Positions 1-64,000 of a DNA stretch of 64,000 bases are shown piece after piece. The notes beneath the pieces were generated by a model. It saw only the letters and a list, made by a program, of their open reading frames with translations, ran no database searches and was not told where the DNA came from. The stretch lies in the NCBI RefSeq assembly GCF_028764065.1, contig NZ_JACOFN010000006.1, forward strand, positions 1 to 64,000. Reading direction: 5' to 3'. This DNA is from Fructobacillus sp. CRL 2054. GTDB lineage: Bacteria; Bacillota; Bacilli; Lactobacillales; Lactobacillaceae. The position numbers and the translations under genes are program-made. The stretch's first letter is position 1; each line of letters begins with the position of its first letter.

Positions 1-2
1 GT

Positions 3-65
3 TTTGCTGGTGATTATCAAGCAAAACTTGATAACCGCTTGTCCCTCGCAAGGAACAATAATTAG
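3..65 (+). CDS. C-terminal fragment of an unknown protein
   Basis: An open frame enters from the left edge and ends at a TAG at 63-65, giving a tail that ends DNRLSLARNNN. An intrinsic terminator follows within 10 bases on the same strand, which supports this as the true 3' end of a rightward gene. Too little remains to identify the family. Confidence 0.5.
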   Translation, partial: FAGDYQAKLDNRLSLARNNN

Positions 66-72
66 TATACCG

Positions 73-101
73 GCATTGACCCGTTCGGTCAATGCTTTTT
101 T
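73..101 (+). terminator. Rho-independent terminator of the left-edge gene
   Basis: A nine-base-pair stem (GCATTGACC with GGTCAATGC) closes a five-base loop and is followed by six T on the + strand. The T-run lies only on the right, so it serves the rightward gene ending at 65. Confidence 0.85.
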
Positions 102-140
102 CGAAGAAAATTAACGAATATTCTAAATACGAATGAGACA

Positions 141-180
141 AAAACTCCCTGAATAAACGTTTGTTTATTCAGGGAGTTTT
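141..180. terminator. Bidirectional terminator
   Basis: A near-perfect 18-base inverted repeat (141-158 with 163-180) starts with a run of A and ends with a run of T, so it can stop transcription from either side. It ends the leftward operon whose last gene finishes at 209. Confidence 0.85.
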
Positions 181-208
181 TCTATATTGAGGCAGTTATT
201 TAATACTC

Positions 209-580
209 TTATTCGTCGAAAGACGTAAAGGTTGATGGCTGAATAGTCGTCAATAGGTTGCGAATCTCATCACCAGACTTAAAAACCAGTCCTCCCGGAA
301 GCTTTCGATGAACGTCTTCGAAATCAACTACGTGAAAAGAATACAGTGGTGCTTGCTCATTATCGTCCAGTTGAATTGTGGCAAGCTCACCTAAACGCCA
401 AGAATCGAAATCTTTTACCCCTAAATCAGCAAAAGACTTCAAAATCATCCCCAACGACGTTTGTTCATGGTGCTGGTGAACTTTCACAACCAAAAATTCG
501 TCATGATCATTCTTTTCCTCTACTAAGAAGTATGGAAGATTATCTTGATAAGCAATTACTGTTGCTGCTACAGTTGTCAT
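209..580 (-). CDS. Hypothetical protein, possible degenerate Nudix fold
   Basis: A 123-residue acidic cytosolic protein with alternating beta-like stretches (TVAATVIAYQ near the start, SFHVVDFEDV near residue 83). The pattern recalls a Nudix fold, but the catalytic GX5EX7REUXEE box is absent, so I do not assign hydrolase activity. A GGGAGAG ribosome site precedes the ATG. The gene overlaps the stop of the upstream S1-domain gene by four bases, so the two are translationally coupled. It is the last gene of the gmk operon. Family unrecognised. Confidence 0.8.
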   Translation of the reverse strand: MTTVAATVIAYQDNLPYFLVEEKNDHDEFLVVKVHQHHEQTSLGMILKSFADLGVKDFDSWRLGELATIQLDDNEQAPLYSFHVVDFEDVHRKLPGGLVFKSGDEIRNLLTTIQPSTFTSFDE

Positions 581-990
581 TTTATCTTCTCTCCCTTTTG
601 TTGGTCATCTAGATGCAAGCGTTTTGAAGCCTCAGCCATCCAGCCCGGCATTGCTAAAGCAATTGGTTCGAAACCAAAGTCCAAATGGTAGTTTGTCCAA
701 AAGCGTCGCTTAACATTATTATTTTTGATAATTGGCGTGTGTGCCAAACTCATCAATGGTAACTGACGAACCGAAAGTGAGATTTTTTGACTATATTGAT
801 CGATATCCAATACAATCGCTGAGACTTTTTGACCAACAGACAATTCATCCGATAAATTCTTAACAACGCCCGATTTCAATTCGGAGATGTGAATTAATCC
901 CTGCGTATCCTCGTCTAACTTAACAAAGGCGCCATAAGGTTGAATTCCAGTTACGGTACCCGTAACCTTTTGTCCAATTTTATAGTTCAT
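577..990 (-). CDS. S1-domain RNA-binding protein (YugI/CvfD-like)
   Basis: A 137-residue protein with one N-terminal S1 domain at about residues 4-75: KIGQKVTGTVTGIQPYGAF, then GLIHISEL, then SVGQKVSAIVLDID. The rest is a short charged tail. Size and architecture match the YugI/general stress protein 13/CvfD group, which binds RNA or ribosomes and affects post-transcriptional control in Firmicutes. An AAGGG site lies eight bases before the ATG. It follows the cyclophilin gene after a hairpin, so its level may be set by partial read-through. Confidence 0.85.
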   Translation of the reverse strand: MNYKIGQKVTGTVTGIQPYGAFVKLDEDTQGLIHISELKSGVVKNLSDELSVGQKVSAIVLDIDQYSQKISLSVRQLPLMSLAHTPIIKNNNVKRRFWTNYHLDFGFEPIALAMPGWMAEASKRLHLDDQQKGEKIK

Positions 991-1018
991 CAGGTTAACC
1001 CTTCCATGTTTTTTGTAG

Positions 1019-1050
1019 TAAAAAAGTCCCCACCAAAAGGTTAGAGGACT
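1019..1050 (-). terminator. Intrinsic terminator after the cyclophilin gene
   Basis: Read leftward, AGTCC pairs with GGACT around an inner ACC/GGT helix and is followed by six T. The hairpin overlaps the cyclophilin stop codon. It sits inside the gmk-to-S1 gene string, so it probably only reduces downstream expression. Confidence 0.65.
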
Positions 1051-1616
1051 ACTTTTTCAATCACAATGTCCTCTAAAGGACGATCAGCTCGGTCTGCTTT
1101 CGCAGAAGCAATCTTATCAACGACATCCATGCCATCAACAACTTGACCAAATACTGTATGCTTTCCGTCAAGCCAAGGTGTACCACCTTGTTCTTGATAG
1201 ACTTTAGCAATTTCTTCCGCATAACGGCCAAGGTATGGCTTCATTTGCTTTGGAAAATGCTTGTTTTGAACAATAAAGAACTGTGACCCGTTTGTTGCTG
1301 GTCCAGCATTCGCCATGGATAATGCGCCACGAATGTTAAAGAGTTCTTTTGAGAATTCGTCCTTAAATGGCTTACCCCAAATACTCTCGCCGCCACGACC
1401 GGTTCCTTCCGGATCGCCAGTTTGAATCATAAAATCGTTGATTACACGATGAAAAAGAACATTATCGTAGTAGCCGTTCTTAGCATGGGTCAAGAAGTTT
1501 TCAACAGCTTTAGGAGCCTGATCAGGGAACAAAGCCAAGGCAATGTCACCATAATTCGTCTTCAAAGTTGCTCGAACATCGTTTGGCCCTACATTGAGCT
1601 GTGGAAAATCTGTCAT
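1041..1616 (-). CDS. Cyclophilin-type peptidyl-prolyl cis-trans isomerase
   Basis: A 191-residue cyclophilin without signal peptide or membrane anchor, so cytosolic. Recognisable blocks are KTNYGDIALALFPDQAP, then FHRVINDFMIQTGDPEGTG with the catalytic Arg, then ALSMANAGPATNGSQFFI, then HTVFGQVVDGMDVVDKI. The start is the ATG at 1616, preceded by AGAGG and placed one base after the rpoZ stop. A longer reading frame exists upstream but would overlap most of rpoZ and adds a non-cyclophilin extension. The family accelerates proline isomerisation during folding. Confidence 0.92.
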   Translation of the reverse strand: MTDFPQLNVGPNDVRATLKTNYGDIALALFPDQAPKAVENFLTHAKNGYYDNVLFHRVINDFMIQTGDPEGTGRGGESIWGKPFKDEFSKELFNIRGALSMANAGPATNGSQFFIVQNKHFPKQMKPYLGRYAEEIAKVYQEQGGTPWLDGKHTVFGQVVDGMDVVDKIASAKADRADRPLEDIVIEKVVL

Positions 1617-1617
1617 T

Positions 1618-1833
1618 TTAATCCTCTGAGTCTTGAACAACGGGGTTGATAACCACGTCGCCTTCTTCGATTTCTTCAAGTGCTTGTCCAACTGACTTAA
1701 CAGAGTTGAACTTTACTTGGGTAGCTGGCATACCAGCATCCAATTCACGGGCACGCTTTGATGCCAAAGCAATCAACTTGTAACGTGAGTCAACCTTTTC
1801 GAGCAACTTATCAACTGATGGATAAAGTAACAT
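1618..1833 (-). CDS. rpoZ: DNA-directed RNA polymerase omega subunit
   Basis: A 71-residue protein with the omega signature: [29 protein letters not shown] near the start, and [14 protein letters not shown] later. Omega stabilises the beta-prime subunit during polymerase assembly. It lies 12 bases after gmk, the standard Firmicute arrangement, and almost touches the cyclophilin start. The priA-fmt genes that often follow are not here. Confidence 0.95.
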
Positions 1834-1845
1834 TGTGTTCTCCTT

Positions 1846-2448
1846 TTACTGTTCCGCAATTTGTTCCAAGACACGTGACACCCGAAGGCGTTCGGCTGTA
1901 ATAATTGCTTTAATTCGATCAACTGCATGGGCTACTACGTCGTTTTCAACAGCATAGTTATAGTTAATCATCTTCTTTAATTCATCTCGAGCTGCAGCAA
2001 CACGCTTTTCGATTACTTCAGCAGAGTCAGTACCACGACCAATTAATCGTTGACGCAGGTTCTTAATATCAGGTGGAGTCAAGAAGATGTATACACCTTC
2101 CGGCATCTTGGCTTTCACTTGCAAGGCACCTTGCACATCAATTTCAAGGAAAACATCTCGCCCAGAAGCGAGCGTTTCTTCAATGAACGACCGTGGCGTT
2201 CCGTAGTAGTTTCCTACGTACTCCGCATATTCTAGCATGTCTCCAGCTTGAATCTTGTCTTCGAACTCTTCACGAGAAACAAAGAAATAATCCTTACCGT
2301 TTTCTTCCCCAGGGCGGGGCTTACGAGTTGTTGCAGAAATGGAATAACGAAAATCTACTGCATCGTCTTCAAAAATTGCCTTTCGAACTGTTCCTTTACC
2401 AACACCAGAAGGCCCTGATAAGACAATTAACAAGCCACGTTCAGTCAT
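1846..2448 (-). CDS. gmk: Guanylate kinase
   Basis: A 200-residue guanylate kinase, the usual length. The P-loop is [16 protein letters not shown] at about residues 11-26. The GMP-binding segment [13 protein letters not shown] follows near 37-49, and the lid contains RLIGRGTDS. It phosphorylates GMP to GDP. It is the first gene of a leftward operon with rpoZ, a cyclophilin, an S1 protein and a small unknown gene. A good promoter lies 40-70 bases upstream and the AGAGGAAG site fits the ATG at 2448. Confidence 0.97.
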
Positions 2449-2487
2449 TGTGCTTCCTCTTTATCGTATTTAGTATCTAATAGTAGT

Positions 2488-2516
2488 AGTTTACCAGGAA
2501 AAAGGTTGAAATTCAA
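2488..2516 (-). promoter_or_regulatory. Promoter of the gmk operon
   Basis: Reading leftward: TTGAAT at 2516-2511, a 17-base spacer, then TAAACT at 2493-2488, about 40 bases before the gmk ATG. A sigma-A type promoter by sequence only. Confidence 0.65.
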
Positions 2517-2540
2517 CGAAAGAAGTACGGGCGAACCACT

Positions 2541-2656
2541 TTGACTGAACAGTGATTTCTGCTATTAATTTTTGCTATGCGAATAAAAAGGGAACAGAAA
2601 GAAAGTTTGTTTCCTTTTTAAAAACGTTGAATTATAGGCCTTCAAGACGTTTTTTC
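2541..2656 (+). ncRNA. Candidate small RNA (promoter plus two hairpins)
   Basis: On the + strand, TTGACT at 2541-2546 and an extended -10 (TGC then TATTAA, 2563-2568) with a 16-base spacer would start RNA near 2575. The next 80 bases hold two hairpins: 2585-2595 with 2609-2619 (11 pairs, one G-U), and 2621-2631 with 2641-2653, the latter running into T at 2650-2655. No plausible coding frame was seen. It may be a small RNA, or an upstream terminated transcript of the SOS gene that follows. Confidence 0.35.
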
Positions 2657-2689
2657 TCGTCTTATACAAAATTTAACCATTCTTTCTCC

Positions 2690-2718
2690 TTGATTTTACG
2701 AACAGTTGTTCGTATACT
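2690..2718 (+). promoter_or_regulatory. Promoter overlapped by a LexA box
   Basis: TTGATT at 2690-2695 and TATACT at 2713-2718 are separated by exactly 17 bases. The spacer holds CGAACAGTTGTTCG at 2699-2712, which fits the Gram-positive LexA/DinR consensus (GAAC, four bases, GTTC). Bound LexA would block polymerase, so the gene at 2749 should be SOS-inducible. Confidence 0.75.
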
Positions 2719-2748
2719 TAAGTCACAGAGATAAAGAGGAGGCGTCTG

Positions 2749-3069
2749 ATGCAAGCTAAGCTTTCAGCCCAACCACAATTCAATCGATTCAACCAGATTA
2801 AACAAGCCTGGAATAAAATGAAGGAGCACTTCGCCCTTGTTCCCTTAAAAGAACAACAATCAACGACCGTCTTGATTAATCGACTGGAAGATGCCATTAA
2901 CGCTGGCACTCCAACCGCTGTTCAAATGAACTATGGTTTTGAACAAGAAGACATTCAAGACTTCTACGGCGTTCTTTTTCAAGATCGTGCCGGTTCTCTA
3001 TTAATTGAAGATGTCCATACAAACCAGTGCCACCACCTTTCACCTGAACTTCTTCGCCACATCGGGTAA
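2749..3069 (+). CDS. SOS-type small protein, YolD-like
   Basis: A 106-residue protein starting at an ATG behind an AGAGGAGG site. The C-terminal half (residues about 57-106, from AVQMNYGFEQEDIQDFYG to LLRHIG) matches the beta-rich pattern of YolD-like proteins: a strand, a turn, a GxL strand, then an ISPELL-type helix. YolD proteins are typically SOS genes beside Y-family polymerases in Firmicutes; none is adjacent here. The LexA box in the promoter supports the assignment independently. No catalytic motif seen; the family call is moderate. Confidence 0.7.
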   Translation: MQAKLSAQPQFNRFNQIKQAWNKMKEHFALVPLKEQQSTTVLINRLEDAINAGTPTAVQMNYGFEQEDIQDFYGVLFQDRAGSLLIEDVHTNQCHHLSPELLRHIG

Positions 3070-3084
3070 GTTCAGAATTAAATT

Positions 3085-3119
3085 AAAAAGACCAGTTACA
3101 TGACGTAACTGGTCTTTTT
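3085..3119. terminator. Bidirectional terminator
   Basis: AAAAAGACCAGTTAC (3085-3099) pairs perfectly with GTAACTGGTCTTTTT (3105-3119). It separates the convergent genes ending at 3069 and 3132. Confidence 0.9.
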
Positions 3120-3131
3120 ACATTTAACAAA

Positions 3132-4226
3132 CTATTCTGCACGCTTTGGCTCAGTTAGAAGTGCTTCCACTTCCTTCATTGGCATTGCAGCTAATAATGT
3201 ATTAACAGCCTTAATATCAACGTAATGGTCTAATCCACAAGACTCAAGCGCAGCGATACGAATCGTATCAACCGCCTTCTTCTTATCCAAGAACTTGATG
3301 TACTGAGCAATTTCACCACCCAATCCATCGAGTGAATCCCATTCAGGCTGCCAATAATCCATCAAATCCTTCTTTGCAAAGGTCGTCAACAAATCGTTGG
3401 TCCATTCACGGTGAGTCACGTTGTACTTTTCAGCCAATCCCTTGTGGAAGGCAAGTAACATTTGAACTTCTTGTTCAGAAACAACATCCTTAATGGCTGT
3501 CTTCTGGAAAGTCTCAACCATTCGCTTACCAAAGGAAACTTCTTCGTCGATTGCTTCAGCAGATAACTTCTCACCCTTTGGTTCGGCATCTTTGCCATCC
3601 AACTTAGGCTCCGTTACCTTCAAGCCCTTGTAGACTTCTGCAATCGTTTCGAGGTCAAAATTATCGTCCTTTTCGTCTTGACTCAAGAACTTGAATTGCA
3701 AGTCATCAATGGCATTGCCGTCTGACATGACTTTAGCAACGTCTTGACCTTGAAAGCGGAAGTAGTTCACGGCCAAAACCGTACGAACAATCATCCGCCA
3801 GAAGTTTGGATCGAATGATGTTGTTTGTACAGAGAAACGGTCCGAAACAGAAGCTTCCTTAGCTAAGAAGGCCTGGATATCGTACAAAACAGGCGTTAAC
3901 AAGATGAAGTAACGCCAGTCACGGTCAGCTGACTGTACCAATGCTGCTTGCATCACTTCGTTCATCTTCACAATCACGTGCTTATCGGATGTGAAGTCTG
4001 AGAAATTCTGCTGAACCATCGTGGCAATCAAATCATCCAAGAAGAAGGAAGCCACTTCAAAGGTTGCCTTCTGATAGCTGTGCTGCTTGGTCAAGAAGAA
4101 GCGGGCGCGTAGAAATCCAGCAAATTCGTTGTAATCGAATGGGGATAACTTTGTTTTTTGTTGGAACTTTTGCAAGCTCTTTTGCTTCTTAACCTTCTTA
4201 ATTTGTGCTGATTTTCCCTGCTTCAT
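3132..4226 (-). CDS. Conserved-looking hypothetical cytosolic protein
   Basis: A 364-residue protein that I do not recognise. It opens with a lysine/glutamine-rich basic stretch (residues 1-27), then a mostly helical body with FAGFLRARFFLTKQHSYQKATF near 36-57. An acidic, low-hydrophobic linker follows at about 200-230. The C-terminal part contains WQPEWDSLDGLGGEIAQYIKF. There is no signal peptide or membrane segment. It lies 12 bases after the 116-residue gene and is surely co-transcribed; the pair probably acts together. A good GGAGG site precedes the ATG. A terminator shared with the SOS gene ends the unit. Confidence 0.8.
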   Translation of the reverse strand: MKQGKSAQIKKVKKQKSLQKFQQKTKLSPFDYNEFAGFLRARFFLTKQHSYQKATFEVASFFLDDLIATMVQQNFSDFTSDKHVIVKMNEVMQAALVQSADRDWRYFILLTPVLYDIQAFLAKEASVSDRFSVQTTSFDPNFWRMIVRTVLAVNYFRFQGQDVAKVMSDGNAIDDLQFKFLSQDEKDDNFDLETIAEVYKGLKVTEPKLDGKDAEPKGEKLSAEAIDEEVSFGKRMVETFQKTAIKDVVSEQEVQMLLAFHKGLAEKYNVTHREWTNDLLTTFAKKDLMDYWQPEWDSLDGLGGEIAQYIKFLDKKKAVDTIRIAALESCGLDHYVDIKAVNTLLAAMPMKEVEALLTEPKRAE

Positions 4227-4238
4227 AGAAACTCCTCC

Positions 4239-4589
4239 TTAAATACTTAAGTCTAGCAAATACTTGCCGTGGCCAAATTCCTTGAGCTTAAACTGGAAAA
4301 TTTGATCTTCGCGTGTCAAATCAGGTGTTTTCACTGTTGCCTGACGGTCGCCCTCTAATTCGGCAATCTCGATTGCTTGGTTAATCGCTGATAGCACTGG
4401 AGCAAAGGCCTTAGGCTCAGCTGATGAATAGAACAAATCAGCATTTCCATAGGTATTGGAACGGCGCTGCAATGAAACCGACACCTTAAAGCGGTTCACT
4501 TCAAAAACCAAGTGGTTGTAGTTAAAGTCGCGAGCGTATCCGAACAAAGCGGATAGGTATTGTCCGGCTGGATATTTCTTCTCTGCCAT
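4239..4589 (-). CDS. Small hypothetical protein
   Basis: A 116-residue protein of unknown family. It is rich in aromatic and beta-prone residues (YLSALFGYARDFNYNHLVF, then RFKVSVSLQRR) and looks like a compact alpha/beta domain. No membrane segment and no nucleotide-binding motif were seen. AAAGGAGAACG provides the ribosome site. It is the first gene of a two-gene operon with the 364-residue protein. The upstream 90 bases are AT-rich with only weak promoter-like elements. Confidence 0.75.
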   Translation of the reverse strand: MAEKKYPAGQYLSALFGYARDFNYNHLVFEVNRFKVSVSLQRRSNTYGNADLFYSSAEPKAFAPVLSAINQAIEIAELEGDRQATVKTPDLTREDQIFQFKLKEFGHGKYLLDLSI

Positions 4590-4679
4590 CGTTCTCCTTT
4601 TGGGGCGTAGGCCCTCAAATTTATTTCATGAATTATCTATTATCTAAGACAACTATAGTTCAATTATTTCATAAAGTCA

Positions 4680-7076
4680 TTAGCGCAAGGTTACAATCGT
4701 AGCCCCATCCCCACCGGCGTTTGCCGATGCAAAGTGGAACTCCTTGACACGTCGGTCAGAACGTAAGAACTGAGTGACTCCTTGACGAAGTGCACCTGAA
4801 CCCTTTCCATGAATGATTTCCACGGAAGAAAGGTTTCCTAAAACAACGGAATCTAGGTAACGGTCCAACTCGTGCAAGGCTGCTTCATAACGAACGCCAC
4901 GCAAGTCCAACTTCGCCTGCACCCGACCAGTATGACCGGCCGTAGCCGTCGTGCTAACCTTCTGACGTTTCTTCTGCTTCTTTTCCTGCTGAGCCTTAGC
5001 GGTTGCTTCCGTCTTCTTCAAATCATCTTCATCAACCAACATCTTCAAGATGCCCATTTGAACTTCCCATTGGTCATTCTTATGCTTCTTAACCAATGTT
5101 CCCTGCTGGTTGTAGGACGAAACAACGACCTCATCACCAGGCTTCAACTCTTTGACGCGCTTTGCCTTCTGAAGAACCTTGTTCTTCTCCAACTTGTCAG
5201 ATTGCTGCAAAGCCGCGATGGCCTGCTTCTGTTTCTGCAAATCCTGTTCAGACAACTTAGCCTGCTGTCCACCGGCCAAACGTTCGGAACGAATTTCTTT
5301 AATCAACTTTTCCGCTTCATGCTTAGTCTTTGAAACAAGCTCGTTGGCCTGCTTCTTAGCGTCCATCATGACTCGGGCCTGGTCCTTTTCAAGCTTGAGC
5401 GTCTTTTCATCCAACTCATTTTTAGCTTGTTCAAAGTCCTTCCGCTCAGTAGCCAGCTGTGCGCGTTCTTCCTTGGCTTCCTGTCGTTGGTCAACCAAGT
5501 CTTTGATCATATCGTTTAGCTGTTGGTCCTCGGGGTTGACCATCGTTTTGGCATCCGCCAAAATCTCCTGGTCAAAGCCGAGACGGGCAGCAATCGCCAA
5601 AGCGTTTGACTGTCCTGGAACGCCAATTAACAACTGGTAAGTTGGTTGAAGCGTCTGCACATCAAAGACCATCGAAGCATTCTCGGTACCAGAACGCTCG
5701 TTCCCATATAACTTCAGCTCTGGGTAGTGGGTCGTAGCAATCGTCCGTGCACCCAAGGCTTTTGTCCGGTCCAAGATGGCCATGGCCAATGCCGCACCTT
5801 CGGCAGGATCAGTTCCCGCACCCAATTCATCGAAGATGACCAAGGAGTTTTCATCTGTTCGAGACAAAATTCCCTTAATGTTTTCCATGTGGGAGGAGAA
5901 TGTGGATAAGTTCTGCTCAATCGACTGTTCATCCCCAATATCGGCAAAGATATCATCAAAAACCGTCACCGTTGAGGGACGACCGACTGTGATAAAGAGT
6001 CCAGACTGCGCTAACAATTGCAACAAGCCCAGCGTCTTAATGGTAATGGTTTTACCACCGGTGTTTGGTCCGGTGATAATCAAGGTTTCATAGTCCTGGC
6101 CAAGCGAGATATCGTTCTTTACCGACTTCTTCTCACCAATCAAAGGGTGCCAAGCCTGGTTCAAAGCCACGACCTTTTTCTTTGAAAGCTCGGGCGCCAT
6201 GGCGTTTTGTGCCTTAGCCAAACGGGCCTTGGCGTTGATAAAGTCTAACTGGCCCAAAACATTAGCATTCTGCGTCAGATCTTCTAAATGCTCAGAAAGC
6301 AGAACGGATAATTCGGCCAATACACGGTCTTCTTCAGCTAGCGCCAAGACGCGCACCTCGGAGAGCTCGTTTGCCAATTCTACAACGGCTTGTGGCTCAA
6401 TGTAATAAGTCTGGCCAGATTGACTTTGGTCATGAACGATACCCGGAATCTGATGGCGGTACTCGACTTTGACCGGTAATACATAGCGGTCAGCACGCTT
6501 TGTCACAATGGTCTCAGACAAGTAACGTGCGGACTTACCACGGGTGTAGTTCGCCAAACGTTGCTTAATGGCATCTTCCTTCCCCGCCATTTGGCGACGG
6601 AAGGAGGCTAAAGCAGAGGATGCAGAGTCCAAGACACGGCCGTTATCATCGACGGTCTCTTGGACCTTCTTCGTCAATTCAGGAAGCAAAACCAACTGAT
6701 CAACCTTGCCCTGCAAACGTGGGACTGAGTCCTGCATGTCATCGGCCTGAATTCGCTCAAAAAAATGGGCAATGGCAGCGGTCGCCTTCAAGACTTTGGC
6801 TAAAGCAACGATTTCAGCTCCATTCAAGGATGCCTGAATTTGCAAACGTCGCACTTGTTCCTGAATATCAGTCAAGTCAGGGAGTGCCATCCCCCCGTGC
6901 AAACGTTCCACCATGGCAGCTTCGGCTGTTTCTTGTAACCATTCAGCGACTTGGTCATAGTCAGACGATGGCTGTAAAGCTTCAACCGTCTTCTTTCCCT
7001 GTGCCGTCTGAATGAATGGTAAAAGTTCATCCTTTACCTTGTTATATTCGAGTGTTTGTAATACTTTTTGATTCAT
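4680..7076 (-). CDS. mutS2: MutS2-family ATPase/ribosome quality-control factor
   Basis: A 798-residue MutS2, the standard length. The core helical clamp comes first, then the Walker A GPNTGGKTITIKTLG near residues 337-351, Walker B LVIFDELGAGTDPAEG and the switch THYPELK. A long coiled coil (about 515-640) rich in Glu, Lys and Gln leads to a KOW-like segment and the C-terminal Smr domain with LDLRG and HGKGSGALR. In Bacillus MutS2 rescues collided ribosomes; older work links it to suppression of recombination. It lies 15 bases after cvpA, as in many Firmicutes, and shares its promoter. Confidence 0.95.
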   Translation of the reverse strand: MNQKVLQTLEYNKVKDELLPFIQTAQGKKTVEALQPSSDYDQVAEWLQETAEAAMVERLHGGMALPDLTDIQEQVRRLQIQASLNGAEIVALAKVLKATAAIAHFFERIQADDMQDSVPRLQGKVDQLVLLPELTKKVQETVDDNGRVLDSASSALASFRRQMAGKEDAIKQRLANYTRGKSARYLSETIVTKRADRYVLPVKVEYRHQIPGIVHDQSQSGQTYYIEPQAVVELANELSEVRVLALAEEDRVLAELSVLLSEHLEDLTQNANVLGQLDFINAKARLAKAQNAMAPELSKKKVVALNQAWHPLIGEKKSVKNDISLGQDYETLIITGPNTGGKTITIKTLGLLQLLAQSGLFITVGRPSTVTVFDDIFADIGDEQSIEQNLSTFSSHMENIKGILSRTDENSLVIFDELGAGTDPAEGAALAMAILDRTKALGARTIATTHYPELKLYGNERSGTENASMVFDVQTLQPTYQLLIGVPGQSNALAIAARLGFDQEILADAKTMVNPEDQQLNDMIKDLVDQRQEAKEERAQLATERKDFEQAKNELDEKTLKLEKDQARVMMDAKKQANELVSKTKHEAEKLIKEIRSERLAGGQQAKLSEQDLQKQKQAIAALQQSDKLEKNKVLQKAKRVKELKPGDEVVVSSYNQQGTLVKKHKNDQWEVQMGILKMLVDEDDLKKTEATAKAQQEKKQKKRQKVSTTATAGHTGRVQAKLDLRGVRYEAALHELDRYLDSVVLGNLSSVEIIHGKGSGALRQGVTQFLRSDRRVKEFHFASANAGGDGATIVTLR

Positions 7077-7091
7077 GATACCTCGTTAAGT

Positions 7092-7613
7092 TTATAACCA
7101 CCACTGATAAATCTGATTTGAAATAATTGGGAACTGGTCCAGGTAATCACTCAAGTAGTGATTTTCCGTAAACTGTCCTTGTAACCAAGCGTTTGGAATG
7201 ACTGACAAGACTTGTAAGCAGAAAAAAGTCAAAACCAAGCCAAAGGCCAATTCCAGCAAAGCACCCAGTAAGCCATCGACTTTACCTAGGAATGGTAAAC
7301 GGCGGACAAAGTGAATGGAACGCAATAGGAAATGTCCAATAAAGGATCCAATAATCATAATCACCACGAAGGCCAAGCCTGAGGCCAGGAAGCTTGATCC
7401 GTCGTTAGCCCAGGCAGTTGGAACAGATGGTCGGGCAAACTGACCCGAAATCCAACCGGAGAAAACCGTCGACAGCGGCTTTGACAACACCGTGGCAACG
7501 TAGAGAATCAATCCCCAGAGAACAACGCGGGTTAGGGTCATAACAAAGCCAGTGCGATAGCCCGAGTGTGTCATGACAATTAAGAATAAAATGGCAATCG
7601 ACATAAGTACCAT
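7092..7613 (-). CDS. CvpA family membrane protein
   Basis: A 173-residue integral membrane protein with about four hydrophobic segments (MSIAILFLIVM, VVLWGLILYVATVL, SGLAFVVIMIIGSFIGHFLL, LLELAFGLVLTFFCLQVL). The order matches the CvpA/colicin V production family, whose molecular role is unclear. The start is the ATG at 7613, eight bases after AGGAGG; a longer frame exists upstream but lacks such a site and runs through the promoter. It forms an operon with mutS2. Confidence 0.85.
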   Translation of the reverse strand: MVLMSIAILFLIVMTHSGYRTGFVMTLTRVVLWGLILYVATVLSKPLSTVFSGWISGQFARPSVPTAWANDGSSFLASGLAFVVIMIIGSFIGHFLLRSIHFVRRLPFLGKVDGLLGALLELAFGLVLTFFCLQVLSVIPNAWLQGQFTENHYLSDYLDQFPIISNQIYQWWL

Positions 7614-7668
7614 GGGCTTGTCCTCCTCAAAAGCAGGCAGACTAAATAGCCTGCCTTGAATAAGGTCA

Positions 7669-7693
7669 ATTATACCATTAAAACTGCTATAAT
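7669..7693. promoter_or_regulatory. Overlapping divergent promoters of cvpA and rnhC
   Basis: Two perfect TATAAT boxes lie back to back: 7674-7669 read leftward for cvpA-mutS2, and 7688-7693 read rightward (preceded by TGC) for rnhC. Each upstream element overlaps the other's -10, so polymerase binding should be mutually exclusive. The rnhC -10 lies only six bases before its ATG. Confidence 0.75.
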
Positions 7694-7699
7694 TAAGGC

Positions 7700-8665
7700 A
7701 TGCAAACTGTGATTTTATTGACAAAAGAAGGCCTTAAGCAAGCAAAATCAACCTATGCGGATCAGCTGCTTAAAAAGGCCCCACCATACAGTCTCTTTCA
7801 GGCTAAAAAAAACGGTGTCACGATTACCGCCTATAAGTCGGGTAAAGTTCTCTTCCAAGGACAGGAACCTGAAAGAGAAGCCGTTCACTTTAAGCAATAC
7901 GAAAGCAAAAAAACTGTCAGTTCTTCAAAAAAGGAAAGTAAACCAGTGCTCTCAACTAAAACAACCTCACATAGCAAAAAGCCCCGCACGAAACTGCCGG
8001 CCGGCTTTGCCGACTGGGGTGTTATCGGTTCCGATGAAGTCGGTGCCGGTGCCTACTTTGGTCCTTTGACCACTGCGGCTGTATACGTTCCCCGCGATAA
8101 AGTAGCAGAACTCCGAAAACTAGGCTTTGCGGATTCAAAAACTTTAACAGACGATAAGATTAAAGAACTCGCGCCCTATATCATCGAAAACCTGCCCTAC
8201 CACATCGTGAACCTAACACCCGACTTTTATAACCAAAAGCAGCAAAGTGGCCAAAACGTCGTCGCCATGAAGGCCCTTTCCCATAACTTCACACACAATC
8301 AAGTACTAGCAAAGTTAGCACCCAGTGATCAACCAGATGCTATCCTGGTTGATCAATTTGTGCAAGGCTCCTCCTATTACCGTTACTTGGATAAAAACCG
8401 TCAGAAAAAACCAACGGTTCCCACCTACTTCATTACAAAGGGTGAGTCCGAACACGTTGCCGTGGCGGCAGCCTCCGTCCTCGCTCGCTACGTTGAGCTA
8501 CAAACGATGAAGGAACTTAGCCAGGAGGCCGGTATGACTTTACCAATTGGTGCGGGAAAAGAAGCCGACCGTAAGGCAGCGCAGCTAATGAATCAGGGTA
8601 AGGACCTCAGCCACTTTGCAAAACTACACTTTGCGAATACAAAAAAAGCGGAAGCCCTTCGTTAA
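7700..8665 (+). CDS. rnhC: Ribonuclease HIII
   Basis: A 321-residue RNase HIII. Residues 1-75 are the TBP-like substrate-binding domain (FQAKKNGVTITAYKSGKVLFQG). A Lys/Ser-rich linker spans about 76-105. The catalytic domain contains WGVIGSDEVGAGAYFGPL, with the Asp-Glu pair, and FADSKTLTDDKI. It removes RNA from RNA-DNA hybrids. The N-terminus aligns with the family, so the ATG at 7700 is right, although no ribosome site is visible and the -10 box ends at 7693. The mRNA may be leaderless. Confidence 0.95.
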   Translation: MQTVILLTKEGLKQAKSTYADQLLKKAPPYSLFQAKKNGVTITAYKSGKVLFQGQEPEREAVHFKQYESKKTVSSSKKESKPVLSTKTTSHSKKPRTKLPAGFADWGVIGSDEVGAGAYFGPLTTAAVYVPRDKVAELRKLGFADSKTLTDDKIKELAPYIIENLPYHIVNLTPDFYNQKQQSGQNVVAMKALSHNFTHNQVLAKLAPSDQPDAILVDQFVQGSSYYRYLDKNRQKKPTVPTYFITKGESEHVAVAAASVLARYVELQTMKELSQEAGMTLPIGAGKEADRKAAQLMNQGKDLSHFAKLHFANTKKAEALR

Positions 8666-8683
8666 GTAAAACTTCAACTAATC

Positions 8684-8725
8684 AAAAAAGCATTGAACAA
8701 CCAATCAGCTGTTCAATGCTTTTTT
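8684..8725. terminator. Bidirectional terminator between convergent genes
   Basis: AAAAAAGCATTGAACA pairs perfectly with TGTTCAATGCTTTTTT across a ten-base loop. It serves rnhC from the left and the YtxH-like gene from the right. Confidence 0.92.
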
Positions 8726-8729
8726 ATGT

Positions 8730-9029
8730 TTACTTTTGCAAATCAAGATCTTTTTCTTCAATCTCGATGTCAGGTTGTGCTGCTTCATCTTGGGCTGAAA
8801 CCGAATCAGTCAAAGCATCACGTGATTCTTGATAGGAAACCTTAGCCTTTTCAACGTATGGTGAGACAGCTTCCGTTGCCTTTTCCACCATGTCTTGAAC
8901 CTGACCCTGCACGTGATTCAACTTATTCTTTAATTCTTCTTGTTTTTGTTCGGACTTGGCAACCTTGTATGCTGCTGATGCCCCCATTGCAAACAAGAAT
9001 CCAGCGAGAAACTTTGTTGTTGCTTTCAT
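8730..9029 (-). CDS. YtxH-like small envelope protein
   Basis: A 99-residue protein with one N-terminal hydrophobic segment (FLAGFLFAMGASAAYKVAKS), then a long charged amphipathic helix (about 25-75) and an acidic tail. This matches YtxH-type general stress envelope proteins, whose function is unknown. It starts 11 bases after the DUF948 gene, and ytxG-ytxH pairs of this kind are common in Firmicutes. An AAGGGG site precedes the ATG. Confidence 0.75.
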   Translation of the reverse strand: MKATTKFLAGFLFAMGASAAYKVAKSEQKQEELKNKLNHVQGQVQDMVEKATEAVSPYVEKAKVSYQESRDALTDSVSAQDEAAQPDIEIEEKDLDLQK

Positions 9030-9040
9030 GTCTAATCCCC

Positions 9041-9415
9041 TTACTTTGCCTTCTTAGAAGACTTCTTGCCAAATAGCTTTGATAATACTAGAGTCAAACC
9101 AGTCTTTGTGGCTGTTCCAAACCCTGATACTGATGATGAGGTATTACGTACTGAACGGTTCAAGTCTGAAATTGTTTCAGATAAATCGGCAGCAGCCTGT
9201 ACCGTAACGTTCAACGTTGCCATCTTATCGTTGATATCATCAACAAGTAAGTTCGTATTGGCCACCAATTCATTTGATGAACGAGCAATCGTATCCAAAT
9301 CAGTCGTTAGAATTGAAACGGTACGAGTCAAACGGAGTAAGAAAACCGTAATTGCGACGACCAAAAGCAAAAAGGCCAAAGCAAAGATTAGTAGTGATAT
9401 TTGTCCAACAGTCAT
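9041..9415 (-). CDS. DUF948-domain protein (YtxG-like)
   Basis: A 124-residue protein with one strong N-terminal membrane helix (ISLLIFALAFLLLVVAITVFLL). A helical region resembling a methyl-accepting coiled coil follows (DLDTIARSSNELVANTNLLVDDINDK in fragments), then a Lys-rich end. This is the DUF948/YtxG layout. It heads a two-gene operon with the YtxH-like gene. A GGAGAG site precedes the ATG. Confidence 0.8.
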   Translation of the reverse strand: MTVGQISLLIFALAFLLLVVAITVFLLRLTRTVSILTTDLDTIARSSNELVANTNLLVDDINDKMATLNVTVQAAADLSETISDLNRSVRNTSSSVSGFGTATKTGLTLVLSKLFGKKSSKKAK

Positions 9416-9460
9416 AATCTCTCCTATCTGTACTTAAATTACTAAGTATTAATCATTTCT

Positions 9461-9469
9461 ATTGTAACA
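9461..9469 (-). promoter_or_regulatory. Extended -10 promoter of the ytxG/ytxH-like pair
   Basis: TGTTACAAT read leftward, about 45 bases before the DUF948 ATG, is an extended -10 with no good -35. The same nonamer precedes tgt and ldhD in this window. Confidence 0.5.
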
Positions 9470-9507
9470 AATTAAAATATCTTTAACAGTGGTAATCAAA
9501 GTCAAAG

Positions 9508-9534
9508 AAAAAAGCCCCCGAGGGGGACTTTTTT
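9508..9534 (-). terminator. Terminator of rny
   Basis: A C-rich/G-rich stem with a CTCG-type loop is flanked by A and T runs and overlaps the rny stop codon. Leftward it ends in six T. Confidence 0.88.
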
Positions 9535-11089
9535 ATCGAGCATAATCAACGGCTCGTGTTTCACGAACAACGGTCACCTTGACGTGTCCCGGATATTCGA
9601 GTCGGTCTTCGACTTCCGCCTTAATATCGTGGGCCAAGACAGTTGCTTGAATGTCAGAAACCTGATCAGGTTCAACAATCACACGAACTTCTCGTCCCGC
9701 TTGAATAGCGTAAGCAGATTTAACACCGCTGTAATCACTGGCAATGTGCTCCAAATCTGTTAATCGTTGAACGTAGTTTTCAAGCGATTCAGAACGGGCA
9801 CCAGGTCGAGCAGCAGAAATAGCATCCGCTGCCGTGACCAATTCAGCCAATGGTGAGGTTGGTTCGATATCGCCGTGGTGGGCAGCGATAGCATTAATAA
9901 CATTTGGCTTTTCATGATACTTTTCAGCAAGACGAACACCGAGTTCAACGTGAGATCCTTCAACTTCGGCATCGACTGCTTTTCCAATATCGTGTAAGAG
10001 GCCGGCACGCTTTGCTTGTGCGACATCCATTTTAAACTCAGAAGCCATTAAGCCGGTTAGCTTAGCAACTTCAATTGAGTGTTGTAGTACGTTTTGACCA
10101 TAAGACGTACGGTAATTCATTCGACCAATTAACTTAATTAGATCTGGATGAAGCCCGCGAATTCCTAATTCAAAGACCGCGGATTCACCCTTTTGGCGAA
10201 TGTTTTCATCCATCTGACGACGGGCCTTTTCGACTGCTTCTTCAATCTTCGCAGGATTAATCCGTCCATCGGAAATCAAAGCTTCCAGTGCGTTTTTAGC
10301 AATCTGTCGGCGAAGTGGATCAAAACCAGAAAGAACGACAGATTCAGGGGTATCATCGATAATCAAATCAATCCCTGTCAAGGATTCAATTGTACGGATA
10401 TTACGACCCTCACGGCCGATGATACGGCCCTTCATGTCTTCGCTAGGCAAGTTTACAACAGAAACCGTCACATCAGAAACGGAATCGGCTGCAGAACGCT
10501 GGATGGCTTCCACAATCATGTTGCGGGCACGCTTTTCACCCTCATTCTTAGCATCTTGTTCATATTCCTGAATCAAGTTAGCACGTTCTTTTTCAAGTTG
10601 TGCCTTTGCCGTATTAAGAATGATTTCCTGCGCTTGGTCCTTGTTCAGCTGACCAATTTCTTCCAGCTTGGCTTCTTGTTCAGCCAACTTTTGGTCGGCC
10701 TCTTGGTCTTTTTTAGTAGCAGCATCCAAACGAGCCTGTAACTTTCCTTCCTTCTTAATCAAGGAAGCATCACGTTCGTTCAATGTTGCATCTTTTTTAT
10801 CCAAAGTATCAATGCGATCCTGAACACGGGTTTCTTGGTCTTCCACCCGCTTTTGTCGATTAGACAAGGAATCTTCTACCTGACGGCGGTACTCTTGGGC
10901 ATAGCCCTTAGCATCCACTTCGGCAGATTTTTTAATACTTTTGGCTTCGTCATTTGCTTGTTTTAAAATGTTTGTTGCAATCTGCTTAGCGTTATTGACA
11001 CGAACTTGATCAACAATCTTCTTCGTGACATAACCACCAGCTAAGCCGATTAAAAGAGCAAAGAGTGCTGAGATAATAATCGTCAGCAT
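9533..11089 (-). CDS. rny: Ribonuclease Y
   Basis: A 518-residue RNase Y, the usual length. Residues 1-22 form a membrane anchor ([18 protein letters not shown]). A long coiled coil follows to about 200. The KH domain holds [15 protein letters not shown], and the HD domain contains the metal-binding [11 protein letters not shown] with HHGDIEP later. It is the membrane-bound endonuclease that starts mRNA decay in many Firmicutes. It is monocistronic, with its own promoter and terminator. Confidence 0.97.
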
Positions 11090-11133
11090 ATTCTTTTCCT
11101 TTCAGTTGTAAATTGTTTTCAATTCACATGTCT

Positions 11134-11162
11134 AGTATAGACAAATTTTTACCTTGGGTCAA
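11134..11162 (-). promoter_or_regulatory. Promoter of rny
   Basis: Leftward TTGACC (11162-11157), a 17-base spacer, then TATACT (11139-11134), about 45 bases before the ATG. The 120 bases between it and the smpB terminator hold nothing else I can support. Confidence 0.8.
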
Positions 11163-11284
11163 TTAGACTAGAATTAAAAATAGCACAGATAATTCCAACT
11201 GAAAGCCGTTCTTATCCCCTTTTCAATTCAATTCTGACAAGTAAAAACTTTTTAATAAAGTCAATTCAGCTCGTTCTACTTTAG

Positions 11285-11314
11285 AAAAAAGAGCCCACTA
11301 CTGGGCTCTTTTTT
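11285..11314 (-). terminator. Terminator of the secG-rnr-smpB unit
   Basis: GAGCCCA pairs with TGGGCTC across a four-base loop, flanked by six A and six T. It overlaps the smpB stop codon. Confidence 0.92.
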
Positions 11315-11777
11315 ATCGCTTAAATTGTCGGTTCAAATCACGTTCAATATCACGTTTCTTAATGGACTGACGCTTGTCGTATTGTTTCTTACCACGGCCG
11401 ACACCAATCAAGACTTTGGCAAAGCCCTTCTTCATGTAAACCTTCAAAGGTACCACCGTTACACCGGATTCTTTTACCAATGCAGACAAGTGTTGAATCT
11501 GCTTCTTATGTAAAAGCAGAACACGCGAACGCAGCGGGTCAACGTTGAACTGGTTCCCCTGCTCGTAATTCGCAATGTGAACATTGGTTAAATAGGCTTG
11601 CCCATCATGAATGGTCACAAAACCATCCCCAATCGTGATTTGCCCTGCTCGAACAGACTTAATCTCAGTTCCGGTTAACACCATCCCCGCTTCAAAAGTC
11701 TCTTCGATGGCATAGTTAAATCGAGCCTTTCGGTTCGTCGCCAAGGCATCGTTTTGTTGTACTTTTTTCTTTGCCAT
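11313..11777 (-). CDS. smpB: SsrA-binding protein SmpB
   Basis: A 154-residue SmpB. It contains FNYAIEETFEAGMVLTGTEIKSVRAG, then YLTNVHIANYEQGN, then KGFAKVLIGVGRGKKQYDKRQSIKKRD, all family hallmarks. It binds tmRNA and brings it to stalled ribosomes. The ATG at 11777 sits eight bases after AAAGG; a GTG three codons upstream is a less likely start. It lies 25 bases after rnr, the usual Firmicute pairing. The tmRNA gene itself is not in this window. Confidence 0.96.
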   Translation of the reverse strand: MAKKKVQQNDALATNRKARFNYAIEETFEAGMVLTGTEIKSVRAGQITIGDGFVTIHDGQAYLTNVHIANYEQGNQFNVDPLRSRVLLLHKKQIQHLSALVKESGVTVVPLKVYMKKGFAKVLIGVGRGKKQYDKRQSIKKRDIERDLNRQFKR

Positions 11778-11802
11778 TGGCCACACCTTTCAAAAACTTA
11801 AC

Positions 11803-14250
11803 TTACTTCTGCTTCATGGAAAAGGGATGCTTGTGATTAGCACCAGACTTCGCCTGGTTAGCCTTCTGCTGTGGTCGTCCCTGGTTGTTGTTAGAGCGGC
11901 CGTTTAATTGACCATTTCCACGCTTTTGTCCATCACGACCTTGTCCTGGCTTCCCATTACCATGGTTGGAACGACCGCCATGGCCGTTTCCACCGTGTCG
12001 GTTACCATTGCCCTTGTTGTCACGACCGCGCTTATTATCTCGTCCAAACTTACCACGGTTTGGTTGTGGCACTTTAATATCAGTTGTTGGTGCCTCTTCA
12101 GGGTTAACCAACATGAAGTCCACCGTTGAATCCTTCTTAGAAGCACGGATAACCTTAATCTTGAACTTCTGACCGATTTGGAAGATGTGGTGCTTTGAGC
12201 GACCAATTAAGGCGGCATGCTTTTCATCGTAATCATAGTGATCATCAGTCAAGTTTGAAATGTGAACCAAACCTTCAACCGTGTTGTCCAATGAAATAAA
12301 GAGTCCAAACTTCAAGGCGGCGTTCACAACACCTTCGTATTCGTTACCAACCTTGTCTTCCATGTATTCGGCCTTCTTCATGGCGTCAACAAGGCGTTCC
12401 GTATCGATGGCGCGACGCTCACGGGTTGAGGTATCAACACCAATTTGGCCAAGGGAAGAAGCATACTTTTCCTGTGCTTCAACACCGTAGCCGTGTTCCG
12501 TATACCAACGAATCAAACGGTGAACCGTCAAATCGGGGTAACGACGAATTGGTGACGTAAAGTGGGTATAGTACTTAGCACCCAAGCCAAAGTGTCCCAG
12601 TGGTTCTGGTGAATACTTGGCCTGCTTCATCGCACGGAGCATCATCGTTGAAATCATCTGCTCGGCTGGATCGTCCTTGACCTTCTTCATCAAAGTCTGC
12701 AACATGATTGGTGTTACATTGGCGGGGTCACCCTTGACTGGGTAACCCAAAGCACTGGCAAATTCAAAGAAGGACTTGGCACGTTCTTCATCTGGCGTTT
12801 CGTGAATACGGTAAAGGAAAGGTACTTTCTTTGTGTCAAAGTGCTCAGCCACTGTTTCGTTGGCTGACAACATGAAGGACTCAATCATTCGTTCAGCGGT
12901 TCCACGTTCACGGACCACGACATCAATGGCCTTACCATTTTCATCCACCACGATGGATGCTTCTGGCGTATCAAATTCGATAGCTCCACGCTTTTCACGC
13001 TTCTTAGCTAAGATTTGGTGCAACTCACCCATCATGTCGAACATATCGGCTAAGCCGGAATATTCTTCACGGGCAGCTGGGTCACCGGCAAGGATTTCAT
13101 TGACTTTATCATAAGTCATACGGGCGTGTGACTCGATGACAGACTGTGCCAAACGGTGCTTCACCACCTCACCCTGCTGATTAATTTCCATTTCAACCGA
13201 CATGGCCAAACGGGTTACACCAGGATTCAAGGAAGCAATTCCGTTTGAAAGCTTCTGTGGCAGCATTGGAATAACACGGTCCGTCAAGTAAACAGAAGTT
13301 CCGCGGTTATAGGCTTCGGTATCAATGGCTGAACCAGGCTTCACGTAGTGGGATACATCGGCAATGTGAACACCCAAGTGGTAGTTACCATTGTCTAACT
13401 TCCAAACAACAACGGCATCATCGATATCCTTCGTATCAGCACCATCAATGGTAACCAATGGCTGGTCCGTAATATCCTGACGGCCTTCCCATTCGGATGG
13501 CAATACTTCGTTTGGAATAGCATCCGCTTCAGCCATAACATCGGCTGGGAAGTGGTTGGGTACCTTCTTGTTTTCAACGATTTGCATAATGTCCATGCCG
13601 GGTTCGTTTTCGTAACCCAATACCTGAGTCACCGTGGCAACCAGTTGCTTAGGATGGATGGCATCAGCATATGACTGAACTTCGGCAACAACCACTTGTC
13701 CATCGTGCAAATCTTCTTCAGCCGTTGACGAATCAATCACAACTTGGAAAGACGCGGCCTTCTTATCAGACAAGCGAATTTGACCAAGCATTCCCTGGTA
13801 GGTTGAACCAGATGTATAAACACCGACTAAACGCGTATAGGCGTGTTCCAGGATTTCTTCGACTTTTCCTTCGGGTCCACGGTCAGCAGACTGGGCTGGT
13901 TTCACCATTGAAACGCGAACCGTGTCCCCCTGCATGGCCTGCATGGTGTTATCTGGACCAACGAAGTAATCAGGTAGGTTTTCATCGTAACGAACAAAGC
14001 CAAAGCCCTTGTCGTTTGCTTTAAACTCACCGACAATGTCACCCTTTTGCCCTTGGAACTGGTAGCTGTCCTTGTCGATCTTTTTGATAATTTGGTTATC
14101 TGCCAAGTTTTCTAGTACTCCCAGTACCTGACGATATCCAGAAGCACCTTCTAAACGCAATCCATCGGCCAAGTTTTGGACAGAAAAGGCCTGCTTAGGA
14201 TTGGCTTTTAAGAATCCCTGTAGTTGTTCTTTTAATTGTTTTGTTTCCAT
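11803..14250 (-). CDS. rnr: Ribonuclease R with a long Gly/Asn/Arg-rich tail
   Basis: An 815-residue RNase R. Order: N-terminal helix-turn-helix-like region, cold-shock domains (GFGFVRYDENLPDYFVG), then the RNB catalytic domain with VTIDGADTKDIDDAV, whose Asp cluster binds metal. The S1 domain (EYEGVVNAALKFGLFISLDN) comes next. From about residue 725 the protein ends in a roughly 90-residue low-complexity tail rich in Gly, Asn, Arg, His and Gln. It degrades structured RNA 3' to 5' and works with SmpB/tmRNA. It lies between secG and smpB. Confidence 0.96.
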   Translation of the reverse strand: METKQLKEQLQGFLKANPKQAFSVQNLADGLRLEGASGYRQVLGVLENLADNQIIKKIDKDSYQFQGQKGDIVGEFKANDKGFGFVRYDENLPDYFVGPDNTMQAMQGDTVRVSMVKPAQSADRGPEGKVEEILEHAYTRLVGVYTSGSTYQGMLGQIRLSDKKAASFQVVIDSSTAEEDLHDGQVVVAEVQSYADAIHPKQLVATVTQVLGYENEPGMDIMQIVENKKVPNHFPADVMAEADAIPNEVLPSEWEGRQDITDQPLVTIDGADTKDIDDAVVVWKLDNGNYHLGVHIADVSHYVKPGSAIDTEAYNRGTSVYLTDRVIPMLPQKLSNGIASLNPGVTRLAMSVEMEINQQGEVVKHRLAQSVIESHARMTYDKVNEILAGDPAAREEYSGLADMFDMMGELHQILAKKREKRGAIEFDTPEASIVVDENGKAIDVVVRERGTAERMIESFMLSANETVAEHFDTKKVPFLYRIHETPDEERAKSFFEFASALGYPVKGDPANVTPIMLQTLMKKVKDDPAEQMISTMMLRAMKQAKYSPEPLGHFGLGAKYYTHFTSPIRRYPDLTVHRLIRWYTEHGYGVEAQEKYASSLGQIGVDTSTRERRAIDTERLVDAMKKAEYMEDKVGNEYEGVVNAALKFGLFISLDNTVEGLVHISNLTDDHYDYDEKHAALIGRSKHHIFQIGQKFKIKVIRASKKDSTVDFMLVNPEEAPTTDIKVPQPNRGKFGRDNKRGRDNKGNGNRHGGNGHGGRSNHGNGKPGQGRDGQKRGNGQLNGRSNNNQGRPQQKANQAKSGANHKHPFSMKQK

Positions 14251-14281
14251 AAATCTATGAATCTTTCTAAAAAATGCTAAT

Positions 14282-14311
14282 AAAAAATCAGTCTACAAAA
14301 AAGTAAACTGA
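14282..14311 (-). terminator. Hairpin terminator between secG and rnr
   Basis: Leftward TCAGTTTAC pairs with GTAGACTGA (one G-U) across a T-rich loop and is followed by six T. It would let secG be made in excess over rnr. Confidence 0.65.
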
Positions 14312-14321
14312 CCTTTATTAA

Positions 14322-14558
14322 TTAATGAGCGGCTAAGTACATCAAGATTAATGCGATGATGAACCAAATTGTGCCAAGTACCGCCGTAACACGACGCATG
14401 ACAGCTTCGAAGCCGCGAGACTTTCGTTCTGTAAATAAGTCGGTTGCCCCACCAGACAAAGCTGATAGTGCATCCTGTTGTTTGCTAGGCTGCATCATTA
14501 CTGACACAATCAGTAAGAAACCAACAACTAACAAGAGAATGGTTAAAAAATTAGTCAC
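14322..14558 (-). CDS. secG: Preprotein translocase subunit SecG
   Basis: A 78-residue protein with two membrane helices (FLTILLLVVGFLLIVSVMMQ and AVLGTIWFIIALILMYLA). Between them is the SecG loop QQDALSALSGGATDLFTERKSRGFE. It assists SecYE-mediated export. The start is a GTG, placed seven bases after GGAGG. It is the first gene of the secG-rnr-smpB string. Confidence 0.95.
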   Translation of the reverse strand: MTNFLTILLLVVGFLLIVSVMMQPSKQQDALSALSGGATDLFTERKSRGFEAVMRRVTAVLGTIWFIIALILMYLAAH

Positions 14559-14590
14559 AAAGACGCCTCCACTCGCAATTCATATTACCT

Positions 14591-14619
14591 AGTATAGCAA
14601 ATTTCGTCTTAGTTTCCAA
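14591..14619 (-). promoter_or_regulatory. Promoter of secG
   Basis: Leftward TTGGAA (14619-14614), 17 bases, then TATACT (14596-14591) preceded by TGC. It overlaps the 3' end of the SpoU methyltransferase gene. Confidence 0.75.
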
Positions 14620-15382
14620 GAGAAAGGCGGAACATCAAAACACCACCGGCAACGGCAACGTTCAATGATTCAGCAGAACCAAGCAAAGGAATGTAAAGGT
14701 TAGCTGTTGTCTTCTTGGCTAATTCAGGATCAAGACCCTGTCCTTCGTTTCCAACAATTAAGGCACCGGCTGACAAACCGTGAATATCTTGATATGGCTT
14801 GGCTTCTTCGTTTAATTCAGAACCATAAACTGGCAAGTCATTATCTTCGAAGGCATCAATCCATTCGTTCAAATCACCTTGCAAGACTTCCAAGTGGAAG
14901 TTTGAACCTTGCATGGCACGAACGACTTTGGGAGCATACAAATCAGCCGTTCCAGTTCCAAGGACAACACCCTTGAAGCCAGCTGCATCGGCAGTACGAA
15001 CCAAAGTTCCAACGTTACCTGGATCTTGGATAGCATCCAAGAACAACCAGAGACCATCGTGAACATAGGTTGGGTCAAAGGTTTTTTCTGGCAAAGTCAC
15101 TTCCGCAAAGATACCTTGTGGTGTCTTTGAACCAGCGATATGTGCGGCCACTTCCTTTGAAATTTCAAAGGCTGGGACACCGTGAGGAACATCAGCCAAG
15201 TGGGCTTCCATTTGTTCTTCAGTCGCCATGATGGCGTGGAACTTTGCCTTGGCATTGATGGCTTCTTGAACCAAGTGCCAGCCGTCAAGCAAATAAGTCT
15301 TTTGCTCAAGGCGGCCCTTCTTTGTGGCTAACTTAGCCCAGGCTTTCACCTTGTTATTTTGCTTTGATAAAATGCGTTCCAT
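14609..15382 (-). CDS. TrmH/SpoU-family RNA 2'-O-methyltransferase
   Basis: A 257-residue methyltransferase. The N-terminal substrate-binding domain starts with ILSKQNNKVKAWAKLATKKGR. The SPOUT domain carries the knot motifs DAIQDPGNVGTLVRTADAAGF, LIVGNEGQGLDPELA, and IPLLGSAESLNVAVAGGVLMF. The target (23S rRNA or tRNA) cannot be told from sequence. It follows yidC by 27 bases and probably shares its promoter. Confidence 0.9.
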   Translation of the reverse strand: MERILSKQNNKVKAWAKLATKKGRLEQKTYLLDGWHLVQEAINAKAKFHAIMATEEQMEAHLADVPHGVPAFEISKEVAAHIAGSKTPQGIFAEVTLPEKTFDPTYVHDGLWLFLDAIQDPGNVGTLVRTADAAGFKGVVLGTGTADLYAPKVVRAMQGSNFHLEVLQGDLNEWIDAFEDNDLPVYGSELNEEAKPYQDIHGLSAGALIVGNEGQGLDPELAKKTTANLYIPLLGSAESLNVAVAGGVLMFRLSLGN

Positions 15383-15409
15383 AATACTTCCTTCTTTAAT
15401 TCGACCTAA

Positions 15410-16360
15410 TTAGTCGTTTGAACGATGCTGCTTACCGGCGTTACGCCCTGCAGATTCGTTACTTTCTTCCGTTACATCACGTGGACGGAGATCTTCTGGA
15501 CGAACACGGTTCGTGTTTTGCGCCGTTTGCGCTGGTCCAGCAGTTGGCATCGTCTGCTTCAATAGTTCATCAGCCGTCTTCTTGATGACAAAGTCCTTAT
15601 CCACCTGCGCCTTAAGCTTATCATAGTAGAGGTGGTTAATCAGTGATTGAATCAAAACAAAGATTCCACCGACCATGAAGTAAAGTCCCAAGGCACCTGA
15701 AGAAACGAAGGTGAATCCAGCAATCATGATGGGCATCATCCACATCAACATGCCCATCTGCTTCTTTTGAGCTTCAGGTACGTGGAGTTGTGACAGGTAA
15801 GCTTGACCAACATAGATAATCAAAACAATGGCTGAGAAGAGAATCTGTGGTGATGATAATTCAAAACCAAAGAAGGTTGCCGTCTTCAAACCGTTGGCAT
15901 GCATGATGGCCAAATACAAACCTGAAAAGATTGGCATTTGAAGGGCCATCGTCAACCATGAAACACCACCCGTAATAGAAACACCGTTTTCACGGTACAA
16001 AGCCATGGAAGCCATTGATGCTGCTTGCTGTTCCTGCTGTGTCTTGGCAGCCTTTGTAGCGGCTTGAACCTTTTCGAATTCAGGACGTAACTTTTGCATC
16101 TTCAACTGTGAGATGGTCGTGTTCTTTGACTGGTTAACCATGATTGGCAACAAAATCAAACGGAAAATAACCGTCAAAAGGATAATCGCCCAACCAATGG
16201 CATTCACACCGCCAATGGCATTTGAAAGGTCTAACAAAAGGTTGGCAATTGGCTTAGCAACCAACTTGTAAATTCGGCCGTGAACTCCATAACCACCTGT
16301 GAAAAGGTAAATGTCAAATAGTACCACTAACACTGTGGCATAGCGTTTCAACTGTTTCAT
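15410..16360 (-). CDS. yidC: YidC/Oxa1 membrane protein insertase
   Basis: A 316-residue YidC with five predicted membrane helices. The conserved core runs from GWAIILLTVIFRLILLPIM, with the groove Arg, to LQMPIFSGLYLAI and LMWMMPIMIAGF. A polar tail rich in Arg, Asn and Glu ends the protein. It inserts membrane proteins with or without SecYEG. The N-terminus has no Cys within the first 30 residues, so the lipoprotein box typical of Gram-positive YidC is missing. It is followed by the SpoU gene. Confidence 0.93.
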   Translation of the reverse strand: MKQLKRYATVLVVLFDIYLFTGGYGVHGRIYKLVAKPIANLLLDLSNAIGGVNAIGWAIILLTVIFRLILLPIMVNQSKNTTISQLKMQKLRPEFEKVQAATKAAKTQQEQQAASMASMALYRENGVSITGGVSWLTMALQMPIFSGLYLAIMHANGLKTATFFGFELSSPQILFSAIVLIIYVGQAYLSQLHVPEAQKKQMGMLMWMMPIMIAGFTFVSSGALGLYFMVGGIFVLIQSLINHLYYDKLKAQVDKDFVIKKTADELLKQTMPTAGPAQTAQNTNRVRPEDLRPRDVTEESNESAGRNAGKQHRSND

Positions 16361-16411
16361 TTTTGCTCCTAAAAGCTCTTTAATTCTTAGTAATTTTTTG
16401 CAATCTGTACT

Positions 16412-16420
16412 ATTATAGCA
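16412..16420 (-). promoter_or_regulatory. Extended -10 promoter of yidC
   Basis: TGC directly before TATAAT (leftward), about 52 bases before the yidC ATG and just after the histidine kinase stop. No convincing -35 was seen. Confidence 0.55.
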
Positions 16421-16429
16421 AGATTCGCC

Positions 16430-17563
16430 TTATTCTTCCGCACTTTTCTCTTCGTCTTCTTGCTCATTTTCAGCAATCGTTAATTTTTTAACCATTGGGA
16501 AACGCAAACGGAAAGAAGAACCAGATCCAAGAGCAGATTCCACTTGAACCTGACCGCCGTAGGCCGCAACCATCTTTTTAACGATTGATAATCCTAGTCC
16601 ATTTCCACCTGGCTGGTGAACACGAGCCTTATCAACCCGATAGAAGCGGTCAAAGACGCGGTCCAAATCTTCGGCCGCAATTCCCTGGCCAAAGTCCTGC
16701 ACGCCAATTTCAATCCAAGCCCCCGCCTGCGCCAAAGCCAAGTGAACTTCCTTACGGTCAGTTGAATACTTCAAAGCGTTATCAATTAAAATAATTAGCA
16801 TTTGTTCCAGGTGGTCTGGACGAATGGCCACCTCGGACTCTTTACTCAAGCTGTTATCAAAGGACCAAGTGAAATCTGGGTGTAGAATTTGGAAATCGTG
16901 GTAAACACGGTCAACCACTGGCCAAACTGCGGTACGGTCCTGTTCCGAATTAACCGTCAGCTTTTCAGCACGGGTCAACTGGAGCATCTCATTTACCAAC
17001 ACTTCCATTCGTTTGATTTCAGCCAGCGATGAAGAAAGTGAATCATCCAAAACCTCAGGGTCATCTTTTCCCCAACGCTCCAGTAAATTCAAATGGCCTT
17101 TTACAATGGCAACGGGTGTTCGCAATTCATGGGAAACATCCGACACGAAATCTTGCTGTGACTGAATTAAGTTCTGCACCTGAGTCATCGTGTCATTTAA
17201 GACAATACCCAAATCGTTTAACTCTTGGTTATAGCCAACTGGCTCTACTCGTTCCTTCGTTAAGGGATCTTCTTCAAAAGTCCGCATCACTTTGGCTAAT
17301 TTTTTCATTGGCCACACAAAGAGTTGAGCCAGCAAAAAGGCCAGCAGTAAAATACCGACCAGTGAAAAAATCAAGAAGGACCACCACCAGTGGCCAACAG
17401 CAGCAAAAACCGTCTTAGTTAATTCCGGTCCCTGCACCACCATTAAGCCAAGGAAGATTCCACAGGCAATGAGCAAAAAACCCACCGTTAACCCAAAGGT
17501 CAAGATGGCCTGGCTTGTTTTAAACGGTGAGTTTTTTTGATTGTTTTCGTTCTTTTTAACCAT
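16430..17563 (-). CDS. Sensor histidine kinase
   Basis: A 377-residue membrane kinase. Two N-terminal helices (ILTFGLTVGFLLIACGIFLGLMV, then WWWSFLIFSLVGILLLAFLLAQLFV) enclose only a short extracellular loop. Then come a HAMP-like region, the phosphoacceptor VSDVSHELRTPVAIVKGHL, the N box IDNALKYS, and the G boxes DFGQGIA and GNGLGLSIVKKM. The tiny sensor loop suggests sensing in the membrane. The ATG at 17563 follows GGAG and lies one base after the regulator stop; an upstream in-frame start would overlap the regulator. The stimulus is unknown. Confidence 0.93.
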   Translation of the reverse strand: MVKKNENNQKNSPFKTSQAILTFGLTVGFLLIACGIFLGLMVVQGPELTKTVFAAVGHWWWSFLIFSLVGILLLAFLLAQLFVWPMKKLAKVMRTFEEDPLTKERVEPVGYNQELNDLGIVLNDTMTQVQNLIQSQQDFVSDVSHELRTPVAIVKGHLNLLERWGKDDPEVLDDSLSSSLAEIKRMEVLVNEMLQLTRAEKLTVNSEQDRTAVWPVVDRVYHDFQILHPDFTWSFDNSLSKESEVAIRPDHLEQMLIILIDNALKYSTDRKEVHLALAQAGAWIEIGVQDFGQGIAAEDLDRVFDRFYRVDKARVHQPGGNGLGLSIVKKMVAAYGGQVQVESALGSGSSFRLRFPMVKKLTIAENEQEDEEKSAEE

Positions 17564-17564
17564 C

Positions 17565-18254
17565 TCAGCTCCGCATAACGTAGCCCGTACCACGGACTGT
17601 TTGAATATAAGAAGTCTTTGATTCAGGATCGTCTAACTTGTTACGTAGGTAACGGATGTAGACATCAACAACGTTTGTTTCAATCTTTGTTTCCTGACCC
17701 CAAACCTTCTTTAGTAGCTTTTCACGAGGTTGAACAACATCAATGTTTTCAAGCAAGATGAGCAAAAGGTCGTACTCACGCTTCGTCAATGAGATGATTT
17801 CATCATCACGACGAACCGTACGGTTTTCCTTTTCCAACTTCAAATTCTTGAATGAAATAACGTTCAAAGCAGATGAAGCAGGTTCCTTCTCGATGTCAAT
17901 ACGACGCATCAATGAACGAACACGTGCCAAAAGTTCTTCAATGGCGAATGGCTTCACCACGTAATCATCAGCACCGTAGTCCAAACCTGAAACACGGTCA
18001 ATGACTGAATCACGGGCTGTCATCATAATGATTGGTGTCTTCTTGACTTCACGCAAACGACGGGCCACTTCGAAACCGTTCAATTCAGGCAACATCAAGT
18101 CCAAAAGAATCAAATCAAAATCTTCTTCCAAAGCCTTATCCAGACCTTCACGACCGTTTAATACCGTGTCAACCTGGTAACCTTCGTGTTCCAACTCTAA
18201 TTTGACGAACTTTGCCAAATTTTCTTCATCTTCTACAATTAAAATACGACTCAT
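17565..18254 (-). CDS. OmpR-family response regulator
   Basis: A 229-residue regulator. The receiver domain has the acidic pair EDEEN, the phosphorylated Asp in DLILLDLMLPELNG, the Thr in MMTARD and the Lys in DDYVVKPFA. The C-terminal winged helix holds LTKREYDLLLILLENIDVVQPREKLLKKVWG and VRGTGYVMR. The ATG at 18254 follows GGAGAAG. It forms an operon with the kinase. The pattern recalls ArlR/CsrR-like regulators, but the regulon cannot be inferred. Two inverted repeats in its leader may be regulatory. Confidence 0.94.
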   Translation of the reverse strand: MSRILIVEDEENLAKFVKLELEHEGYQVDTVLNGREGLDKALEEDFDLILLDLMLPELNGFEVARRLREVKKTPIIMMTARDSVIDRVSGLDYGADDYVVKPFAIEELLARVRSLMRRIDIEKEPASSALNVISFKNLKLEKENRTVRRDDEIISLTKREYDLLLILLENIDVVQPREKLLKKVWGQETKIETNVVDVYIRYLRNKLDDPESKTSYIQTVRGTGYVMRS

Positions 18255-18278
18255 AATCTTCTCCATTGGCTTTTTAAG

Positions 18279-18300
18279 CTAACTGCGGATTTACAGTTAG
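18279..18300. repeat. Inverted repeat just before the response regulator ribosome site
   Basis: CTAACTG (18279-18285) and CAGTTAG (18294-18300) form a perfect seven-pair hairpin with an eight-base loop in the 5' leader. No T-run follows leftward, so it is not a terminator; it may act on translation or bind a protein. Confidence 0.5.
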
Positions 18301-18327
18301 TCACCATATATAAATGAAATTTATTTT

Positions 18328-18349
18328 AATCCTATTCTACCATAGGATT
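18328..18349. repeat. Inverted repeat upstream of the two-component operon
   Basis: AATCCTAT (18328-18335) and ATAGGATT (18342-18349) form a perfect eight-base dyad with a six-base centre, 75-95 bases before the regulator ATG. It could be an operator, for example for autoregulation, or a weak hairpin after the yceD stop at 18360. Confidence 0.5.
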
Positions 18350-18359
18350 GTTAATTATC

Positions 18360-18932
18360 TCATTTTTTAAAAAATTCATCTAATTTTGCAAGGCGTGGGT
18401 CTAATTTTGCATCCTTCTCGGCTGCTTGATCACCCTCCGCTGCTTCTTCTGGATGTTCTTGCATGAACTCTGCTTCAGAAATCACTTGCCAGTCTTTTCC
18501 CTCTGGCAAAGGCGCACCTGCTGCTTCCTCTTCGGTCAAAACCTGAGAAGGAAGGGCTGCCACTAAGTTATCCAAAACGGCAGCATCTAAATCAACGGCA
18601 TTGTTGACAAGTGGGAAAACCGGTTCGTCTTCGTCAAACTTTTCAATTCGCTTAGGGTCTTCCACATAGGTTTCTTGAATCGCCATATCCGTTGACCATG
18701 GAACGGGTTCCAATGAACGGGAAGATGGCAAAATCAAATCAGCATGGAAAGAAGCAATCAACAAATAATCGTCCTGATCATCCATTTGAACGGTTCCTGT
18801 CACCTTGACTGGCTTAGCCGAAATAATTAAATCAGAAAAACGTTCTTTAATTAGCTCGTTCAAATCGAGCGTTTCCTCAAACTTCAACGCTTCGTTTCGG
18901 TACTTTTGTAACTGTTGCTTAGGAAACTTCAT
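18360..18932 (-). CDS. YceD/DUF177 family protein
   Basis: A 190-residue acidic protein. It matches the DUF177 pattern: an N-terminal YRNEALKFEETLDL, then KVTGTVQMDDQDDYLLIASFHADLILPSSRSLEPVPW, and a C-terminal LDPRLAKLDEFFKK. The family acts in 23S rRNA/ribosome metabolism and usually lies before rpmF. Here rpmF does not follow; the next gene is the two-component regulator. It is three bases after tmcAL and belongs to that operon. Confidence 0.88.
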   Translation of the reverse strand: MKFPKQQLQKYRNEALKFEETLDLNELIKERFSDLIISAKPVKVTGTVQMDDQDDYLLIASFHADLILPSSRSLEPVPWSTDMAIQETYVEDPKRIEKFDEDEPVFPLVNNAVDLDAAVLDNLVAALPSQVLTEEEAAGAPLPEGKDWQVISEAEFMQEHPEEAAEGDQAAEKDAKLDPRLAKLDEFFKK

Positions 18933-18935
18933 GAA

Positions 18936-20123
18936 TTACTCCTTTTCCTTGATGTAGTGAATGGGACGACGAGCTAAATCCTGTCCCTCTTGGCTAGCGG
19001 ACTGATCAGCTAAGAGCTGCCAAATCATTCCCGCCTTATAATCTAAACGAAGGTTGGCCTTTGCCAAACCCTGATCGACACGGGAAATAATTGGCAAACG
19101 AGCCTTGCGCTTTACTTCAGATAAGTAAGCCTGACCTTCATCAGTAAATCCGAGCAAGCGAATGTAGGAATCCGCCATCGCCGCCTGCATCTGATCGACT
19201 TTTATGTTTAACAACGTATACAACATTGTGCGCTGCATACGAGCAAAGGTATAACGCTTTGACTTCACGGCCCGAATAAAGGACTGGTAGGACTGTGGTG
19301 CCTCTTTGGCAGAAGCGACACCAGCTAAACGGTACTCCAATCCCTCGGCCATCTGGTAAACCTGACCCAATTGTCCCACCGTATCGGTTAACAATCGGTA
19401 ACGCAATAGCTCAAAGAATGGCTTTTCAAAGCCAAGCGAATTCGGTTTTTCCTGCAAGGCCTTCAAGGTGTCTGCTGGGACTACCTTTTCAACCTTATCC
19501 CACTTACCCTTATGAAGGGCTAAGCGAATCGATGAAGCCGAGGCAATATCTTGGTCCTCATCAATCGTTTGGTCATGGTAAGCCGCTTGCAAACGTCCGA
19601 TTGGATGCAAATCCATTTCAACATCTAGGCTCAAAACAGCCTTTGCATATGAAAAGGCCAAAATATCGTTGGGGTCTTCCAACTTGAAACCAGTCTTTTC
19701 CTCTAGCTCGGCTGCATAGGCTGAAGCGTATGTCTGCGTCCGGTCGGTGTACTTTCCTTCCGACTGAATCTCTTCGGCCTGCTTTGCCAAAGTCATGAAG
19801 TCCACGTCCGGATGTTCCGACCCAAAGACAAGGTCTTTAACACCCAGCGCCGACAAAATACGCACGGCACCTTGGGCAAAGAGATGACCGGGTTGAACCG
19901 CATCAAAGACAGGCAACTCAATGACAACATCAGCCCCATGGTGTAGCGCTAACTTTGTTCGTTCCCACTTATCCAAAATAGCTGGTTCGCCACGCTGCAC
20001 AAAATTACCAGACATAACAACAACAGCTACGTCTGCCCCAGTCACACGTTTTGCTTCCTGCAAATGGTAGGCATGCCCGTTGTGAAAGGGATTATATTCA
20101 GCAATTATACCAACGGCTTTCAT
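18936..20123 (-). CDS. tmcAL: tRNA(Met) cytidine acetate ligase
   Basis: A 395-residue nucleotidyltransferase-like protein. The N-terminal signature is VGIIAEYNPFHNGHAYHL, with the HxGH ATP-binding motif, followed by VVMSGNFVQRGEPAI. This is the TmcAL family, which makes N4-acetylcytidine at the wobble base of elongator tRNA-Met in Firmicutes using acetate and ATP. The ATG at 20123 overlaps the methyltransferase stop in TGATG and sits seven bases after GGAG; a GTG one codon earlier is possible. Confidence 0.93.
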   Translation of the reverse strand: MKAVGIIAEYNPFHNGHAYHLQEAKRVTGADVAVVVMSGNFVQRGEPAILDKWERTKLALHHGADVVIELPVFDAVQPGHLFAQGAVRILSALGVKDLVFGSEHPDVDFMTLAKQAEEIQSEGKYTDRTQTYASAYAAELEEKTGFKLEDPNDILAFSYAKAVLSLDVEMDLHPIGRLQAAYHDQTIDEDQDIASASSIRLALHKGKWDKVEKVVPADTLKALQEKPNSLGFEKPFFELLRYRLLTDTVGQLGQVYQMAEGLEYRLAGVASAKEAPQSYQSFIRAVKSKRYTFARMQRTMLYTLLNIKVDQMQAAMADSYIRLLGFTDEGQAYLSEVKRKARLPIISRVDQGLAKANLRLDYKAGMIWQLLADQSASQEGQDLARRPIHYIKEKE

Positions 20124-20881
20124 CACTTTTCTCCTTTTTGGCAGCTAAAGAACCAGCGGGTATCTTCTTCGTCTGCTTGTTTACGGCCAAAGTCCGCTGA
20201 AACCTGAATGTTCTTGAAACCAACCCGCTCTAATACGGCCAAATACTCAGCCATCGGATAGGTCTGTTCATGATGCACTTCCCGGACCATCTTAAATGCG
20301 TCCAGCTTTTCATCGTATAAGAAGAACTTCAAATCGTGATCGACTGAATTCTCCTCTTCCCCATAGAAAGAGGTCCACATGAAAATCTTTTCAGGGTCTT
20401 CATCGTTATTGTAACAAAAGTTATCATAGTCAACATTAACCATCTTTGGCGTGATGACGTCAAAGAGAAAGGTTCCGCCAGCTTCCAAGTGTTCGTAAGC
20501 TTGTCGAATACCAGCTTCAAAGTCCACTGGCCCAGGAAGGTAATTCAAGGTATCCGCAAAGGAAACAATGGTCGGATAGCGTTCTTCCCAATCCGAGAAA
20601 TCACGAATATCTGCTTGCAAGAGACGCAAATCAACATCGGCTTCCTGCGCGTGCTCCTGTGCTAAGGAAAGCATTGGAGCTGAAATATCCAGCAAGTCGA
20701 CTCGATAGCCTTCTTTGGCCAGTAAAACAGCTAAACGGCCAGCTCCGCCACCAAGGTCCAAGACTTTTCCAGCTGGAATATTTGCTTTTACAAAGTCAGC
20801 CCAGTCGAGGTAGAGTTCACCATCAAAGAGCTCATCGTAAAGTGAGGCAAAGGTTTGATAAGGTTGTTCTTCTTCGGCCAT
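20123..20881 (-). CDS. Class I SAM-dependent methyltransferase (YqeM-like)
   Basis: A 252-residue methyltransferase. Motif I is VLDLGGGAGRLAVLLAKEGY, followed by the acidic strand VDLLDISAPML, then LLQADIRDFS and SFADTLNYLPG. By position (after rsfS, before tmcAL) it corresponds to YqeM of Bacillus, whose substrate is not established. The ATG at 20881 follows GGGAGG; a longer frame upstream would include the hairpin region and is unlikely. Confidence 0.9.
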   Translation of the reverse strand: MAEEEQPYQTFASLYDELFDGELYLDWADFVKANIPAGKVLDLGGGAGRLAVLLAKEGYRVDLLDISAPMLSLAQEHAQEADVDLRLLQADIRDFSDWEERYPTIVSFADTLNYLPGPVDFEAGIRQAYEHLEAGGTFLFDVITPKMVNVDYDNFCYNNDEDPEKIFMWTSFYGEEENSVDHDLKFFLYDEKLDAFKMVREVHHEQTYPMAEYLAVLERVGFKNIQVSADFGRKQADEEDTRWFFSCQKGEK

Positions 20882-20904
20882 GCTGACCTCCCTTTCCATA
20901 GAAA

Positions 20905-20935
20905 GGGCCACCTGGAAATCACTTCCAAATGGCCC
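20905..20935 (-). terminator. Hairpin between rsfS and the methyltransferase gene
   Basis: Leftward GGGCCA pairs with TGGCCC around an inner GGAA/TTCC helix and is followed only by TTTCT. A weak terminator or processing site that may lower expression of the last three genes of the operon. Confidence 0.5.
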
Positions 20936-20943
20936 CATTGCAT

Positions 20944-21309
20944 TTATTCGTTTAAGAATGATTCAACATCCAATGACTTGGCGTCAAACCAGAGCTTATC
21001 GAGGTGGTAAAAGTCACGGGACTCTTCATCAAAAATGTGAACGATAACGTCACCAAGATCCAAAACAACCCAGTGTGCTTGCTCCAAACCTTCGATATGT
21101 CCGATTTCAAAACCAGCCTTTACAACGTCTTCCTTCACTTCGTTAGCGATGGCTTGAACCTGTCGGGTTGAGCCAGCTGACGCCAAAACAAAGTAATCAG
21201 CCAAGAGTGAGACACCTTGCATATCCAAAGCTGAGATGTTTTCGCCACGCTTATTATCAATGGCATTCAACACCGTCTTCAACAGTGCTGTATTTGTTTG
21301 TTCAACCAT
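20944..21309 (-). CDS. rsfS: Ribosomal silencing factor RsfS
   Basis: A 121-residue protein with the RsfS pattern: NISALDMQGVSLLADYFVLASAGSTRQVQAIANEV, then EGLEQAHWVVLDLGDVIVHIFDEESRDFYHLDKLW. It binds ribosomal protein L14 and blocks subunit joining when nutrients are scarce. The ATG at 21309 follows AAGGAG. It lies between yqeK and the yqeM-like gene, as in Bacillus. Confidence 0.96.
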   Translation of the reverse strand: MVEQTNTALLKTVLNAIDNKRGENISALDMQGVSLLADYFVLASAGSTRQVQAIANEVKEDVVKAGFEIGHIEGLEQAHWVVLDLGDVIVHIFDEESRDFYHLDKLWFDAKSLDVESFLNE

Positions 21310-21320
21310 AAATTCTCCTT

Positions 21321-21911
21321 TTAATCCTTCAAGTACATTGCCCAATCGTTGTAGGCCTCAAATGTCTTGGGATAAATCACTTTTTCTTTTGCTGCTAAGA
21401 ATAAAAGCGTGTGTGCTAACTGGTAGAAGACACCTTGGTCCAAGGACTTATCCGTAATTTGACGTGCTTCTTCGACACCTGGAAAGTCCCGACCTTTTTC
21501 AAGATAATCGGCCATAAAGACCACCTTATCTAAGCCCGTCATTTCTTTGTGAGTACCACCAGTTGTGTGCAAACGAACCGCTTGCAAAATCGTGGGATCA
21601 TCAATACCCAACTCATCCTTAATGAATTCGGCGCCAACGACACCGTGCCATACGGCGTTGCCCCAGTTTTTCAAATCAGGATTCAAGCCAGACTTTTCAA
21701 TCTTCTTTAAGAAATCCTTCTTTGACACTTCCTTGGCATAGTCGTGAACTAATCCGGCAATTGCCGCCTGATTCACATCGACCCCATTTTGCTTTGCTAA
21801 CTTGACTGCATAGTCTGAAACTCGTAAGCAGTGTTCAAAACGATGCTTGGACAAATTCTTGCCAACCTGCTTTGATAGTGCTGCCAATTCTTTTTCATTC
21901 ACCGCTGTCAT
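21321..21911 (-). CDS. yqeK: YqeK-type HD hydrolase (diadenosine tetraphosphatase)
   Basis: A 196-residue HD-domain protein. Metal ligands appear in KHRFEHCLRVSDYAVKLA, GLVHDYAKE, AVWHGVVGAEF and VRLHTTGG. YqeK homologues hydrolyse Ap4A symmetrically to two ADP. The ATG at 21911 lies eight bases after AAGGAG; two earlier in-frame starts sit too close to it. In most Firmicutes nadD lies between yhbY and yqeK; here the two are separated by only a dozen bases and nadD is absent. Confidence 0.92.
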   Translation of the reverse strand: MTAVNEKELAALSKQVGKNLSKHRFEHCLRVSDYAVKLAKQNGVDVNQAAIAGLVHDYAKEVSKKDFLKKIEKSGLNPDLKNWGNAVWHGVVGAEFIKDELGIDDPTILQAVRLHTTGGTHKEMTGLDKVVFMADYLEKGRDFPGVEEARQITDKSLDQGVFYQLAHTLLFLAAKEKVIYPKTFEAYNDWAMYLKD

Positions 21912-21923
21912 GTTCATCACTCC

Positions 21924-22238
21924 TTAAGCTAATTTGCTTACTTCAAGTGAGTACTTCATGTACTTCGCTTCCTTTGCTTCTTGATACAAAAGAACTGTCT
22001 TTCCAATTACCTGTGCAACAGTAATGGATGAGTTGTCTTCGATGAAGGCAGCCAGCTCCTTGGCTGATACTTCAGCCCCCTGTTGAAGGTTGACCTTCAT
22101 CAACTCACGCTTGGCCAAAGCCTTTTCGACTTCCAAGAGCCAATCTTCTGAAACCCCGGCCTTTCCGATTGAAAAGACTGGTGTCATTTTGTTTGCTTGT
22201 GAACGCAAGTAGCGCTTTTGCTTTCCAGTTAATTGCAT
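21924..22238 (-). CDS. yhbY: YhbY/CRM-domain RNA-binding protein
   Basis: A 104-residue single CRM domain: LTGKQKRYLRSQANKMTPVFSIGKAGV, then KRELMKVNLQQGAEVS, ending with IGKTVLLYQEAKE. It associates with pre-50S ribosomes. The ATG at 22238 overlaps the last base of the yqeH stop. The cluster context (yqeG, yqeH, yqeK, rsfS) points to ribosome assembly. Confidence 0.95.
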   Translation of the reverse strand: MQLTGKQKRYLRSQANKMTPVFSIGKAGVSEDWLLEVEKALAKRELMKVNLQQGAEVSAKELAAFIEDNSSITVAQVIGKTVLLYQEAKEAKYMKYSLEVSKLA

Positions 22239-23404
22239 TAAATCATTGCCTTTCTTAAGAACACTGAAACTGCCGCTGGCGCATAAGCCTTAACGGTCAC
22301 ACCCGCTGGGATGGTAATGAAGCCAAGACCAGCAAAGACCAAATCGGCCGTCGTCTTCGTCCTAAATTCATGACCAACAAGGCCAGCTTCTGTATTCTTT
22401 GGTACGGGTGCCAAAAGGCCACCCTGGTGTTTTTCATAAAAGTCGTCTGCGCCAATCATCTTAGTTCGGTGCAAATTCAAATTATTTTCAAAGTAAAATG
22501 TTGCGGATGTCTTAGAATCCTTCAAGCCGGATACCAAGTCAAAGCGGGCAAGCCCACCAATAAAAATAGTCTGTTCATCGTTCAACTGGTAAGTACGGGC
22601 CTTAATCTCATTCTTTGGCAAAACGTACTTCAAGTCCTTATCCGAAACTTGATGAGCATATTGATCCGCCTTAATAATTCCTGGCGTATCAATCAAAGAT
22701 TGACCGTCATCCAAAGGAATGGCGATTTGGTCCAAAGTTGTTCCTGGGAATCGAGAGGTCGTAATCAACTCCTGGACCCCTGTCTTCGACTTGATGATTT
22801 GGTTAATCAAAGTTGACTTACCAACGTTTGTTGTACCGACAACGTAAACGTCGCGACCTTCACGAAGGTCATCAATCTTATCCAAAATCATGTCCAGGTT
22901 GGCTGGATGGGCCGCTGATGTCAAATCCACGTCAACCGGCTTAATCCCCTGTTCCTTCAATTGGCCACGAACCCAATCCTTAATCTTATGTTCCTTCAAA
23001 GACTTGGGAAGGAGGTCAACCTTGTTTCCTACCACGTAAATGGGGTTATCTTGTCCAACGAAACGTGGCAATCCAGGAATCGTAGAACCTGAAAAATCAA
23101 ATAGGTCCAACACGTAGACAATCAGTGCCTTAGCTTCCGAAACTTGGTGCAAGAGCTTAATGAAATCATCATCGGTTAATGAAACCGGTTGAATTTCATT
23201 GTAGTGACGCAGACGGAAGCAACGCTGGCAGAGCAATTGCTCTGACTCCAACTGCTTCTGTAAGGCAGACATTGGTAGATAACCAGCTTCTTCTTTATCA
23301 GTTACCTGCATTAAAGCACCACAACCGATACAGTAGAGACCCTCTTGCAAGGCTTCTTCTACTTCTTCCTTTGTTGCGATAACTTGCTTCTTTTCTTCTT
23401 CCAT
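22238..23404 (-). CDS. yqeH: Ribosome biogenesis GTPase YqeH
   Basis: A 388-residue circularly permuted GTPase. The N-terminal zinc finger has CIGCG and CQRCFRLRHYNE. The G motifs come in permuted order: VVGNKVDLLP (G4), DLTSAAH (G5), GTTNVGKSTLINQI (G1), SRFPGTTLDQI (G2), LIDTPGI (G3). It is needed for 30S subunit assembly. The ATG at 23404 lies eight bases after the yqeG stop with an AAGG site; an upstream in-frame start would overlap yqeG. Confidence 0.96.
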   Translation of the reverse strand: MEEEKKQVIATKEEVEEALQEGLYCIGCGALMQVTDKEEAGYLPMSALQKQLESEQLLCQRCFRLRHYNEIQPVSLTDDDFIKLLHQVSEAKALIVYVLDLFDFSGSTIPGLPRFVGQDNPIYVVGNKVDLLPKSLKEHKIKDWVRGQLKEQGIKPVDVDLTSAAHPANLDMILDKIDDLREGRDVYVVGTTNVGKSTLINQIIKSKTGVQELITTSRFPGTTLDQIAIPLDDGQSLIDTPGIIKADQYAHQVSDKDLKYVLPKNEIKARTYQLNDEQTIFIGGLARFDLVSGLKDSKTSATFYFENNLNLHRTKMIGADDFYEKHQGGLLAPVPKNTEAGLVGHEFRTKTTADLVFAGLGFITIPAGVTVKAYAPAAVSVFLRKAMI

Positions 23405-23411
23405 GAAGACC

Positions 23412-23963
23412 TTAATCTTTCTTTGCTTCAACAGCCTTCGTTAATGAATCATAAAAAACGAGGCCTTTTTTTCTATAGATAATTTTTTTGGCCTGATTTT
23501 CAATAAAACGGTTGACCCATGTTTGCCACATGTCAGACTCAATTAAACGTTCTACCAATACTGATTTTACACCGGCTAAGTGAGAAGCCCAAACGTCGGT
23601 CAACATTTGATCGCCAACCATCAGAACTTCATCTTTCTTTAGGCCACGTTCATGCATCACCTTCAAGATACCGCGGGGCAGTGGCTTTAATGACCAAGCC
23701 GTATAATCAACGTCTAAATCCCCAACCGCCTTCTTGACACGGTCCCAGGTATTGTTTGACACCACAATCACGTCGATACCCGCTGCCTTTGTTTCCTTCA
23801 GCCACTCGTGCAATTCCGGTGTACCCTTTGGATTATTCCAGGCTAAAAGCGTGTTATCCAGATCGGTTAACACAGCTTTAATATGGTGTTTTTTTAATTC
23901 ATTAACTGATAAATCGTAAACAGATTGTACACAGTATGTGGGTTTTAAGAAGTTCAGGACCAT
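23412..23963 (-). CDS. yqeG: YqeG-type HAD phosphatase
   Basis: A 183-residue HAD-family protein with the nucleophile motif LTDLDNTLLAWN, motif II VVSNNT and motif III/IV MVGDQMLTDVWAS. This is the YqeG (HAD-IIIA) subfamily; its physiological substrate is unsettled. The ATG at 23963 gives the usual MVLNFLKPTY N-terminus. It heads the yqeG-yqeH-yhbY-yqeK-rsfS operon. The ribosome site is weak. Confidence 0.9.
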   Translation of the reverse strand: MVLNFLKPTYCVQSVYDLSVNELKKHHIKAVLTDLDNTLLAWNNPKGTPELHEWLKETKAAGIDVIVVSNNTWDRVKKAVGDLDVDYTAWSLKPLPRGILKVMHERGLKKDEVLMVGDQMLTDVWASHLAGVKSVLVERLIESDMWQTWVNRFIENQAKKIIYRKKGLVFYDSLTKAVEAKKD

Positions 23964-24023
23964 TTTTCTACTCACTTTATGATTTAAGCCCTATTATACA
24001 CGAAAACAGGCTTCTTCTGGGAC

Positions 24024-24051
24024 AAAAAAAGACCCCCGAAAGGGGTCTTTT
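24024..24051 (-). terminator. Terminator of the APF-like gene
   Basis: Leftward AGACCCC pairs with GGGGTCT across a short TTTCG-type loop and is followed by seven T. Confidence 0.88.
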
Positions 24052-24071
24052 AAATCATTCAAACCTTTGGA

Positions 24072-24713
24072 TTAGTACCAACCGTTTGATTGGAAATGTG
24101 CAATGGCATTTGCAACTGAACCATAACGGCCTGCAATATAACCTTGCATTGCCTGTAATTGAACAGCGTAGTTACCATGGTAGTCTTGACCAGGAGCATA
24201 AGTAGCATATGCTGATGGAGACAATTGTCCGATTCCGTAGAAAGAACCGTTTTGAGCGTTAACATTTCCGCCAGATTCACGTTGGATCAACCAGTTAATA
24301 TCACCGGAAGCATCAGAAGAAGTTGACGTTGAAGTCGTTGTAGCGGCTGGTGTAGCCGTTGAAGTCGTTGTAGTGCTTGATTGGGTGCTTACCGCAGTCG
24401 TAGTAGCTTGGCTTGATGACGCAGAAGACGTATCAGCTGCTGCTTGGCTGGAAGTATCTGTCGTCTGATCTGATGTATCTTGGGAAGATGTATCAGTATC
24501 AGCAGCTACTTCTTGACCGGCTGCCGTAGTTTCTAAGCTCTTAATGTTATCCAATGATGAAACAGCAGTTTTAACTGTCTTACCATTGACAGAGCCAGAT
24601 ACCTTAACGGCTTGGTCGGTCGTGGATTTAGAACTATTAAATTGTTGGTTGACAGCTGTCAATGCAAGACCGGCAACCGCAATACTTGTAAGTAAAATTT
24701 TATTAAACATCAT
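24072..24713 (-). CDS. Secreted APF/transglycosylase-like protein
   Basis: A 213-residue exported protein. A signal peptide covers about residues 1-23 (ILLTSIAVAGLALTAVNQQ). A Ser/Thr/Ala/Asp low-complexity linker spans about 55-140. The C-terminal domain runs from INWLIQRESGGNVNAQNGSF through GIGQLSPSAYATYAPG to IAHFQSNGWY. This is the aggregation-promoting-factor type C-terminus of lactobacilli, related to lytic transglycosylases: the ESGG Glu would be catalytic. No LysM or other wall-binding domain is present. The leader is unusually structured (see 24714-24840). Confidence 0.85.
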   Translation of the reverse strand: MMFNKILLTSIAVAGLALTAVNQQFNSSKSTTDQAVKVSGSVNGKTVKTAVSSLDNIKSLETTAAGQEVAADTDTSSQDTSDQTTDTSSQAAADTSSASSSQATTTAVSTQSSTTTTSTATPAATTTSTSTSSDASGDINWLIQRESGGNVNAQNGSFYGIGQLSPSAYATYAPGQDYHGNYAVQLQAMQGYIAGRYGSVANAIAHFQSNGWY

Positions 24714-24840
24714 GTCTTACAGTATCCCTGATAAATATTATCTGAAGATTAAACTCGGAATTTCACCCGTTTAACCAAGGGATAAAGTAATCAAACCTCC
24801 GTTGTATATCCGTTCAACAACCGCGAGTAGCGGGTGCTTG
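24714..24840 (-). promoter_or_regulatory. Structured leader, possible c-di-AMP (ydaO-type) riboswitch
   Basis: The leftward leader contains, in order, GTTGT/ACAAC around GAACGGATAT, then CGGAGGTTT, a GTTTGA/TTAAAC helix, GGGTGAAATTCC, then TTTAATC, a short hairpin, and AGGGATAC. These blocks and their order resemble the 5' two thirds of ydaO-yuaA riboswitches, which commonly control wall hydrolases. The 3' third of the consensus is not visible before the ATG, so the element is either degenerate, overlaps the coding start, or is a different leader. TGTAAG before the ATG can pair with CTTACA inside the gene, placing the start codon in a loop. Confidence 0.4.
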
Positions 24841-24851
24841 TGTGGTGTTCT

Positions 24852-26171
24852 TTATCTATTTTTCTTATTCAACCAGTAATATACTGGCCAACCCAATAAT
24901 ACGATTATAACGGAAACCAACACTCCATGCAAATCGTTGGTTAATTCTGACACTTCAACGTAGATAGAACCAAGGATGGCAATGATTGGAATCACTGGGT
25001 AGAGAGGCATTGAGAAGTCTCGGTGCTTCCCTTCTGGATCTTCTTTACGAAGCTTGAAAGCGCCAATGAATGCCAAAATATAAAACAAGAAAGTAATGAA
25101 AACAGCGTAATCAGTCAATTGGTTTGGATCAGTCAACCACATCATGGCGTAACCAATCAAAATCAAGAACCAGATAGCATTGTTTGGCGTCTTTGACTTA
25201 GGGTTCAACTTTGCAAAAGTCTTAGCGAATGGGAAGTCACCCTTACGTGCCATAGCAAAAAGCACACGTGGGAATGAAACGACTTTTCCATTCAATGTAC
25301 CAAGCAATGAAATCAAGATGGCAACCGAAAGAATTCGACCACCCCAAAGCCCAAAGGCTTGTTCAGCAACGTGGACAGTAGCTGATGAACCAAGTGACAC
25401 AATCTTGTCGGCTGGCAAAGCACGGTAAGTACCGTATGACACACCAACAAAGGCCACAATAACAATCAAGATTCCATAAACAATTGCCTTTGGCATCGTC
25501 TTTTGTGGATTGCGAATTTCACCAGAAATGTTGGCCAAAGTAACCCAACCATCATAGGCAAAGAGTGTTGACAAAACAGCAACTCCGAAGCCGCCACCAG
25601 TTGTTTGCATGGCAGTTGAAACAGTTTGTGACAAGGCGTCTTCCTTACCAAAGAATAAACCGTAAATGATCAAAGCAACAATTGGCAACAACTTAATGGT
25701 TGTGGTCAAAACCTGGAAGGATGCTGAGTTCTTGTTTGGCAATGAGTTAATCAAGCCAATGAAGCCTAATCCAACCATTCCCATTGGTACTGACCACATC
25801 TTGTCAATTCCAAACAATGAGGCACAAAGCAAACCAAGGTAAGCTGAAATTGCACCCATCATAGCAGGTCCATAGAAGATAACCTGCATCCAGCCAGCCA
25901 AGTAACCGACTGTCTTTCCATAAAGCTTTGTCAGGTAGATGTAAATACCACCCGTTTCGGCCATTTGTGACCCAACTTCAGCAACGGTCATCCCCGCCGT
26001 CAAAGTCAAAACACCACCAGCCAACCAAGCAAGTAAGGCCGAGGATGTTGAACCAGCCGTTTGTAACACTGATCCTTGCTTAAAGAAAATTCCGGATCCA
26101 ATAATGGTCCCAATTACTAACGCGAGTGAGGACCAGAGACCGAACCCCCGGTTTAATTCTTCTTTTTCCAT
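24852..26171 (-). CDS. APC-superfamily amino acid permease
   Basis: A 439-residue permease with about 12 membrane helices. The N-terminus GFGLWSSLALVIGTIIGSGIFF is the APC/LAT signature helix. It resembles SteT-type L-amino acid transporters; the substrate cannot be called. The ATG at 26171 follows a near-perfect AAAGGAGG. An upstream in-frame start would include a 14-residue extension and is less likely. It is followed by the APF leader without a clear terminator between, so partial read-through into that gene is possible. Confidence 0.9.
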   Translation of the reverse strand: MEKEELNRGFGLWSSLALVIGTIIGSGIFFKQGSVLQTAGSTSSALLAWLAGGVLTLTAGMTVAEVGSQMAETGGIYIYLTKLYGKTVGYLAGWMQVIFYGPAMMGAISAYLGLLCASLFGIDKMWSVPMGMVGLGFIGLINSLPNKNSASFQVLTTTIKLLPIVALIIYGLFFGKEDALSQTVSTAMQTTGGGFGVAVLSTLFAYDGWVTLANISGEIRNPQKTMPKAIVYGILIVIVAFVGVSYGTYRALPADKIVSLGSSATVHVAEQAFGLWGGRILSVAILISLLGTLNGKVVSFPRVLFAMARKGDFPFAKTFAKLNPKSKTPNNAIWFLILIGYAMMWLTDPNQLTDYAVFITFLFYILAFIGAFKLRKEDPEGKHRDFSMPLYPVIPIIAILGSIYVEVSELTNDLHGVLVSVIIVLLGWPVYYWLNKKNR

Positions 26172-26211
26172 TCTGCGACCTCCTTTTTCTGCACAGATTT
26201 CAATAGATTTC

Positions 26212-26235
26212 ATTTTAACATGATTTTAATGTTAA
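26212..26235 (-). promoter_or_regulatory. Permease promoter with an overlapping inverted repeat
   Basis: TTAACAT (26215-26221) and ATGTTAA (26229-26235) form a perfect dyad with a seven-base centre. Leftward it overlaps a possible extended -10 (TGT then TAAAAT, 26217-26212). It may be an operator for the permease. The rest of the AT-rich gap up to 26420 holds nothing else I can support. Confidence 0.4.
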
Positions 26236-26423
26236 TGTGTAGAAAGCTTTTGTATAAGAATTTGTGAGCAAAGTAAAAGATTGTTTCACTCAATAAAAAT
26301 TGCTTTTTCATGTCAAAATCACTTAAATATTTTTATTTTTCACATTCTAAAATTTGAATAGAAACAACAATAAAAAGTATTTTACAAAGAGTGATTTCAA
26401 AACAATGAATTTATTTTCCAATT

Positions 26424-26459
26424 AAAAAGAGGCGCTAACTTAATCGTTAGTGCCTCTTT
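26424..26459. terminator. Terminator of the 26498 gene
   Basis: AAAGAGGCGCTAAC pairs with GTTAGTGCCTCTTT (one wobble); leftward it ends in TTTTT. Confidence 0.85.
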
Positions 26460-26497
26460 ATTTATCAAAGTTACGAAAAACTTCAATAAAAAATTAA

Positions 26498-27031
26498 TTA
26501 ATCTTTGTGTGATTCACGGATTGCATCAGTAATCGTTTGAGCGTTTGATTCGCTGTGCTTACGTACATTACGATCATCTTGGAATGCTGCAATACGACTT
26601 ACAACTTCTTCTTCAAATTCTTCAGCGTGATTAGCTTCGAAGAAAGGCAATTCAATACGCTTTTCAACACCTGAACGTTCATAAGCGAATACGGTCTTAA
26701 TTCCGCTTCCCATCAATAGAACACCAATCACAAGTAAGATGATAGCTGTTCCAGCATCTGAACCAAATGATGAGAATCCAAAAATGACAAGTAGAAGTCC
26801 AATAATAATATTGAGCAACTTGTATGAACGTGAAGTGTAAACGTTTGATACGTTTGCCAATGGTGAATTATCCTTTGTTTGTCCTGCAGGAATCAAACCA
26901 AAGAAAACAGTGTTAGGCATCTTAATTTTAAGAAAATCATCTTGCCCAACAAACATTTCCCCTTTAATCCAAGGTGTTACCAAACTTACCGCAAAGGCAT
27001 CGTTATTTGACTTATCAACTGATTGAACCAT
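26498..27031 (-). CDS. Unknown two-helix membrane protein
   Basis: A 177-residue protein. Residues about 27-65 are beta-rich (GEMFVGQDDFLKIKMPNTVFF) and suggest a short PH-like domain. Two adjacent hydrophobic segments follow (LLNIIIGLLLVIFGFSSF and GTAIILLVIGVLLMGSGI), then a charged cytosolic tail ending in NAQTITDAIRESHKD. I do not recognise the family. It stands alone with its own terminator. The 240 bases upstream to the uvrA terminator are AT-rich and hold no gene I can support. Confidence 0.75.
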   Translation of the reverse strand: MVQSVDKSNNDAFAVSLVTPWIKGEMFVGQDDFLKIKMPNTVFFGLIPAGQTKDNSPLANVSNVYTSRSYKLLNIIIGLLLVIFGFSSFGSDAGTAIILLVIGVLLMGSGIKTVFAYERSGVEKRIELPFFEANHAEEFEEEVVSRIAAFQDDRNVRKHSESNAQTITDAIRESHKD

Positions 27032-27274
27032 TATTAATACTCCTCTTTCTATAAAAGATCGTTTTTAGCATAACACCACAATCAAAAATATACAATTTAT
27101 ATATTTAAAAACATTACTTTGCTAGATATAAAGTTTAAATTTATACAAAAAAAGCAAAATTATAAAATAATATCATTCGTTTTATCATTATTTTTCAGGG
27201 GTATTTTATTTTTTCCACACATTGTTACTCAATGCATTTTAAGGACTCTTAATTTATCTATTTTGAATTTATAT

Positions 27275-27302
27275 AAAAAAACTAACCAGATGGTTAGTTT
27301 TT
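27275..27302 (-). terminator. Terminator of uvrA
   Basis: CTAAC and GTTAG pair across a short loop between long A and T runs, directly after the uvrA stop. Confidence 0.8.
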
Positions 27303-27305
27303 CCT

Positions 27306-30182
27306 TTATTTCTTCTCCGCCTTCGCCCGTGCAATATCACGTTCCATGATTTGCTTTAGGTACTTAGCAGTGTAAGAGTCCTTACTCTTAGCGACTTTTT
27401 CAGGCGTTCCAGTGGCGATAATTTGGCCACCACCGGCACCACCTTCAGGACCAAGATCAATGATCCAGTCGGCGGACTTAATCACATCCAGGTTATGTTC
27501 AATGACAACAATCGTGTTACCAGAATCAACCAAACGGTTCAGCACAACAAGCAAACGTTCAATGTCATCGGTGTGCAAACCAGTCGTTGGCTCGTCCAGG
27601 ATGTAAATGGTCTTACCGTTGGTACGACGGTGCAATTCAGAAGCCAACTTCATACGCTGGGCTTCACCACCAGACAAAGTCGTGGCAGACTGCCCCAACT
27701 TCACGTAACCCAAACCGACATCCACAATCGTCTGCAAACGGCGTGCAATCTTTGGAATTGGTGCAAAGAAGTCCAAGGCTTCTTCAGCGGTCATGTTCAA
27801 GACATCTGAAATGGTCTTACCCTTATAGGTAACCTCCAGCGTTTCGGAGTTATAACGGGTACCATGACAAACCTCACAGGCCACGTAAACGTCAGGTAGG
27901 AAGTTCATCTCAATCTTGATGACCCCATCCCCACGACAGTTTTCACAACGACCACCCTTTGTGTTAAAGGAGAAGCGGCCCTTGGCGTAACCACGGAGCT
28001 TAGCTTCGTTGGTTTCAGCAAAGAGTGCACGGATATCATCGAAGACACCCGTGTAAGTAGCCGGGTTCGAACGTGGCGTACGACCGATTGGTGACTGGTC
28101 GATGTCGACCACTTGTTCGACGTTTTCAACACCCTCAATCTTACGGTAGGCACCAGGCTTATTAGAATTCTTGTTCAGCTTCTGCTTCAAGGCCCGCTTC
28201 AAGATCATGTTGACCAAAGTCGACTTTCCAGAACCCGAAACACCGGTTACGGCGACGAATTCAGCCAGTGGGAATTTGGCTGTGACGTTCTTCAAGTTAT
28301 TTTCCTTGGCACCGCGGATGACAATTTCTTCGCCATTTCCCTTACGTCGTGAATCAGGAACCGGAATGAACTTCTTACCGGATAGATACTGTCCGGTCAA
28401 AGACTTCGGATTCTTCTTCACATCTTCCGGGGTTCCAGCGGCCATAATTTGACCACCAAGGCTTCCAGCACCGGGGCCGACATCGATTAAGTAATCGGCG
28501 GCGTTCATCGTATCTTCGTCGTGTTCAACGACAACCAAGGTATTACCCAAGTCACGCATGGCCTGCATGGAAGCTAATAACTTATCGTTATCACGCTGAT
28601 GCAACCCAATGGAAGGCTCATCCAAAACATAGAGGACACCAGACAAGTTGGCCCCAATCTGGGTGGCCAAACGAATACGCTGGGATTCCCCACCGGAAAG
28701 TGTGGCCGCTGACCGTGACAAAGTCAGGTAGTCCAGACCAACGGATTGCAAGAAACCGAGACGGTCCTTGATTTCCTTCAGAATTGGCTTGGCAATCTCT
28801 TCGTCTTGCTGACCCAAAGTAATGCCGTTAAAGTAATCAATTTCATCGTTAACGGGTAGGTTCGCCACGTCACCAATGTTCTTACCTGCGACTTTAATTG
28901 AAAGGGCCGCCTTGTTCAAACGGTAGCCGTGACAGGCTGGACAAGTCAGTTTGGTCATGTATTGGGCCATGACGTCACGGGTGAAGTCCGAATTGGTTTC
29001 CTTAAAACGTCGGGCAATGTTGTTCATGACCCCTTCAAAAGGTTGGTCCACGTCACGGACCCCACCAAAGTCAGAATTAAAGTGGAAGTGGAAGTTCTTC
29101 TGACCAGAACCATAGAGCACCATCTCCTGGTCCTTCTTTGGCAAATCCTTGAATGGCACATTCATATCAATGCCGAACTGGTCACAGAACTGTTCCAACA
29201 AGGCAGGATAGTAGTTTGATGAGATTGGGTTCCAAGGGGCAATGGCGCCGTCCTTCAAGGAAAGCGTATCGTCTGGAATCACCAAATCAATATCAACTTC
29301 CTGGTTAGCACCTAGTCCCTGACAAACCGGACAAGCACCATCAGGAGCATTAAATGAAAAGAGACGTGGTTCCAAACGGCCAGGACGAAAGTCCTTTAAC
29401 TCACCCAAGTAGTGGTCGGACATGCGGATTGGCTCCTGCACCTCTTCATCACCACGGGCGACCGGTTCCAAAACAACCAAGCCGTTTGCCAAGCCAGTGG
29501 CCGCTTCGATTGAATCAAAGAGACGTGAACGAGAACCCTCTCGCATCACCACACGGTCAACCAAAACCGAAATATCGTGAAACTTGTTCCGGTCCAAGGC
29601 GAGGTCATCCTGCTGATCTAACTCGATGATTTCACCATCGACTTTGGCACGGAGGTAACCCTGCTTTTGCATCTTCTCAAAAGTCTTCTGGTGGGTCCCC
29701 TTCTTATGCTCGATGATTGGCGCAAAGACCTGTAAACGGGTCCCCTCATCCAAAGTTTTCTGCACGTAATCCACCATCTGGTCGATGGTTTGCATAATTT
29801 TCGTGCCATCCTTGGGGTCGTCAGGCTTTCCCACACGGGCAAAGAGCAAACGGAAGTAATCCGCAATCTCTGTGACCGTTCCCACCGTTGAACGAGGGTT
29901 GTTCGAGGTCGTCTTCTGATCAATCGAAATGGCAGGAGATAATCCATCAATGGAATCCACGTCCGGCTTATCCATCTGTCCTAAGAACTGACGGGCGTAA
30001 GCTGACAGTGATTCAACGTAACGACGCTGACCTTCGGCATACAAAGTATCGAAGGCCAAGGAGGACTTTCCAGAACCAGAGAGTCCGGTTACGACCGTTA
30101 ACGCATCCTTTGGAATATCAACGTCGATGTTCTTTAAATTGTGGGCACGAGCACCACGAATTTCAATTTTATTCTTTGCCAT
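27306..30182 (-). CDS. uvrA: Excinuclease ABC subunit A
   Basis: A 958-residue UvrA. The two ABC ATPase halves have Walker A motifs [12 protein letters not shown] (near 33) and GVSGSGKST (near 645). Signature motifs are [12 protein letters not shown] and [12 protein letters not shown]. Zinc modules show as [23 protein letters not shown] and CEVCHGTR. It detects bulky DNA damage and loads UvrB. It follows uvrB by 61 bases with a terminator-like hairpin between. The ORF reaches the family's usual length. Confidence 0.98.
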
Positions 30183-30199
30183 CTTTTCCTCTACTTGTT

Positions 30200-30222
30200 A
30201 AAAAGCCCATACTGGGCTTTTT
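30200..30222 (-). terminator. Terminator-like hairpin between uvrB and uvrA
   Basis: AAAAGCCCA and TGGGCTTTT form a perfect stem with T-runs on both sides, in the 61-base gap. No promoter is visible between it and uvrA, so uvrA expression must rely on read-through or on sequences within uvrB. Confidence 0.75.
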
Positions 30223-30243
30223 CTTTCGATTCAGGCCAACGAA

Positions 30244-32256
30244 TTAACGTCCAGCCTGCTTTTTTAGTTTCATAATATTATCGCGAACCTTAGCGGCCGT
30301 TTCAAAGTCGAGCTCCTTAGCGGCAGCCTTCATCTGGTTAGCCAGGTTCTCTAGGATATCGGTCTGATCCGACTTTGGTAAGTCTGCAAAGTCGACTTCG
30401 GTCATATCAACCGACTCAGCCACTTCGGCTGGCTTATCAGCCCGAATCAAGTCGCGAATATCCTTCTTGATTGTCTGTGGCGTAATCCCATGTTCCTTAT
30501 TGTAGGCCATCTGGATTTCACGACGGCGGGCCGTTTCATCCATGGCTTCCTTCATGGAACGAGTGACCTTGTCCGCGTACATAATAACATGTCCGTGGGC
30601 GTTACGGGCAGCACGTCCAATGGTTTGAATCAAGGAACGGGGGTTACGCAAGAACCCTTCCTTGTCGGCATCCAAAATGGCCACCAAGGAGGTTTCAGGA
30701 ACATCAATTCCCTCACGCAACAGGTTAATCCCAACTAAAACATCGTATTTACCTAAACGCAATTCTCGAATAATCTTGGTTCGCTCCAAGGTCTTAATGT
30801 CCGAGTGCAGGTAGGCGACTTTAATTCCAACGTCTTTTAAGTAGTCGGTCAAATCTTCCGACATACGCTTGGTCAAAGTCGTGATGAAAACACGTTCGTC
30901 CAACTCGACACGCTTATTAATTTCACCAACCAGGTCATCGATTTGTCCCATGACTGGGCGAACTTCCACCTCTGGATCGAGCAAACCAGTTGGTCGGATA
31001 ATCTGTTCGACAACGTCCTTCTTAGGAACACGCTCTAATTCATAGTCACCCGGTGTGGCTGACATGTAGATAATTTGGTTCACGTGCTTTTCAAACTCAG
31101 GCAGCTTCAAGGGACGGTTGTCCAAAGCCGATGGTAAACGGAAACCGTAATCGACCAAGGTCTGCTTACGGGCCTTATCCCCGTTGTACATACCGCGAAC
31201 CTGTGGCATGGTCACGTGACTTTCATCCACGACAATCAAAAAGTCATCGGGGAAGAAATCCAAGAGCGTGTATGGTGCTTCACCCTTTTCACGGCCGTCC
31301 ATCCAACGTGAGTAGTTTTCGATCCCCGGCGTGAAGCCCATTTCCTGCAACATAGCTAAGTCGTACTCGGTCCGCTGACGAAGGCGTTGCGCTTCCAAAA
31401 GCTTGCCTTCTTTTTCGAATTCCTTGAGTCGTTCATCCATTTCTTCACGGATACCGACCAGGGCTTGCTTCATCCGCTCGTCGTCAGTCATGAAGTGCTT
31501 AGCAGGATAAACCGCCACGTAATCCTTTTCCGAAACAATTTGTCCAGTTAAGGCGTTAATCTGGCGAATCCGATCAATTTCATCGCCAAAGAATTCAATT
31601 CGCAAAGCCAACTCATCCTGTGATGATGGGAAAATTTCAATCACATCACCACGAACTCGGAAAGTTCCACGCTGGAAGTCAATGTCGTTACGAGTAAACT
31701 GCACGTCAATCAAATCGTGCATTAACTGGTTACGGCCATATTCATTCCCGACACGGAGCGAAATCACGTGATTCTTATACTGGTGGGGATCACCCAAACC
31801 GAAGATGGAAGAGACCGAGGCAACAACAATGGTATCGTTTCGTTCAAACAGCGAAGCCGTCGCCGAGTTACGTAATTGGTCGATTTCATCGTTAATTGCT
31901 GAATCCTTTTCGATGAAGGTATCAGAGGAAGGCACATAGGCTTCTGGCTGATAGTAATCATAGTAGGAAACGAAGTATTCCACTGCATTGTGGGGGAAGA
32001 ACTCCTTCAACTCCGAGTAAAGCTGTCCGGCCAGTGTCTTGTTATGTGACAAAACCAAGGTTGGCTTATTATTCTGGGCAATGACGTTTGAAATTGTAAA
32101 AGTCTTTCCGGTACCAGTGGCACCGAGCAAGATTTGCTCCTTTTCACCATTTTTTAAACCCTGTACTAATTTGTTGATGGCCTTTGGCTGGTCACCGGTT
32201 GGCTGATACTTTGATACGACGTCAAAGTGCGCATCTGTTCGCTTTGGTTCTACCAT
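30244..32256 (-). CDS. uvrB: Excinuclease ABC subunit B
   Basis: A 670-residue UvrB. It has Walker [17 protein letters not shown], the damage-probing beta-hairpin [12 protein letters not shown], helicase motifs [10 protein letters not shown] and [15 protein letters not shown]. The C-terminal UVR domain is [18 protein letters not shown]. It verifies lesions and recruits UvrC. The ATG at 32256 follows GGAGG; a TTG four codons upstream overlaps the ribosome site. The promoter carries a LexA box, so the uvrB-uvrA unit should be SOS-inducible. Confidence 0.98.
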
Positions 32257-32289
32257 TGAGCCCTCCAAAAAGTTTAAATCTTAATTTTT

Positions 32290-32317
32290 AGTATAACAAA
32301 AAACGAACAAATGTTCT
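32290..32317 (-). promoter_or_regulatory. uvrB promoter with LexA box
   Basis: Leftward extended -10 (TGT then TATACT, 32295-32290). Just upstream, CGAACAAATGTTCT at 32304-32317 fits the GAAC-N4-GTTC LexA consensus and covers the -15 to -30 region. It also lies in the left arm of the ltaS terminator. Confidence 0.75.
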
Positions 32318-32341
32318 ATATCACACATTTGCTCGTTTTTT
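32298..32341 (-). terminator. Terminator of the ltaS operon, containing the uvrB LexA box
   Basis: Positions 32298-32314 pair with 32325-32341 in 17 pairs with one wobble, flanked by A and T runs. Leftward it ends in six T. The LexA box and the uvrB promoter are embedded in it. Confidence 0.88.
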
Positions 32342-32358
32342 CTAATTTATAGAGTCAA

Positions 32359-34467
32359 TTACTTCAACTCTGGCGCATCCGTTTCGTAATCCGACGTTGT
32401 CGACTTACCACCGTTCTTTGCCAATACAGAAGTTGGGTTTGACTTTTGATTCTGCTTCAACAGCTTCAAAGCCGCTGCCTTTTGATAGTCATAGGAAGAC
32501 TTGTTAACCGTGTAGGCGTTCATACGGGACTTATCGAAGCGCAGAAGATCTCCGGTAATCACTTCATCAGAATATGACAGAGACTTATCCGCGTAGTTCT
32601 GCACTCGTTTAGCCGTCGCCTTCAAGGCTGGGTTACCAGTCATGGATAACTGCTGACCAGTCTGGGTATTGTAGTACTCATTCCGGTACTTCGTGTAGGT
32701 TGGTGTTACCCAATCACCGTTTCGGAAGACCACAATCTGCTGGTTCTGAGGAGAAAGTAGGTCGTGTCCAAAGAGTGTCATACCATCCGTTGAAACCCCC
32801 AAAAGGTGCAACAAGGTTGGCATCATATCGATTTCACCACCGTAGGTATGGTTAATACCACCCTGCAAGCCAGTGCCATGAATCATGAATGGCACCTTCT
32901 GGAAGTTAGCCAAATCATAATTATCGACGGACTTCTTACCTAAGAGCTGTGCAATGGCTGGCTTATGGTTTTCGGAAATACCATAGTGATCACCATAGAG
33001 AACAAAGGTTGAGTTATCGTACAGACCAGCCTTCTTCAGGTAGTTCATCAGCTCGCCGAATGACTGGTCAAGATAATGGGCAGTCTGCACATAACCATCA
33101 ACGGTTGAATCACCAGTTTGGGTAGCTGGGAAGGTAATGTTTTCCTTATCCAATGAGTATGGATAGTGGTTCGTCACCGTAATCAACTTTGCATAGAATG
33201 GCTGAGGTAACTGTTCGATATACTGAGCGGAATCCTTCAAGAAGATTTTATCCTTCAAACCATATCCAACGGAGTAGTTTGCCTTCTCTGAATTTGGATA
33301 GTAGTTCTTTGAGAAGAAGTAGTTATAACCAAAGGACTTGTAGGTGTTGTTACGGTTCCAGAAGCTTGGCACATCGCCGTGGAAGGCAGCAGAAGTATAG
33401 CCCTGCTGACCTAAGATGGCTGGCATGGCTTCAAAGGTATTCGCCGTTCCATACTTGGTCATGGCTGAACCCGTTGATAATCCGTAAAGGGAGTTTTCCT
33501 GCATCATTTCAGCATCAGAAGTCTTTCCCTGACCAACTTGGTTATAGAAGTTATCAAATGAAAGCGTGTTTTGATCGTGGTAGAAAGCGTTTAGGTTTGG
33601 CGTTACTTCCTGACCATCCACCTTATAGTCAATCAAGAACTGCTGGAAAGACTCCAGGTGAATCACGAAGACGTTCTTCCCCTTCTGCGTGCCATAGTAA
33701 GAAGCGTTAGCCGGAATATTATTCTGATTAATAAAGGCCTGTACCTTCTTCAAATCACTAGCAGAAGCTTCCTTACGAGAATCAGACTGTTTCTTCGTCT
33801 GGAAAGCGTTAAAGGCTGCGTATTCATTCAAACCAAGGTACTTAACAATGTAATTGTTATCAAAGGAACGGGTCAACAAACCGGAACGGTCCACTGAGGC
33901 AATTCCAAAGTCAACAAACATCAAAGCAATTCCAAAGCAGGTTGTTAAGAAGGCATAACGCTTAGTGATTCCCTTCTTACTAATCGGCCAGAACTTGAAG
34001 AGCAAGCAAACGGCCAAAATAATCAAATCCAGGTAAACCAAGAAATCAGTTGGCTTAATGATGGCTGCAATGGACTTACTTAGGTTGTTTCCTGTCGATG
34101 ATCCAGAACCAATAATTCCAAAGGACAGGAAGTCCGAGAATTCCCGGTAGTAAAGCATGTTAGCAAAGAGCCAAATACTCTGAATCAAGTTGAAGAGCCA
34201 AACTAAGAAGTAGGCAACCTTCCCCCTGAAGTAAAGAGCGATTCCTAGCAAAATAATTGCCGTTGGAATTGGGTTCAAGGCCAACAAGAAGAGTTGGACC
34301 GGACCTGATGCGCCCAAAGAAAAGTTAAAGAAGTAATTAACGTATGTTTTCAGCCATACTAAGAATAAGTTTAAAAGGAAAAATCCGGTTAGACCAGACC
34401 ACCAAGCAGTAGACTTCGTCTGTTTTTGATCAGCATCCTTTTTCTTTAGCATCGATTTATTAAACAT
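32359..34467 (-). CDS. ltaS: Lipoteichoic acid synthase (LtaS-type)
   Basis: A 702-residue membrane enzyme. Five N-terminal membrane helices lie within residues about 22-190, followed by an extracellular sulfatase-fold domain. Metal and catalytic residues are visible: the Glu in FVIHLESFQ (about 272), the Thr in GQGKTSDAE (about 316), and the DH pair in LYGDHYGIS. It polymerises glycerol phosphate onto a glycolipid anchor, using phosphatidylglycerol. It is the last gene of an operon with two glycolipid glycosyltransferases. The tail is Ser/Thr/Lys-rich. Confidence 0.95.
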   Translation of the reverse strand: MFNKSMLKKKDADQKQTKSTAWWSGLTGFFLLNLFLVWLKTYVNYFFNFSLGASGPVQLFLLALNPIPTAIILLGIALYFRGKVAYFLVWLFNLIQSIWLFANMLYYREFSDFLSFGIIGSGSSTGNNLSKSIAAIIKPTDFLVYLDLIILAVCLLFKFWPISKKGITKRYAFLTTCFGIALMFVDFGIASVDRSGLLTRSFDNNYIVKYLGLNEYAAFNAFQTKKQSDSRKEASASDLKKVQAFINQNNIPANASYYGTQKGKNVFVIHLESFQQFLIDYKVDGQEVTPNLNAFYHDQNTLSFDNFYNQVGQGKTSDAEMMQENSLYGLSTGSAMTKYGTANTFEAMPAILGQQGYTSAAFHGDVPSFWNRNNTYKSFGYNYFFSKNYYPNSEKANYSVGYGLKDKIFLKDSAQYIEQLPQPFYAKLITVTNHYPYSLDKENITFPATQTGDSTVDGYVQTAHYLDQSFGELMNYLKKAGLYDNSTFVLYGDHYGISENHKPAIAQLLGKKSVDNYDLANFQKVPFMIHGTGLQGGINHTYGGEIDMMPTLLHLLGVSTDGMTLFGHDLLSPQNQQIVVFRNGDWVTPTYTKYRNEYYNTQTGQQLSMTGNPALKATAKRVQNYADKSLSYSDEVITGDLLRFDKSRMNAYTVNKSSYDYQKAAALKLLKQNQKSNPTSVLAKNGGKSTTSDYETDAPELK

Positions 34468-34492
34468 CTTTCATTCCTCATAAAAAGAGACC

Positions 34493-34747
34493 TTAAAAGG
34501 TCAACTGTACATCTCGCAGTAGATCGTAGATTTCAATCGCTACCAAATCAATATCATCGAAGTGGTAATGTTTTTTCAATCGATGGTCTAAAACATCCCA
34601 TTCCTGATTCTCCTGGTCATAGGTTACCTGAAGTAACTCCAAACCGTACAAATCAAAACGGCGTTTTTGATAACGGCCATCCTTTGACTTTTTCATGGCA
34701 AATAGTCGCTTTAAAATGTCCTGCAACTGACTGGTTTCTTCAGGCAT
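34493..34747 (-). CDS. YkuJ/DUF1797 family small protein
   Basis: An 84-residue cytosolic protein. The C-terminal motif HYHFDDIDLVAIEIYDLL and the N-terminal LKRLFAMKKSKDGRYQKRRFDLYGLELLQVTYD match the YkuJ/DUF1797 family, whose function is unknown. It overlaps the YbhN-like gene by eight bases and is 25 bases before ltaS, so it is part of the lipoteichoic acid operon. Confidence 0.85.
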   Translation of the reverse strand: MPEETSQLQDILKRLFAMKKSKDGRYQKRRFDLYGLELLQVTYDQENQEWDVLDHRLKKHYHFDDIDLVAIEIYDLLRDVQLTF

Positions 34748-35777
34748 GATTTCCTTCTTTTTGTTTCTTTGTTGGAATTACATAAGCTAAAATACCAGCA
34801 AATAAACCAAAGTAGTAAGTGATCAGTCGCCAAATCAAGATAACCAAAACCAAAGTGGCCGGATTCTTAACAAATGGCGTAAAGAGCAATTGGAAGGAGA
34901 TTTCGGCTCCCCCAACTCCTCCAGGAATTGGGAAGAGTGAAATCACCATCACAATCATAATGTTCATGGCAATGATCATCCAAGGATTAGCGGAAGAGTA
35001 TCCAAAGGCTCGAATAACGAAGTAAGGCACAACGTACAAGGCAATCAACTGCAAGCCCGTGTAGATTGTGGCAACCGTCAACGAACGCGTGGATTTAATC
35101 ACACGCTTGGATTCTTCGTGGAAAGAGCGAATCTTTTCCTTGGAGTTTTCCTTAATGTTATGAAGGGATTTCCCCTTGTATAACACTGAAACTAATTTAG
35201 CACTCAGGTCCACGACTTTCAAGGAAAGTGCTGGCCAAAACATCACCAATAAAATACCAACAATCACAATGGCGTGAATGGCAATGGCAAAGGGAATAAA
35301 GGTGGCAAAGGCCGGGTTAACATTCTCATAAATAAATTGTTCAGCGGCAAAATAGCCGACGATAAAGAAGAGAACAACCACAATTTGGTATACCAAGAAC
35401 TTCATCAAAATCACTGAAAGTGCACGAGAAGCTGGCATATTTCCACGGGTTAAACCATAAAGCTGCGCAGGCTGTCCACCCGTTGCAAAAGGGGTTAAGC
35501 CAACGCCCAACTGGTTCATCAGCGGCACACGGATTAACGTTCCCCAAGAAGTTTCTTCCCGGTCCTGCTTCGAAAGCAAAGCATGGGTCGCAAAAGCCTC
35601 TAAAAGAAGAGACAGAACCATCATGAAGAAGGCAGCAAGGAGATAGCGCCAGTCCAAGACTTTCAAAGCCGCTTCTAACTGCTTCCCACGACCGGAAAGT
35701 TCGTTAACTAAGTAGTAAATAACAAGCCCAGTCATCAAAAGAACGACAAGGGCGGATATCTGATTTCGACGTGACAT
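34740..35777 (-). CDS. YbhN/UPF0104 flippase-like membrane protein
   Basis: A 345-residue protein with about eight to nine membrane helices. The motif NQLGVGLTPFATGGQPAQLY and the later PGGVGGAEISF mark the lysylphosphatidylglycerol synthase flippase-like family, without the MprF synthase domain. Its position after the glycolipid glycosyltransferases suggests a role in moving or handling glycolipid or lipoteichoic acid precursors; that is inference from context. Confidence 0.85.
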   Translation of the reverse strand: MSRRNQISALVVLLMTGLVIYYLVNELSGRGKQLEAALKVLDWRYLLAAFFMMVLSLLLEAFATHALLSKQDREETSWGTLIRVPLMNQLGVGLTPFATGGQPAQLYGLTRGNMPASRALSVILMKFLVYQIVVVLFFIVGYFAAEQFIYENVNPAFATFIPFAIAIHAIVIVGILLVMFWPALSLKVVDLSAKLVSVLYKGKSLHNIKENSKEKIRSFHEESKRVIKSTRSLTVATIYTGLQLIALYVVPYFVIRAFGYSSANPWMIIAMNIMIVMVISLFPIPGGVGGAEISFQLLFTPFVKNPATLVLVILIWRLITYYFGLFAGILAYVIPTKKQKEGNHA

Positions 35778-35792
35778 AGTGTAAGGAACTCC

Positions 35793-36860
35793 TTAGACTT
35801 TTTGATCGGCCAAACGGACGGCAACCGTTCCGTTCTCATTGAGTGGAAGTTTCTTATTCTCAAGGGTTGCACGGTAAACATCGTCTAAGATGTGACCAAC
35901 TTGATGAAGATCCCGTTCTTGAACGACTCGGTACCCTTCTTCGGTCAAATCCGGACGGTCTCCAGCTAAAATTGATTCCATCTGTTGATCAAAGTCGTCC
36001 AAGTCCTTCGCCTTATAGCAGTTCTCTTGGTCAACTAACCAACCATCATAAACTGGGATATCACGTACCAGCAGTTTTTGCTTCGAGGCCAGGGCCTCCA
36101 AAACAACGATTCCCTCTGTTTCTTCATAGGATGGGTACAAGAACAAATCAGCGCCAGCGTAGGCACCACGGATAATATCACCCGTAATGTATCCTGGGAA
36201 AATGAGGTTATCTGGATGGTGCTCAATCACGTAGCGGACCTTACCAGGTACGATGAAAAGATTCGTATTTCCAAACCAAATAAAGGTGATTTCAGGATGA
36301 CGCTTTGCCAGCTCAACAAAGTCGAAGAGCCCCTTGCGTTCAAAAAACAATCCAACGGACATGACCACCTTTTGCCCGGGTTTGATATCAAAGTATTCTT
36401 TATATGCCTGAATTTTTTCTTCATCCGGCTGGTACTTCTTCAAATCAATCCCGTTGGAAACTGGATAAATCGGCTGTGTTAAACCATAGTTTTCGAGCAG
36501 TGACTTGGAATAAGGCGTGGGCGTTACTAAGGTATCCGCCTGTCTATACAAAGCGACCAGGTACTTTTTATAAGCCGGCGCTAATAAGTTTGAACCAAAG
36601 AAGGAGTTACGAAAATCCTCGTAGGTTGAGTGGGCGTGGTAGACCACCTTTTTACCCATCTTATGCGCTTTTTTCACCATGTGCATGGATTTTACACCAT
36701 AGGTGTTAATGTGCAAAACATCATAGTCGTCACACTTGGGATCCGTTGTGACCGTGACATCTGCGATTGGACCGAGGGCCGCCTGTTGCAGGCGCAATGC
36801 CCGGCCAATCCCAGATTGGGCAATCATTTTTTGGTTTTCAAAGTATAACAGAACTTTCAA
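35793..36860 (-). CDS. Glycosyltransferase, LafB-like (second glycolipid sugar)
   Basis: A 355-residue GT-B family 4 glycosyltransferase. The N-terminal KVLLYFENQKMIAQSGIGRAL resembles the LafB group, which adds the second hexose to glucosyl-diacylglycerol. The nucleotide-sugar motif EETEGIVVLEALASKQ has the Glu-x7-Glu pattern. The best start is a TTG at 36860, a few bases after an AGGAGAG site and one base after the previous stop. An upstream ATG would overlap the neighbour by 60 bases. Confidence 0.82.
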   Translation of the reverse strand: MKVLLYFENQKMIAQSGIGRALRLQQAALGPIADVTVTTDPKCDDYDVLHINTYGVKSMHMVKKAHKMGKKVVYHAHSTYEDFRNSFFGSNLLAPAYKKYLVALYRQADTLVTPTPYSKSLLENYGLTQPIYPVSNGIDLKKYQPDEEKIQAYKEYFDIKPGQKVVMSVGLFFERKGLFDFVELAKRHPEITFIWFGNTNLFIVPGKVRYVIEHHPDNLIFPGYITGDIIRGAYAGADLFLYPSYEETEGIVVLEALASKQKLLVRDIPVYDGWLVDQENCYKAKDLDDFDQQMESILAGDRPDLTEEGYRVVQERDLHQVGHILDDVYRATLENKKLPLNENGTVAVRLADQKV

Positions 36861-36861
36861 C

Positions 36862-38097
36862 TCAGTCTCTCCTAAAGGGGTTTCGCAAGAGTCGCTTAAT
36901 ATAACCGATTTCATCATCATTTAGCTGATCTGAATCATCATGGTCATCATTCTTTTTATAGTCGTGAATCACTTCTTCATAGAAGGCATGAACGCGTGTC
37001 GCAAAAGTTGAAGCGTCAACGTTCTTGACCGCTGCCTTACGAATTGCTTCGTCTTCTTCAGTCATTGGGCCCTTCAAGTATGATACGACGGCTTCCATGA
37101 ATTCATCATAATCGTTCACTAATTTTCCAATGGCTGGATTTGTGACCAATTGGTCCAAATAAGGTGAATGGATGGCAACAAAGGGACGGTTTGAAGCCAA
37201 GGCCTCAATAAAAGTCAGTCCCTGTGTCTCAGAATCAGATGATGAAACAAAGACCGTTGCCAAGCGGTAGTAATCCGCAACCTGGTCGTGATCCACCATC
37301 CCCACAAAGGTAATGGAATCTTGCAGACCAAGGTCCTCGACTTGTTCTTGTAGGGACTTACGGGCAGGACCATCCCCTGCAATAATCAAACGGGCTTCTG
37401 GAATTTGTTCGAGAATTTCTGAAAAGGCAGAAATCGTCATGGTAATGTTTTTCTCAAAAGCCAAACGGCCAAGGGACAAAACAACCGGAGTTCCCGGCTT
37501 AATCCCATACTTTGCGTGTAGGTCTTCCTTACCATCACCCAGTTCCTTTACCGCTACCCCGGTTGGAATAACAGGAATTGGAATATCATCAACGCCGTAA
37601 GAAAGGAGGCTTTGCTTCACACGTTCAGATGGCGCAATGCAGCCATCCATTGACTTCAAGTAGGCCTTTACCAAATGGGAAACAGCAGAGGGCTTTAAAA
37701 GCATGCCCTTCGCAACGTAGTGCGTGTAGTCTTCGTACATCGTGTGGTAAGTATGAATGGCCGGAATCTTCAAACGACGGGCAACATACTTTCCGATCAA
37801 TCCCAATGAGAATTCGGTTTGTGTATGCACAATATCAAGGTCTAATTCACGGGCAATATCAACCGCTTGAATTAAGCCACGAAAAGTCAAACGACGGTCC
37901 TTAAAACCAAAGTAAGGCATGGAAGAAAAACGGTAGATATGTTCTTCCTTTGCGTGCTTATCCACCTTCGGATCGGTCGTTGTAAAAATGTAGACCTGGT
38001 GTCCCTGCTCCTCAAGAGCATCCTTTAAGGTTTGAATTGATGTTGCCACTCCAGAAACCTGTGGAAAATAGGTATCTGTAAATAAGCCAATCTTCAT
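36862..38097 (-). CDS. Glycosyltransferase, LafA-like (1,2-diacylglycerol 3-glucosyltransferase)
   Basis: A 411-residue GT-B family 4 enzyme. It has MKIGLFTDTYFPQVSGVATSI, IHTYHTMYEDYTHYVAKG, and DSETQGLTFIEALASNRP with the Glu-x7-Glu motif. These are typical of LafA/diglucosyldiacylglycerol synthases, which put the first glucose on diacylglycerol to build the lipoteichoic acid anchor. It heads the operon lafA-like, lafB-like, ybhN-like, ykuJ, ltaS. Tail is Asp/Arg-rich. Confidence 0.86.
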   Translation of the reverse strand: MKIGLFTDTYFPQVSGVATSIQTLKDALEEQGHQVYIFTTTDPKVDKHAKEEHIYRFSSMPYFGFKDRRLTFRGLIQAVDIARELDLDIVHTQTEFSLGLIGKYVARRLKIPAIHTYHTMYEDYTHYVAKGMLLKPSAVSHLVKAYLKSMDGCIAPSERVKQSLLSYGVDDIPIPVIPTGVAVKELGDGKEDLHAKYGIKPGTPVVLSLGRLAFEKNITMTISAFSEILEQIPEARLIIAGDGPARKSLQEQVEDLGLQDSITFVGMVDHDQVADYYRLATVFVSSSDSETQGLTFIEALASNRPFVAIHSPYLDQLVTNPAIGKLVNDYDEFMEAVVSYLKGPMTEEDEAIRKAAVKNVDASTFATRVHAFYEEVIHDYKKNDDHDDSDQLNDDEIGYIKRLLRNPFRRD

Positions 38098-38139
38098 GAT
38101 TTGCTCCCATTTTGTTCAAGCGCTAAGCGTAATGCCAAT

Positions 38140-38168
38140 ATTATACCATTTTTAAAGAATGCAGCCAA
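38140..38168 (-). promoter_or_regulatory. Promoter of the lipoteichoic acid operon
   Basis: Leftward TTGGCT (38168-38163), 17 bases, TATAAT (38145-38140), about 42 bases before the lafA-like ATG. A small AAAACG/CGTTTT hairpin at 38167-38182, right after the ABC stop, overlaps the -35. Confidence 0.75.
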
Positions 38169-38180
38169 AACGCACCCGTT

Positions 38181-39953
38181 TTACTCAAAGACCATTTGGT
38201 TGTAGTAAAGTTCTGAATAAAAGCCTTTTTCAGCCAGCAATTCTTCATGTGAACCCTTTTCAATCACTCGACCGTCTTTCAAGACCACAATGACATCAGC
38301 TGACAGAATTGTCTTTAAACGGTGGGCAATGACAAAGGAAGTTCGATTTGCCATGACGTTTTCCATGGCCTTCTGAATTTTAGCTTCGGTCACCGTATCA
38401 ACGTTGGCCGTTGCCTCATCCAAAATCAGCAAGGATGGGTTCGTCAAGATTGTACGGGCAATCGATAGCAATTGCTTTTGCCCAGTTGAAAAGAGGTTGT
38501 CTGCCCCAGTGACTTTCGTATCATAACCATCTGGCAGGCTCATGATAAAGTCATGGATGTTAGCTTGCTTGGCGGCTGACTCAACCTCTTCCTGGCTGGC
38601 ATCCGGCTTTCCATAGGCAATGTTATCTCGAATAGACTTAGAGAAAACCACGGATTCTTGCAAGACAATCCCTACGCGACTACGTAACGATTCCAAATCA
38701 TAGTCTTTGAGTGGTACCCCGTCATAGGTAATTTCACCCCCATTTAAATCATAGAAGCGATTCAATAGGTTCATCACCGTCGTCTTTCCAGAACCAGTTG
38801 GCCCGACCAGGGCAACCATCTGTCCCTTCTTCACATCAATTGATACGTCCTTCAAAATTGGACGATCAGGTTGATATGCAAAATCCACGTGCTTCAAGGA
38901 AACACCTTCTGTCAATGGACCGGCCATTTTCTTACCGGTATTCACTTCATTCGGCTTTGCTTCAACCTCTGTGATTCGGTTGGCTCCTGTAATGGCCAAC
39001 TGCAGCGGATTATAAATGGCCGTCAACTGTGAGATTGGCTGGAAGTACTGCTGTGAATAAGTCACGAAAACAACAATTAAAGCCAATCCCGATGCTTTAT
39101 CCATCCCATTGTGTAGGACTAACCAAGAACCAAAGAAAATCACGATTGCTAGGTTCAAAAGTGAGAAACCTTGCATCAAAGGTGAAAGTAATCCTGAATA
39201 AAACTGTCCCCTTTGTGTAGCGTGACGAACACGTTCGTTAATTGGTTCAAAATCTTTAATGGATTCTTGCTGACGACCTTCCGCTAGCAAAACCGCCTGA
39301 CCGGACAACTGCTCGTTAATGTAACCATTCAAGTCGCCGGTAGCAGCCTGTTGCTTTTCAATTTGCTTGCGCGCCTTATTGACGATGAGCAGTGCCACGA
39401 TAATGGCCACTGGAGAAAGCGCCATCGTTACTAAGGCCATTGTCAAAGACTTGGATAACATCATCCAGATGATTCCAAGGAAGAGCACCCCCTGTGAGAA
39501 CACCTGAAAAACCGCTTGGTTCATCGCGTTGAAGACGTTATCCAAATCAGAAGTGAAGAGCGACAAAATCTTACCGTCCTGATGGGAATCAAAGTAACGA
39601 ATTGCCTTTTTTTGCAGGTTTGAAAAAAGGCCCATTCGCATTTGCCCAACGGAATCCGATGAGACCCGGGAAGTAATCAGACCGGAAATCACGAAACCGG
39701 CTTCCGAGAGCAAGTAGAAAAATACCATGGCAAGAATTGCCTGATAAAAGTCAGCCAAGGAGGCATGGCCACCGGGGGTAAAGGAGGCGGTCAAATACTT
39801 TGTTAACCCAGAAATTGCATTTCCCAGGTAAAGAGGGGCCTTAATCTGCGCATAGGTTCCAATCAATACGAAAGTGATTGCAACAATCAGCCCCTTCCAA
39901 TAAGGTTTCAAATAGTTTGTAAAATAGCTTACCGCTACTCTTAGCTTATTCAT
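38181..39953 (-). CDS. Heterodimeric ABC exporter, subunit with canonical Walker B (LmrD/BmrD-like)
   Basis: A 590-residue half-transporter: six membrane helices, then an ATPase domain. Walker A is VGPTGSGKTTVMNLL. The signature is altered to FSTGQKQ, while Walker B LLILDEAT and the switch VIAHRL are canonical. This is the pattern of the LmrD/BmrD partner in heterodimeric multidrug exporters. The ATG at 39953 follows AAAGGAGGG and overlaps the partner gene by eight bases. There is no peptidase domain, so bacteriocin maturation is unlikely. Confidence 0.92.
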   Translation of the reverse strand: MNKLRVAVSYFTNYLKPYWKGLIVAITFVLIGTYAQIKAPLYLGNAISGLTKYLTASFTPGGHASLADFYQAILAMVFFYLLSEAGFVISGLITSRVSSDSVGQMRMGLFSNLQKKAIRYFDSHQDGKILSLFTSDLDNVFNAMNQAVFQVFSQGVLFLGIIWMMLSKSLTMALVTMALSPVAIIVALLIVNKARKQIEKQQAATGDLNGYINEQLSGQAVLLAEGRQQESIKDFEPINERVRHATQRGQFYSGLLSPLMQGFSLLNLAIVIFFGSWLVLHNGMDKASGLALIVVFVTYSQQYFQPISQLTAIYNPLQLAITGANRITEVEAKPNEVNTGKKMAGPLTEGVSLKHVDFAYQPDRPILKDVSIDVKKGQMVALVGPTGSGKTTVMNLLNRFYDLNGGEITYDGVPLKDYDLESLRSRVGIVLQESVVFSKSIRDNIAYGKPDASQEEVESAAKQANIHDFIMSLPDGYDTKVTGADNLFSTGQKQLLSIARTILTNPSLLILDEATANVDTVTEAKIQKAMENVMANRTSFVIAHRLKTILSADVIVVLKDGRVIEKGSHEELLAEKGFYSELYYNQMVFE

Positions 39954-41682
39954 GGTCGCCCTCCTTTCCCTTCTGGCTTTGGTAAATTTCTTGGTAAAAG
40001 TCACTGTTCTCTAGGAGCTCTTCGTGCGAACCAACGCCGACGACTTTTCCTTCATCCAAAACAATGATTTGGTCAGCGCGAATAATCGAAGCAATTTTTT
40101 CGGCGATAATCACCTTGGTCGTCTTGGCAAACTCGTTCGCAAGCACTTCCTGCACCTGCTTTTCAGAACGAGCATCCAAAGCCGAAGTAGCATCATCTAA
40201 GATTAACAAGCGTGGCTTCTTTACCAGCGCACGAGCCAAGGACAAACGCTGCTTTTGTCCACCAGAAAGATTAGCTGAACGTTCTGAAATTTCGTGATTC
40301 AATCCATCCGGATAGGCATTCACGAATTCAGCCGCCTGCGCAGCTTCAATCGCTTCCTGCATTTCGGATTCACTAGCATCTGCCTTTCCCATCTTCAAGT
40401 TCGAAGCAATGCTTCCTGAAAAGAGAACTGGCTTTTGCATGACGATTGAAACGGCCTGGCGCCAACTTTCTTCGTCAATGCTGTTGATATCTTGTCCGTC
40501 CACCTGGACTTTTCCACCATCACCTTGATAAAGTCGCGCTAGCAATAAGGCCAAAGTCGACTTTCCGGAACCAGTCGAACCGACGATTCCTAAGGTTTGA
40601 CCAGCGCGCAGCTTAAAGGAGATATCAGACAAAACGGCGGATTTCGCATTTGGGTAAGTAAATGACAGATTTTCCACCTTCAAATCCTGCTTCAAGAAAT
40701 CATCTTTGCCCACCTTAGATTGCTCGTCGACCGAATGTTCGACCGTCTCTTCCGCCATCACCGCAGAAATTCGTTTCAAAGAAACGAATCCACGGGAAGC
40801 AAAAGTCGAAATCATCCCCATCATCAACAGTGCCATCAAGATTTGATTCAAATAAGTAATAAATGGTGTAATCTTCGCCAACTGATCTGGATGAGAAATA
40901 ATCGATGTTGAAATAAAGAGTAGGGCTGCAACAATGGCGGCGTAGGAAAGCAACATGAAAATTGGGAACATCATGTTAAAAAGATAGCCTATCCGGCGGT
41001 TAACTTCCGTCAACTCCTGCGTGTTATCTGAAAAAGAGGCTTCTTCCTGTCCCTGCTGATTAAAGGACTTCACAACGCGAACGCCGGCCAAGTTTTCCTG
41101 AGCTAAGGTATTGTTTTTATCAATTAACTTTTGAATCTTAGCAAAGCTGCCCCCCATCATGGCAAAAATACGTTGCGAAGAAAGCACAATTAGAACAATC
41201 ATCAAAACGACAACCCACCAAAGCGATGGGATGGTGTAAATGGACAGGATAACGGCCCCAATCAGAAGAATCGGAACCCGCAACACCATCTGCAGCAACT
41301 GCATCACTAGCTGTTGAACCTGGTTAATGTCATTAGTTAAACGAACCACCAAGTTGGCGGAACTATAGGATTGGACCTGCTGTAAAGAAAAGTTCTGAAT
41401 CTTTTCGTATTCAGCACGTCGAATATCAGCAGCCACCCCTTGTGAAACCTGCGAGGCAAAGTAAGTCCCAGTAATGCCGGCCACAATTCCAACCAAAGCT
41501 AGGCCCAGCAAATAAGCACCGTTCTTCAGAACCAAATCACTCTGGTCCTTAATAATGGCAGTCATCATTTTTTCTAAGAACTGTGGTTGCGTCAAGGTAG
41601 CCAAGGCCATCAGCGTAACCGATATCACCGCCACAGCAATCTTTTTCCCGTATGGCTTTGCATATGTTAAAAGTAATTCCAT
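39946..41682 (-). CDS. Heterodimeric ABC exporter, subunit with degenerate site (LmrC/BmrC-like)
   Basis: A 578-residue half-transporter with six membrane helices and an ATPase domain. Walker A is VGSTGSGKSTLALLL and the signature LSGGQKQ is intact. However the catalytic Glu after Walker B is Asp (LLILDDAT) and the switch His is Glu (IIAEKI). This asymmetry defines LmrC/BmrC-type heterodimers exporting drugs or lipids. The ATG at 41682 has a weak GGAAAG site; a TTG within the terminator T-run is an alternative start. It lies behind a leader-peptide attenuator. Confidence 0.92.
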   Translation of the reverse strand: MELLLTYAKPYGKKIAVAVISVTLMALATLTQPQFLEKMMTAIIKDQSDLVLKNGAYLLGLALVGIVAGITGTYFASQVSQGVAADIRRAEYEKIQNFSLQQVQSYSSANLVVRLTNDINQVQQLVMQLLQMVLRVPILLIGAVILSIYTIPSLWWVVVLMIVLIVLSSQRIFAMMGGSFAKIQKLIDKNNTLAQENLAGVRVVKSFNQQGQEEASFSDNTQELTEVNRRIGYLFNMMFPIFMLLSYAAIVAALLFISTSIISHPDQLAKITPFITYLNQILMALLMMGMISTFASRGFVSLKRISAVMAEETVEHSVDEQSKVGKDDFLKQDLKVENLSFTYPNAKSAVLSDISFKLRAGQTLGIVGSTGSGKSTLALLLARLYQGDGGKVQVDGQDINSIDEESWRQAVSIVMQKPVLFSGSIASNLKMGKADASESEMQEAIEAAQAAEFVNAYPDGLNHEISERSANLSGGQKQRLSLARALVKKPRLLILDDATSALDARSEKQVQEVLANEFAKTTKVIIAEKIASIIRADQIIVLDEGKVVGVGSHEELLENSDFYQEIYQSQKGKEGDHE

Positions 41683-41707
41683 CCGTTTTTCACACTTTCC
41701 ATTTTTC

Positions 41708-41739
41708 AAAAAAGGACCCTTCCGCTAGAAGAGTCCCTT
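41708..41739 (-). terminator. Attenuator terminator before the ABC exporter
   Basis: Leftward AAGGGACTCTTC pairs with GGAAGGGTCCTT (G-U pairs included) across a four-base loop and is followed by six T. It lies between the promoter and the exporter start. Its left arm is made of the last five sense codons of the 8-codon leader ORF. Confidence 0.85.
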
Positions 41740-41751
41740 GAACAGGTGCAT
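41725..41751 (-). CDS. Leader peptide MHLFKGLF of the ABC exporter
   Basis: An eight-codon ORF: ATG at 41751, stop TAG at 41725-41727. An AAGGGA site lies seven bases upstream. The codons for FKGLF form the left arm of the terminator, so a ribosome on them would prevent the hairpin. Upstream, CCC/GGG pairs around GAAAA can mask the ribosome site. The layout matches ribosome-mediated attenuators known for antibiotic-induced transporters such as BmrCD of Bacillus. Confidence 0.6.
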   Translation of the reverse strand: MHLFKGLF

Positions 41752-41803
41752 CTCCCGTTCCCTTTTCGGGTATTAACACCCAGTGCCGTATATCTTTGCT
41801 ATT

Positions 41804-41832
41804 AGTTTACCATTACTTTGAATAAAGTTAAA
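41804..41832 (-). promoter_or_regulatory. Promoter of the ABC exporter operon
   Basis: Leftward TTTAAC (41832-41827), 17 bases, TAAACT (41809-41804) preceded by TGG. The transcript would begin near 41797, giving a leader of about 115 bases. Confidence 0.6.
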
Positions 41833-41888
41833 CGAATTGAACGAGACAGGCAAATAGAGCGGCCCGTCCTAATCGTCAATTAAAAAAG

Positions 41889-41913
41889 AAAAAGTCCCAC
41901 ACCTAAGTGGGAC
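41889..41913 (-). terminator. Terminator of yajC
   Basis: GTCCCAC and GTGGGAC pair across a six-base loop; leftward this is followed by TTTTTCTTTTTT. Confidence 0.88.
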
Positions 41914-41928
41914 AAGTTAAGGTTGACC

Positions 41929-42258
41929 TTAGTCTTCCTTCTTTTCGTCAGATTCTTCGACCTTTGGTTCTTCTGGCTTTGCTTCAACAGCTGACTTTTC
42001 AGTTTCCGCATTCTTAACGGAACGGATAGCTGTCAATTCAAAAGTCAAGATAACGCCTTCACAGTCCAAATCAACAGTCTTGGCTTCTTCGTTCACACGG
42101 TCAACCTTGGCGTGCAAACCACCAATAGTCACAACGTCTGAACCTTTCTTCATTTCGTTCTTCATTTGAGCTTGCTTAGCTGCTTGCTTCTTTTGGGTGC
42201 GTTGCATCCAAAAGACCATCACAACAACAAGAATAAGTGGCAAGATAAGGTTTTGCAT
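41929..42258 (-). CDS. yajC: Preprotein translocase subunit YajC
   Basis: A 109-residue protein with one N-terminal helix (LILPLILVVVMVFWMQRTQ) and the YajC core: MKKGSDVVTIGGLHAKV followed by a beta-rich segment. The C-terminal 30 residues are Glu/Lys-rich and likely disordered. It is an accessory of the SecDF-YajC complex. It follows tgt by 43 bases, the common order. Confidence 0.95.
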   Translation of the reverse strand: MQNLILPLILVVVMVFWMQRTQKKQAAKQAQMKNEMKKGSDVVTIGGLHAKVDRVNEEAKTVDLDCEGVILTFELTAIRSVKNAETEKSAVEAKPEEPKVEESDEKKED

Positions 42259-42301
42259 AATTACTTTCCTTTATGATTGATTTGTTACATTGTACCAGAT
42301 T

Positions 42302-43519
42302 TTAAAATAATCTGGCGTTCTTTTTGTTATATCCGTACTCTTCCAAAACCTGCTCACGGAATTCAAGCAAGCGGTCTTCTTCAATCGCCTTACGCATTTC
42401 TTCCATTAAATGAAGGAGGTAACGTAAGTTATGTTCCGAAGCAATTTGCTCACCCAAACGTTCATGAGCGTTGAAGAGGTGGTGCAAGTATGATCGAGAT
42501 AGGTTTTGATAAGGTGAGTAGTTTGGCAAATCGTATTGGGCCAAGTTACCAAACTGGTTCTTGCGAATTGGGTTATCTGAATAATAGGTCAAATCCGGAT
42601 CAATTGGTGAAAAGTCATCCTTGTAGCGGGAATTCTTAATCACCACACGCCCCTTCGAGGTCATCAAAGTTCCCTTACGACCAATTCGTGTTGGCAAAAC
42701 ACAGTCAAACATGTCAACGCCGCGAATCACACCATCAATCAATGAATCCGGTGCGGCAACCCCCATCAAGTAACGAGGCTTGTCTTCGGGAAGTAGTGGC
42801 ATGGTGAAGTCCAAGACACGGTTCATTTCCTTCTTTGACTCTCCAACGGAAAGACCACCAATGGCATAACCAGGCAAGTCCATCTTCACCAATTCATTGG
42901 CTGATTCGGTACGCAAATCGCGGAATCCGGCACCCTGGACAATTCCAAACAGTGCTTGAGTATCCGTCTTCTTATGATACTGTTGTGCACGGTCAGCCCA
43001 GCGCAAGGAACGCTGCATAGATTCTTTCACATAGTCATATGTTTCAAAGTATGGAATGGCTTCATCCAACTGCATCATCACGTCAGAACCCAAGTTGTTC
43101 TGAATGCGCATGGCCACTTCAGGTGACAAGAACATCTTGTCCCCGTTCACGTGGTTTTGAAAAGTCACCCCCTCTTCCTTCAGCTTACGTGCATCAGAAA
43201 GTGAGAAGACTTGGAAGCCCCCAGAATCAGTCAAAATGGCCTGATCCCAGCCCATGTACTTATGAAGGCCACCGGCCTGAGCAATCAGCTCATCGCCTGG
43301 GCGCACCCAAAGGTGGTAAGTATTGGCTAAAATAAATTGTGAACCAATTTCCTTTAGCGTTCGTGTGTTAACACCCTTGACTGCCCCCTGGGTTCCAACG
43401 GGCATAAACATTGGTGTTTCATAAACACCGTGAGGAGTGTGCAAACGGCCACGACGAGCACCCGTATGCTTTTCTGTATGAAGATGTTCGTACCAAACGG
43501 CCGGTTTCTTATCAGTCAT
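42302..43519 (-). CDS. tgt: tRNA-guanine transglycosylase without the usual zinc cysteines
   Basis: A 405-residue Tgt. The substrate pocket motifs [13 protein letters not shown] (Asp near 99), GGLSVGE, and the nucleophile region [16 protein letters not shown] (Asp near 273) are intact. It exchanges guanine 34 for a queuine precursor in GUN tRNAs. The zinc site is odd: after FSPIDPD the usual CxCxxC motif is replaced by a Cys-free insert of about 20 residues before [14 protein letters not shown]. The frame is open throughout. Two ATG codons are adjacent; the second fits the AGGTG site better. Confidence 0.93.
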
Positions 43520-43550
43520 CATTCACCTACTTGTTAGATTTACTTCTTTC

Positions 43551-43559
43551 ATTGTAACA
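43551..43559 (-). promoter_or_regulatory. Extended -10 promoter of tgt-yajC
   Basis: Leftward TGTTACAAT, about 30 bases before the tgt ATG, without a clear -35. Confidence 0.5.
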
Positions 43560-43588
43560 CGGACCCTGAAAGGACTTTATGCTCTCAG

Positions 43589-43617
43589 TTGTTTCTTATA
43601 AAAATCCGCGTTATGAT
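43589..43617 (+). promoter_or_regulatory. Promoter of the Nudix gene
   Basis: TTGTTT (43589-43594), a 17-base spacer, TATGAT (43612-43617), about 40 bases before the ATG. Confidence 0.7.
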
Positions 43618-43657
43618 ACTGGAAGATTAAAAATTGTACCATTGAAAGGACAAAACC

Positions 43658-44173
43658 ATGGAACAAAATTATATCGCTCGTATGCGTGCCAAAGTCGGAC
43701 ACGAAGGCATGATTTTCAACTCCGCTTTCGGCGTGCTCTGGAACGAAGCACACGATGCCATTCTCTTAGAAAAGCGTGGCGATTCAGCAGTTGGATATGG
43801 ATTCCCCGGTGGCTTCCTCGAATATGGTGACTCACCAATGCAAGCCGTTGTCCGTGAATTCAAGGAAGAAACGAACCTGGACGTTGAAGTTGTCCGAATG
43901 CTTGGAATGGCAACCCACGTCAACCCAAAGAACTCTTGGGGTGATGCTCAGGAAACCATCTCAATGGGCTTTGAAGTCAAGCTTGTTGAAGGCGCAACTG
44001 CCGACCACTTAAAGGCCGACGGTACCGAAACCTTGTCCGTTGAATTCGTTCCCGTTAACCCCCGTCCAAAGATGTTTGTGCCCGCCGCACAAGATACCTT
44101 GGAGCGTGTGCTAACTATTAATGAAGAAAACGAACAGCCTTGGTTACGTGAAGCAGCGAAGAATGATGATTAA
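43658..44173 (+). CDS. Nudix hydrolase
   Basis: A 171-residue Nudix protein. The Nudix box is complete: GFLEYGDSPMQAVVREFKEETN at about residues 51-72, with the metal-binding REFKEE core. It hydrolyses a nucleoside diphosphate linked to another group; the substrate is not evident (ADP-ribose pyrophosphatase-like in general layout). An AAAGGA site lies seven bases before the ATG. Single-gene unit with its own promoter and terminator. Confidence 0.92.
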   Translation: MEQNYIARMRAKVGHEGMIFNSAFGVLWNEAHDAILLEKRGDSAVGYGFPGGFLEYGDSPMQAVVREFKEETNLDVEVVRMLGMATHVNPKNSWGDAQETISMGFEVKLVEGATADHLKADGTETLSVEFVPVNPRPKMFVPAAQDTLERVLTINEENEQPWLREAAKNDD

Positions 44174-44181
44174 AAATGGAA

Positions 44182-44206
44182 AGCCAGCTTTTGCTGGTTT
44201 TTTCTA
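44182..44206 (+). terminator. Terminator of the Nudix gene
   Basis: CCAGC and GCTGG pair across TTTT and are followed by six T. Confidence 0.85.
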
Positions 44207-44297
44207 TTTAAACTTAAACTTTTCATACATTTTTTGATATTATGTATAATATTTAAAATAATTAATAATATTTTAAAATATGTGCTACAATAACCTT

Positions 44298-44545
44298 GCT
44301 AGAGCCTGTGATAGAAACTCCAAGTGTTACTGTCTTAAATTCCTATTCTATTTTCATTCGATTACAAATAATAGTGAGCTAACTCGTTTAGTCCCATTCG
44401 AGATTTTAAGATTATTCATCATCGTTTGCTTAAAATTTCTTCCTTAAAATTTCACATTTTATCAAATTAAGTCATGTTTCAAATGCTTTGATTTTCCAAC
44501 TATCACACTAGCTAAGAAGAGACCGTTTTCTGGTCTCTTCTTTTT
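44298..44545 (+). ncRNA. Candidate structured ncRNA, 6S RNA-like
   Basis: A gene-free stretch with its own extended -10 (TGC then TACAAT, 44286-44291) and a strong terminator (44514-44524 with 44532-44540, then five T). The predicted 5' end at 44298 begins GCTAG, which pairs with CTAGC at 44508-44512; inside, GTGATAG (44308-44314) pairs with CTATCAC (44500-44506). Further in, CTTAA pairs with TTAAG and GTGA with TCAC around a large one-sided bubble. The apical part is a GAGATTTTAAG/CTTAAAATTTC hairpin. A rod of about 215 bases with a central bubble matches the size and plan of 6S RNA. No coding frame was found. Confidence 0.5.
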
Positions 44546-44597
44546 AATTCCAGATAGTTTTTCATTAAATTTATCAGAATTTTTTCCAGACAAAATA

Positions 44598-44656
44598 TAT
44601 AATGAAAACATTGCGTTAAATATTCGATAATCACCCTTTCTTTTTAAATATTTAAC
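44598..44656 (+). promoter_or_regulatory. Promoter -10 and leader inverted repeat of the TauE gene
   Basis: TATAAT at 44598-44603 with a poor -35. The leader has GTTAAATATT (44615-44624) and AATATTTAAC (44647-44656), a perfect ten-base dyad with a 22-base centre, ending 16 bases before the ribosome site. Confidence 0.45.
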
Positions 44657-44684
44657 AAATCATTATCAATAAAAGGAAATCATC

Positions 44685-45425
44685 ATGCTCATCGTTCTTT
44701 ACGGATTCATCATTGGTTGCTTTGTCACCTTAATTGGTGGTGGCGGCGCGACTTTTTACCTTGGTGTCTTAACCTCATCAATGGCCATGTCAACTGAAAT
44801 GGCCGTGCCAACCTCACTCTTTATTGCGGTTTTCGCCCTCCTTTCTGGCTTCCTAACCCAACTCAAATTAAAAAACGTGGAGGTTCGAATCGGTAACCGC
44901 TTGATTTTGGCAGCCATCCCCGGTATCTTGATTGGAACCTATCTCTCCCGCTTCATCCCCGCTCACATTTACCAACGAGCTGTTGGAATCCTACTAACCG
45001 TGATGGGCTGCATCGTTTTGTACAAGAACGTCTTTGCGAAGAAGAAAAAGAAGGAACCTTCCAAGAATTCAAAGGTTGCCCTCATCTTTGGTTTCATTTC
45101 TGGTATAATGGTTGGGTTCGGTGGCCTTTCCGGAGGATCTGCCACCGTTGCCGGTCTTTCCATTATTGGACTGCCAGCTGTTAAGGCAACCGGTACCACA
45201 ACCTACATTCTTTGGGTATTGGCCGTTGTTGGTTTAATCAGCCATTTGGTTGCCGGTTCCCCAATTTCTTGGACTGCCGGTCTCTTCTTAATGATTGGTG
45301 GTATCATTGGATCGATTTTGACCCCACTCGTTCTCCGACTTTTCGATCAAAAGAAACTAAACAAGTTCCTATCCCCACTACTAGGAATTGTCATTATCTA
45401 CTTTGGATTGAACTTAATCTTCTAA
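44685..45425 (+). CDS. TauE/SafE-family sulfite/anion exporter
   Basis: A 246-residue membrane protein with about eight helices. The repeated glycine motifs CFVTLIGGGGATFYLGVL near the start and MVGFGGLSGGSATVAGL in the second half are typical of the TauE/SafE (UPF0721) family. These proteins move small organosulfur or carboxylate anions; the substrate here is unknown. AAAAGGAAA serves as ribosome site. Monocistronic, ending at a strong terminator. Confidence 0.9.
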   Translation: MLIVLYGFIIGCFVTLIGGGGATFYLGVLTSSMAMSTEMAVPTSLFIAVFALLSGFLTQLKLKNVEVRIGNRLILAAIPGILIGTYLSRFIPAHIYQRAVGILLTVMGCIVLYKNVFAKKKKKEPSKNSKVALIFGFISGIMVGFGGLSGGSATVAGLSIIGLPAVKATGTTTYILWVLAVVGLISHLVAGSPISWTAGLFLMIGGIIGSILTPLVLRLFDQKKLNKFLSPLLGIVIIYFGLNLIF

Positions 45426-45427
45426 AA

Positions 45428-45461
45428 AAAAGCGCTCAAGCTAATTAACTTGAGCGCTTTT
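45428..45461. terminator. Bidirectional terminator
   Basis: AAAAGCGCTCAAG pairs perfectly with CTTGAGCGCTTTT. It separates the convergent TauE and hydratase genes. Confidence 0.92.
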
Positions 45462-45465
45462 CCTT

Positions 45466-46263
45466 TTACTTTGTCACCCGAACTTCGACGTCTGAGAAGC
45501 CATGGTTAAAGCTGGCCTTCCAAGTACCTTCCGTCAACTTTGGAGGAAGTAAGAAAGTTCCGGCAGAGACGCGTTGTCCGGCTTTCAAAGTCTTGCCCTG
45601 ACTCGCCAACTTCTTGACCAACCACTGCAAAGAATTCAATGGGTTACCAAGTACTTCGCTTGAAGCACCGGTCGCCACTTCTTCGCCGTCGTGTTCAAGA
45701 GTCGTTGTCACCTGGGCAAGGTCGTCCAACTTGAAGCTGGCCGTTTCCTTTTCTTCACCGTAGACGACGAAGCCACCAACGGCAGCATCCGCCATCACCA
45801 AGTACTTAGGCAAAGTTGGGAACCAGTCCAAGAAACGGCAGTCAGGCACTTCGACACCTGAAGCAACCGTCGTCTTCTTGGCCAAGTCCTCCAATGAATC
45901 ATCAGTGCTCAAATCTTCCTTGGCCTTGAAGACCAATTCCACTTCGGCCAAAGGATCCATCAAATCCTTTGACAAACTCAAAGTCGCTGGTGACTTCACA
46001 AAGTGTGAACCAGTTTGGGCACCATAGAGGGGTTCGTTTGAATCAAACATATTTTGCGTTTCTTCACTAGTCAAGGAAACCTTGTAACCGGCCACGTCTT
46101 CATTCTTCAAGCGCAACAATTCATCTTGAACCAAGTATGAACGGTCGTCTTCTTTGACGACGTCTTGCCACTCAGCAACATCCAGGGCCTTGCCTGTCTT
46201 GAATGCTTCGTAAAGGGCGTTAGCCAAGTTCTTTTCTGCTGCTGTCAATTCTGTCTTTGTCAT
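45466..46263 (-). CDS. 2-keto-4-pentenoate hydratase family protein
   Basis: A 265-residue protein of the MhpD/FAH-like hydratase family. Visible blocks are GYKVSLTSEETQNMF, the metal-binding AEVELVFKAKEDL, ASGVEVPDCRF, ADAAVGGFVVYG, and the C-terminal AGTFLLPPKL. The family hydrates or decarboxylates 2-keto acids with Mg2+. No other meta-cleavage pathway gene is nearby, so the substrate is unclear. The gene lies behind an Ile-rich leader peptide and attenuator, suggesting a link to branched-chain or threonine metabolism. Start supported by AAAGGAG. Confidence 0.85.
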   Translation of the reverse strand: MTKTELTAAEKNLANALYEAFKTGKALDVAEWQDVVKEDDRSYLVQDELLRLKNEDVAGYKVSLTSEETQNMFDSNEPLYGAQTGSHFVKSPATLSLSKDLMDPLAEVELVFKAKEDLSTDDSLEDLAKKTTVASGVEVPDCRFLDWFPTLPKYLVMADAAVGGFVVYGEEKETASFKLDDLAQVTTTLEHDGEEVATGASSEVLGNPLNSLQWLVKKLASQGKTLKAGQRVSAGTFLLPPKLTEGTWKASFNHGFSDVEVRVTK

Positions 46264-46303
46264 GGTAATTCTCCTTTTGATTGTTAGTCTGTATTATTCA
46301 AAT

Positions 46304-46327
46304 AAAAAAGACGCCATCACTGGCGTC
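46304..46327 (-). terminator. Attenuator terminator before the hydratase gene
   Basis: Leftward GACGCCA pairs with TGGCGTC across GTGA and is followed by six T. It lies in the leader, 41 bases before the hydratase ATG. Its left arm (CGCCAGT) can instead pair with TACTGGCG at 46361-46354. Confidence 0.88.
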
Positions 46328-46350
46328 TAATCGAAAAAGATTGAAGAAAT

Positions 46351-46395
46351 CCGCCAGTAATATCTTAACTACTGGCATTGTAAAAAGTAGCCAGC
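46351..46395 (-). promoter_or_regulatory. Competing hairpin segments of the Ile attenuator
   Basis: Leftward segments: 1 = GCTGGC (46395-46390), 2 = GCCAGTA (46376-46370), 3 = TACTGGCG (46361-46354), 4 = CGCCAGT in the terminator. 1 pairs with 2, 2 with 3, and 3 with 4. Free pairing of 1 with 2 releases segment 3 to break the terminator; a ribosome at the leader stop covers segment 1, letting 2 pair with 3 so that the terminator forms. Confidence 0.65.
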
Positions 46396-46399
46396 ATTA

Positions 46400-46468
46400 T
46401 CAAGTGATAATAATGGCTGCAATAATGTTCAATTGACGGTTCGTCTGCTTCACATTTGATTTCAACAT
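46400..46468 (-). CDS. Ile-rich leader peptide (22 residues)
   Basis: An ORF from ATG at 46468 to TGA at 46400, preceded by AAAGGAGAAAGATT, an excellent ribosome site. The peptide begins MLKSNVKQTNRQLN and ends IIAAIIIT: five Ile codons in the last eight. It follows a consensus promoter and precedes competing hairpins and a terminator, the layout of ribosome-mediated attenuation. Ile-tRNA shortage would stall ribosomes before segment 1 and favour read-through into the hydratase gene. Confidence 0.75.
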   Translation of the reverse strand: MLKSNVKQTNRQLNIIAAIIIT

Positions 46469-46493
46469 AATCTTTCTCCTTTGTTTTTTTATT

Positions 46494-46522
46494 AGTATAA
46501 GACCGTTAAATGAGATAGTCAA
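46494..46522 (-). promoter_or_regulatory. Promoter of the Ile leader and hydratase gene
   Basis: Leftward TTGACT (46522-46517), exactly 17 bases, TATACT (46499-46494). The leader ATG follows 26 bases later. It lies 46 bases after the trpA stop. Confidence 0.85.
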
Positions 46523-46568
46523 TAGAAAATTATCATTTATTTTTAATAATCAGTTATTCCCACTTCTT

Positions 46569-47345
46569 TTACCCACGGATAGCAGCTACCATTTCCTTGG
46601 CATAGGCTTCCAAATGTGGCGCAGCTTCCTTACCATACTGCTCACAGATGGCGACACATGCTGAACCAACAATGACACCATCGGCAATCGCTGCCATCTC
46701 CTTGGCTTGTTCAGGACTATGAATTCCAAAACCAATAAAGACGGGCAATTCCGTATTCCGCTTCACATCCCTCACAACTTCCTTCAAGTTCTTTGCAAAA
46801 GTCGTACGTTCTCCAGTGACACCAAGCGATGAAACCAAGTAAACAAATCCCTGGGCCTTTTCGACAATCATTGGAATTCTTTCACCTGAATTAGTGGTCA
46901 CCAGTGAAATCAAATCAATGTTTTCTTCGTCCGTGTATGGTCGCAGTTCTCCCTGCTCTTCCGTTGGCAAATCCGGAATAATTAAGCCATCAATGCCGTA
47001 CTTAGCACAATCGGCGGCAAAGCGTTCGTAGCCGTACTGAACAATAATATTGAAGTAAACCAGGAAAGCCAAGGGCACATCGGTTTTCTCACGGACTTTT
47101 CCAACCGCTTCAAAGATTCTTTCAATTGGCAAATCTGGATCTTTCAAAGCACGCACATCGGCGGCCTGAATCACCGGCCCGTCGGCAACCGGATCCGAAA
47201 AAGGAATGCCGATTTCAACTAAATCCGCGCCACCCTTTGCCAAGGCAACCACGTTCTCAACCGTTGCCTCCAAATCGGGGTCATTAGCCGTCACGAAGGC
47301 CACAAAGTTTTTCTTACCCATGAGGGCGTCTTGTATTTTACTCAT
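46569..47345 (-). CDS. trpA: Tryptophan synthase alpha chain
   Basis: A 258-residue alpha subunit. Key blocks: [37 protein letters not shown] with the catalytic Glu, [11 protein letters not shown], and [25 protein letters not shown]. It cleaves indole-glycerol phosphate to indole. The ATG at 47345 overlaps the trpB stop in ATGAGTAA, behind AAGGAG. It is the last gene of trpEGDCFBA. No strong terminator follows; the next promoter begins 46 bases on. Confidence 0.97.
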
Positions 47346-48534
47346 TGATTTCAACTCCTTGATACTTAGCAACCGCGGCAACGTCCTTGTCACCTCGACC
47401 AGAAACCGTACAGATAATTACTTGGTCCTTGGACATGGTTGGCGCCAACTTTTGCACGTAGGCAATGGCGTGGCAACTTTCCATGGCAGCAACGATTCCC
47501 TCTTGCTTGGCAATGTATTCAAAGGCCGCAACGGCTTCATCGTCAGTAATGCCGACGTACTCTGCTCGCTTAGTTTCAGCCAGGGCCGCGTGTTCTGGTC
47601 CAACACCAGGGTAGTCCAAACCGGCAGAAATTGAATAAACCGGATTAATCTGTCCCGACTTGTTTTGTAAGAAGACAGACTTCATACCGTGGAAGACACC
47701 GACTTGTCCCAATTCCAAAGTCGCGGCCGTATCCTGACTGTGCAAGCCCTTTCCAGCCGCTTCCACACCAATCAGCTGCACGCCTTCATCGTCGATAAAG
47801 TTAGCAAAGGAGCCAATAGCATTAGATCCACCACCAACACAGGCAACAATCGTATCAGGTAACTTTCCCGTTTTCTTCAGGATTTGCGCTTTCGATTCTT
47901 CTGAGATGATTGATTGGAAATCACGGACCATCATTGGATATGGGTGAGGGCCAGTGGCCGATCCCATGACGTAGAAAGTTTCTTCTGGATGGGCTGCAAA
48001 ATCCTGCAAGGCCGCGTTCACTGCGTCTTTCAGAGTCATTGTTCCGGATGTCACGGGGTGGACTTTGGCACCAAGTAACTCCATACGGTAAACGTTCAGC
48101 TGCTGGCGGTCTGTATCTTCCTTTCCCATGAAGACTTCACATTCTAGGCCGAAGAGCGCCGCAATCGTTGCTGTCGCCACACCGTGTTGTCCGGCGCCGG
48201 TTTCGGCAATTAAGCGCTTCTTCCCCATGCGCTTAGCCAAGAGCACCTGACCAATTACGTTGTTAATCTTGTGGGCACCGGTATGGTTTAAGTCTTCACG
48301 CTTCAGATAAACTTGAGCACCGCCCAGGTCTTCGGTCATGTTCTTTGCGTAGTAAAGAATCGATGGACGATTCGCATAGTTAGCCAACAAATCGGCGTAT
48401 TCCTTTTGGAATTCTGGATCCTTCTTCGCTTCTTCATAAGCAGCTGCCATCTTATTCAATTCAGGCATCAAGGTTTCGGGAACGTACTGTCCACCGAAGC
48501 GGCCAAAACGGCCCTTCGCGTTTTCATTTGTCAT
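47338..48534 (-). CDS. trpB: Tryptophan synthase beta chain
   Basis: A 398-residue PLP enzyme. It has [16 protein letters not shown], the PLP lysine in [15 protein letters not shown], the phosphate-binding [12 protein letters not shown], and [14 protein letters not shown]. It joins indole and serine. Two ATG codons are adjacent; the second (48534) is better spaced from AAGGAG. It overlaps trpF by 11 bases. Confidence 0.97.
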
Positions 48535-49135
48535 CATATACTCCTTTTTGGTGAGCAATGGCCACCAATTGCTTTATCTTTTCTAAATCTTTTTTCCCGT
48601 TCGTCTCACTACCCGAACTAATGTCAACGGCGTAGGGCTGAACGGTTTCAATCGCTTCTTTTAGGTTATCTCTTCTTAAACCTCCGGCTAAGAAGATTGG
48701 TTCTTCAAAATTCTTCGGGAGCATCTGCCAGTCGAGAGTCTTTCCAGAACCTTTTCCAGAATCGACCATCAGGTATCCAACCCCTGTATAAGCCGCTAGT
48801 TGTTCTTCCAGGTCATCCCCCAGGGCAACGCCAATCGTTGGAATTCCTACTTCCTTCAAAGTGGAAACTTCTTCTTGATTTCTTGGACCGTGCAACTGGG
48901 CAATCTGAATGATTTCTTTCTTATATAAATCAATGATTTCTTCCACCGGACTATCCGTGAATACACCAACTAAGGGAATCTCATCTGACAGTTCCCGTCG
49001 AATCAATTTCGCAGCTGCCTCATCAACCTGGTGCCGTCCTTCTGCAAAGACTACACCAGCATAATCAACGCCAGCCTGGCTAACCAATTGAGCATCAGCT
49101 GAAGTCATCAAGCCACAAATTTTAATCTTGGTCAT
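48524..49135 (-). CDS. trpF: Phosphoribosylanthranilate isomerase
   Basis: A 203-residue TrpF with the catalytic Cys in [24 protein letters not shown], and [11 protein letters not shown]-type phosphate motif seen as [15 protein letters not shown]. The C-terminus has [19 protein letters not shown]. The ATG at 49135 overlaps trpC by 14 bases. Confidence 0.95.
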
Positions 49136-49919
49136 TGGCCTTTCCGCCCTTCGTTCGTTCAATAAAGTCCTTCTTATTAGTCGACTTCATTAAGGCCTCG
49201 CCAATTAAAACACCGTTCACACCCAGTTCAGCCAGTCGCTGTACCTCTTCGGGTTCTGAAACACCGCTTTCAGCGATGAACGCAACATTTTCAGGAACTA
49301 GGTGACGAAGGTTCTTCGCGTTATCAAAGGAAACCGTGAAGTTCTTCAAGTTTCGATTGTTAACACCAATCATTCGGGCACCAGCAGCCAAAGCCCGTTC
49401 AATTTCTTCTTCATCATGTGCTTCGACTAAAACAGCCAGTCCTAAGGAATGGGCAAGTTGCAGATAAGATTCCAATTCTTCTTGATTAAGAATGGCCACA
49501 ATCAAGAGCACCATCCCCGCCCCAGCGACTTTGGCCTGGTAAATCATGTAGGGGTCGACCACGAAGTCCTTCCGTAAGATGGGACGGGAATTCTTTGCTG
49601 CAATTTCGTTCAAGTAGGAAAGCTGCCCCAAGAAGTAATCGGGTTCAGTCAAAACAGAAATGGCCGTCGCTCCAGCCTCTTCGTAGCTCTTGGCAATCGC
49701 CTGGTAGTCAAAGTTCTGGGCGATCAAACCCTTTGATGGTGAAGCCTTCTTCACTTCAGCAATGATATGAGCGCCTGGCTGCAAAAACTGTTGATAAATG
49801 GCTTCCGGTGCATTCTTATCCACAGGACCGATGGCTGCCTTCATCTCTTCTTCGGACTTTTCCAGCTTTTCTTTTGCAATCCGCTTCTTCGTTGCGGCTA
49901 CTAAATCGTCTAAAATCAT
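49122..49919 (-). CDS. trpC: Indole-3-glycerol phosphate synthase
   Basis: A 265-residue TrpC. It shows IIAEVKKASPSKGLIAQNFD, the catalytic LRKDFVVDPYMIYQAK, GVNNRNLKNFTV and FIAESGVSEPEEVQ. It closes the indole ring from CdRP. The ATG at 49919 starts five bases after the trpD stop, with an AAGGAAA site; a longer frame would overlap trpD. Confidence 0.96.
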   Translation of the reverse strand: MILDDLVAATKKRIAKEKLEKSEEEMKAAIGPVDKNAPEAIYQQFLQPGAHIIAEVKKASPSKGLIAQNFDYQAIAKSYEEAGATAISVLTEPDYFLGQLSYLNEIAAKNSRPILRKDFVVDPYMIYQAKVAGAGMVLLIVAILNQEELESYLQLAHSLGLAVLVEAHDEEEIERALAAGARMIGVNNRNLKNFTVSFDNAKNLRHLVPENVAFIAESGVSEPEEVQRLAELGVNGVLIGEALMKSTNKKDFIERTKGGKANDQD

Positions 49920-49923
49920 CAGC

Positions 49924-50925
49924 TTAGTTTCCTTCTGCAATCCGCTTCAGCAATTCCAAAGTCTCGCCGGAATCAATGGCTTCTTCTGCCTGGCGAATTC
50001 CTTCTTCAATTGAATACTCTGGATTAGCTGCGTTCACCGCAATTCCGGCGTTCAAGACAACAATATCGCGACGGGCTCCACGCTCACCGTTCAAAATCGA
50101 TAACGTAATATCGGCGTTTTCTGCAGCGGTACCACCAATAATTTCTTCCTTATCGGCTCGTTCTAATCCAAAGTCTTCCGGTTGAATCGTTTGCTCGTCA
50201 ATCTGACCGTCTCGCACCGTCAACAACTTTGTTGGCGCTGAGATGGAGGATTCATCCAAGCCGTCCGTTCCAAAGATAACGTTGGCCCGCTGCATCCCCA
50301 ACTCCTTCAACACTTCAGCCAGAGGGCGGAGGAGCTTTTCGTCCGCTACACCGAGAACCATGCTGTCTGGTCGAGCTGGGTTAGCTAGAGGTCCCAGCAA
50401 GTTAAAGATTGTTCGGCGTTCTAAGCTGGATCGAACCGGTGCCACCACTTTCATGACAGGATGGTAATCCTGTGCAAAAAGGAAGGTAAAGTGGTGCTTT
50501 TTCAACATGGCTTCACTGGCTGATTGGTCTTGATGAATATTAATTCCCAAGGCTTCCAATACATCAGCGGCACCGGACTTAGACGTTGCCGCCCGGTTAC
50601 CGTGCTTGACCACGTTGTAACCTAGGCTAGCCAATACGAGAGAAGTTGTCGATGAGATGTTGAAGGAATTCGAGTGGTCACCACCCGTCCCAACGATATC
50701 AACAGCGCCTTCCACCTTAGTAAAAGGCTTCGCCATCTTTCGCATGGCATTAGCTGCCCCGGCGATTTCAACCGGCTGTTCACCCTTTTCGGCTAAAGCC
50801 GTTAGAAAAGTCGCCATATCGACTTCGCTTTCCTGGCCAGACATAATGGCCTGAATCGCCTGTTCGCTTTCTTCAAAGGACAGGTCCTGCCCCTTTTGTA
50901 GTTTTTCATTGAGTGTTGTAATCAT
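49924..50925 (-). CDS. trpD: Anthranilate phosphoribosyltransferase
   Basis: A 333-residue TrpD with the PRPP-binding loop DIVGTGGDHSNSFNIST-type motif (seen as VDIVGTGGDHSNSFNISST), HGNRAATSKSGAADVLEALG, and LLGPLANPA. It transfers phosphoribose to anthranilate. ATG overlaps the trpG stop by four bases. Confidence 0.97.
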   Translation of the reverse strand: MITTLNEKLQKGQDLSFEESEQAIQAIMSGQESEVDMATFLTALAEKGEQPVEIAGAANAMRKMAKPFTKVEGAVDIVGTGGDHSNSFNISSTTSLVLASLGYNVVKHGNRAATSKSGAADVLEALGINIHQDQSASEAMLKKHHFTFLFAQDYHPVMKVVAPVRSSLERRTIFNLLGPLANPARPDSMVLGVADEKLLRPLAEVLKELGMQRANVIFGTDGLDESSISAPTKLLTVRDGQIDEQTIQPEDFGLERADKEEIIGGTAAENADITLSILNGERGARRDIVVLNAGIAVNAANPEYSIEEGIRQAEEAIDSGETLELLKRIAEGN

Positions 50926-51521
50926 TTTGTACGCTCCGTCATTTGAATAAAGTTTTCAAAAATTTGTTTTGCAACGACCTGGTCGGTCATGATGGATTCG
51001 GGGTGGAACTCTAGTCCGTACACCCGGTTTTCTTCATCTGCGACAGCTTGAATGGTCCCGTCCGCTGCAGTAGCAGTCACCGCTAAATTATCTGGTAAAG
51101 TCTCTGGGTCAATCATTAATGAATGGTAACGCCCGACGACAAACTCCTCCGGGCAGTCTGCAAAAATACCGCTTGTCTGCCCATCCTTCGATTCGACTGT
51201 AACCATCGACGTCCGGCCATGCATCAAAGGTGCCAAGCTTATCTTGCCGCCATAGACCTGGCCGATGGCCTGGTGTCCTAGGCAAATCCCAAGGACTGGC
51301 ATCTGGCCAATAGCCTTTTCCAGCATCTCGTTCATGCGACCAGCCTTTTCAGGACTCCCTGGCCCAGGCGATAGAATCAATCCCGTTACTTCAGGATTAT
51401 TCAAATCAGCTTCCGTTACCTGATCGTTTTTCACGACACGAATTTCTTGCTCGGTTAACTTCCCGATTTCTTGATAGAGGTTATAGGTAAACGAATCGTA
51501 GTTATCAATCAACAGCAACAT
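50922..51521 (-). CDS. trpG: Anthranilate synthase glutamine amidotransferase component
   Basis: A 199-residue class I amidotransferase with the nucleophile in LGICLGHQAIGQVYGG, the oxyanion stretch SPGPGSPEKAG and the catalytic His-Glu in GLEFHPESIMT. It supplies ammonia to TrpE. It overlaps the trpE end by 17 bases. No PabA/TrpG split is evident, so it may also serve folate synthesis. Confidence 0.96.
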   Translation of the reverse strand: MLLLIDNYDSFTYNLYQEIGKLTEQEIRVVKNDQVTEADLNNPEVTGLILSPGPGSPEKAGRMNEMLEKAIGQMPVLGICLGHQAIGQVYGGKISLAPLMHGRTSMVTVESKDGQTSGIFADCPEEFVVGRYHSLMIDPETLPDNLAVTATAADGTIQAVADEENRVYGLEFHPESIMTDQVVAKQIFENFIQMTERTK

Positions 51522-52971
51522 CGGCCTCTCCCTTCAACAAATTCATCAACAAGGCACCCTTGTTGGTAAATTCCTGATATTCTTCTTTCGCATCGGAATC
51601 GGCCACAATGCCGGCACCCGAATGCAAAACTAATTGGTCTTTCTTCTGATAGGCTGTTCGAATGCCGATACAGAGATCAAAGTCGCCGTCGAAGCCAACC
51701 ATTCCGATTCCGCCCCCGTACAAACCGCGCTTGCGCCCTTCCAACTCATTAATAATAGTCATGGCTGAAATCTTAGGTGCACCAGACAAGGTTCCAGCTG
51801 GCAAAGTTGCCAAGATGGCATCGATTGGATTTAAGTCCGGCAAAGCCTGACTTTCCACAACGGAACCAAGGTGCATCACGTTTGGAAACTTCAATAAGTT
51901 CTGATAGGCCGTGACTTCGACTGTCCCAAACTTGGAAATCCGCCCCAAATCATTTCGGCCAAGGTCAATCAACATGTTGTGTTCGGCCTGTTCCTTCACG
52001 CTCGTTCGGAGTTCCTTTTCAAAACGCGCTTCTTCTTCGGCATCTTTCCCACGCCTGCGCGTACCGGCCAATGGATAGGAGAAGAGTTGCTCACCGGTTT
52101 TCTTAATTAGCGTTTCCGGAGAGGCTGATAGAAAGGCGAAGTCGCCATCTTGGAAGTAAGCGTGGTAAGGACTCTTTGCTTGCAACCGTGAATTTTCAAC
52201 CTGATTCAGTAATAAGTCTTGCTTCTCATTCTTCGCCGTTAATGGATTCGATAGAATCAACTGGAAGATATCACCCTGCACAATGTGTTCCTGGGCTTTT
52301 TTCACCCGTTGGTCAAATTCAGAAACGATAAATTGGTGAGTAAAATTCAACTTTTCCTTTTCTTGATGATTCTGTTTGAAACCTTCGGATGAAATTCTTT
52401 GAAGTTGCTGGCCATAAGCTAACAATTCTGCTTGCTGATTTTCCTGTTCTTTGGAGTCCGTTGATTTAACCTCCTGGCTAACGTATAAGGTTCCTTGATT
52501 TCGATCAAAGTTCACCACGATGTCCGTCAAGAAGAGATCGAAGTCCTCCAACCCTAACTGGTCGTCTACTTCCTTCAACCGAACTTCATCAGCGTAACGG
52601 GCGAAGTCATAGGAGAAGTAACCGATTAATCCGGTTTGAAAGTCTGGCTGACCATTTGTCTTATCAAAGCTTTGCTGATTTTCTTGGTAAATCTTTTTTA
52701 GATACTCAACTGGCTGGCTAACCTCTTCGATTAACTCACCGGCTGTATTCTTTCTGATTAGCCTGCCCTGTCGAGCAGTCAGAATTTCTTTTGGCTTTAA
52801 TACTAGTGTTGAAACGTTCTCCTTTTCAAAGACCATGGCTGGCTGCCCTTCTGGCGCCAACTGCTGAATAATGACATCAGGCTGATAGACAGCCCCTTCG
52901 ATTTTTACAAGAAGGATGGGATTGGGATTCTCTTGGCTTTCTTGCTTTAGATTAATTTGGTTATTGTCCAC
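51505..52971 (-). CDS. trpE: Anthranilate synthase component I
   Basis: A 488-residue TrpE. It shows SPYHAYFQDGDFAFLSASPETLIK, LAGTRRRGKDAEEE, the catalytic NMLIDLGRNDLGR, GTLSGAPKISAM and the acidic GAGIVADSDAKEEYQE. It makes anthranilate from chorismate. The start is a GTG at 52971, seven bases after GAGGTG; an upstream frame runs back into the T-box terminator and is not the real start. First gene of the trp operon. Confidence 0.95.
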   Translation of the reverse strand: MDNNQINLKQESQENPNPILLVKIEGAVYQPDVIIQQLAPEGQPAMVFEKENVSTLVLKPKEILTARQGRLIRKNTAGELIEEVSQPVEYLKKIYQENQQSFDKTNGQPDFQTGLIGYFSYDFARYADEVRLKEVDDQLGLEDFDLFLTDIVVNFDRNQGTLYVSQEVKSTDSKEQENQQAELLAYGQQLQRISSEGFKQNHQEKEKLNFTHQFIVSEFDQRVKKAQEHIVQGDIFQLILSNPLTAKNEKQDLLLNQVENSRLQAKSPYHAYFQDGDFAFLSASPETLIKKTGEQLFSYPLAGTRRRGKDAEEEARFEKELRTSVKEQAEHNMLIDLGRNDLGRISKFGTVEVTAYQNLLKFPNVMHLGSVVESQALPDLNPIDAILATLPAGTLSGAPKISAMTIINELEGRKRGLYGGGIGMVGFDGDFDLCIGIRTAYQKKDQLVLHSGAGIVADSDAKEEYQEFTNKGALLMNLLKGEADVAVD

Positions 52972-53003
52972 TAAGTTCACCTCGCGTAATTTTTTAGAAA
53001 TTA

Positions 53004-53290
53004 AAAAATCCGTCCAAAACAAAACAGTTCATGCTTTGTTAAGGACGGATTTTCTCCGCGGTGCCACCTTAATTGATTCGAAAAAGAGCCTAGCTAAAAA
53101 AAGCTTGGTTGAATTCGAAATCCTCCTTAGCGAGATACCAACATATCCCCGGCAACTGACGTATGCCCGACGTTTCGCGTACTTGATTACTCTTTCAGCA
53201 GAACCCTCCGTGGTCCATTTAACTGCCTGCGTTCGGTTACCTTCTCAGCATCGGTAACTCTCTTTGCGTGCACAACAATCTTGATCTCCA
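53004..53290 (-). promoter_or_regulatory. T-box leader with Trp specifier (UGG)
   Basis: Leftward the T-box core AAGGTGGCACCGCGG (53070-53056) is followed by the terminator: a stem AAAATCCGTCC/GGACGGATTTTTT between 53054 and 53004. In stem I, a UGG codon followed by A (53217-53215) is placed as specifier. The UGGC of the core fits a tRNA-Trp with discriminator G. Uncharged tRNA-Trp would stabilise the antiterminator and switch on trpEGDCFBA. Confidence 0.9.
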
Positions 53291-53328
53291 CATCCTTGGT
53301 TTGTTTGGACGAATATTTAATTGCTCTA

Positions 53329-53357
53329 AGCTTAACTGGGATTTATGAACCTGTCAA
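53329..53357 (-). promoter_or_regulatory. Promoter of the trp operon
   Basis: Leftward TTGACA (53357-53352), 17 bases, TAAGCT (53334-53329). RNA would start near 53322, giving a leader of about 350 bases that holds the T-box. Confidence 0.75.
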
Positions 53358-53502
53358 GAAAAAGATGAGAATATTTTAATTAAGATTACTTCTAAAAATA
53401 CTTCGAAAATCTAAAAGTATCTTTTCTACATATAAAGTCCGAAAAAAATTGAAATAATAAAACAACATTCGCTATCAAAATGAGATATTCTCTAATTTTT
53501 TC
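53358..53502. other. AT-rich gap between the divergent trp and aro promoters
   Basis: About 145 AT-rich bases between the two divergent promoters. I see no gene, dyad or known operator here. Confidence 0.5.
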
Positions 53503-53531
53503 TTGCAATCTTTTCATTTCCATGTTTTAAT
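53503..53531 (+). promoter_or_regulatory. Promoter of the aromatic operon
   Basis: TTGCAA (53503-53508), 17 bases, TTTAAT (53526-53531). Start of RNA near 53538, about 24 bases before the leader ATG. Confidence 0.65.
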
Positions 53532-53561
53532 AGAATCAACTTAAGGAAAGGGATTCCGGAC

Positions 53562-53621
53562 ATGAAATCAATCAACGTTAACACGATTAACCGTTACTAC
53601 GGCTTTTATTACTTTAGATAG
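53562..53621 (+). CDS. Tyr/Phe-rich leader peptide (19 residues)
   Basis: ATG at 53562 to TAG at 53619. The peptide is MKSINVNTINRYYGFYYFR: six of the eight residues before the last Arg are Tyr or Phe. AAGGAAAGGG lies upstream as ribosome site. The stop codon's last base begins the first leader hairpin. Competing hairpins and a terminator follow, then an operon for the shared aromatic pathway and tyrosine. The layout is that of ribosome-mediated attenuation sensing Tyr-tRNA and Phe-tRNA. The N-terminus (KSxNV, then NR) resembles the Ile leader peptide. Confidence 0.8.
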   Translation: MKSINVNTINRYYGFYYFR

Positions 53622-53663
53622 CACGTCCGGATGAGATGCGGACGTGCCGACACGTTCGCATCT
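53621..53663 (+). promoter_or_regulatory. Mutually exclusive hairpins A and B of the aro leader
   Basis: Hairpin A: GCACGTCCG (53621-53629) with CGGACGTGC (53639-53647), nine perfect pairs. Hairpin B: 53634-53646 with 53651-53663, 13 pairs with one G-U across CCGA. They share 53634-53647, so only one can form. A ribosome at the leader stop would block A and allow B; one stalled at the Tyr/Phe codons has a different footprint. Confidence 0.75.
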
Positions 53664-53689
53664 AGGTAGTAAAGGTCATATTTAACTTG

Positions 53690-53716
53690 GCTGACTAGGT
53701 GCATCACCTAGTCAGC
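53690..53716 (+). promoter_or_regulatory. Hairpin C, near-copy of the aro terminator stem
   Basis: GCTGACTAGGTG (53690-53701) pairs perfectly with CACCTAGTCAGC (53705-53716), without a T-run. Its left arm can also pair with the terminator's right arm over ten bases, so it could act as antiterminator. Confidence 0.7.
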
Positions 53717-53760
53717 GATTGATAAATGTTATTTCGGAATTCTTTCCAACTCGTTTATTA

Positions 53761-53791
53761 GCCGGCTAGGTCAATCCTAGTCGGCTTTTTT
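53761..53791 (+). terminator. Attenuator terminator before aroE
   Basis: GCCGGCTAGG (53761-53770) pairs with CCTAGTCGGC (53776-53785, one G-U) and is followed by six T, 27 bases before the aroE ATG. It lies inside the operon leader, so it must be overridden for expression. Confidence 0.9.
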
Positions 53792-53817
53792 ATTTGAGAA
53801 ATTACGAGGGAGATAAA

Positions 53818-54699
53818 ATGACAAGAATCGATGGACACACAATTTTAATTGGCTTGATGGCATACCCCATTCGCCACTCCATGTCACCAACCATGCACAA
53901 CACAGCTTTTGAAGCGTTGAACTTAAACTACGCTTACTTAGCCTTTGACATTGACGGTGACCAACTAGCCGATGGCGTCAAAGCCATTCGTACTTTGGAC
54001 ATGCGCGGATCAAACGTCTCCATGCCAAACAAGCAGGCCATCATCCCCCACCTCGATAAGTTAGACATTTCAGCAAAGATGACTGGTGCCGTCAACACGG
54101 TGGTCAACGACGACGGCGTCTTAACCGGATATACAACCGACGGTGTCGGTTTCGTCAACGACCTTAAAAAGAAGGGGCACGATGTTGCTGGTAAAAAGAT
54201 GTTGGTTGTTGGTGCCGGTGGCGCCGGCATTCCAATCGCTGCTCAGTCAGCCATTGAAGGTGCCAGCGAGATTCGCATCGCTAACCGTAAGGACGGCCAC
54301 TTCGAAAACGCCGAGGACATTGCCAAAAGCATTAACGAAAACTCTGGTGCAGTCGCTTCGACTTTTGCATTAGAAGACGAAGATGCTTTCAAGGAAGCAC
54401 TGAATTGGGCGGACATTTACGTCGATGCCACTGGTGTTGGAATGAAGCCTTTGGAAGGTAAGTCACTGGTTGAAGACCCAAGCTGGTTGAAAGAAGACCT
54501 CGTGATTTACGACACGGTTTACGCACCACGCACAACAAAGTTAATGGAAGTTGCCAAGGATGCCGGCGTTAAAAACGTTTACAACGGGCTCGGCATGATG
54601 ATTGAACAAGGAGCGGCCGCCTTCAAACTCTGGACGGGACAAGATATGCCCATCGATTTAGTTGAACAAGCCATGGCAGAAAAGGATAAGGAAAAATGA
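53818..54699 (+). CDS. aroE: Shikimate dehydrogenase
   Basis: A 293-residue AroE. Substrate motifs: GLMAYPIRHSMSPTMHNTAF and RGSNVSMPNKQAI with the catalytic Lys; cofactor loop VVGAGGAGIPIAAQSA; C-terminal NGLGMMIEQGAAAF. It reduces 3-dehydroshikimate with NADPH. The ATG at 53818 follows GAGGGAG. It is the first structural gene of the aromatic operon and overlaps aroD by four bases. Confidence 0.96.
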   Translation: MTRIDGHTILIGLMAYPIRHSMSPTMHNTAFEALNLNYAYLAFDIDGDQLADGVKAIRTLDMRGSNVSMPNKQAIIPHLDKLDISAKMTGAVNTVVNDDGVLTGYTTDGVGFVNDLKKKGHDVAGKKMLVVGAGGAGIPIAAQSAIEGASEIRIANRKDGHFENAEDIAKSINENSGAVASTFALEDEDAFKEALNWADIYVDATGVGMKPLEGKSLVEDPSWLKEDLVIYDTVYAPRTTKLMEVAKDAGVKNVYNGLGMMIEQGAAAFKLWTGQDMPIDLVEQAMAEKDKEK

Positions 54700-55460
54700 C
54701 AGAAGCAGTTTATACACGAAACATTGCAGTTGGACGCGGAGCAGCCAAGGTTGCCCTACCCATTACGGTGGTCACACCAGATGAACTCACAAAGTTACTT
54801 CCTACTATTCAAAAAGCCAACCCCGACATCGTTGAATGGCGCTTGGACTTCTTGGAAAAGTGGCAAGACGATGCAACCCTAGTGGAAATCTCTTCTAGCA
54901 TTCGCCAAGCATTCCCTGAAACACCAATTATCGGAACCTATCGAACAAAGGAAGAGGGTGGCAAACAAACGATTCGCCCTGCCGACTACGAACGTATCTT
55001 GAAGCGCTTGGCCGAACTCCCCGTCGACATGGTCGACGTTGAAATCAACCGCGATGCAAGCATCGTGGAAGAAGCAGTCAAAGCCATCCATCAACTCGAC
55101 AAAATTGTCATCGCATCCTTCCACGACTTTAACAACACACCAAGTACTGAACAGCTAGAGAACACCTTCAATAAGATGCAGGCAGCCAAGGCCGATGTTT
55201 TAAAAGTCGCCGTGATGCCTCACACCACAGAAGATGTTCTTCAGCTCATGACCTTTAGTCAGCAGGCCGCACGCAAGTACAAAGAACCAATCGTTACTAT
55301 GGCCATGGGCCAACTTGGTTCTGTCACCCGCGTGGCTACTCACATCACTCACTCAGCCATTACCTTTGCTTGCCTAACCAAGGAACAAGCATCAGCGCCA
55401 GGTCAAATTGAAATCAATAACCTGCGCGGTATTCAACACACCTTAGAAGGAGACAGCTAA
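54696..55460 (+). CDS. aroD: Type I 3-dehydroquinate dehydratase
   Basis: A 254-residue class I enzyme. It shows DIVEWRLDFLEK, the active-site His in IASFHDFNNTPS, the Schiff-base Lys in DVLKVAVMPHT and the C-terminal SAPGQIEINNLR. It converts 3-dehydroquinate to 3-dehydroshikimate. The ATGA overlap with aroE and one-base overlap with the next gene imply coupled translation. Confidence 0.95.
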   Translation: MTEAVYTRNIAVGRGAAKVALPITVVTPDELTKLLPTIQKANPDIVEWRLDFLEKWQDDATLVEISSSIRQAFPETPIIGTYRTKEEGGKQTIRPADYERILKRLAELPVDMVDVEINRDASIVEEAVKAIHQLDKIVIASFHDFNNTPSTEQLENTFNKMQAAKADVLKVAVMPHTTEDVLQLMTFSQQAARKYKEPIVTMAMGQLGSVTRVATHITHSAITFACLTKEQASAPGQIEINNLRGIQHTLEGDS

Positions 55461-56899
55461 TGAACGCACTAGCCACTAACCGGCTTCGAGCCGGGTTATA
55501 CGCCAACTACCTGGTTCACGGTTTTGGCATGATTATTCTGACCCAGAACTTACTTCAACTGGCTCAGAACTGGTCCAGCACTTTAACTGCTGCTTCCTTC
55601 GTCCTATCGGGAATTGGAATCGGTCGCTTAGTTGCCTACCTTTTAATGGGTTTCATCTCCGACCACTTTGGCCGTAAGACTTCCCTTCTAATCGGGATTA
55701 CCACTTACTTCCTGTTCTTGGTCTTAACGCCAATTAACACTTCGGTGACTTTGGCATACGGCTTAACGATTCTGGCCGGTATTGCCAACTCCGCCATGGA
55801 TTCGGCAACCTACCCACTGCTAGAGGAAATCTCCAAGAAGAGTACCTCGAACACGGTTTTGCTAAAGGCCTTCATCTCAACCGGTGAGTTCATCCTGCCA
55901 ATGATTGTTCTCTACCTATCTGATAACAATCTCTGGTTCGGTCTTTCTTTCATGGTGCCTGCCGCCATCCTGGCTCTAAACTTCATTAACATTTGGACCT
56001 TACCAATCAAGAAGATTCAACAGGCCAAAGTCGAAACGAAAGCCCACCAATCAGTTGCCCTCCATGGAATTCGCAAAGCCGTCTTAATGACATCCTTGCT
56101 CCTCTACGGTTTCTCATCAATGGCTGTGATGATCTGGTTCACGCAGTGGATTACCATTTACGCAACGGGCGTTGGCTTCTCCAAGTCAGTGGCCCACTTC
56201 CTACTCTCCCTTTACAGTATCGGATCGGTCACGGGAGTGCTGACAGTCGTGACGCTCCTGCGCCGATTCAACATTAAAAAAGAACTCTTCCTATTGTTGA
56301 ACACCCTGTCACTCCTATCCATTGTGACTTTGTCAGTAAGTTCAAACGAAACAGTGGCTAACACCTCCGCCCTTGTCTTCGGTTTCTCAGCTGCCGGCGG
56401 TTTGATGCAAATCGCTTTGAACAGCTTGCTTTCATTAACTGCTAAGAACAAGGGGTTGATGACCGGAACCTTCTTCATCTTCGGTTCCCTGGCTTCCTTC
56501 ACGGTGCCAATCATTACCGGACTTTTGATTAAAAATCCAAACATCAACATTAACCTAGCCGACTCTTCCATGGCCCTCATGTCCTTAGCCATCGCCCTTG
56601 TCGTCTACACTCTCCTTCCAAAGGAAGCACAGTCACTAAAGGACGCCCGCAAGGAAATCGACCGGATTGATAAGCAGTTGCTTCGCTTATCTGAGCAACG
56701 CTTCAACGCGGTCGAAGATGTCATCCGCTTCAAGAAGCAAGACGACATCGCGGTCGAAGATTTATCCCGAGAACAAAAGGTGCTCGACAAGGTTGCCAAG
56801 AACAGCCAGAACAAAGCACTTGTCCCATACAACCAAGCCATTTGGCAGGCCATGATGAACGAATCAAAGGCCTACCAAGCATCCAAACAAAAGAACTAA
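55460..56899 (+). CDS. MFS transporter fused to a type II (AroQ) chorismate mutase
   Basis: A 479-residue fusion. Residues about 1-390 form a 12-helix major facilitator domain (GRLVAYLLMGFISDHFGRKTSL carries the MFS loop motif). Residues about 393-479 are an AroQ chorismate mutase: EIDRIDKQLLRLSEQRFNAVEDVIRFKK, VEDLSREQKVLDKV and MMNESKAYQ. All catalytic residues of the E. coli enzyme have counterparts (the Arg, Arg, Lys, Asp, Arg, Glu, Ser, Gln series), so activity is likely. The transporter may carry an aromatic precursor or product; that is inference. The frame is continuous. Confidence 0.88.
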   Translation: MNALATNRLRAGLYANYLVHGFGMIILTQNLLQLAQNWSSTLTAASFVLSGIGIGRLVAYLLMGFISDHFGRKTSLLIGITTYFLFLVLTPINTSVTLAYGLTILAGIANSAMDSATYPLLEEISKKSTSNTVLLKAFISTGEFILPMIVLYLSDNNLWFGLSFMVPAAILALNFINIWTLPIKKIQQAKVETKAHQSVALHGIRKAVLMTSLLLYGFSSMAVMIWFTQWITIYATGVGFSKSVAHFLLSLYSIGSVTGVLTVVTLLRRFNIKKELFLLLNTLSLLSIVTLSVSSNETVANTSALVFGFSAAGGLMQIALNSLLSLTAKNKGLMTGTFFIFGSLASFTVPIITGLLIKNPNININLADSSMALMSLAIALVVYTLLPKEAQSLKDARKEIDRIDKQLLRLSEQRFNAVEDVIRFKKQDDIAVEDLSREQKVLDKVAKNSQNKALVPYNQAIWQAMMNESKAYQASKQKN

Positions 56900-56922
56900 T
56901 CAAACTAAAAAGAGGAAACATT

Positions 56923-58092
56923 ATGATCAATTACTACACAGCAGGTGAATCACACGGTCCTGAGCTTTCAGGAATTCTGACTGGCATCCCCGCCGGCCTT
57001 CACCTTGACATCGATGAAATTAACGACGCCTTGGCGGCCCGTCAGGGTGGCTACGGTCGTGGTAACCGTCAAAAGATTGAAAAGGACCAAGTCATCATCA
57101 CCGGTGGTGTTCGCCACGGTGTAACCTTGGGCTCACCAATCGCTTTGACCATTAGGAACCGTGACCATGCCCAATGGTCAAAGATCATGAACCCGGTCAC
57201 ACCAGCCAACGCTGAAAATACCTTGCGTTCCGTTTCACGTCCCCGTCCTGGTCACGCCGACCTCGTCGGTGGTATGAAGTACGGTCACCGCGACATGCGT
57301 AACGTCTTAGAACGTTCATCAGCCCGTGAAACAGCCATGCGTGTGGCCATTGGAAACATCTGTAAGCAAGTCTTGGAAGCCTTGGACGTCAAGATTGTCG
57401 GACACGTTGAATCAATCGGTGGTATCCAAGCTGCTGGTGACCTTTCAACAAACGTTGACACCATCGAAGCGGGTATCCAAGAAAACGACCTTCGCATCTT
57501 GGACCAAAACAAGGTGGAAGAAATACACGCCCGTATCGACCAAGCCAAGCGCGATGGTGACACCCTCGGTGGTGTCATCCGTGTCGTTGCAACCAACTTG
57601 CCAGCCGGCCTTGGTTCCTACACATCTTGGGACACTAAGTTGGATGCCAAAGTCGCTGGCTCTGTCGTCGGCGTGAACGCCATGAAGGGCTGCGAAATCG
57701 GTGACGGTTTCGAAAACGCCGTTCGTCCTGGTTCCCAAGTCATGGATGAAATCGACTGGGAAGAAGGCAAGGGCTTCACTCGTAACTCCGACCACTTGGG
57801 TGGTTTCGAAGGGGGTATGACAAACGGTATGCCCGTTATTGTTAAGGCAGCCATGAAGCCAATTCCAACCCTCTACAAGCCATTGCAATCCGCTGACATT
57901 AACAGCAAGGAAATCAAGAAAGCAACGGTTGAACGTTCTGATACAACCGCTATCGTCCCTGCTTCAATCGTTATCGAATCCGTTGTGGCCATTGAATTGG
58001 CCAAGGCCATTACCGAAACCTTCGACGGTTCACAAATCGACCGTTTGAAGAAGCAGGTTGCTGAATACCGCGAAGAATTGAAGAACTTCTAA
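56923..58092 (+). CDS. aroC: Chorismate synthase
   Basis: A 389-residue enzyme. It shows NYYTAGESHGPELSGIL, GRGNRQKIEKDQV, RPRPGHADLVGGMKYGHRDMRNVLERSSARETA (in pieces), and GGFEGGMTNGMPV. It uses reduced FMN to form chorismate from EPSP. The ATG at 56923 follows AGAGGAAA; the frame extends further back into the previous gene but that is not the start. Confidence 0.97.
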   Translation: MINYYTAGESHGPELSGILTGIPAGLHLDIDEINDALAARQGGYGRGNRQKIEKDQVIITGGVRHGVTLGSPIALTIRNRDHAQWSKIMNPVTPANAENTLRSVSRPRPGHADLVGGMKYGHRDMRNVLERSSARETAMRVAIGNICKQVLEALDVKIVGHVESIGGIQAAGDLSTNVDTIEAGIQENDLRILDQNKVEEIHARIDQAKRDGDTLGGVIRVVATNLPAGLGSYTSWDTKLDAKVAGSVVGVNAMKGCEIGDGFENAVRPGSQVMDEIDWEEGKGFTRNSDHLGGFEGGMTNGMPVIVKAAMKPIPTLYKPLQSADINSKEIKKATVERSDTTAIVPASIVIESVVAIELAKAITETFDGSQIDRLKKQVAEYREELKNF

Positions 58093-58102
58093 GGAGTACG
58101 CT

Positions 58103-59377
58103 ATGTCGAATCCAAGTTTACAAGGTAGCATTCAAGTTCCTGGTGACAAGTCCGTTTCCCACCGCTCCATCATCTTCGGCGCCATTGCTGAAGGTGATAC
58201 CCATGTTAAGAACTTTCTCCGCTCTAACGATTGTTTAGCCACCCTCCAGGCCTTCCGCCAAATGGGTGTCACAGTTGACGAAAAGGATGGCGAATTAATC
58301 GTGCACGGTGTTGGCCTAAACGGTTTGTCAGCCAGTTCAGCAGATCTCGACATGCAAAACTCTGGAACTTCAACCCGCTTGCTAGCCGGTCTTTTGGCCG
58401 GACAGGACTTTACTAGCCATATGGTTGGCGATGCTTCACTTTCAAAGCGTCCAATGGGGCGTGTCATCACACCCTTAACTGAAATGGGAGCAGAGTTATC
58501 TGCCACCGAAGGCCACCTACCAATGACGGTTAAAGGACAGGCCCTCCACGGGATTAACTACCGCTTGCCTGTGGCTTCGGCCCAGGTTAAATCAGCCATT
58601 CTATTAGCTGCCTTAACAGCTAAGGGGGAAACGGTCATCGAAGAACCCCTTCCTTCCCGTGATCATAGCGAACGAATGTTGGCACTTTTCTCACCAGAAA
58701 GTATCGAACGGACTGGGGATAAAATCCACATTCGTCCAGGTTATCCACTAAAGGGACAGGAGGTAATCGTCCCTTCTGATATCTCATCAGCCGCCTTCTT
58801 CCTGGTAGCCGGTGCCATCGTTCCTGGTTCAAAGATTACCATCGAATCCGTTGGGATGAATCCTACCCGTACCGGGATCATCAAGGTGCTAGAAGAAATG
58901 GGAGCAGACCTCACGATTGACGCCATCGAAACAGCCGGGGAACCAATGGCCAACTTGACCATTCAAGCCGGTCCATTGAAGCCATTCAACATTACAGAAG
59001 AAGACATCCCCGCACTAGTCGATGAAGTACCAATCTTGGCCCTCCTAGCAGCCCGTGCCAACGGTATTTCTACCATCTCTGGTGCCGCTGAATTACGCGT
59101 TAAGGAATCCGACCGCTTGGCCGCGATTGCAACCGAATTCAAGAAGCTCGGGATTCAAATTGAAGAAAAGCCGGACGGCCTCATCATCACTGGTTCGACA
59201 AAGCCATTGGAAGTGGCCGACAAGCAACTCGAATCATACGGTGATCACCGCATCGCCATGACGTTAAAAGTCGCTAGTCTCTTAACTGACCAAGCAGTCA
59301 ACATTCAAGATGAGGACTGCATGGCGGTATCCTACCCCGACTTTACGAAGGACCTAAACCAACTACTAAGGAAGTAA
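58103..59377 (+). CDS. aroA: 3-phosphoshikimate 1-carboxyvinyltransferase (EPSP synthase)
   Basis: A 424-residue EPSP synthase with the PEP-binding PGDKSVSHRSIIFGA, NSGTSTRLLAGLL, RPMGRVITPL, and the C-terminal ELRVKESDRLAAIA and YGDHRIAMTL. It joins shikimate 3-phosphate and PEP. Ten bases after aroC; AAGGAG before the ATG. Confidence 0.97.
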   Translation: MSNPSLQGSIQVPGDKSVSHRSIIFGAIAEGDTHVKNFLRSNDCLATLQAFRQMGVTVDEKDGELIVHGVGLNGLSASSADLDMQNSGTSTRLLAGLLAGQDFTSHMVGDASLSKRPMGRVITPLTEMGAELSATEGHLPMTVKGQALHGINYRLPVASAQVKSAILLAALTAKGETVIEEPLPSRDHSERMLALFSPESIERTGDKIHIRPGYPLKGQEVIVPSDISSAAFFLVAGAIVPGSKITIESVGMNPTRTGIIKVLEEMGADLTIDAIETAGEPMANLTIQAGPLKPFNITEEDIPALVDEVPILALLAARANGISTISGAAELRVKESDRLAAIATEFKKLGIQIEEKPDGLIITGSTKPLEVADKQLESYGDHRIAMTLKVASLLTDQAVNIQDEDCMAVSYPDFTKDLNQLLRK

Positions 59378-59381
59378 GAAC

Positions 59382-60242
59382 ATGACCACAGTCTTTATCG
59401 ACGGCTTGGGCTTTATCGGCGCTAGCCTTGCAGAATTAATGAAAGAGAGTCAGCCCGATGTTCAAATCATCGCCCATGACCCCAACCCTGAAAACCTTCA
59501 GGTAATGATGCAGTCTGGCACCGTTGAAGCATCTGTTGATTTCGATGAAGGTGCCAAACAGGCCGACTGGATTTTCTTAGCCAGCCCAGTGGCGGTCATC
59601 TGCCAACGTTTAGAAGAGCTTGCTAAGCTCGATTTAAAGTCCGGTGCCGTCGTCACCGACGTTGGCTCTTCCAAAGTTCAAATTGAAAAGAGTGCCCAGG
59701 CATTGATGACAAAGGGTGTCGCCTTCTTGGCTGGGCACCCCATGGCCGGTTCCCACCTCTCTGGTGCGGCAAATGCCAACCCAGGCCGATTGGTTGATCA
59801 CACCTACTTCCTGATTCAAGAAAACACGAGTCAGCAAGAGGTCCAAACTTTTGAGGACTTACTTTCGGCAGCACGGTTCGACTTTCGAATGGTTGACGCC
59901 AAGAGCCACGACCACATCGTGGCCAGCTCTTCCCACCTACCCCATCTACTCGCCTTTGCCCTCGCCGAAACAGTCGCAAAGGACCAGCGGGAATCCGATG
60001 TTAACTGGGGAAAGCCAGCGGCTGGCTTCTTAGATGCCAGCCGAATCGCCAAGGCAGACCCCACCATGTGGACTAGTATCTTCTTATCAAATCCGAACCA
60101 GGTCCTAGCCGAAATTACTGACTTTGAACAAGAAGTACAAAAGTTGAAAAAGTATATCGAGAACGGTCAGGAAAAAGAACTTTTTGACCAACTAAGTGCA
60201 ACACAAAAAGATCGCATTCAAATGGAGAAAGAACATGAATAA
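59382..60242 (+). CDS. tyrA: Prephenate dehydrogenase
   Basis: A 286-residue TyrA without an ACT domain. The Rossmann motif GLGFIGASLAELM starts at about residue 8. VTDVGSSKVQIEK and the catalytic His in AGHPMAGSHLSGA follow. It oxidises prephenate to 4-hydroxyphenylpyruvate for tyrosine. With no ACT domain, product control may rest on the leader attenuator. Confidence 0.95.
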   Translation: MTTVFIDGLGFIGASLAELMKESQPDVQIIAHDPNPENLQVMMQSGTVEASVDFDEGAKQADWIFLASPVAVICQRLEELAKLDLKSGAVVTDVGSSKVQIEKSAQALMTKGVAFLAGHPMAGSHLSGAANANPGRLVDHTYFLIQENTSQQEVQTFEDLLSAARFDFRMVDAKSHDHIVASSSHLPHLLAFALAETVAKDQRESDVNWGKPAAGFLDASRIAKADPTMWTSIFLSNPNQVLAEITDFEQEVQKLKKYIENGQEKELFDQLSATQKDRIQMEKEHE

Positions 60243-60747
60243 TCCAATTTTAATCGGCTTCATGGGCTCCGGTAAAACAACCGTTGGCCGTGAACTTGCC
60301 AAACAATTGAACATCCCTTTCTCCGATCTAGACCTTGTCATCGAAGAACGGATCGGTCATACTATCCCCGAATTCTTTTCTAGCCAGGGTGAAGCTGCCT
60401 TTCGAAAGATTGAGGCAGACCAATTGATTGCTGAACTTGATAGCGAAAACATTTTAGCTACCGGCGGTGGGACAGCCTGCCAGGCCGTTAACCAAGAAAT
60501 CTTAATCAACCACGACCGTCCGGTTATTTGGTTACAGCCATCCGATGAAACCACCATCGCCAACCTCTCTGGCGAAGACTGGGATAAGCGGCCCATCTTA
60601 GCCGATAAAAGCGTCGATGACCTGATTGCCTTAAAGGAATCTCGTCAGGAAAAGTACGGTAAGACAGCCGATTTAATTATCAAAGTCGACCAGAAAACCC
60701 CGGAAGAAATTGCCAAAGAAATTATTGAAGCACTCAAAAACGTCTGA
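60235..60747 (+). CDS. aroK: Shikimate kinase
   Basis: A 170-residue kinase with P-loop LIGFMGSGKTTVGRELA, the shikimate Asp in FSDLDLVIEE, AAFRKIEADQL and the GGG of LATGGGTACQ. It phosphorylates shikimate. The ATG overlaps the tyrA end in ATGAATAA; a longer upstream frame lies inside tyrA. Confidence 0.96.
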   Translation: MNNPILIGFMGSGKTTVGRELAKQLNIPFSDLDLVIEERIGHTIPEFFSSQGEAAFRKIEADQLIAELDSENILATGGGTACQAVNQEILINHDRPVIWLQPSDETTIANLSGEDWDKRPILADKSVDDLIALKESRQEKYGKTADLIIKVDQKTPEEIAKEIIEALKNV

Positions 60748-60768
60748 TTAAACAGAAAGGAATCGTTT

Positions 60769-61314
60769 ATGCCTCTTATCCATACCCTTGGTCCAAAGGA
60801 AACCGACTCCAATCTTGCTGCACAAAACCTTCAAGATGGAGACCCTCACTATCAGTCTTATGGAATTAAGCTCCACCCAGACTTTGCCTCCATTTACGAA
60901 AATCTTGACCAGTATTCAGGCGACTATTTCTTAGTTCCGGTTGGCTACCAAGGACCAGACGGCGATACCTGGACTAGCCAACACTACGCCCACTGGCAAC
61001 AACTTAGTATTCAAAAGACCTGGGCAACGCCGACAATGGAAATGCTCCTCGTCGAAAATACTGCTCAGCCAAACGGCCGTGCGGTTAGCCATAAAACAAC
61101 TAAAACCCTTCTCGAAGATTTCGAAAAAGAGAATACCTTAGAACTCGATATCGACTTCGTCCCGGCAAAACCATTAGCAGCCGATGCCTTTCTAACTGGT
61201 GACTATCAGTACGCCATCTTTAGCCAAAACGCCGAAGAACAGCTACAAGAGAATCAACGTGTCATCGGTCGTTTCCAACCGGAAATGATTTGGTGTCTAT
61301 ATAAAATTCAATAG
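60769..61314 (+). CDS. BacA-like/prephenate dehydratase-related protein
   Basis: A 181-residue protein at the end of the aromatic operon. IHTLGPKETDSNLAAQNL resembles the first motif of prephenate dehydratases. The later segments YFLVPVGYQGP, AVSHKTTKTLLEDF, ADAFLTGDYQYAIFSQ and PEMIWCLY follow the order seen in BacA, the non-aromatising prephenate decarboxylase of bacilysin synthesis. The Thr-Arg-Phe motif of true dehydratases and the ACT domain are missing. It may decarboxylate prephenate, or stand in for PheA. Family level call only. Confidence 0.55.
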   Translation: MPLIHTLGPKETDSNLAAQNLQDGDPHYQSYGIKLHPDFASIYENLDQYSGDYFLVPVGYQGPDGDTWTSQHYAHWQQLSIQKTWATPTMEMLLVENTAQPNGRAVSHKTTKTLLEDFEKENTLELDIDFVPAKPLAADAFLTGDYQYAIFSQNAEEQLQENQRVIGRFQPEMIWCLYKIQ

Positions 61315-61315
61315 C

Positions 61316-61351
61316 AAAAAAGAGCGGACACAAATGTGTTCGCTCTTTTTT
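61316..61351. terminator. Bidirectional terminator after the aromatic operon
   Basis: AAAAAGAGCG and CGCTCTTTTTT arms with an inner ACACA/TGTGT helix. Serves the aromatic operon and the convergent small membrane gene. Confidence 0.92.
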
Positions 61352-61353
61352 AT

Positions 61354-61617
61354 TTACCGTCTTCTTCTCGCTAGCCAAACCACGACGATGATAATCAGAA
61401 TCAAACCTGAAAAGCCAAAGAAAGAAGCCAGCTGAGAACCAATGTGCCAACCGATACTCCAAAAAATGGCACGGGAAATCCAACGCCCAATACTGCTTCC
61501 AAAGCCGGAAGAGCGACGGCCGTATGATGAACGGTTCGAGCGTCCTGACGAACGCACTGGACGTACTCTAGATACACGTCCGGAACGAAGTAATAGTGTT
61601 TGCATGGATGAGAACAT
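61354..61617 (-). CDS. Small Arg/Ser-rich membrane protein
   Basis: An 87-residue protein of unknown family. The first 40 residues are rich in Arg and Ser (SGRSNRSSYGRRSSGFGSS). Two hydrophobic stretches follow (AIFWSIGWHIGSQLASFFGF and GLILIIIVVVWLA), and the protein ends in RRRR. The ATG at 61617 follows GGAGAAAGA. It stands alone between terminators. The strongly basic soluble head suggests contact with nucleic acid or acidic lipid; that is speculation. Confidence 0.65.
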   Translation of the reverse strand: MFSSMQTLLLRSGRVSRVRPVRSSGRSNRSSYGRRSSGFGSSIGRWISRAIFWSIGWHIGSQLASFFGFSGLILIIIVVVWLARRRR

Positions 61618-61657
61618 TCTTTCTCCAATCAATAAGCTCTGTTTGTATTACTATAAC

Positions 61658-61686
61658 AAAAAAGTCCGCTCAGTGAGCGGACTTTT
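61658..61686 (-). terminator. Terminator of the EIIC-like gene
   Basis: AGTCCGCTC and GAGCGGACT pair across three bases with A and T runs; leftward it ends in six T. Confidence 0.9.
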
Positions 61687-61699
61687 CTTAATTGATTCA

Positions 61700-62878
61700 T
61701 TATAGTTCTTGCTTGAAATCTGATGGTTGATACAACTTCAACCATTTTGAGAAGACCAACTGTGCCAAAATTCCGGCAACGATTGGAACAATGACCCAAA
61801 CAATCAAAGCAACGAATGGTGATACAAAGTTATCCATTACAGATGATGGAATAGCAGCATCTTTAATCATTGATTGCAATGGTGAAACCATTCCGATGTA
61901 TCCGAATCCGGCTGTAATGGCCGTTCCTTGCACGTTGAAGAGCGCAACTGGAATACCAGCAATGGCAGCAGCAAACATGAATGGGAGAAGCGTTACAGGC
62001 TTCTTAAAGACAGATGGCATCATTCCCTTCATAGCACCCAAGAAGATGGCGATTGTCGTTCCCTTCTTATTCACTGACCATGAATTAATGAGCAAAACAA
62101 TGGTTGTTGCCACAACACCCATGGCGGCGGCACCAGAACCAATACCAGTCAAGTTAATGGCCAAGGCAATTCCAACCGTTGAAATTGGCGTCACGATAAT
62201 CACAGCGAAGGCCATGGCAATCAAGATGGCCATTGGTACAGGAGCTAACTTGGTAAATGATTCAACCAAGTCACCAATCCAAGTCGTAAACTTTCCGACT
62301 GTTGGGGCGATTTCCTTACCAATTAAACCAACACCACCACCAACTAAGATTGGTGACAAGATAATGGCAACTGATCCAAACCCACCAAGGTAACGAGCAA
62401 CCAACCAAGTAACAAAGACAGCCAATGCCGCCACAATCATGGCGTTAATCACATCACCGGCACCGGCAGCCATGTACATACGCGTTGGCGCTGCAACGAC
62501 CTTGTGGGTAACAGGATTGACCGTTCCGGCCTTAACCATACCCCAGACAACAGACTTTGACGCAACCATTGTTGCCAAGGCAACGACACCTGTATCCAAG
62601 ACCTTCATCTTGAAGTTCATGGCAACTGACATACCAATTAAGAATGGAATCATTGACGTAAAGAGCGTCAAGATGGCTGAGAAATCAGCTCCCCAAGCCG
62701 TATCACCCATTCCAGAATACTGGATGATGTACTTCATAACAGCTGATGGTAGCACACCAATCAAAATTCCCATGGCTGAACCAGAAAGCACCTTAAAGAA
62801 AAAATCCTTAATGTGCAAATTTTCTTGTCCAGAGAAAATTTCTAATGGCTGACTTGTTTCTTTTTTAACTTCAGACAT
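61700..62878 (-). CDS. PfoR-like PTS EIIC-family membrane protein
   Basis: A 392-residue membrane protein with about ten helices (for example FSAILTLFTSMIPFLIGMSVAMNF and MAILIAMAFAVIIVTPISTVGIALAI). It matches the PfoR/PTS_EIIC_2 group, which resembles sugar-specific EIIC permeases but lacks EIIA/EIIB partners here. No HPr-linked domain is encoded nearby, so PTS transport is not certain. It follows ldhD by 45 bases with a weak hairpin between; co-expression is likely. Confidence 0.85.
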   Translation of the reverse strand: MSEVKKETSQPLEIFSGQENLHIKDFFFKVLSGSAMGILIGVLPSAVMKYIIQYSGMGDTAWGADFSAILTLFTSMIPFLIGMSVAMNFKMKVLDTGVVALATMVASKSVVWGMVKAGTVNPVTHKVVAAPTRMYMAAGAGDVINAMIVAALAVFVTWLVARYLGGFGSVAIILSPILVGGGVGLIGKEIAPTVGKFTTWIGDLVESFTKLAPVPMAILIAMAFAVIIVTPISTVGIALAINLTGIGSGAAAMGVVATTIVLLINSWSVNKKGTTIAIFLGAMKGMMPSVFKKPVTLLPFMFAAAIAGIPVALFNVQGTAITAGFGYIGMVSPLQSMIKDAAIPSSVMDNFVSPFVALIVWVIVPIVAGILAQLVFSKWLKLYQPSDFKQEL

Positions 62879-62893
62879 TTTTCTCTCCCTCAG

Positions 62894-62915
62894 AAAAGTC
62901 CGAGATGGACTTTCT
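62894..62915 (-). terminator. Weak hairpin between ldhD and the EIIC-like gene
   Basis: AAAGTCC and GGACTTT pair across five bases; leftward only four T then C follow. Probably a partial terminator. Confidence 0.5.
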
Positions 62916-62923
62916 TCAAATCA

Positions 62924-63970
<1,047 letters not shown>

Positions 63971-64000
63971 CTAAATAAACCATACTTTGTGTTATTTTTA

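Follow-up and report, generated by a model that had tools for sequence, protein, structure and literature searches.

Organisation of the hydratase leader

The window, that is, the whole 64,000-nt stretch of DNA analysed here, belongs to a Fructobacillus genome near F. durionis. On its - strand, a putative attenuator spans positions 46303-46522 and lies between trpA (end at 46569; PF00290) and a hydratase-like gene (46263-45466). The original prediction had placed here a consensus promoter, a ribosome site, a 22-codon ORF with five isoleucine (Ile) codons among its last eight and a strong terminator, and all four were recovered. The elements of the locus are the following:

46494-46522, - strand: sigma-70-type promoter TTGACT-17-TATACT, 10 of 12 consensus bases; 28 of 29 nt are the same in F. 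durionis
46476-46482, - strand: Shine-Dalgarno AAAGGAG of the leader ORF, read from the sequence
46400-46468, - strand: leader ORF MLKSNVKQTNRQLNIIAAIIIT*, 22 codons, ATG at 46468 to TGA at 46400; 67 of 69 nt are identical in F. durionis
46405-46418, - strand: segment 1, overlapping the last Ile codons
46389-46402, - strand: segment 2, partner of segment 1 or, via TGCTGGC, of segment 3 (1:2 and 2:3 are alternatives)
46368-46377, - strand: segment 3
46352-46361, - strand: segment 4, partner of segment 3 or, as antiterminator, of segment 5
46309-46328, - strand: segments 5:6, intrinsic terminator AGACGCCAGTGATGGCGTCT followed by TTTTTT (U6); positions 46303-46328 are identical in F. durionis (26/26 nt)
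45466-46263, - strand: 2-keto-4-pentenoate hydratase (MhpD/DmpE)-like protein, 265 aa (TIGR03220, E=9.6e-26)

Codons 15-21 of the leader ORF encode IIAAIII, the five Ile codons (AUU AUU .. AUU AUU AUC) occupying 46426-46421 and 46414-46406, and segment 2 opens with the stop codon. A scan of both strands of the 64-kb window for ORFs of 10-40 codons with five Ile among the last eight returned this ORF alone, in five rows that represent alternative starts. The RNA had been described as a chain of four segments. We find six, which can pair in two mutually exclusive sets, either 1:2, 3:4 and 5:6, with 5:6 as the terminator, or 2:3 and 4:5, which form the antiterminator; segment 5, the 5′ arm of the terminator, has its alternative upstream partner in segment 4. 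The predicted folding energy of the leader RNA is -62.1 kcal/mol, compared with -35.5 (sd 3.7) for 200 dinucleotide shuffles (z = -7.2). A scan of the gap between trpA and the hydratase promoter (46523-46568) returned no terminator-like site, so that transcripts reading through from the trp genes may also pass under the gating of the attenuator.

The hydratase is a family-like protein and no equivalog: it scores 90.7 bits against TIGR03220, whose cut-off is 408.8, falls short of the cut-off in each of the four named models with a match and has no Pfam match at E≤0.001. The closest solved sequences are 2wqt and 1sv6 (E=1.5e-14), and the protein retains their E-x-E and GxKVxLT motifs, which we take to be active-site residues. 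The next gene, of the TauE/SafE family (44685-45425, + strand), is convergent, and the hydratase therefore appears to be a single-gene transcript. A search of the window genome, whose assembly is 91.8% complete, gave no match to ilvD, a result consistent with Ile auxotrophy of this organism.

Conservation of the leader within Fructobacillus

The window hydratase and its counterpart in F. durionis DSM 19113 share 97% identity, and the leader is conserved more strictly than its surroundings. Between the two species, the leader ORF and the RNA segments are identical at 163 of 166 nt and the RNA downstream of the leader ORF at 96 of 97 nt. All 23 third positions of the leader codons are the same, as are 21 of the 22 residues of the peptide, compared with identities of 71.4% at the third positions of the hydratase gene, 84.8% over trpA and 19/26 nt after the terminator. 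A third Fructobacillus genome, G006, carries a diverged leader, MLKSKTMLNNSNIIVAIIIIT, in which the Ile run is intact, one of the two Ala of IIAAIII is Val, a 6-nt gap keeps the frame and the same segments can be drawn. The peptide frame, whose loss would have counted against the original prediction, is in this way preserved in both relatives. In G006 the leader precedes a two-gene unit that consists of a PTS_EIIC_2 gene (PF13303) followed by a hydratase gene, likewise adjoining trpA, and the encoded hydratase is 70-71% identical. The window genome and F. durionis have a PTS_EIIC_2 gene elsewhere, 76% identical to that of G006 and equipped with its own Ile leader, MTTTKQSTQLNNVIVISIIII (L185 and L186, respectively). 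Helices 1:2 and 2:3 are both 100% paired in the three Fructobacillus hydratase leaders, two of which are nearly identical; these leaders are too few and too alike for covariation, and their scores for the two helix sets were reached by 179/500 and 500/500 shuffles.

T-boxes before the hydratase in relatives

Control of this gene by Ile, rather than of an ilv gene, had been regarded as unexpected. The relatives point the other way. The hydratase is present at E≤1e-20 in 175 of 397 Lactobacillaceae genomes, and an iterated profile found a T-box in 138 of 147 regions upstream of hydratase homologues in this family, always with the Ile specifier ATC (138/138); since its seed was a single T-box from the same set, this profile could miss a very different T-box. 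A T-box senses uncharged tRNA directly, without a ribosome. The genus itself is divided, since five of its eight hydratase loci have a T-box (L004-L008) and three have the putative attenuator (window, F. durionis and G006). These three account for a third of the nine regions without a T-box. Another, in G188, has an Ile-rich leader, MKNTSYKNSRIIISIIIIE, which by eye resembles those of brnQ, one (L084) has the T-box-associated peptide described below in the absence of the T-box, and in the remaining four neither an Ile leader nor such a peptide was seen.

At the window locus, we found no T-box between 46300 and 46600 among the 19 genome-wide matches at E≤0.001, none with the profile that detects 138 of them before homologues, and, over 1500 upstream nt, no antiterminator motif of the T-box type. 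The 19 matches, six of which exceed the gathering score, indicate that T-boxes have not been lost from this genome in general. Rfam at gathering score returned nothing in the window, which carries no weight against a T-box because 13 of the 19 genomic matches also lie under that score.

Several further observations were made around these loci. Many relatives (T-box-bearing loci among L010-L173, for instance L018, L023 and L065) have another conserved small ORF, M[EK]SDIS..[ND]D..GQIQI, placed after the Ile T-box and before the hydratase; such ORFs occur in 113 of the 138 T-box regions, and 105 of these 113 fit a loose motif. Its Shine-Dalgarno is often AAAGGTGGTGAGG, its Ile codons are mostly ATT (335/477), its N-terminus is conserved and its C-terminus variable, and its end sometimes falls near or over the hydratase start. 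It may provide a second, translational control by Ile; by eye, L010 and L024 have hairpins around the hydratase ribosome site. The window peptide was considered as a homologue of this peptide on account of a by-eye likeness (KS..I/V...QI/L), a proposal that we rejected after 1894 of 2000 shuffles scored as high with the family HMM. A TPP riboswitch occurs near the hydratase in other Fructobacillus and Convivina (L004-L009, L017), and in Convivina L032 the hydratase is flanked, by eye, by thiamine-like and trp-like genes. In the window itself, a T-box match of 80.2 bits, below the gathering score, lies just upstream of trpE (53038-53305, - strand).

A family of homologous Ile leaders before PTS_EIIC_2 and brnQ genes

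An Ile- or Ile/Val-rich leader was found within 400 nt in 21 of 40 regions upstream of PTS_EIIC_2 homologues, and all 18 homologues that are at least 55% identical to the G006 protein, itself counted, have one. The rule used to call such leaders fired in 1 of 138 hydratase regions that bear a T-box and in 44 of 2760 shuffled ones; it misses the G188 leader owing to its weak Shine-Dalgarno. It returned nothing at six Fructobacillus PTS_EIIC_2 paralogues (L190-L195) or at 12 of 13 more distant paralogues (L211-L223), and the match at L215 was dropped, being 481 nt upstream of its PTS_EIIC_2 gene. Hydratase and PTS_EIIC_2 genes lie within 15 kb of each other in 9 of the 57 genomes with both, among the matches listed, a count that includes some distant PTS_EIIC_2 paralogues, is uncorrected for shared ancestry and is suggestive only. 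Two observations concern T-boxes beside such genes: at L216 (G191), a PTS_EIIC_2 homologue with an upstream T-box profile match (E=3.8e-19) diverges from a hydratase gene 0.9 kb away, which suggests that T-box control extends to the transporter as well, and at G000:C6:20445-21818 (L177) a PTS_EIIC_2 paralogue is followed by a T-box on the same strand, with the specifier GUC (Val) by eye.

We aligned 13 of the 21 PTS-type leaders, holding back G006 and leaving aside L186, which is near-identical to L185, together with L188, L189, L205, L208, L209 and L210, which are hard to align. The terminal Ile run reads III in 12 of the 13 and IIM in L199; in these leaders, which had been chosen by the Ile-richness rule, it lies in the 1:2 loop, outside the stem, and pairing therefore does not explain it. 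Synonymous ATT/ATC changes occur within the run across leaders, and the last ten codons of the 21 PTS-type leaders contain 111 Ile and 30 Val codons. Leaders of different genes have dissimilar N-terminal halves and keep the Ile-rich end, partly through the selection rule. Covariation in relatives had been proposed as a check on the structure, and its outcome was divided. The nested helices 1:2, 3:4 and 5:6 show both-sided changes in 8 of 21 pairs, with a covariation of 0.315 vs 0.200 that was reached by 0/500 shuffles, under a control that ignores relatedness and with a structure set by eye on one row. For the antiterminating pairs 2:3 and 4:5, in which 94.8% of cells can pair, there was a single both-sided change, and 151/500 shuffles reached the score.

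A covariance model, R1, built solely from the 13 PTS_EIIC_2 leaders, recovered the window hydratase leader, unused in training, at 46303-46429 (E=1.8e-9, whole genome). Further matches outside the training set were the leaders of F. durionis (8.3e-10), G006 (3e-9) and the hydratase of G188 (E=2e-7, search of 116 kb) and, at lower significance, eight brnQ leaders (9.1e-5 to 3.9e-4; these E-values are rough). At E≤0.001, R1 matched in 12 of 60 genomes, the window's included, five of the 12 containing a training sequence, and in none of 23 genomes outside the family, in a search whose filters lose weak matches. We set aside one match (G002:C7, L247, 9.6e-4), which is without an Ile leader and resembles a plain terminator at a gene end. 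A weak match of 26.2 bits at window positions 26373-26461, + strand (E=0.0024 in a 116-kb search), may also be a plain terminator. In total, the window genome has three such leaders, that of the hydratase and these two:

G000:C22:9274-9418 (L185, L226): putative Ile attenuator before the PTS_EIIC_2 gene
G000:C26:43754-43883 (L248): putative Ile attenuator before brnQ, leader MTHSMTNNQAIIISIIIP (R1, E=1.7e-4)

The brnQ gene of the window genome (PF05525, E=1e-113) belongs to branched-chain amino acid transport, and a similar leader precedes a brnQ-like ORF in six other Fructobacillus genomes and in one of another genus; Pfam was run on two of these eight brnQ-like ORFs and the rest were recognised by eye.

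Ribosome position and the fate of the terminator

Taken on sequence and folding models, the hydratase leader is very probably a ribosome-mediated transcription attenuator that senses tRNA-Ile charging and belongs to an Ile (Ile/Val) family, standing where relatives have an Ile T-box. The leader transcript would be driven by its own promoter. When Ile is ample, the ribosome would reach the stop codon, or never load, helix 3:4 would form, together with 1:2 if this is free, and the terminator 5:6 would end transcription before the hydratase gene. When charged Ile-tRNA is scarce, the ribosome would stall on the Ile codons and mask segment 1, segment 2 would pair with segment 3, and segment 4 would become available to the terminator's 5′ arm; with 4:5 formed, transcription would run on into the hydratase gene. 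The original prediction had assigned the pairing 1:2 to the stalled state. These roles are reversed here, with segment 1 covered by the stalled ribosome and 1:2 belonging to the terminating state.

We placed a ribosome at each leader codon, folded the remaining RNA and read the probability of the terminator, P(terminator), in an equilibrium model. For the window leader, free RNA and a ribosome on the stop codon both gave 0.98, and ribosomes on codons 2-14 gave 0.96-0.98; the value was 0.84/0.60 at Ile15/16, 0.16/0.14 at Ala17/18 and 0.44/0.40/0.44 at Ile19-21. In the folding models, only a ribosome stalled within codons 15-21 thus weakens the window terminator, about 40% of which is kept in the Ile-stalled state at equilibrium. 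A stall at Ala17/18 would antiterminate even more than stalls at Ile. The pattern at the Ile codons of F. durionis is the same (0.85, 0.65, 0.41, 0.38 and 0.41), with a weaker dip at Ala17/18 (0.48/0.40). None of 400 dinucleotide shuffles of the region from codon 15 to the terminator reproduced the on/off pattern, the largest dip being 0.04 vs 0.54. Among nine leaders scanned, P(terminator) fell below 0.6 only in the window, F. durionis and L185. In the G006 and G188 leaders it stayed at or above 0.97 in equilibrium folding, so that read-through there would rest on co-transcriptional folding.

As a proxy for co-transcriptional (kinetic) folding, we asked whether the 5′ arm of the terminator has engaged an upstream partner before the 3′ arm is transcribed. 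In the window leader, the proxy is 0.73-0.77 on the Ile codons vs 0.50 early and 0.54 at the stop codon. Across 31 leaders, a set that leaves out L186 and L210, the gain on Ile stalls exceeded 0.1 in 17 (vs 14 of 310 shuffled leaders), and there was a gain of any size in 26 (vs 68/310). It was at most 0.1 in 14 of the 31, the brnQ leader of the window genome among them (0.04), and zero or below in five, clearly so in L245 (-0.18) and L237 (-0.22). Folding and proxy together support the predicted antitermination upon an Ile stall and termination at the stop codon, and from these models we infer that the leader would respond to Ile in the cell.

Other readings of the same leader were weighed against this one. 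If any stall near codons 15-21, Ala codons included, released the terminator, the leader would be a general sensor of translation or of mixed amino acids, with no special sensing of Ile, as the minimum of P(terminator) with the A-site at Ala17/18 and the many Val codons of the PTS-type leaders (30 Val vs 111 Ile) would suggest. We consider this improbable, given that F. durionis shows a shallower Ala dip, that one Ala is Val in G006 and that the Ala pair is missing from the PTS and brnQ leaders, whereas the leaders examined do have an Ile run (in part a circular argument, most of these having been selected for Ile-richness); moreover, relatives keep the hydratase under Ile T-boxes. It is less probable still that the site combines a plain terminator of the trp operon with a hydratase promoter and a fortuitous small ORF. 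The lack of a terminator-like site between the end of trpA and the hydratase promoter in the scan would speak for it, but the terminator observed lies after the hydratase's own promoter, all leader third positions are identical between two species, homologous leaders stand before other genes at other loci, and the on/off pattern is missing from the 400 shuffles.

That the element is a degenerate or unusual T-box is very hard to credit: homologous genes do have T-boxes, and so, by the match at 53038-53305, do the trp genes upstream in the window, yet neither the genome-wide matches nor the profile of 138 T-boxes places one at 46300-46600, and the 1500 nt upstream are free of the antiterminator motif. 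We give just as slight a chance to the peptide itself being the product, as a small membrane protein or an arrest peptide to which the RNA structure would be secondary. Its hydrophobic C-terminus and the near identity of the peptide in F. durionis would fit such a role; against it stand the unlike N-terminal halves of leaders of different genes, of which the Ile-rich ends stay (partly an effect of the selection rule), and the synonymous ATT/ATC changes in the Ile run. Ribosome-mediated attenuation in response to tRNA-Ile charging remains the reading that we prefer.

Comparison with known systems

The his and ilv attenuators of Salmonella and E. coli, in proteobacterial biosynthetic operons, also combine successive alternative hairpins with control codons in runs. 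The Ile T-box (RF00230) before the homologous hydratase shares with the window leader the gene, the amino acid and the expected antitermination on Ile-tRNA shortage, and differs in being absent from the window locus. Among Firmicutes, the Rli60 leader of ilv-leu in Listeria monocytogenes is also a ribosome-mediated attenuator with a short peptide rich in branched-chain residues and a terminator/antiterminator pair, although it precedes ilv-leu biosynthesis genes and has four segments and a 13-aa peptide (PMC5864092). The leader of ilvD in Staphylococcus aureus, for which a T-box was considered and excluded, similarly applies leader-peptide attenuation to branched-chain amino acid genes but is Leu-rich and belongs to a biosynthetic operon (PMC5794164). 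Exchange of the sensor has a precedent in bacilli, in which hisS paralogues are preceded by His-leader peptides in place of the T-boxes of others (PMC2965389), and his attenuators are described in Firmicutes (PMC9413887). The hisS exchange likewise opposes a leader peptide in some Firmicutes to a T-box in others, for histidine and other genes (PMC2965389); at the hydratase, the exchange takes place inside a single genus, and further loci in the same genome carry homologous attenuators.

Wels et al. (2008) list an Ile T-box before L. acidophilus LBA1071, an 'Ile related hypothetical' gene, which may or may not be a homologue of the hydratase gene studied here. Our literature searches found no report of this Ile leader family, nor of Ile control of the hydratase under that name or of a hydratase with a T-box and isoleucine; for PF13303/PfoR, the papers listed had nothing on the PTS_EIIC_2 protein family in their titles or in the beginnings of their abstracts.

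History and significance

By sequence comparison, a putative leader-peptide attenuator occupies the place of the T-box at the hydratase, which falls into a predicted Ile regulon, and what appears unusual is the type of sensor, a leader peptide instead of a T-box. The attenuator class is known; the hydratase instance and the regulon are new as far as we have searched. In the simplest history, a module of Ile attenuator and transporter would have landed between trpA and the hydratase, the state seen in G006, and the transporter gene would later have been lost in the line of the window and F. durionis, leaving the attenuator on the hydratase; it is from the present arrangements that we infer the direction of the exchange between T-box and attenuator.

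More tentatively, and with somewhat less than even confidence, we propose that Ile acquisition in Ile-auxotrophic lactic acid bacteria involves, so far unrecognised, both the hydratase-like enzyme and the PTS_EIIC_2 membrane protein, joined by Ile sensors of two unrelated types, T-boxes and ribosome attenuators, and that a transferable Ile-attenuator cassette twice displaced the hydratase T-box, once by way of PTS_EIIC_2, in Fructobacillus, and once by way of a brnQ-like leader, in G188. Such a role, if true, would mean that an Ile precursor, for example a 2-oxo acid, is taken up or salvaged. The locus would offer a clean case of a gene at which, inside a single genus, one amino-acid sensor stands in place of another, while homologues of the replacing element persist elsewhere in the genome. 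In a genome rich in T-boxes, it would also widen the reach of leader-peptide attenuation to a small Ile regulon with brnQ among its members. For the hydratase-like enzyme and a PTS_EIIC_2 protein, for neither of which we found a described role, the assignment of an amino acid, Ile, makes that role testable.
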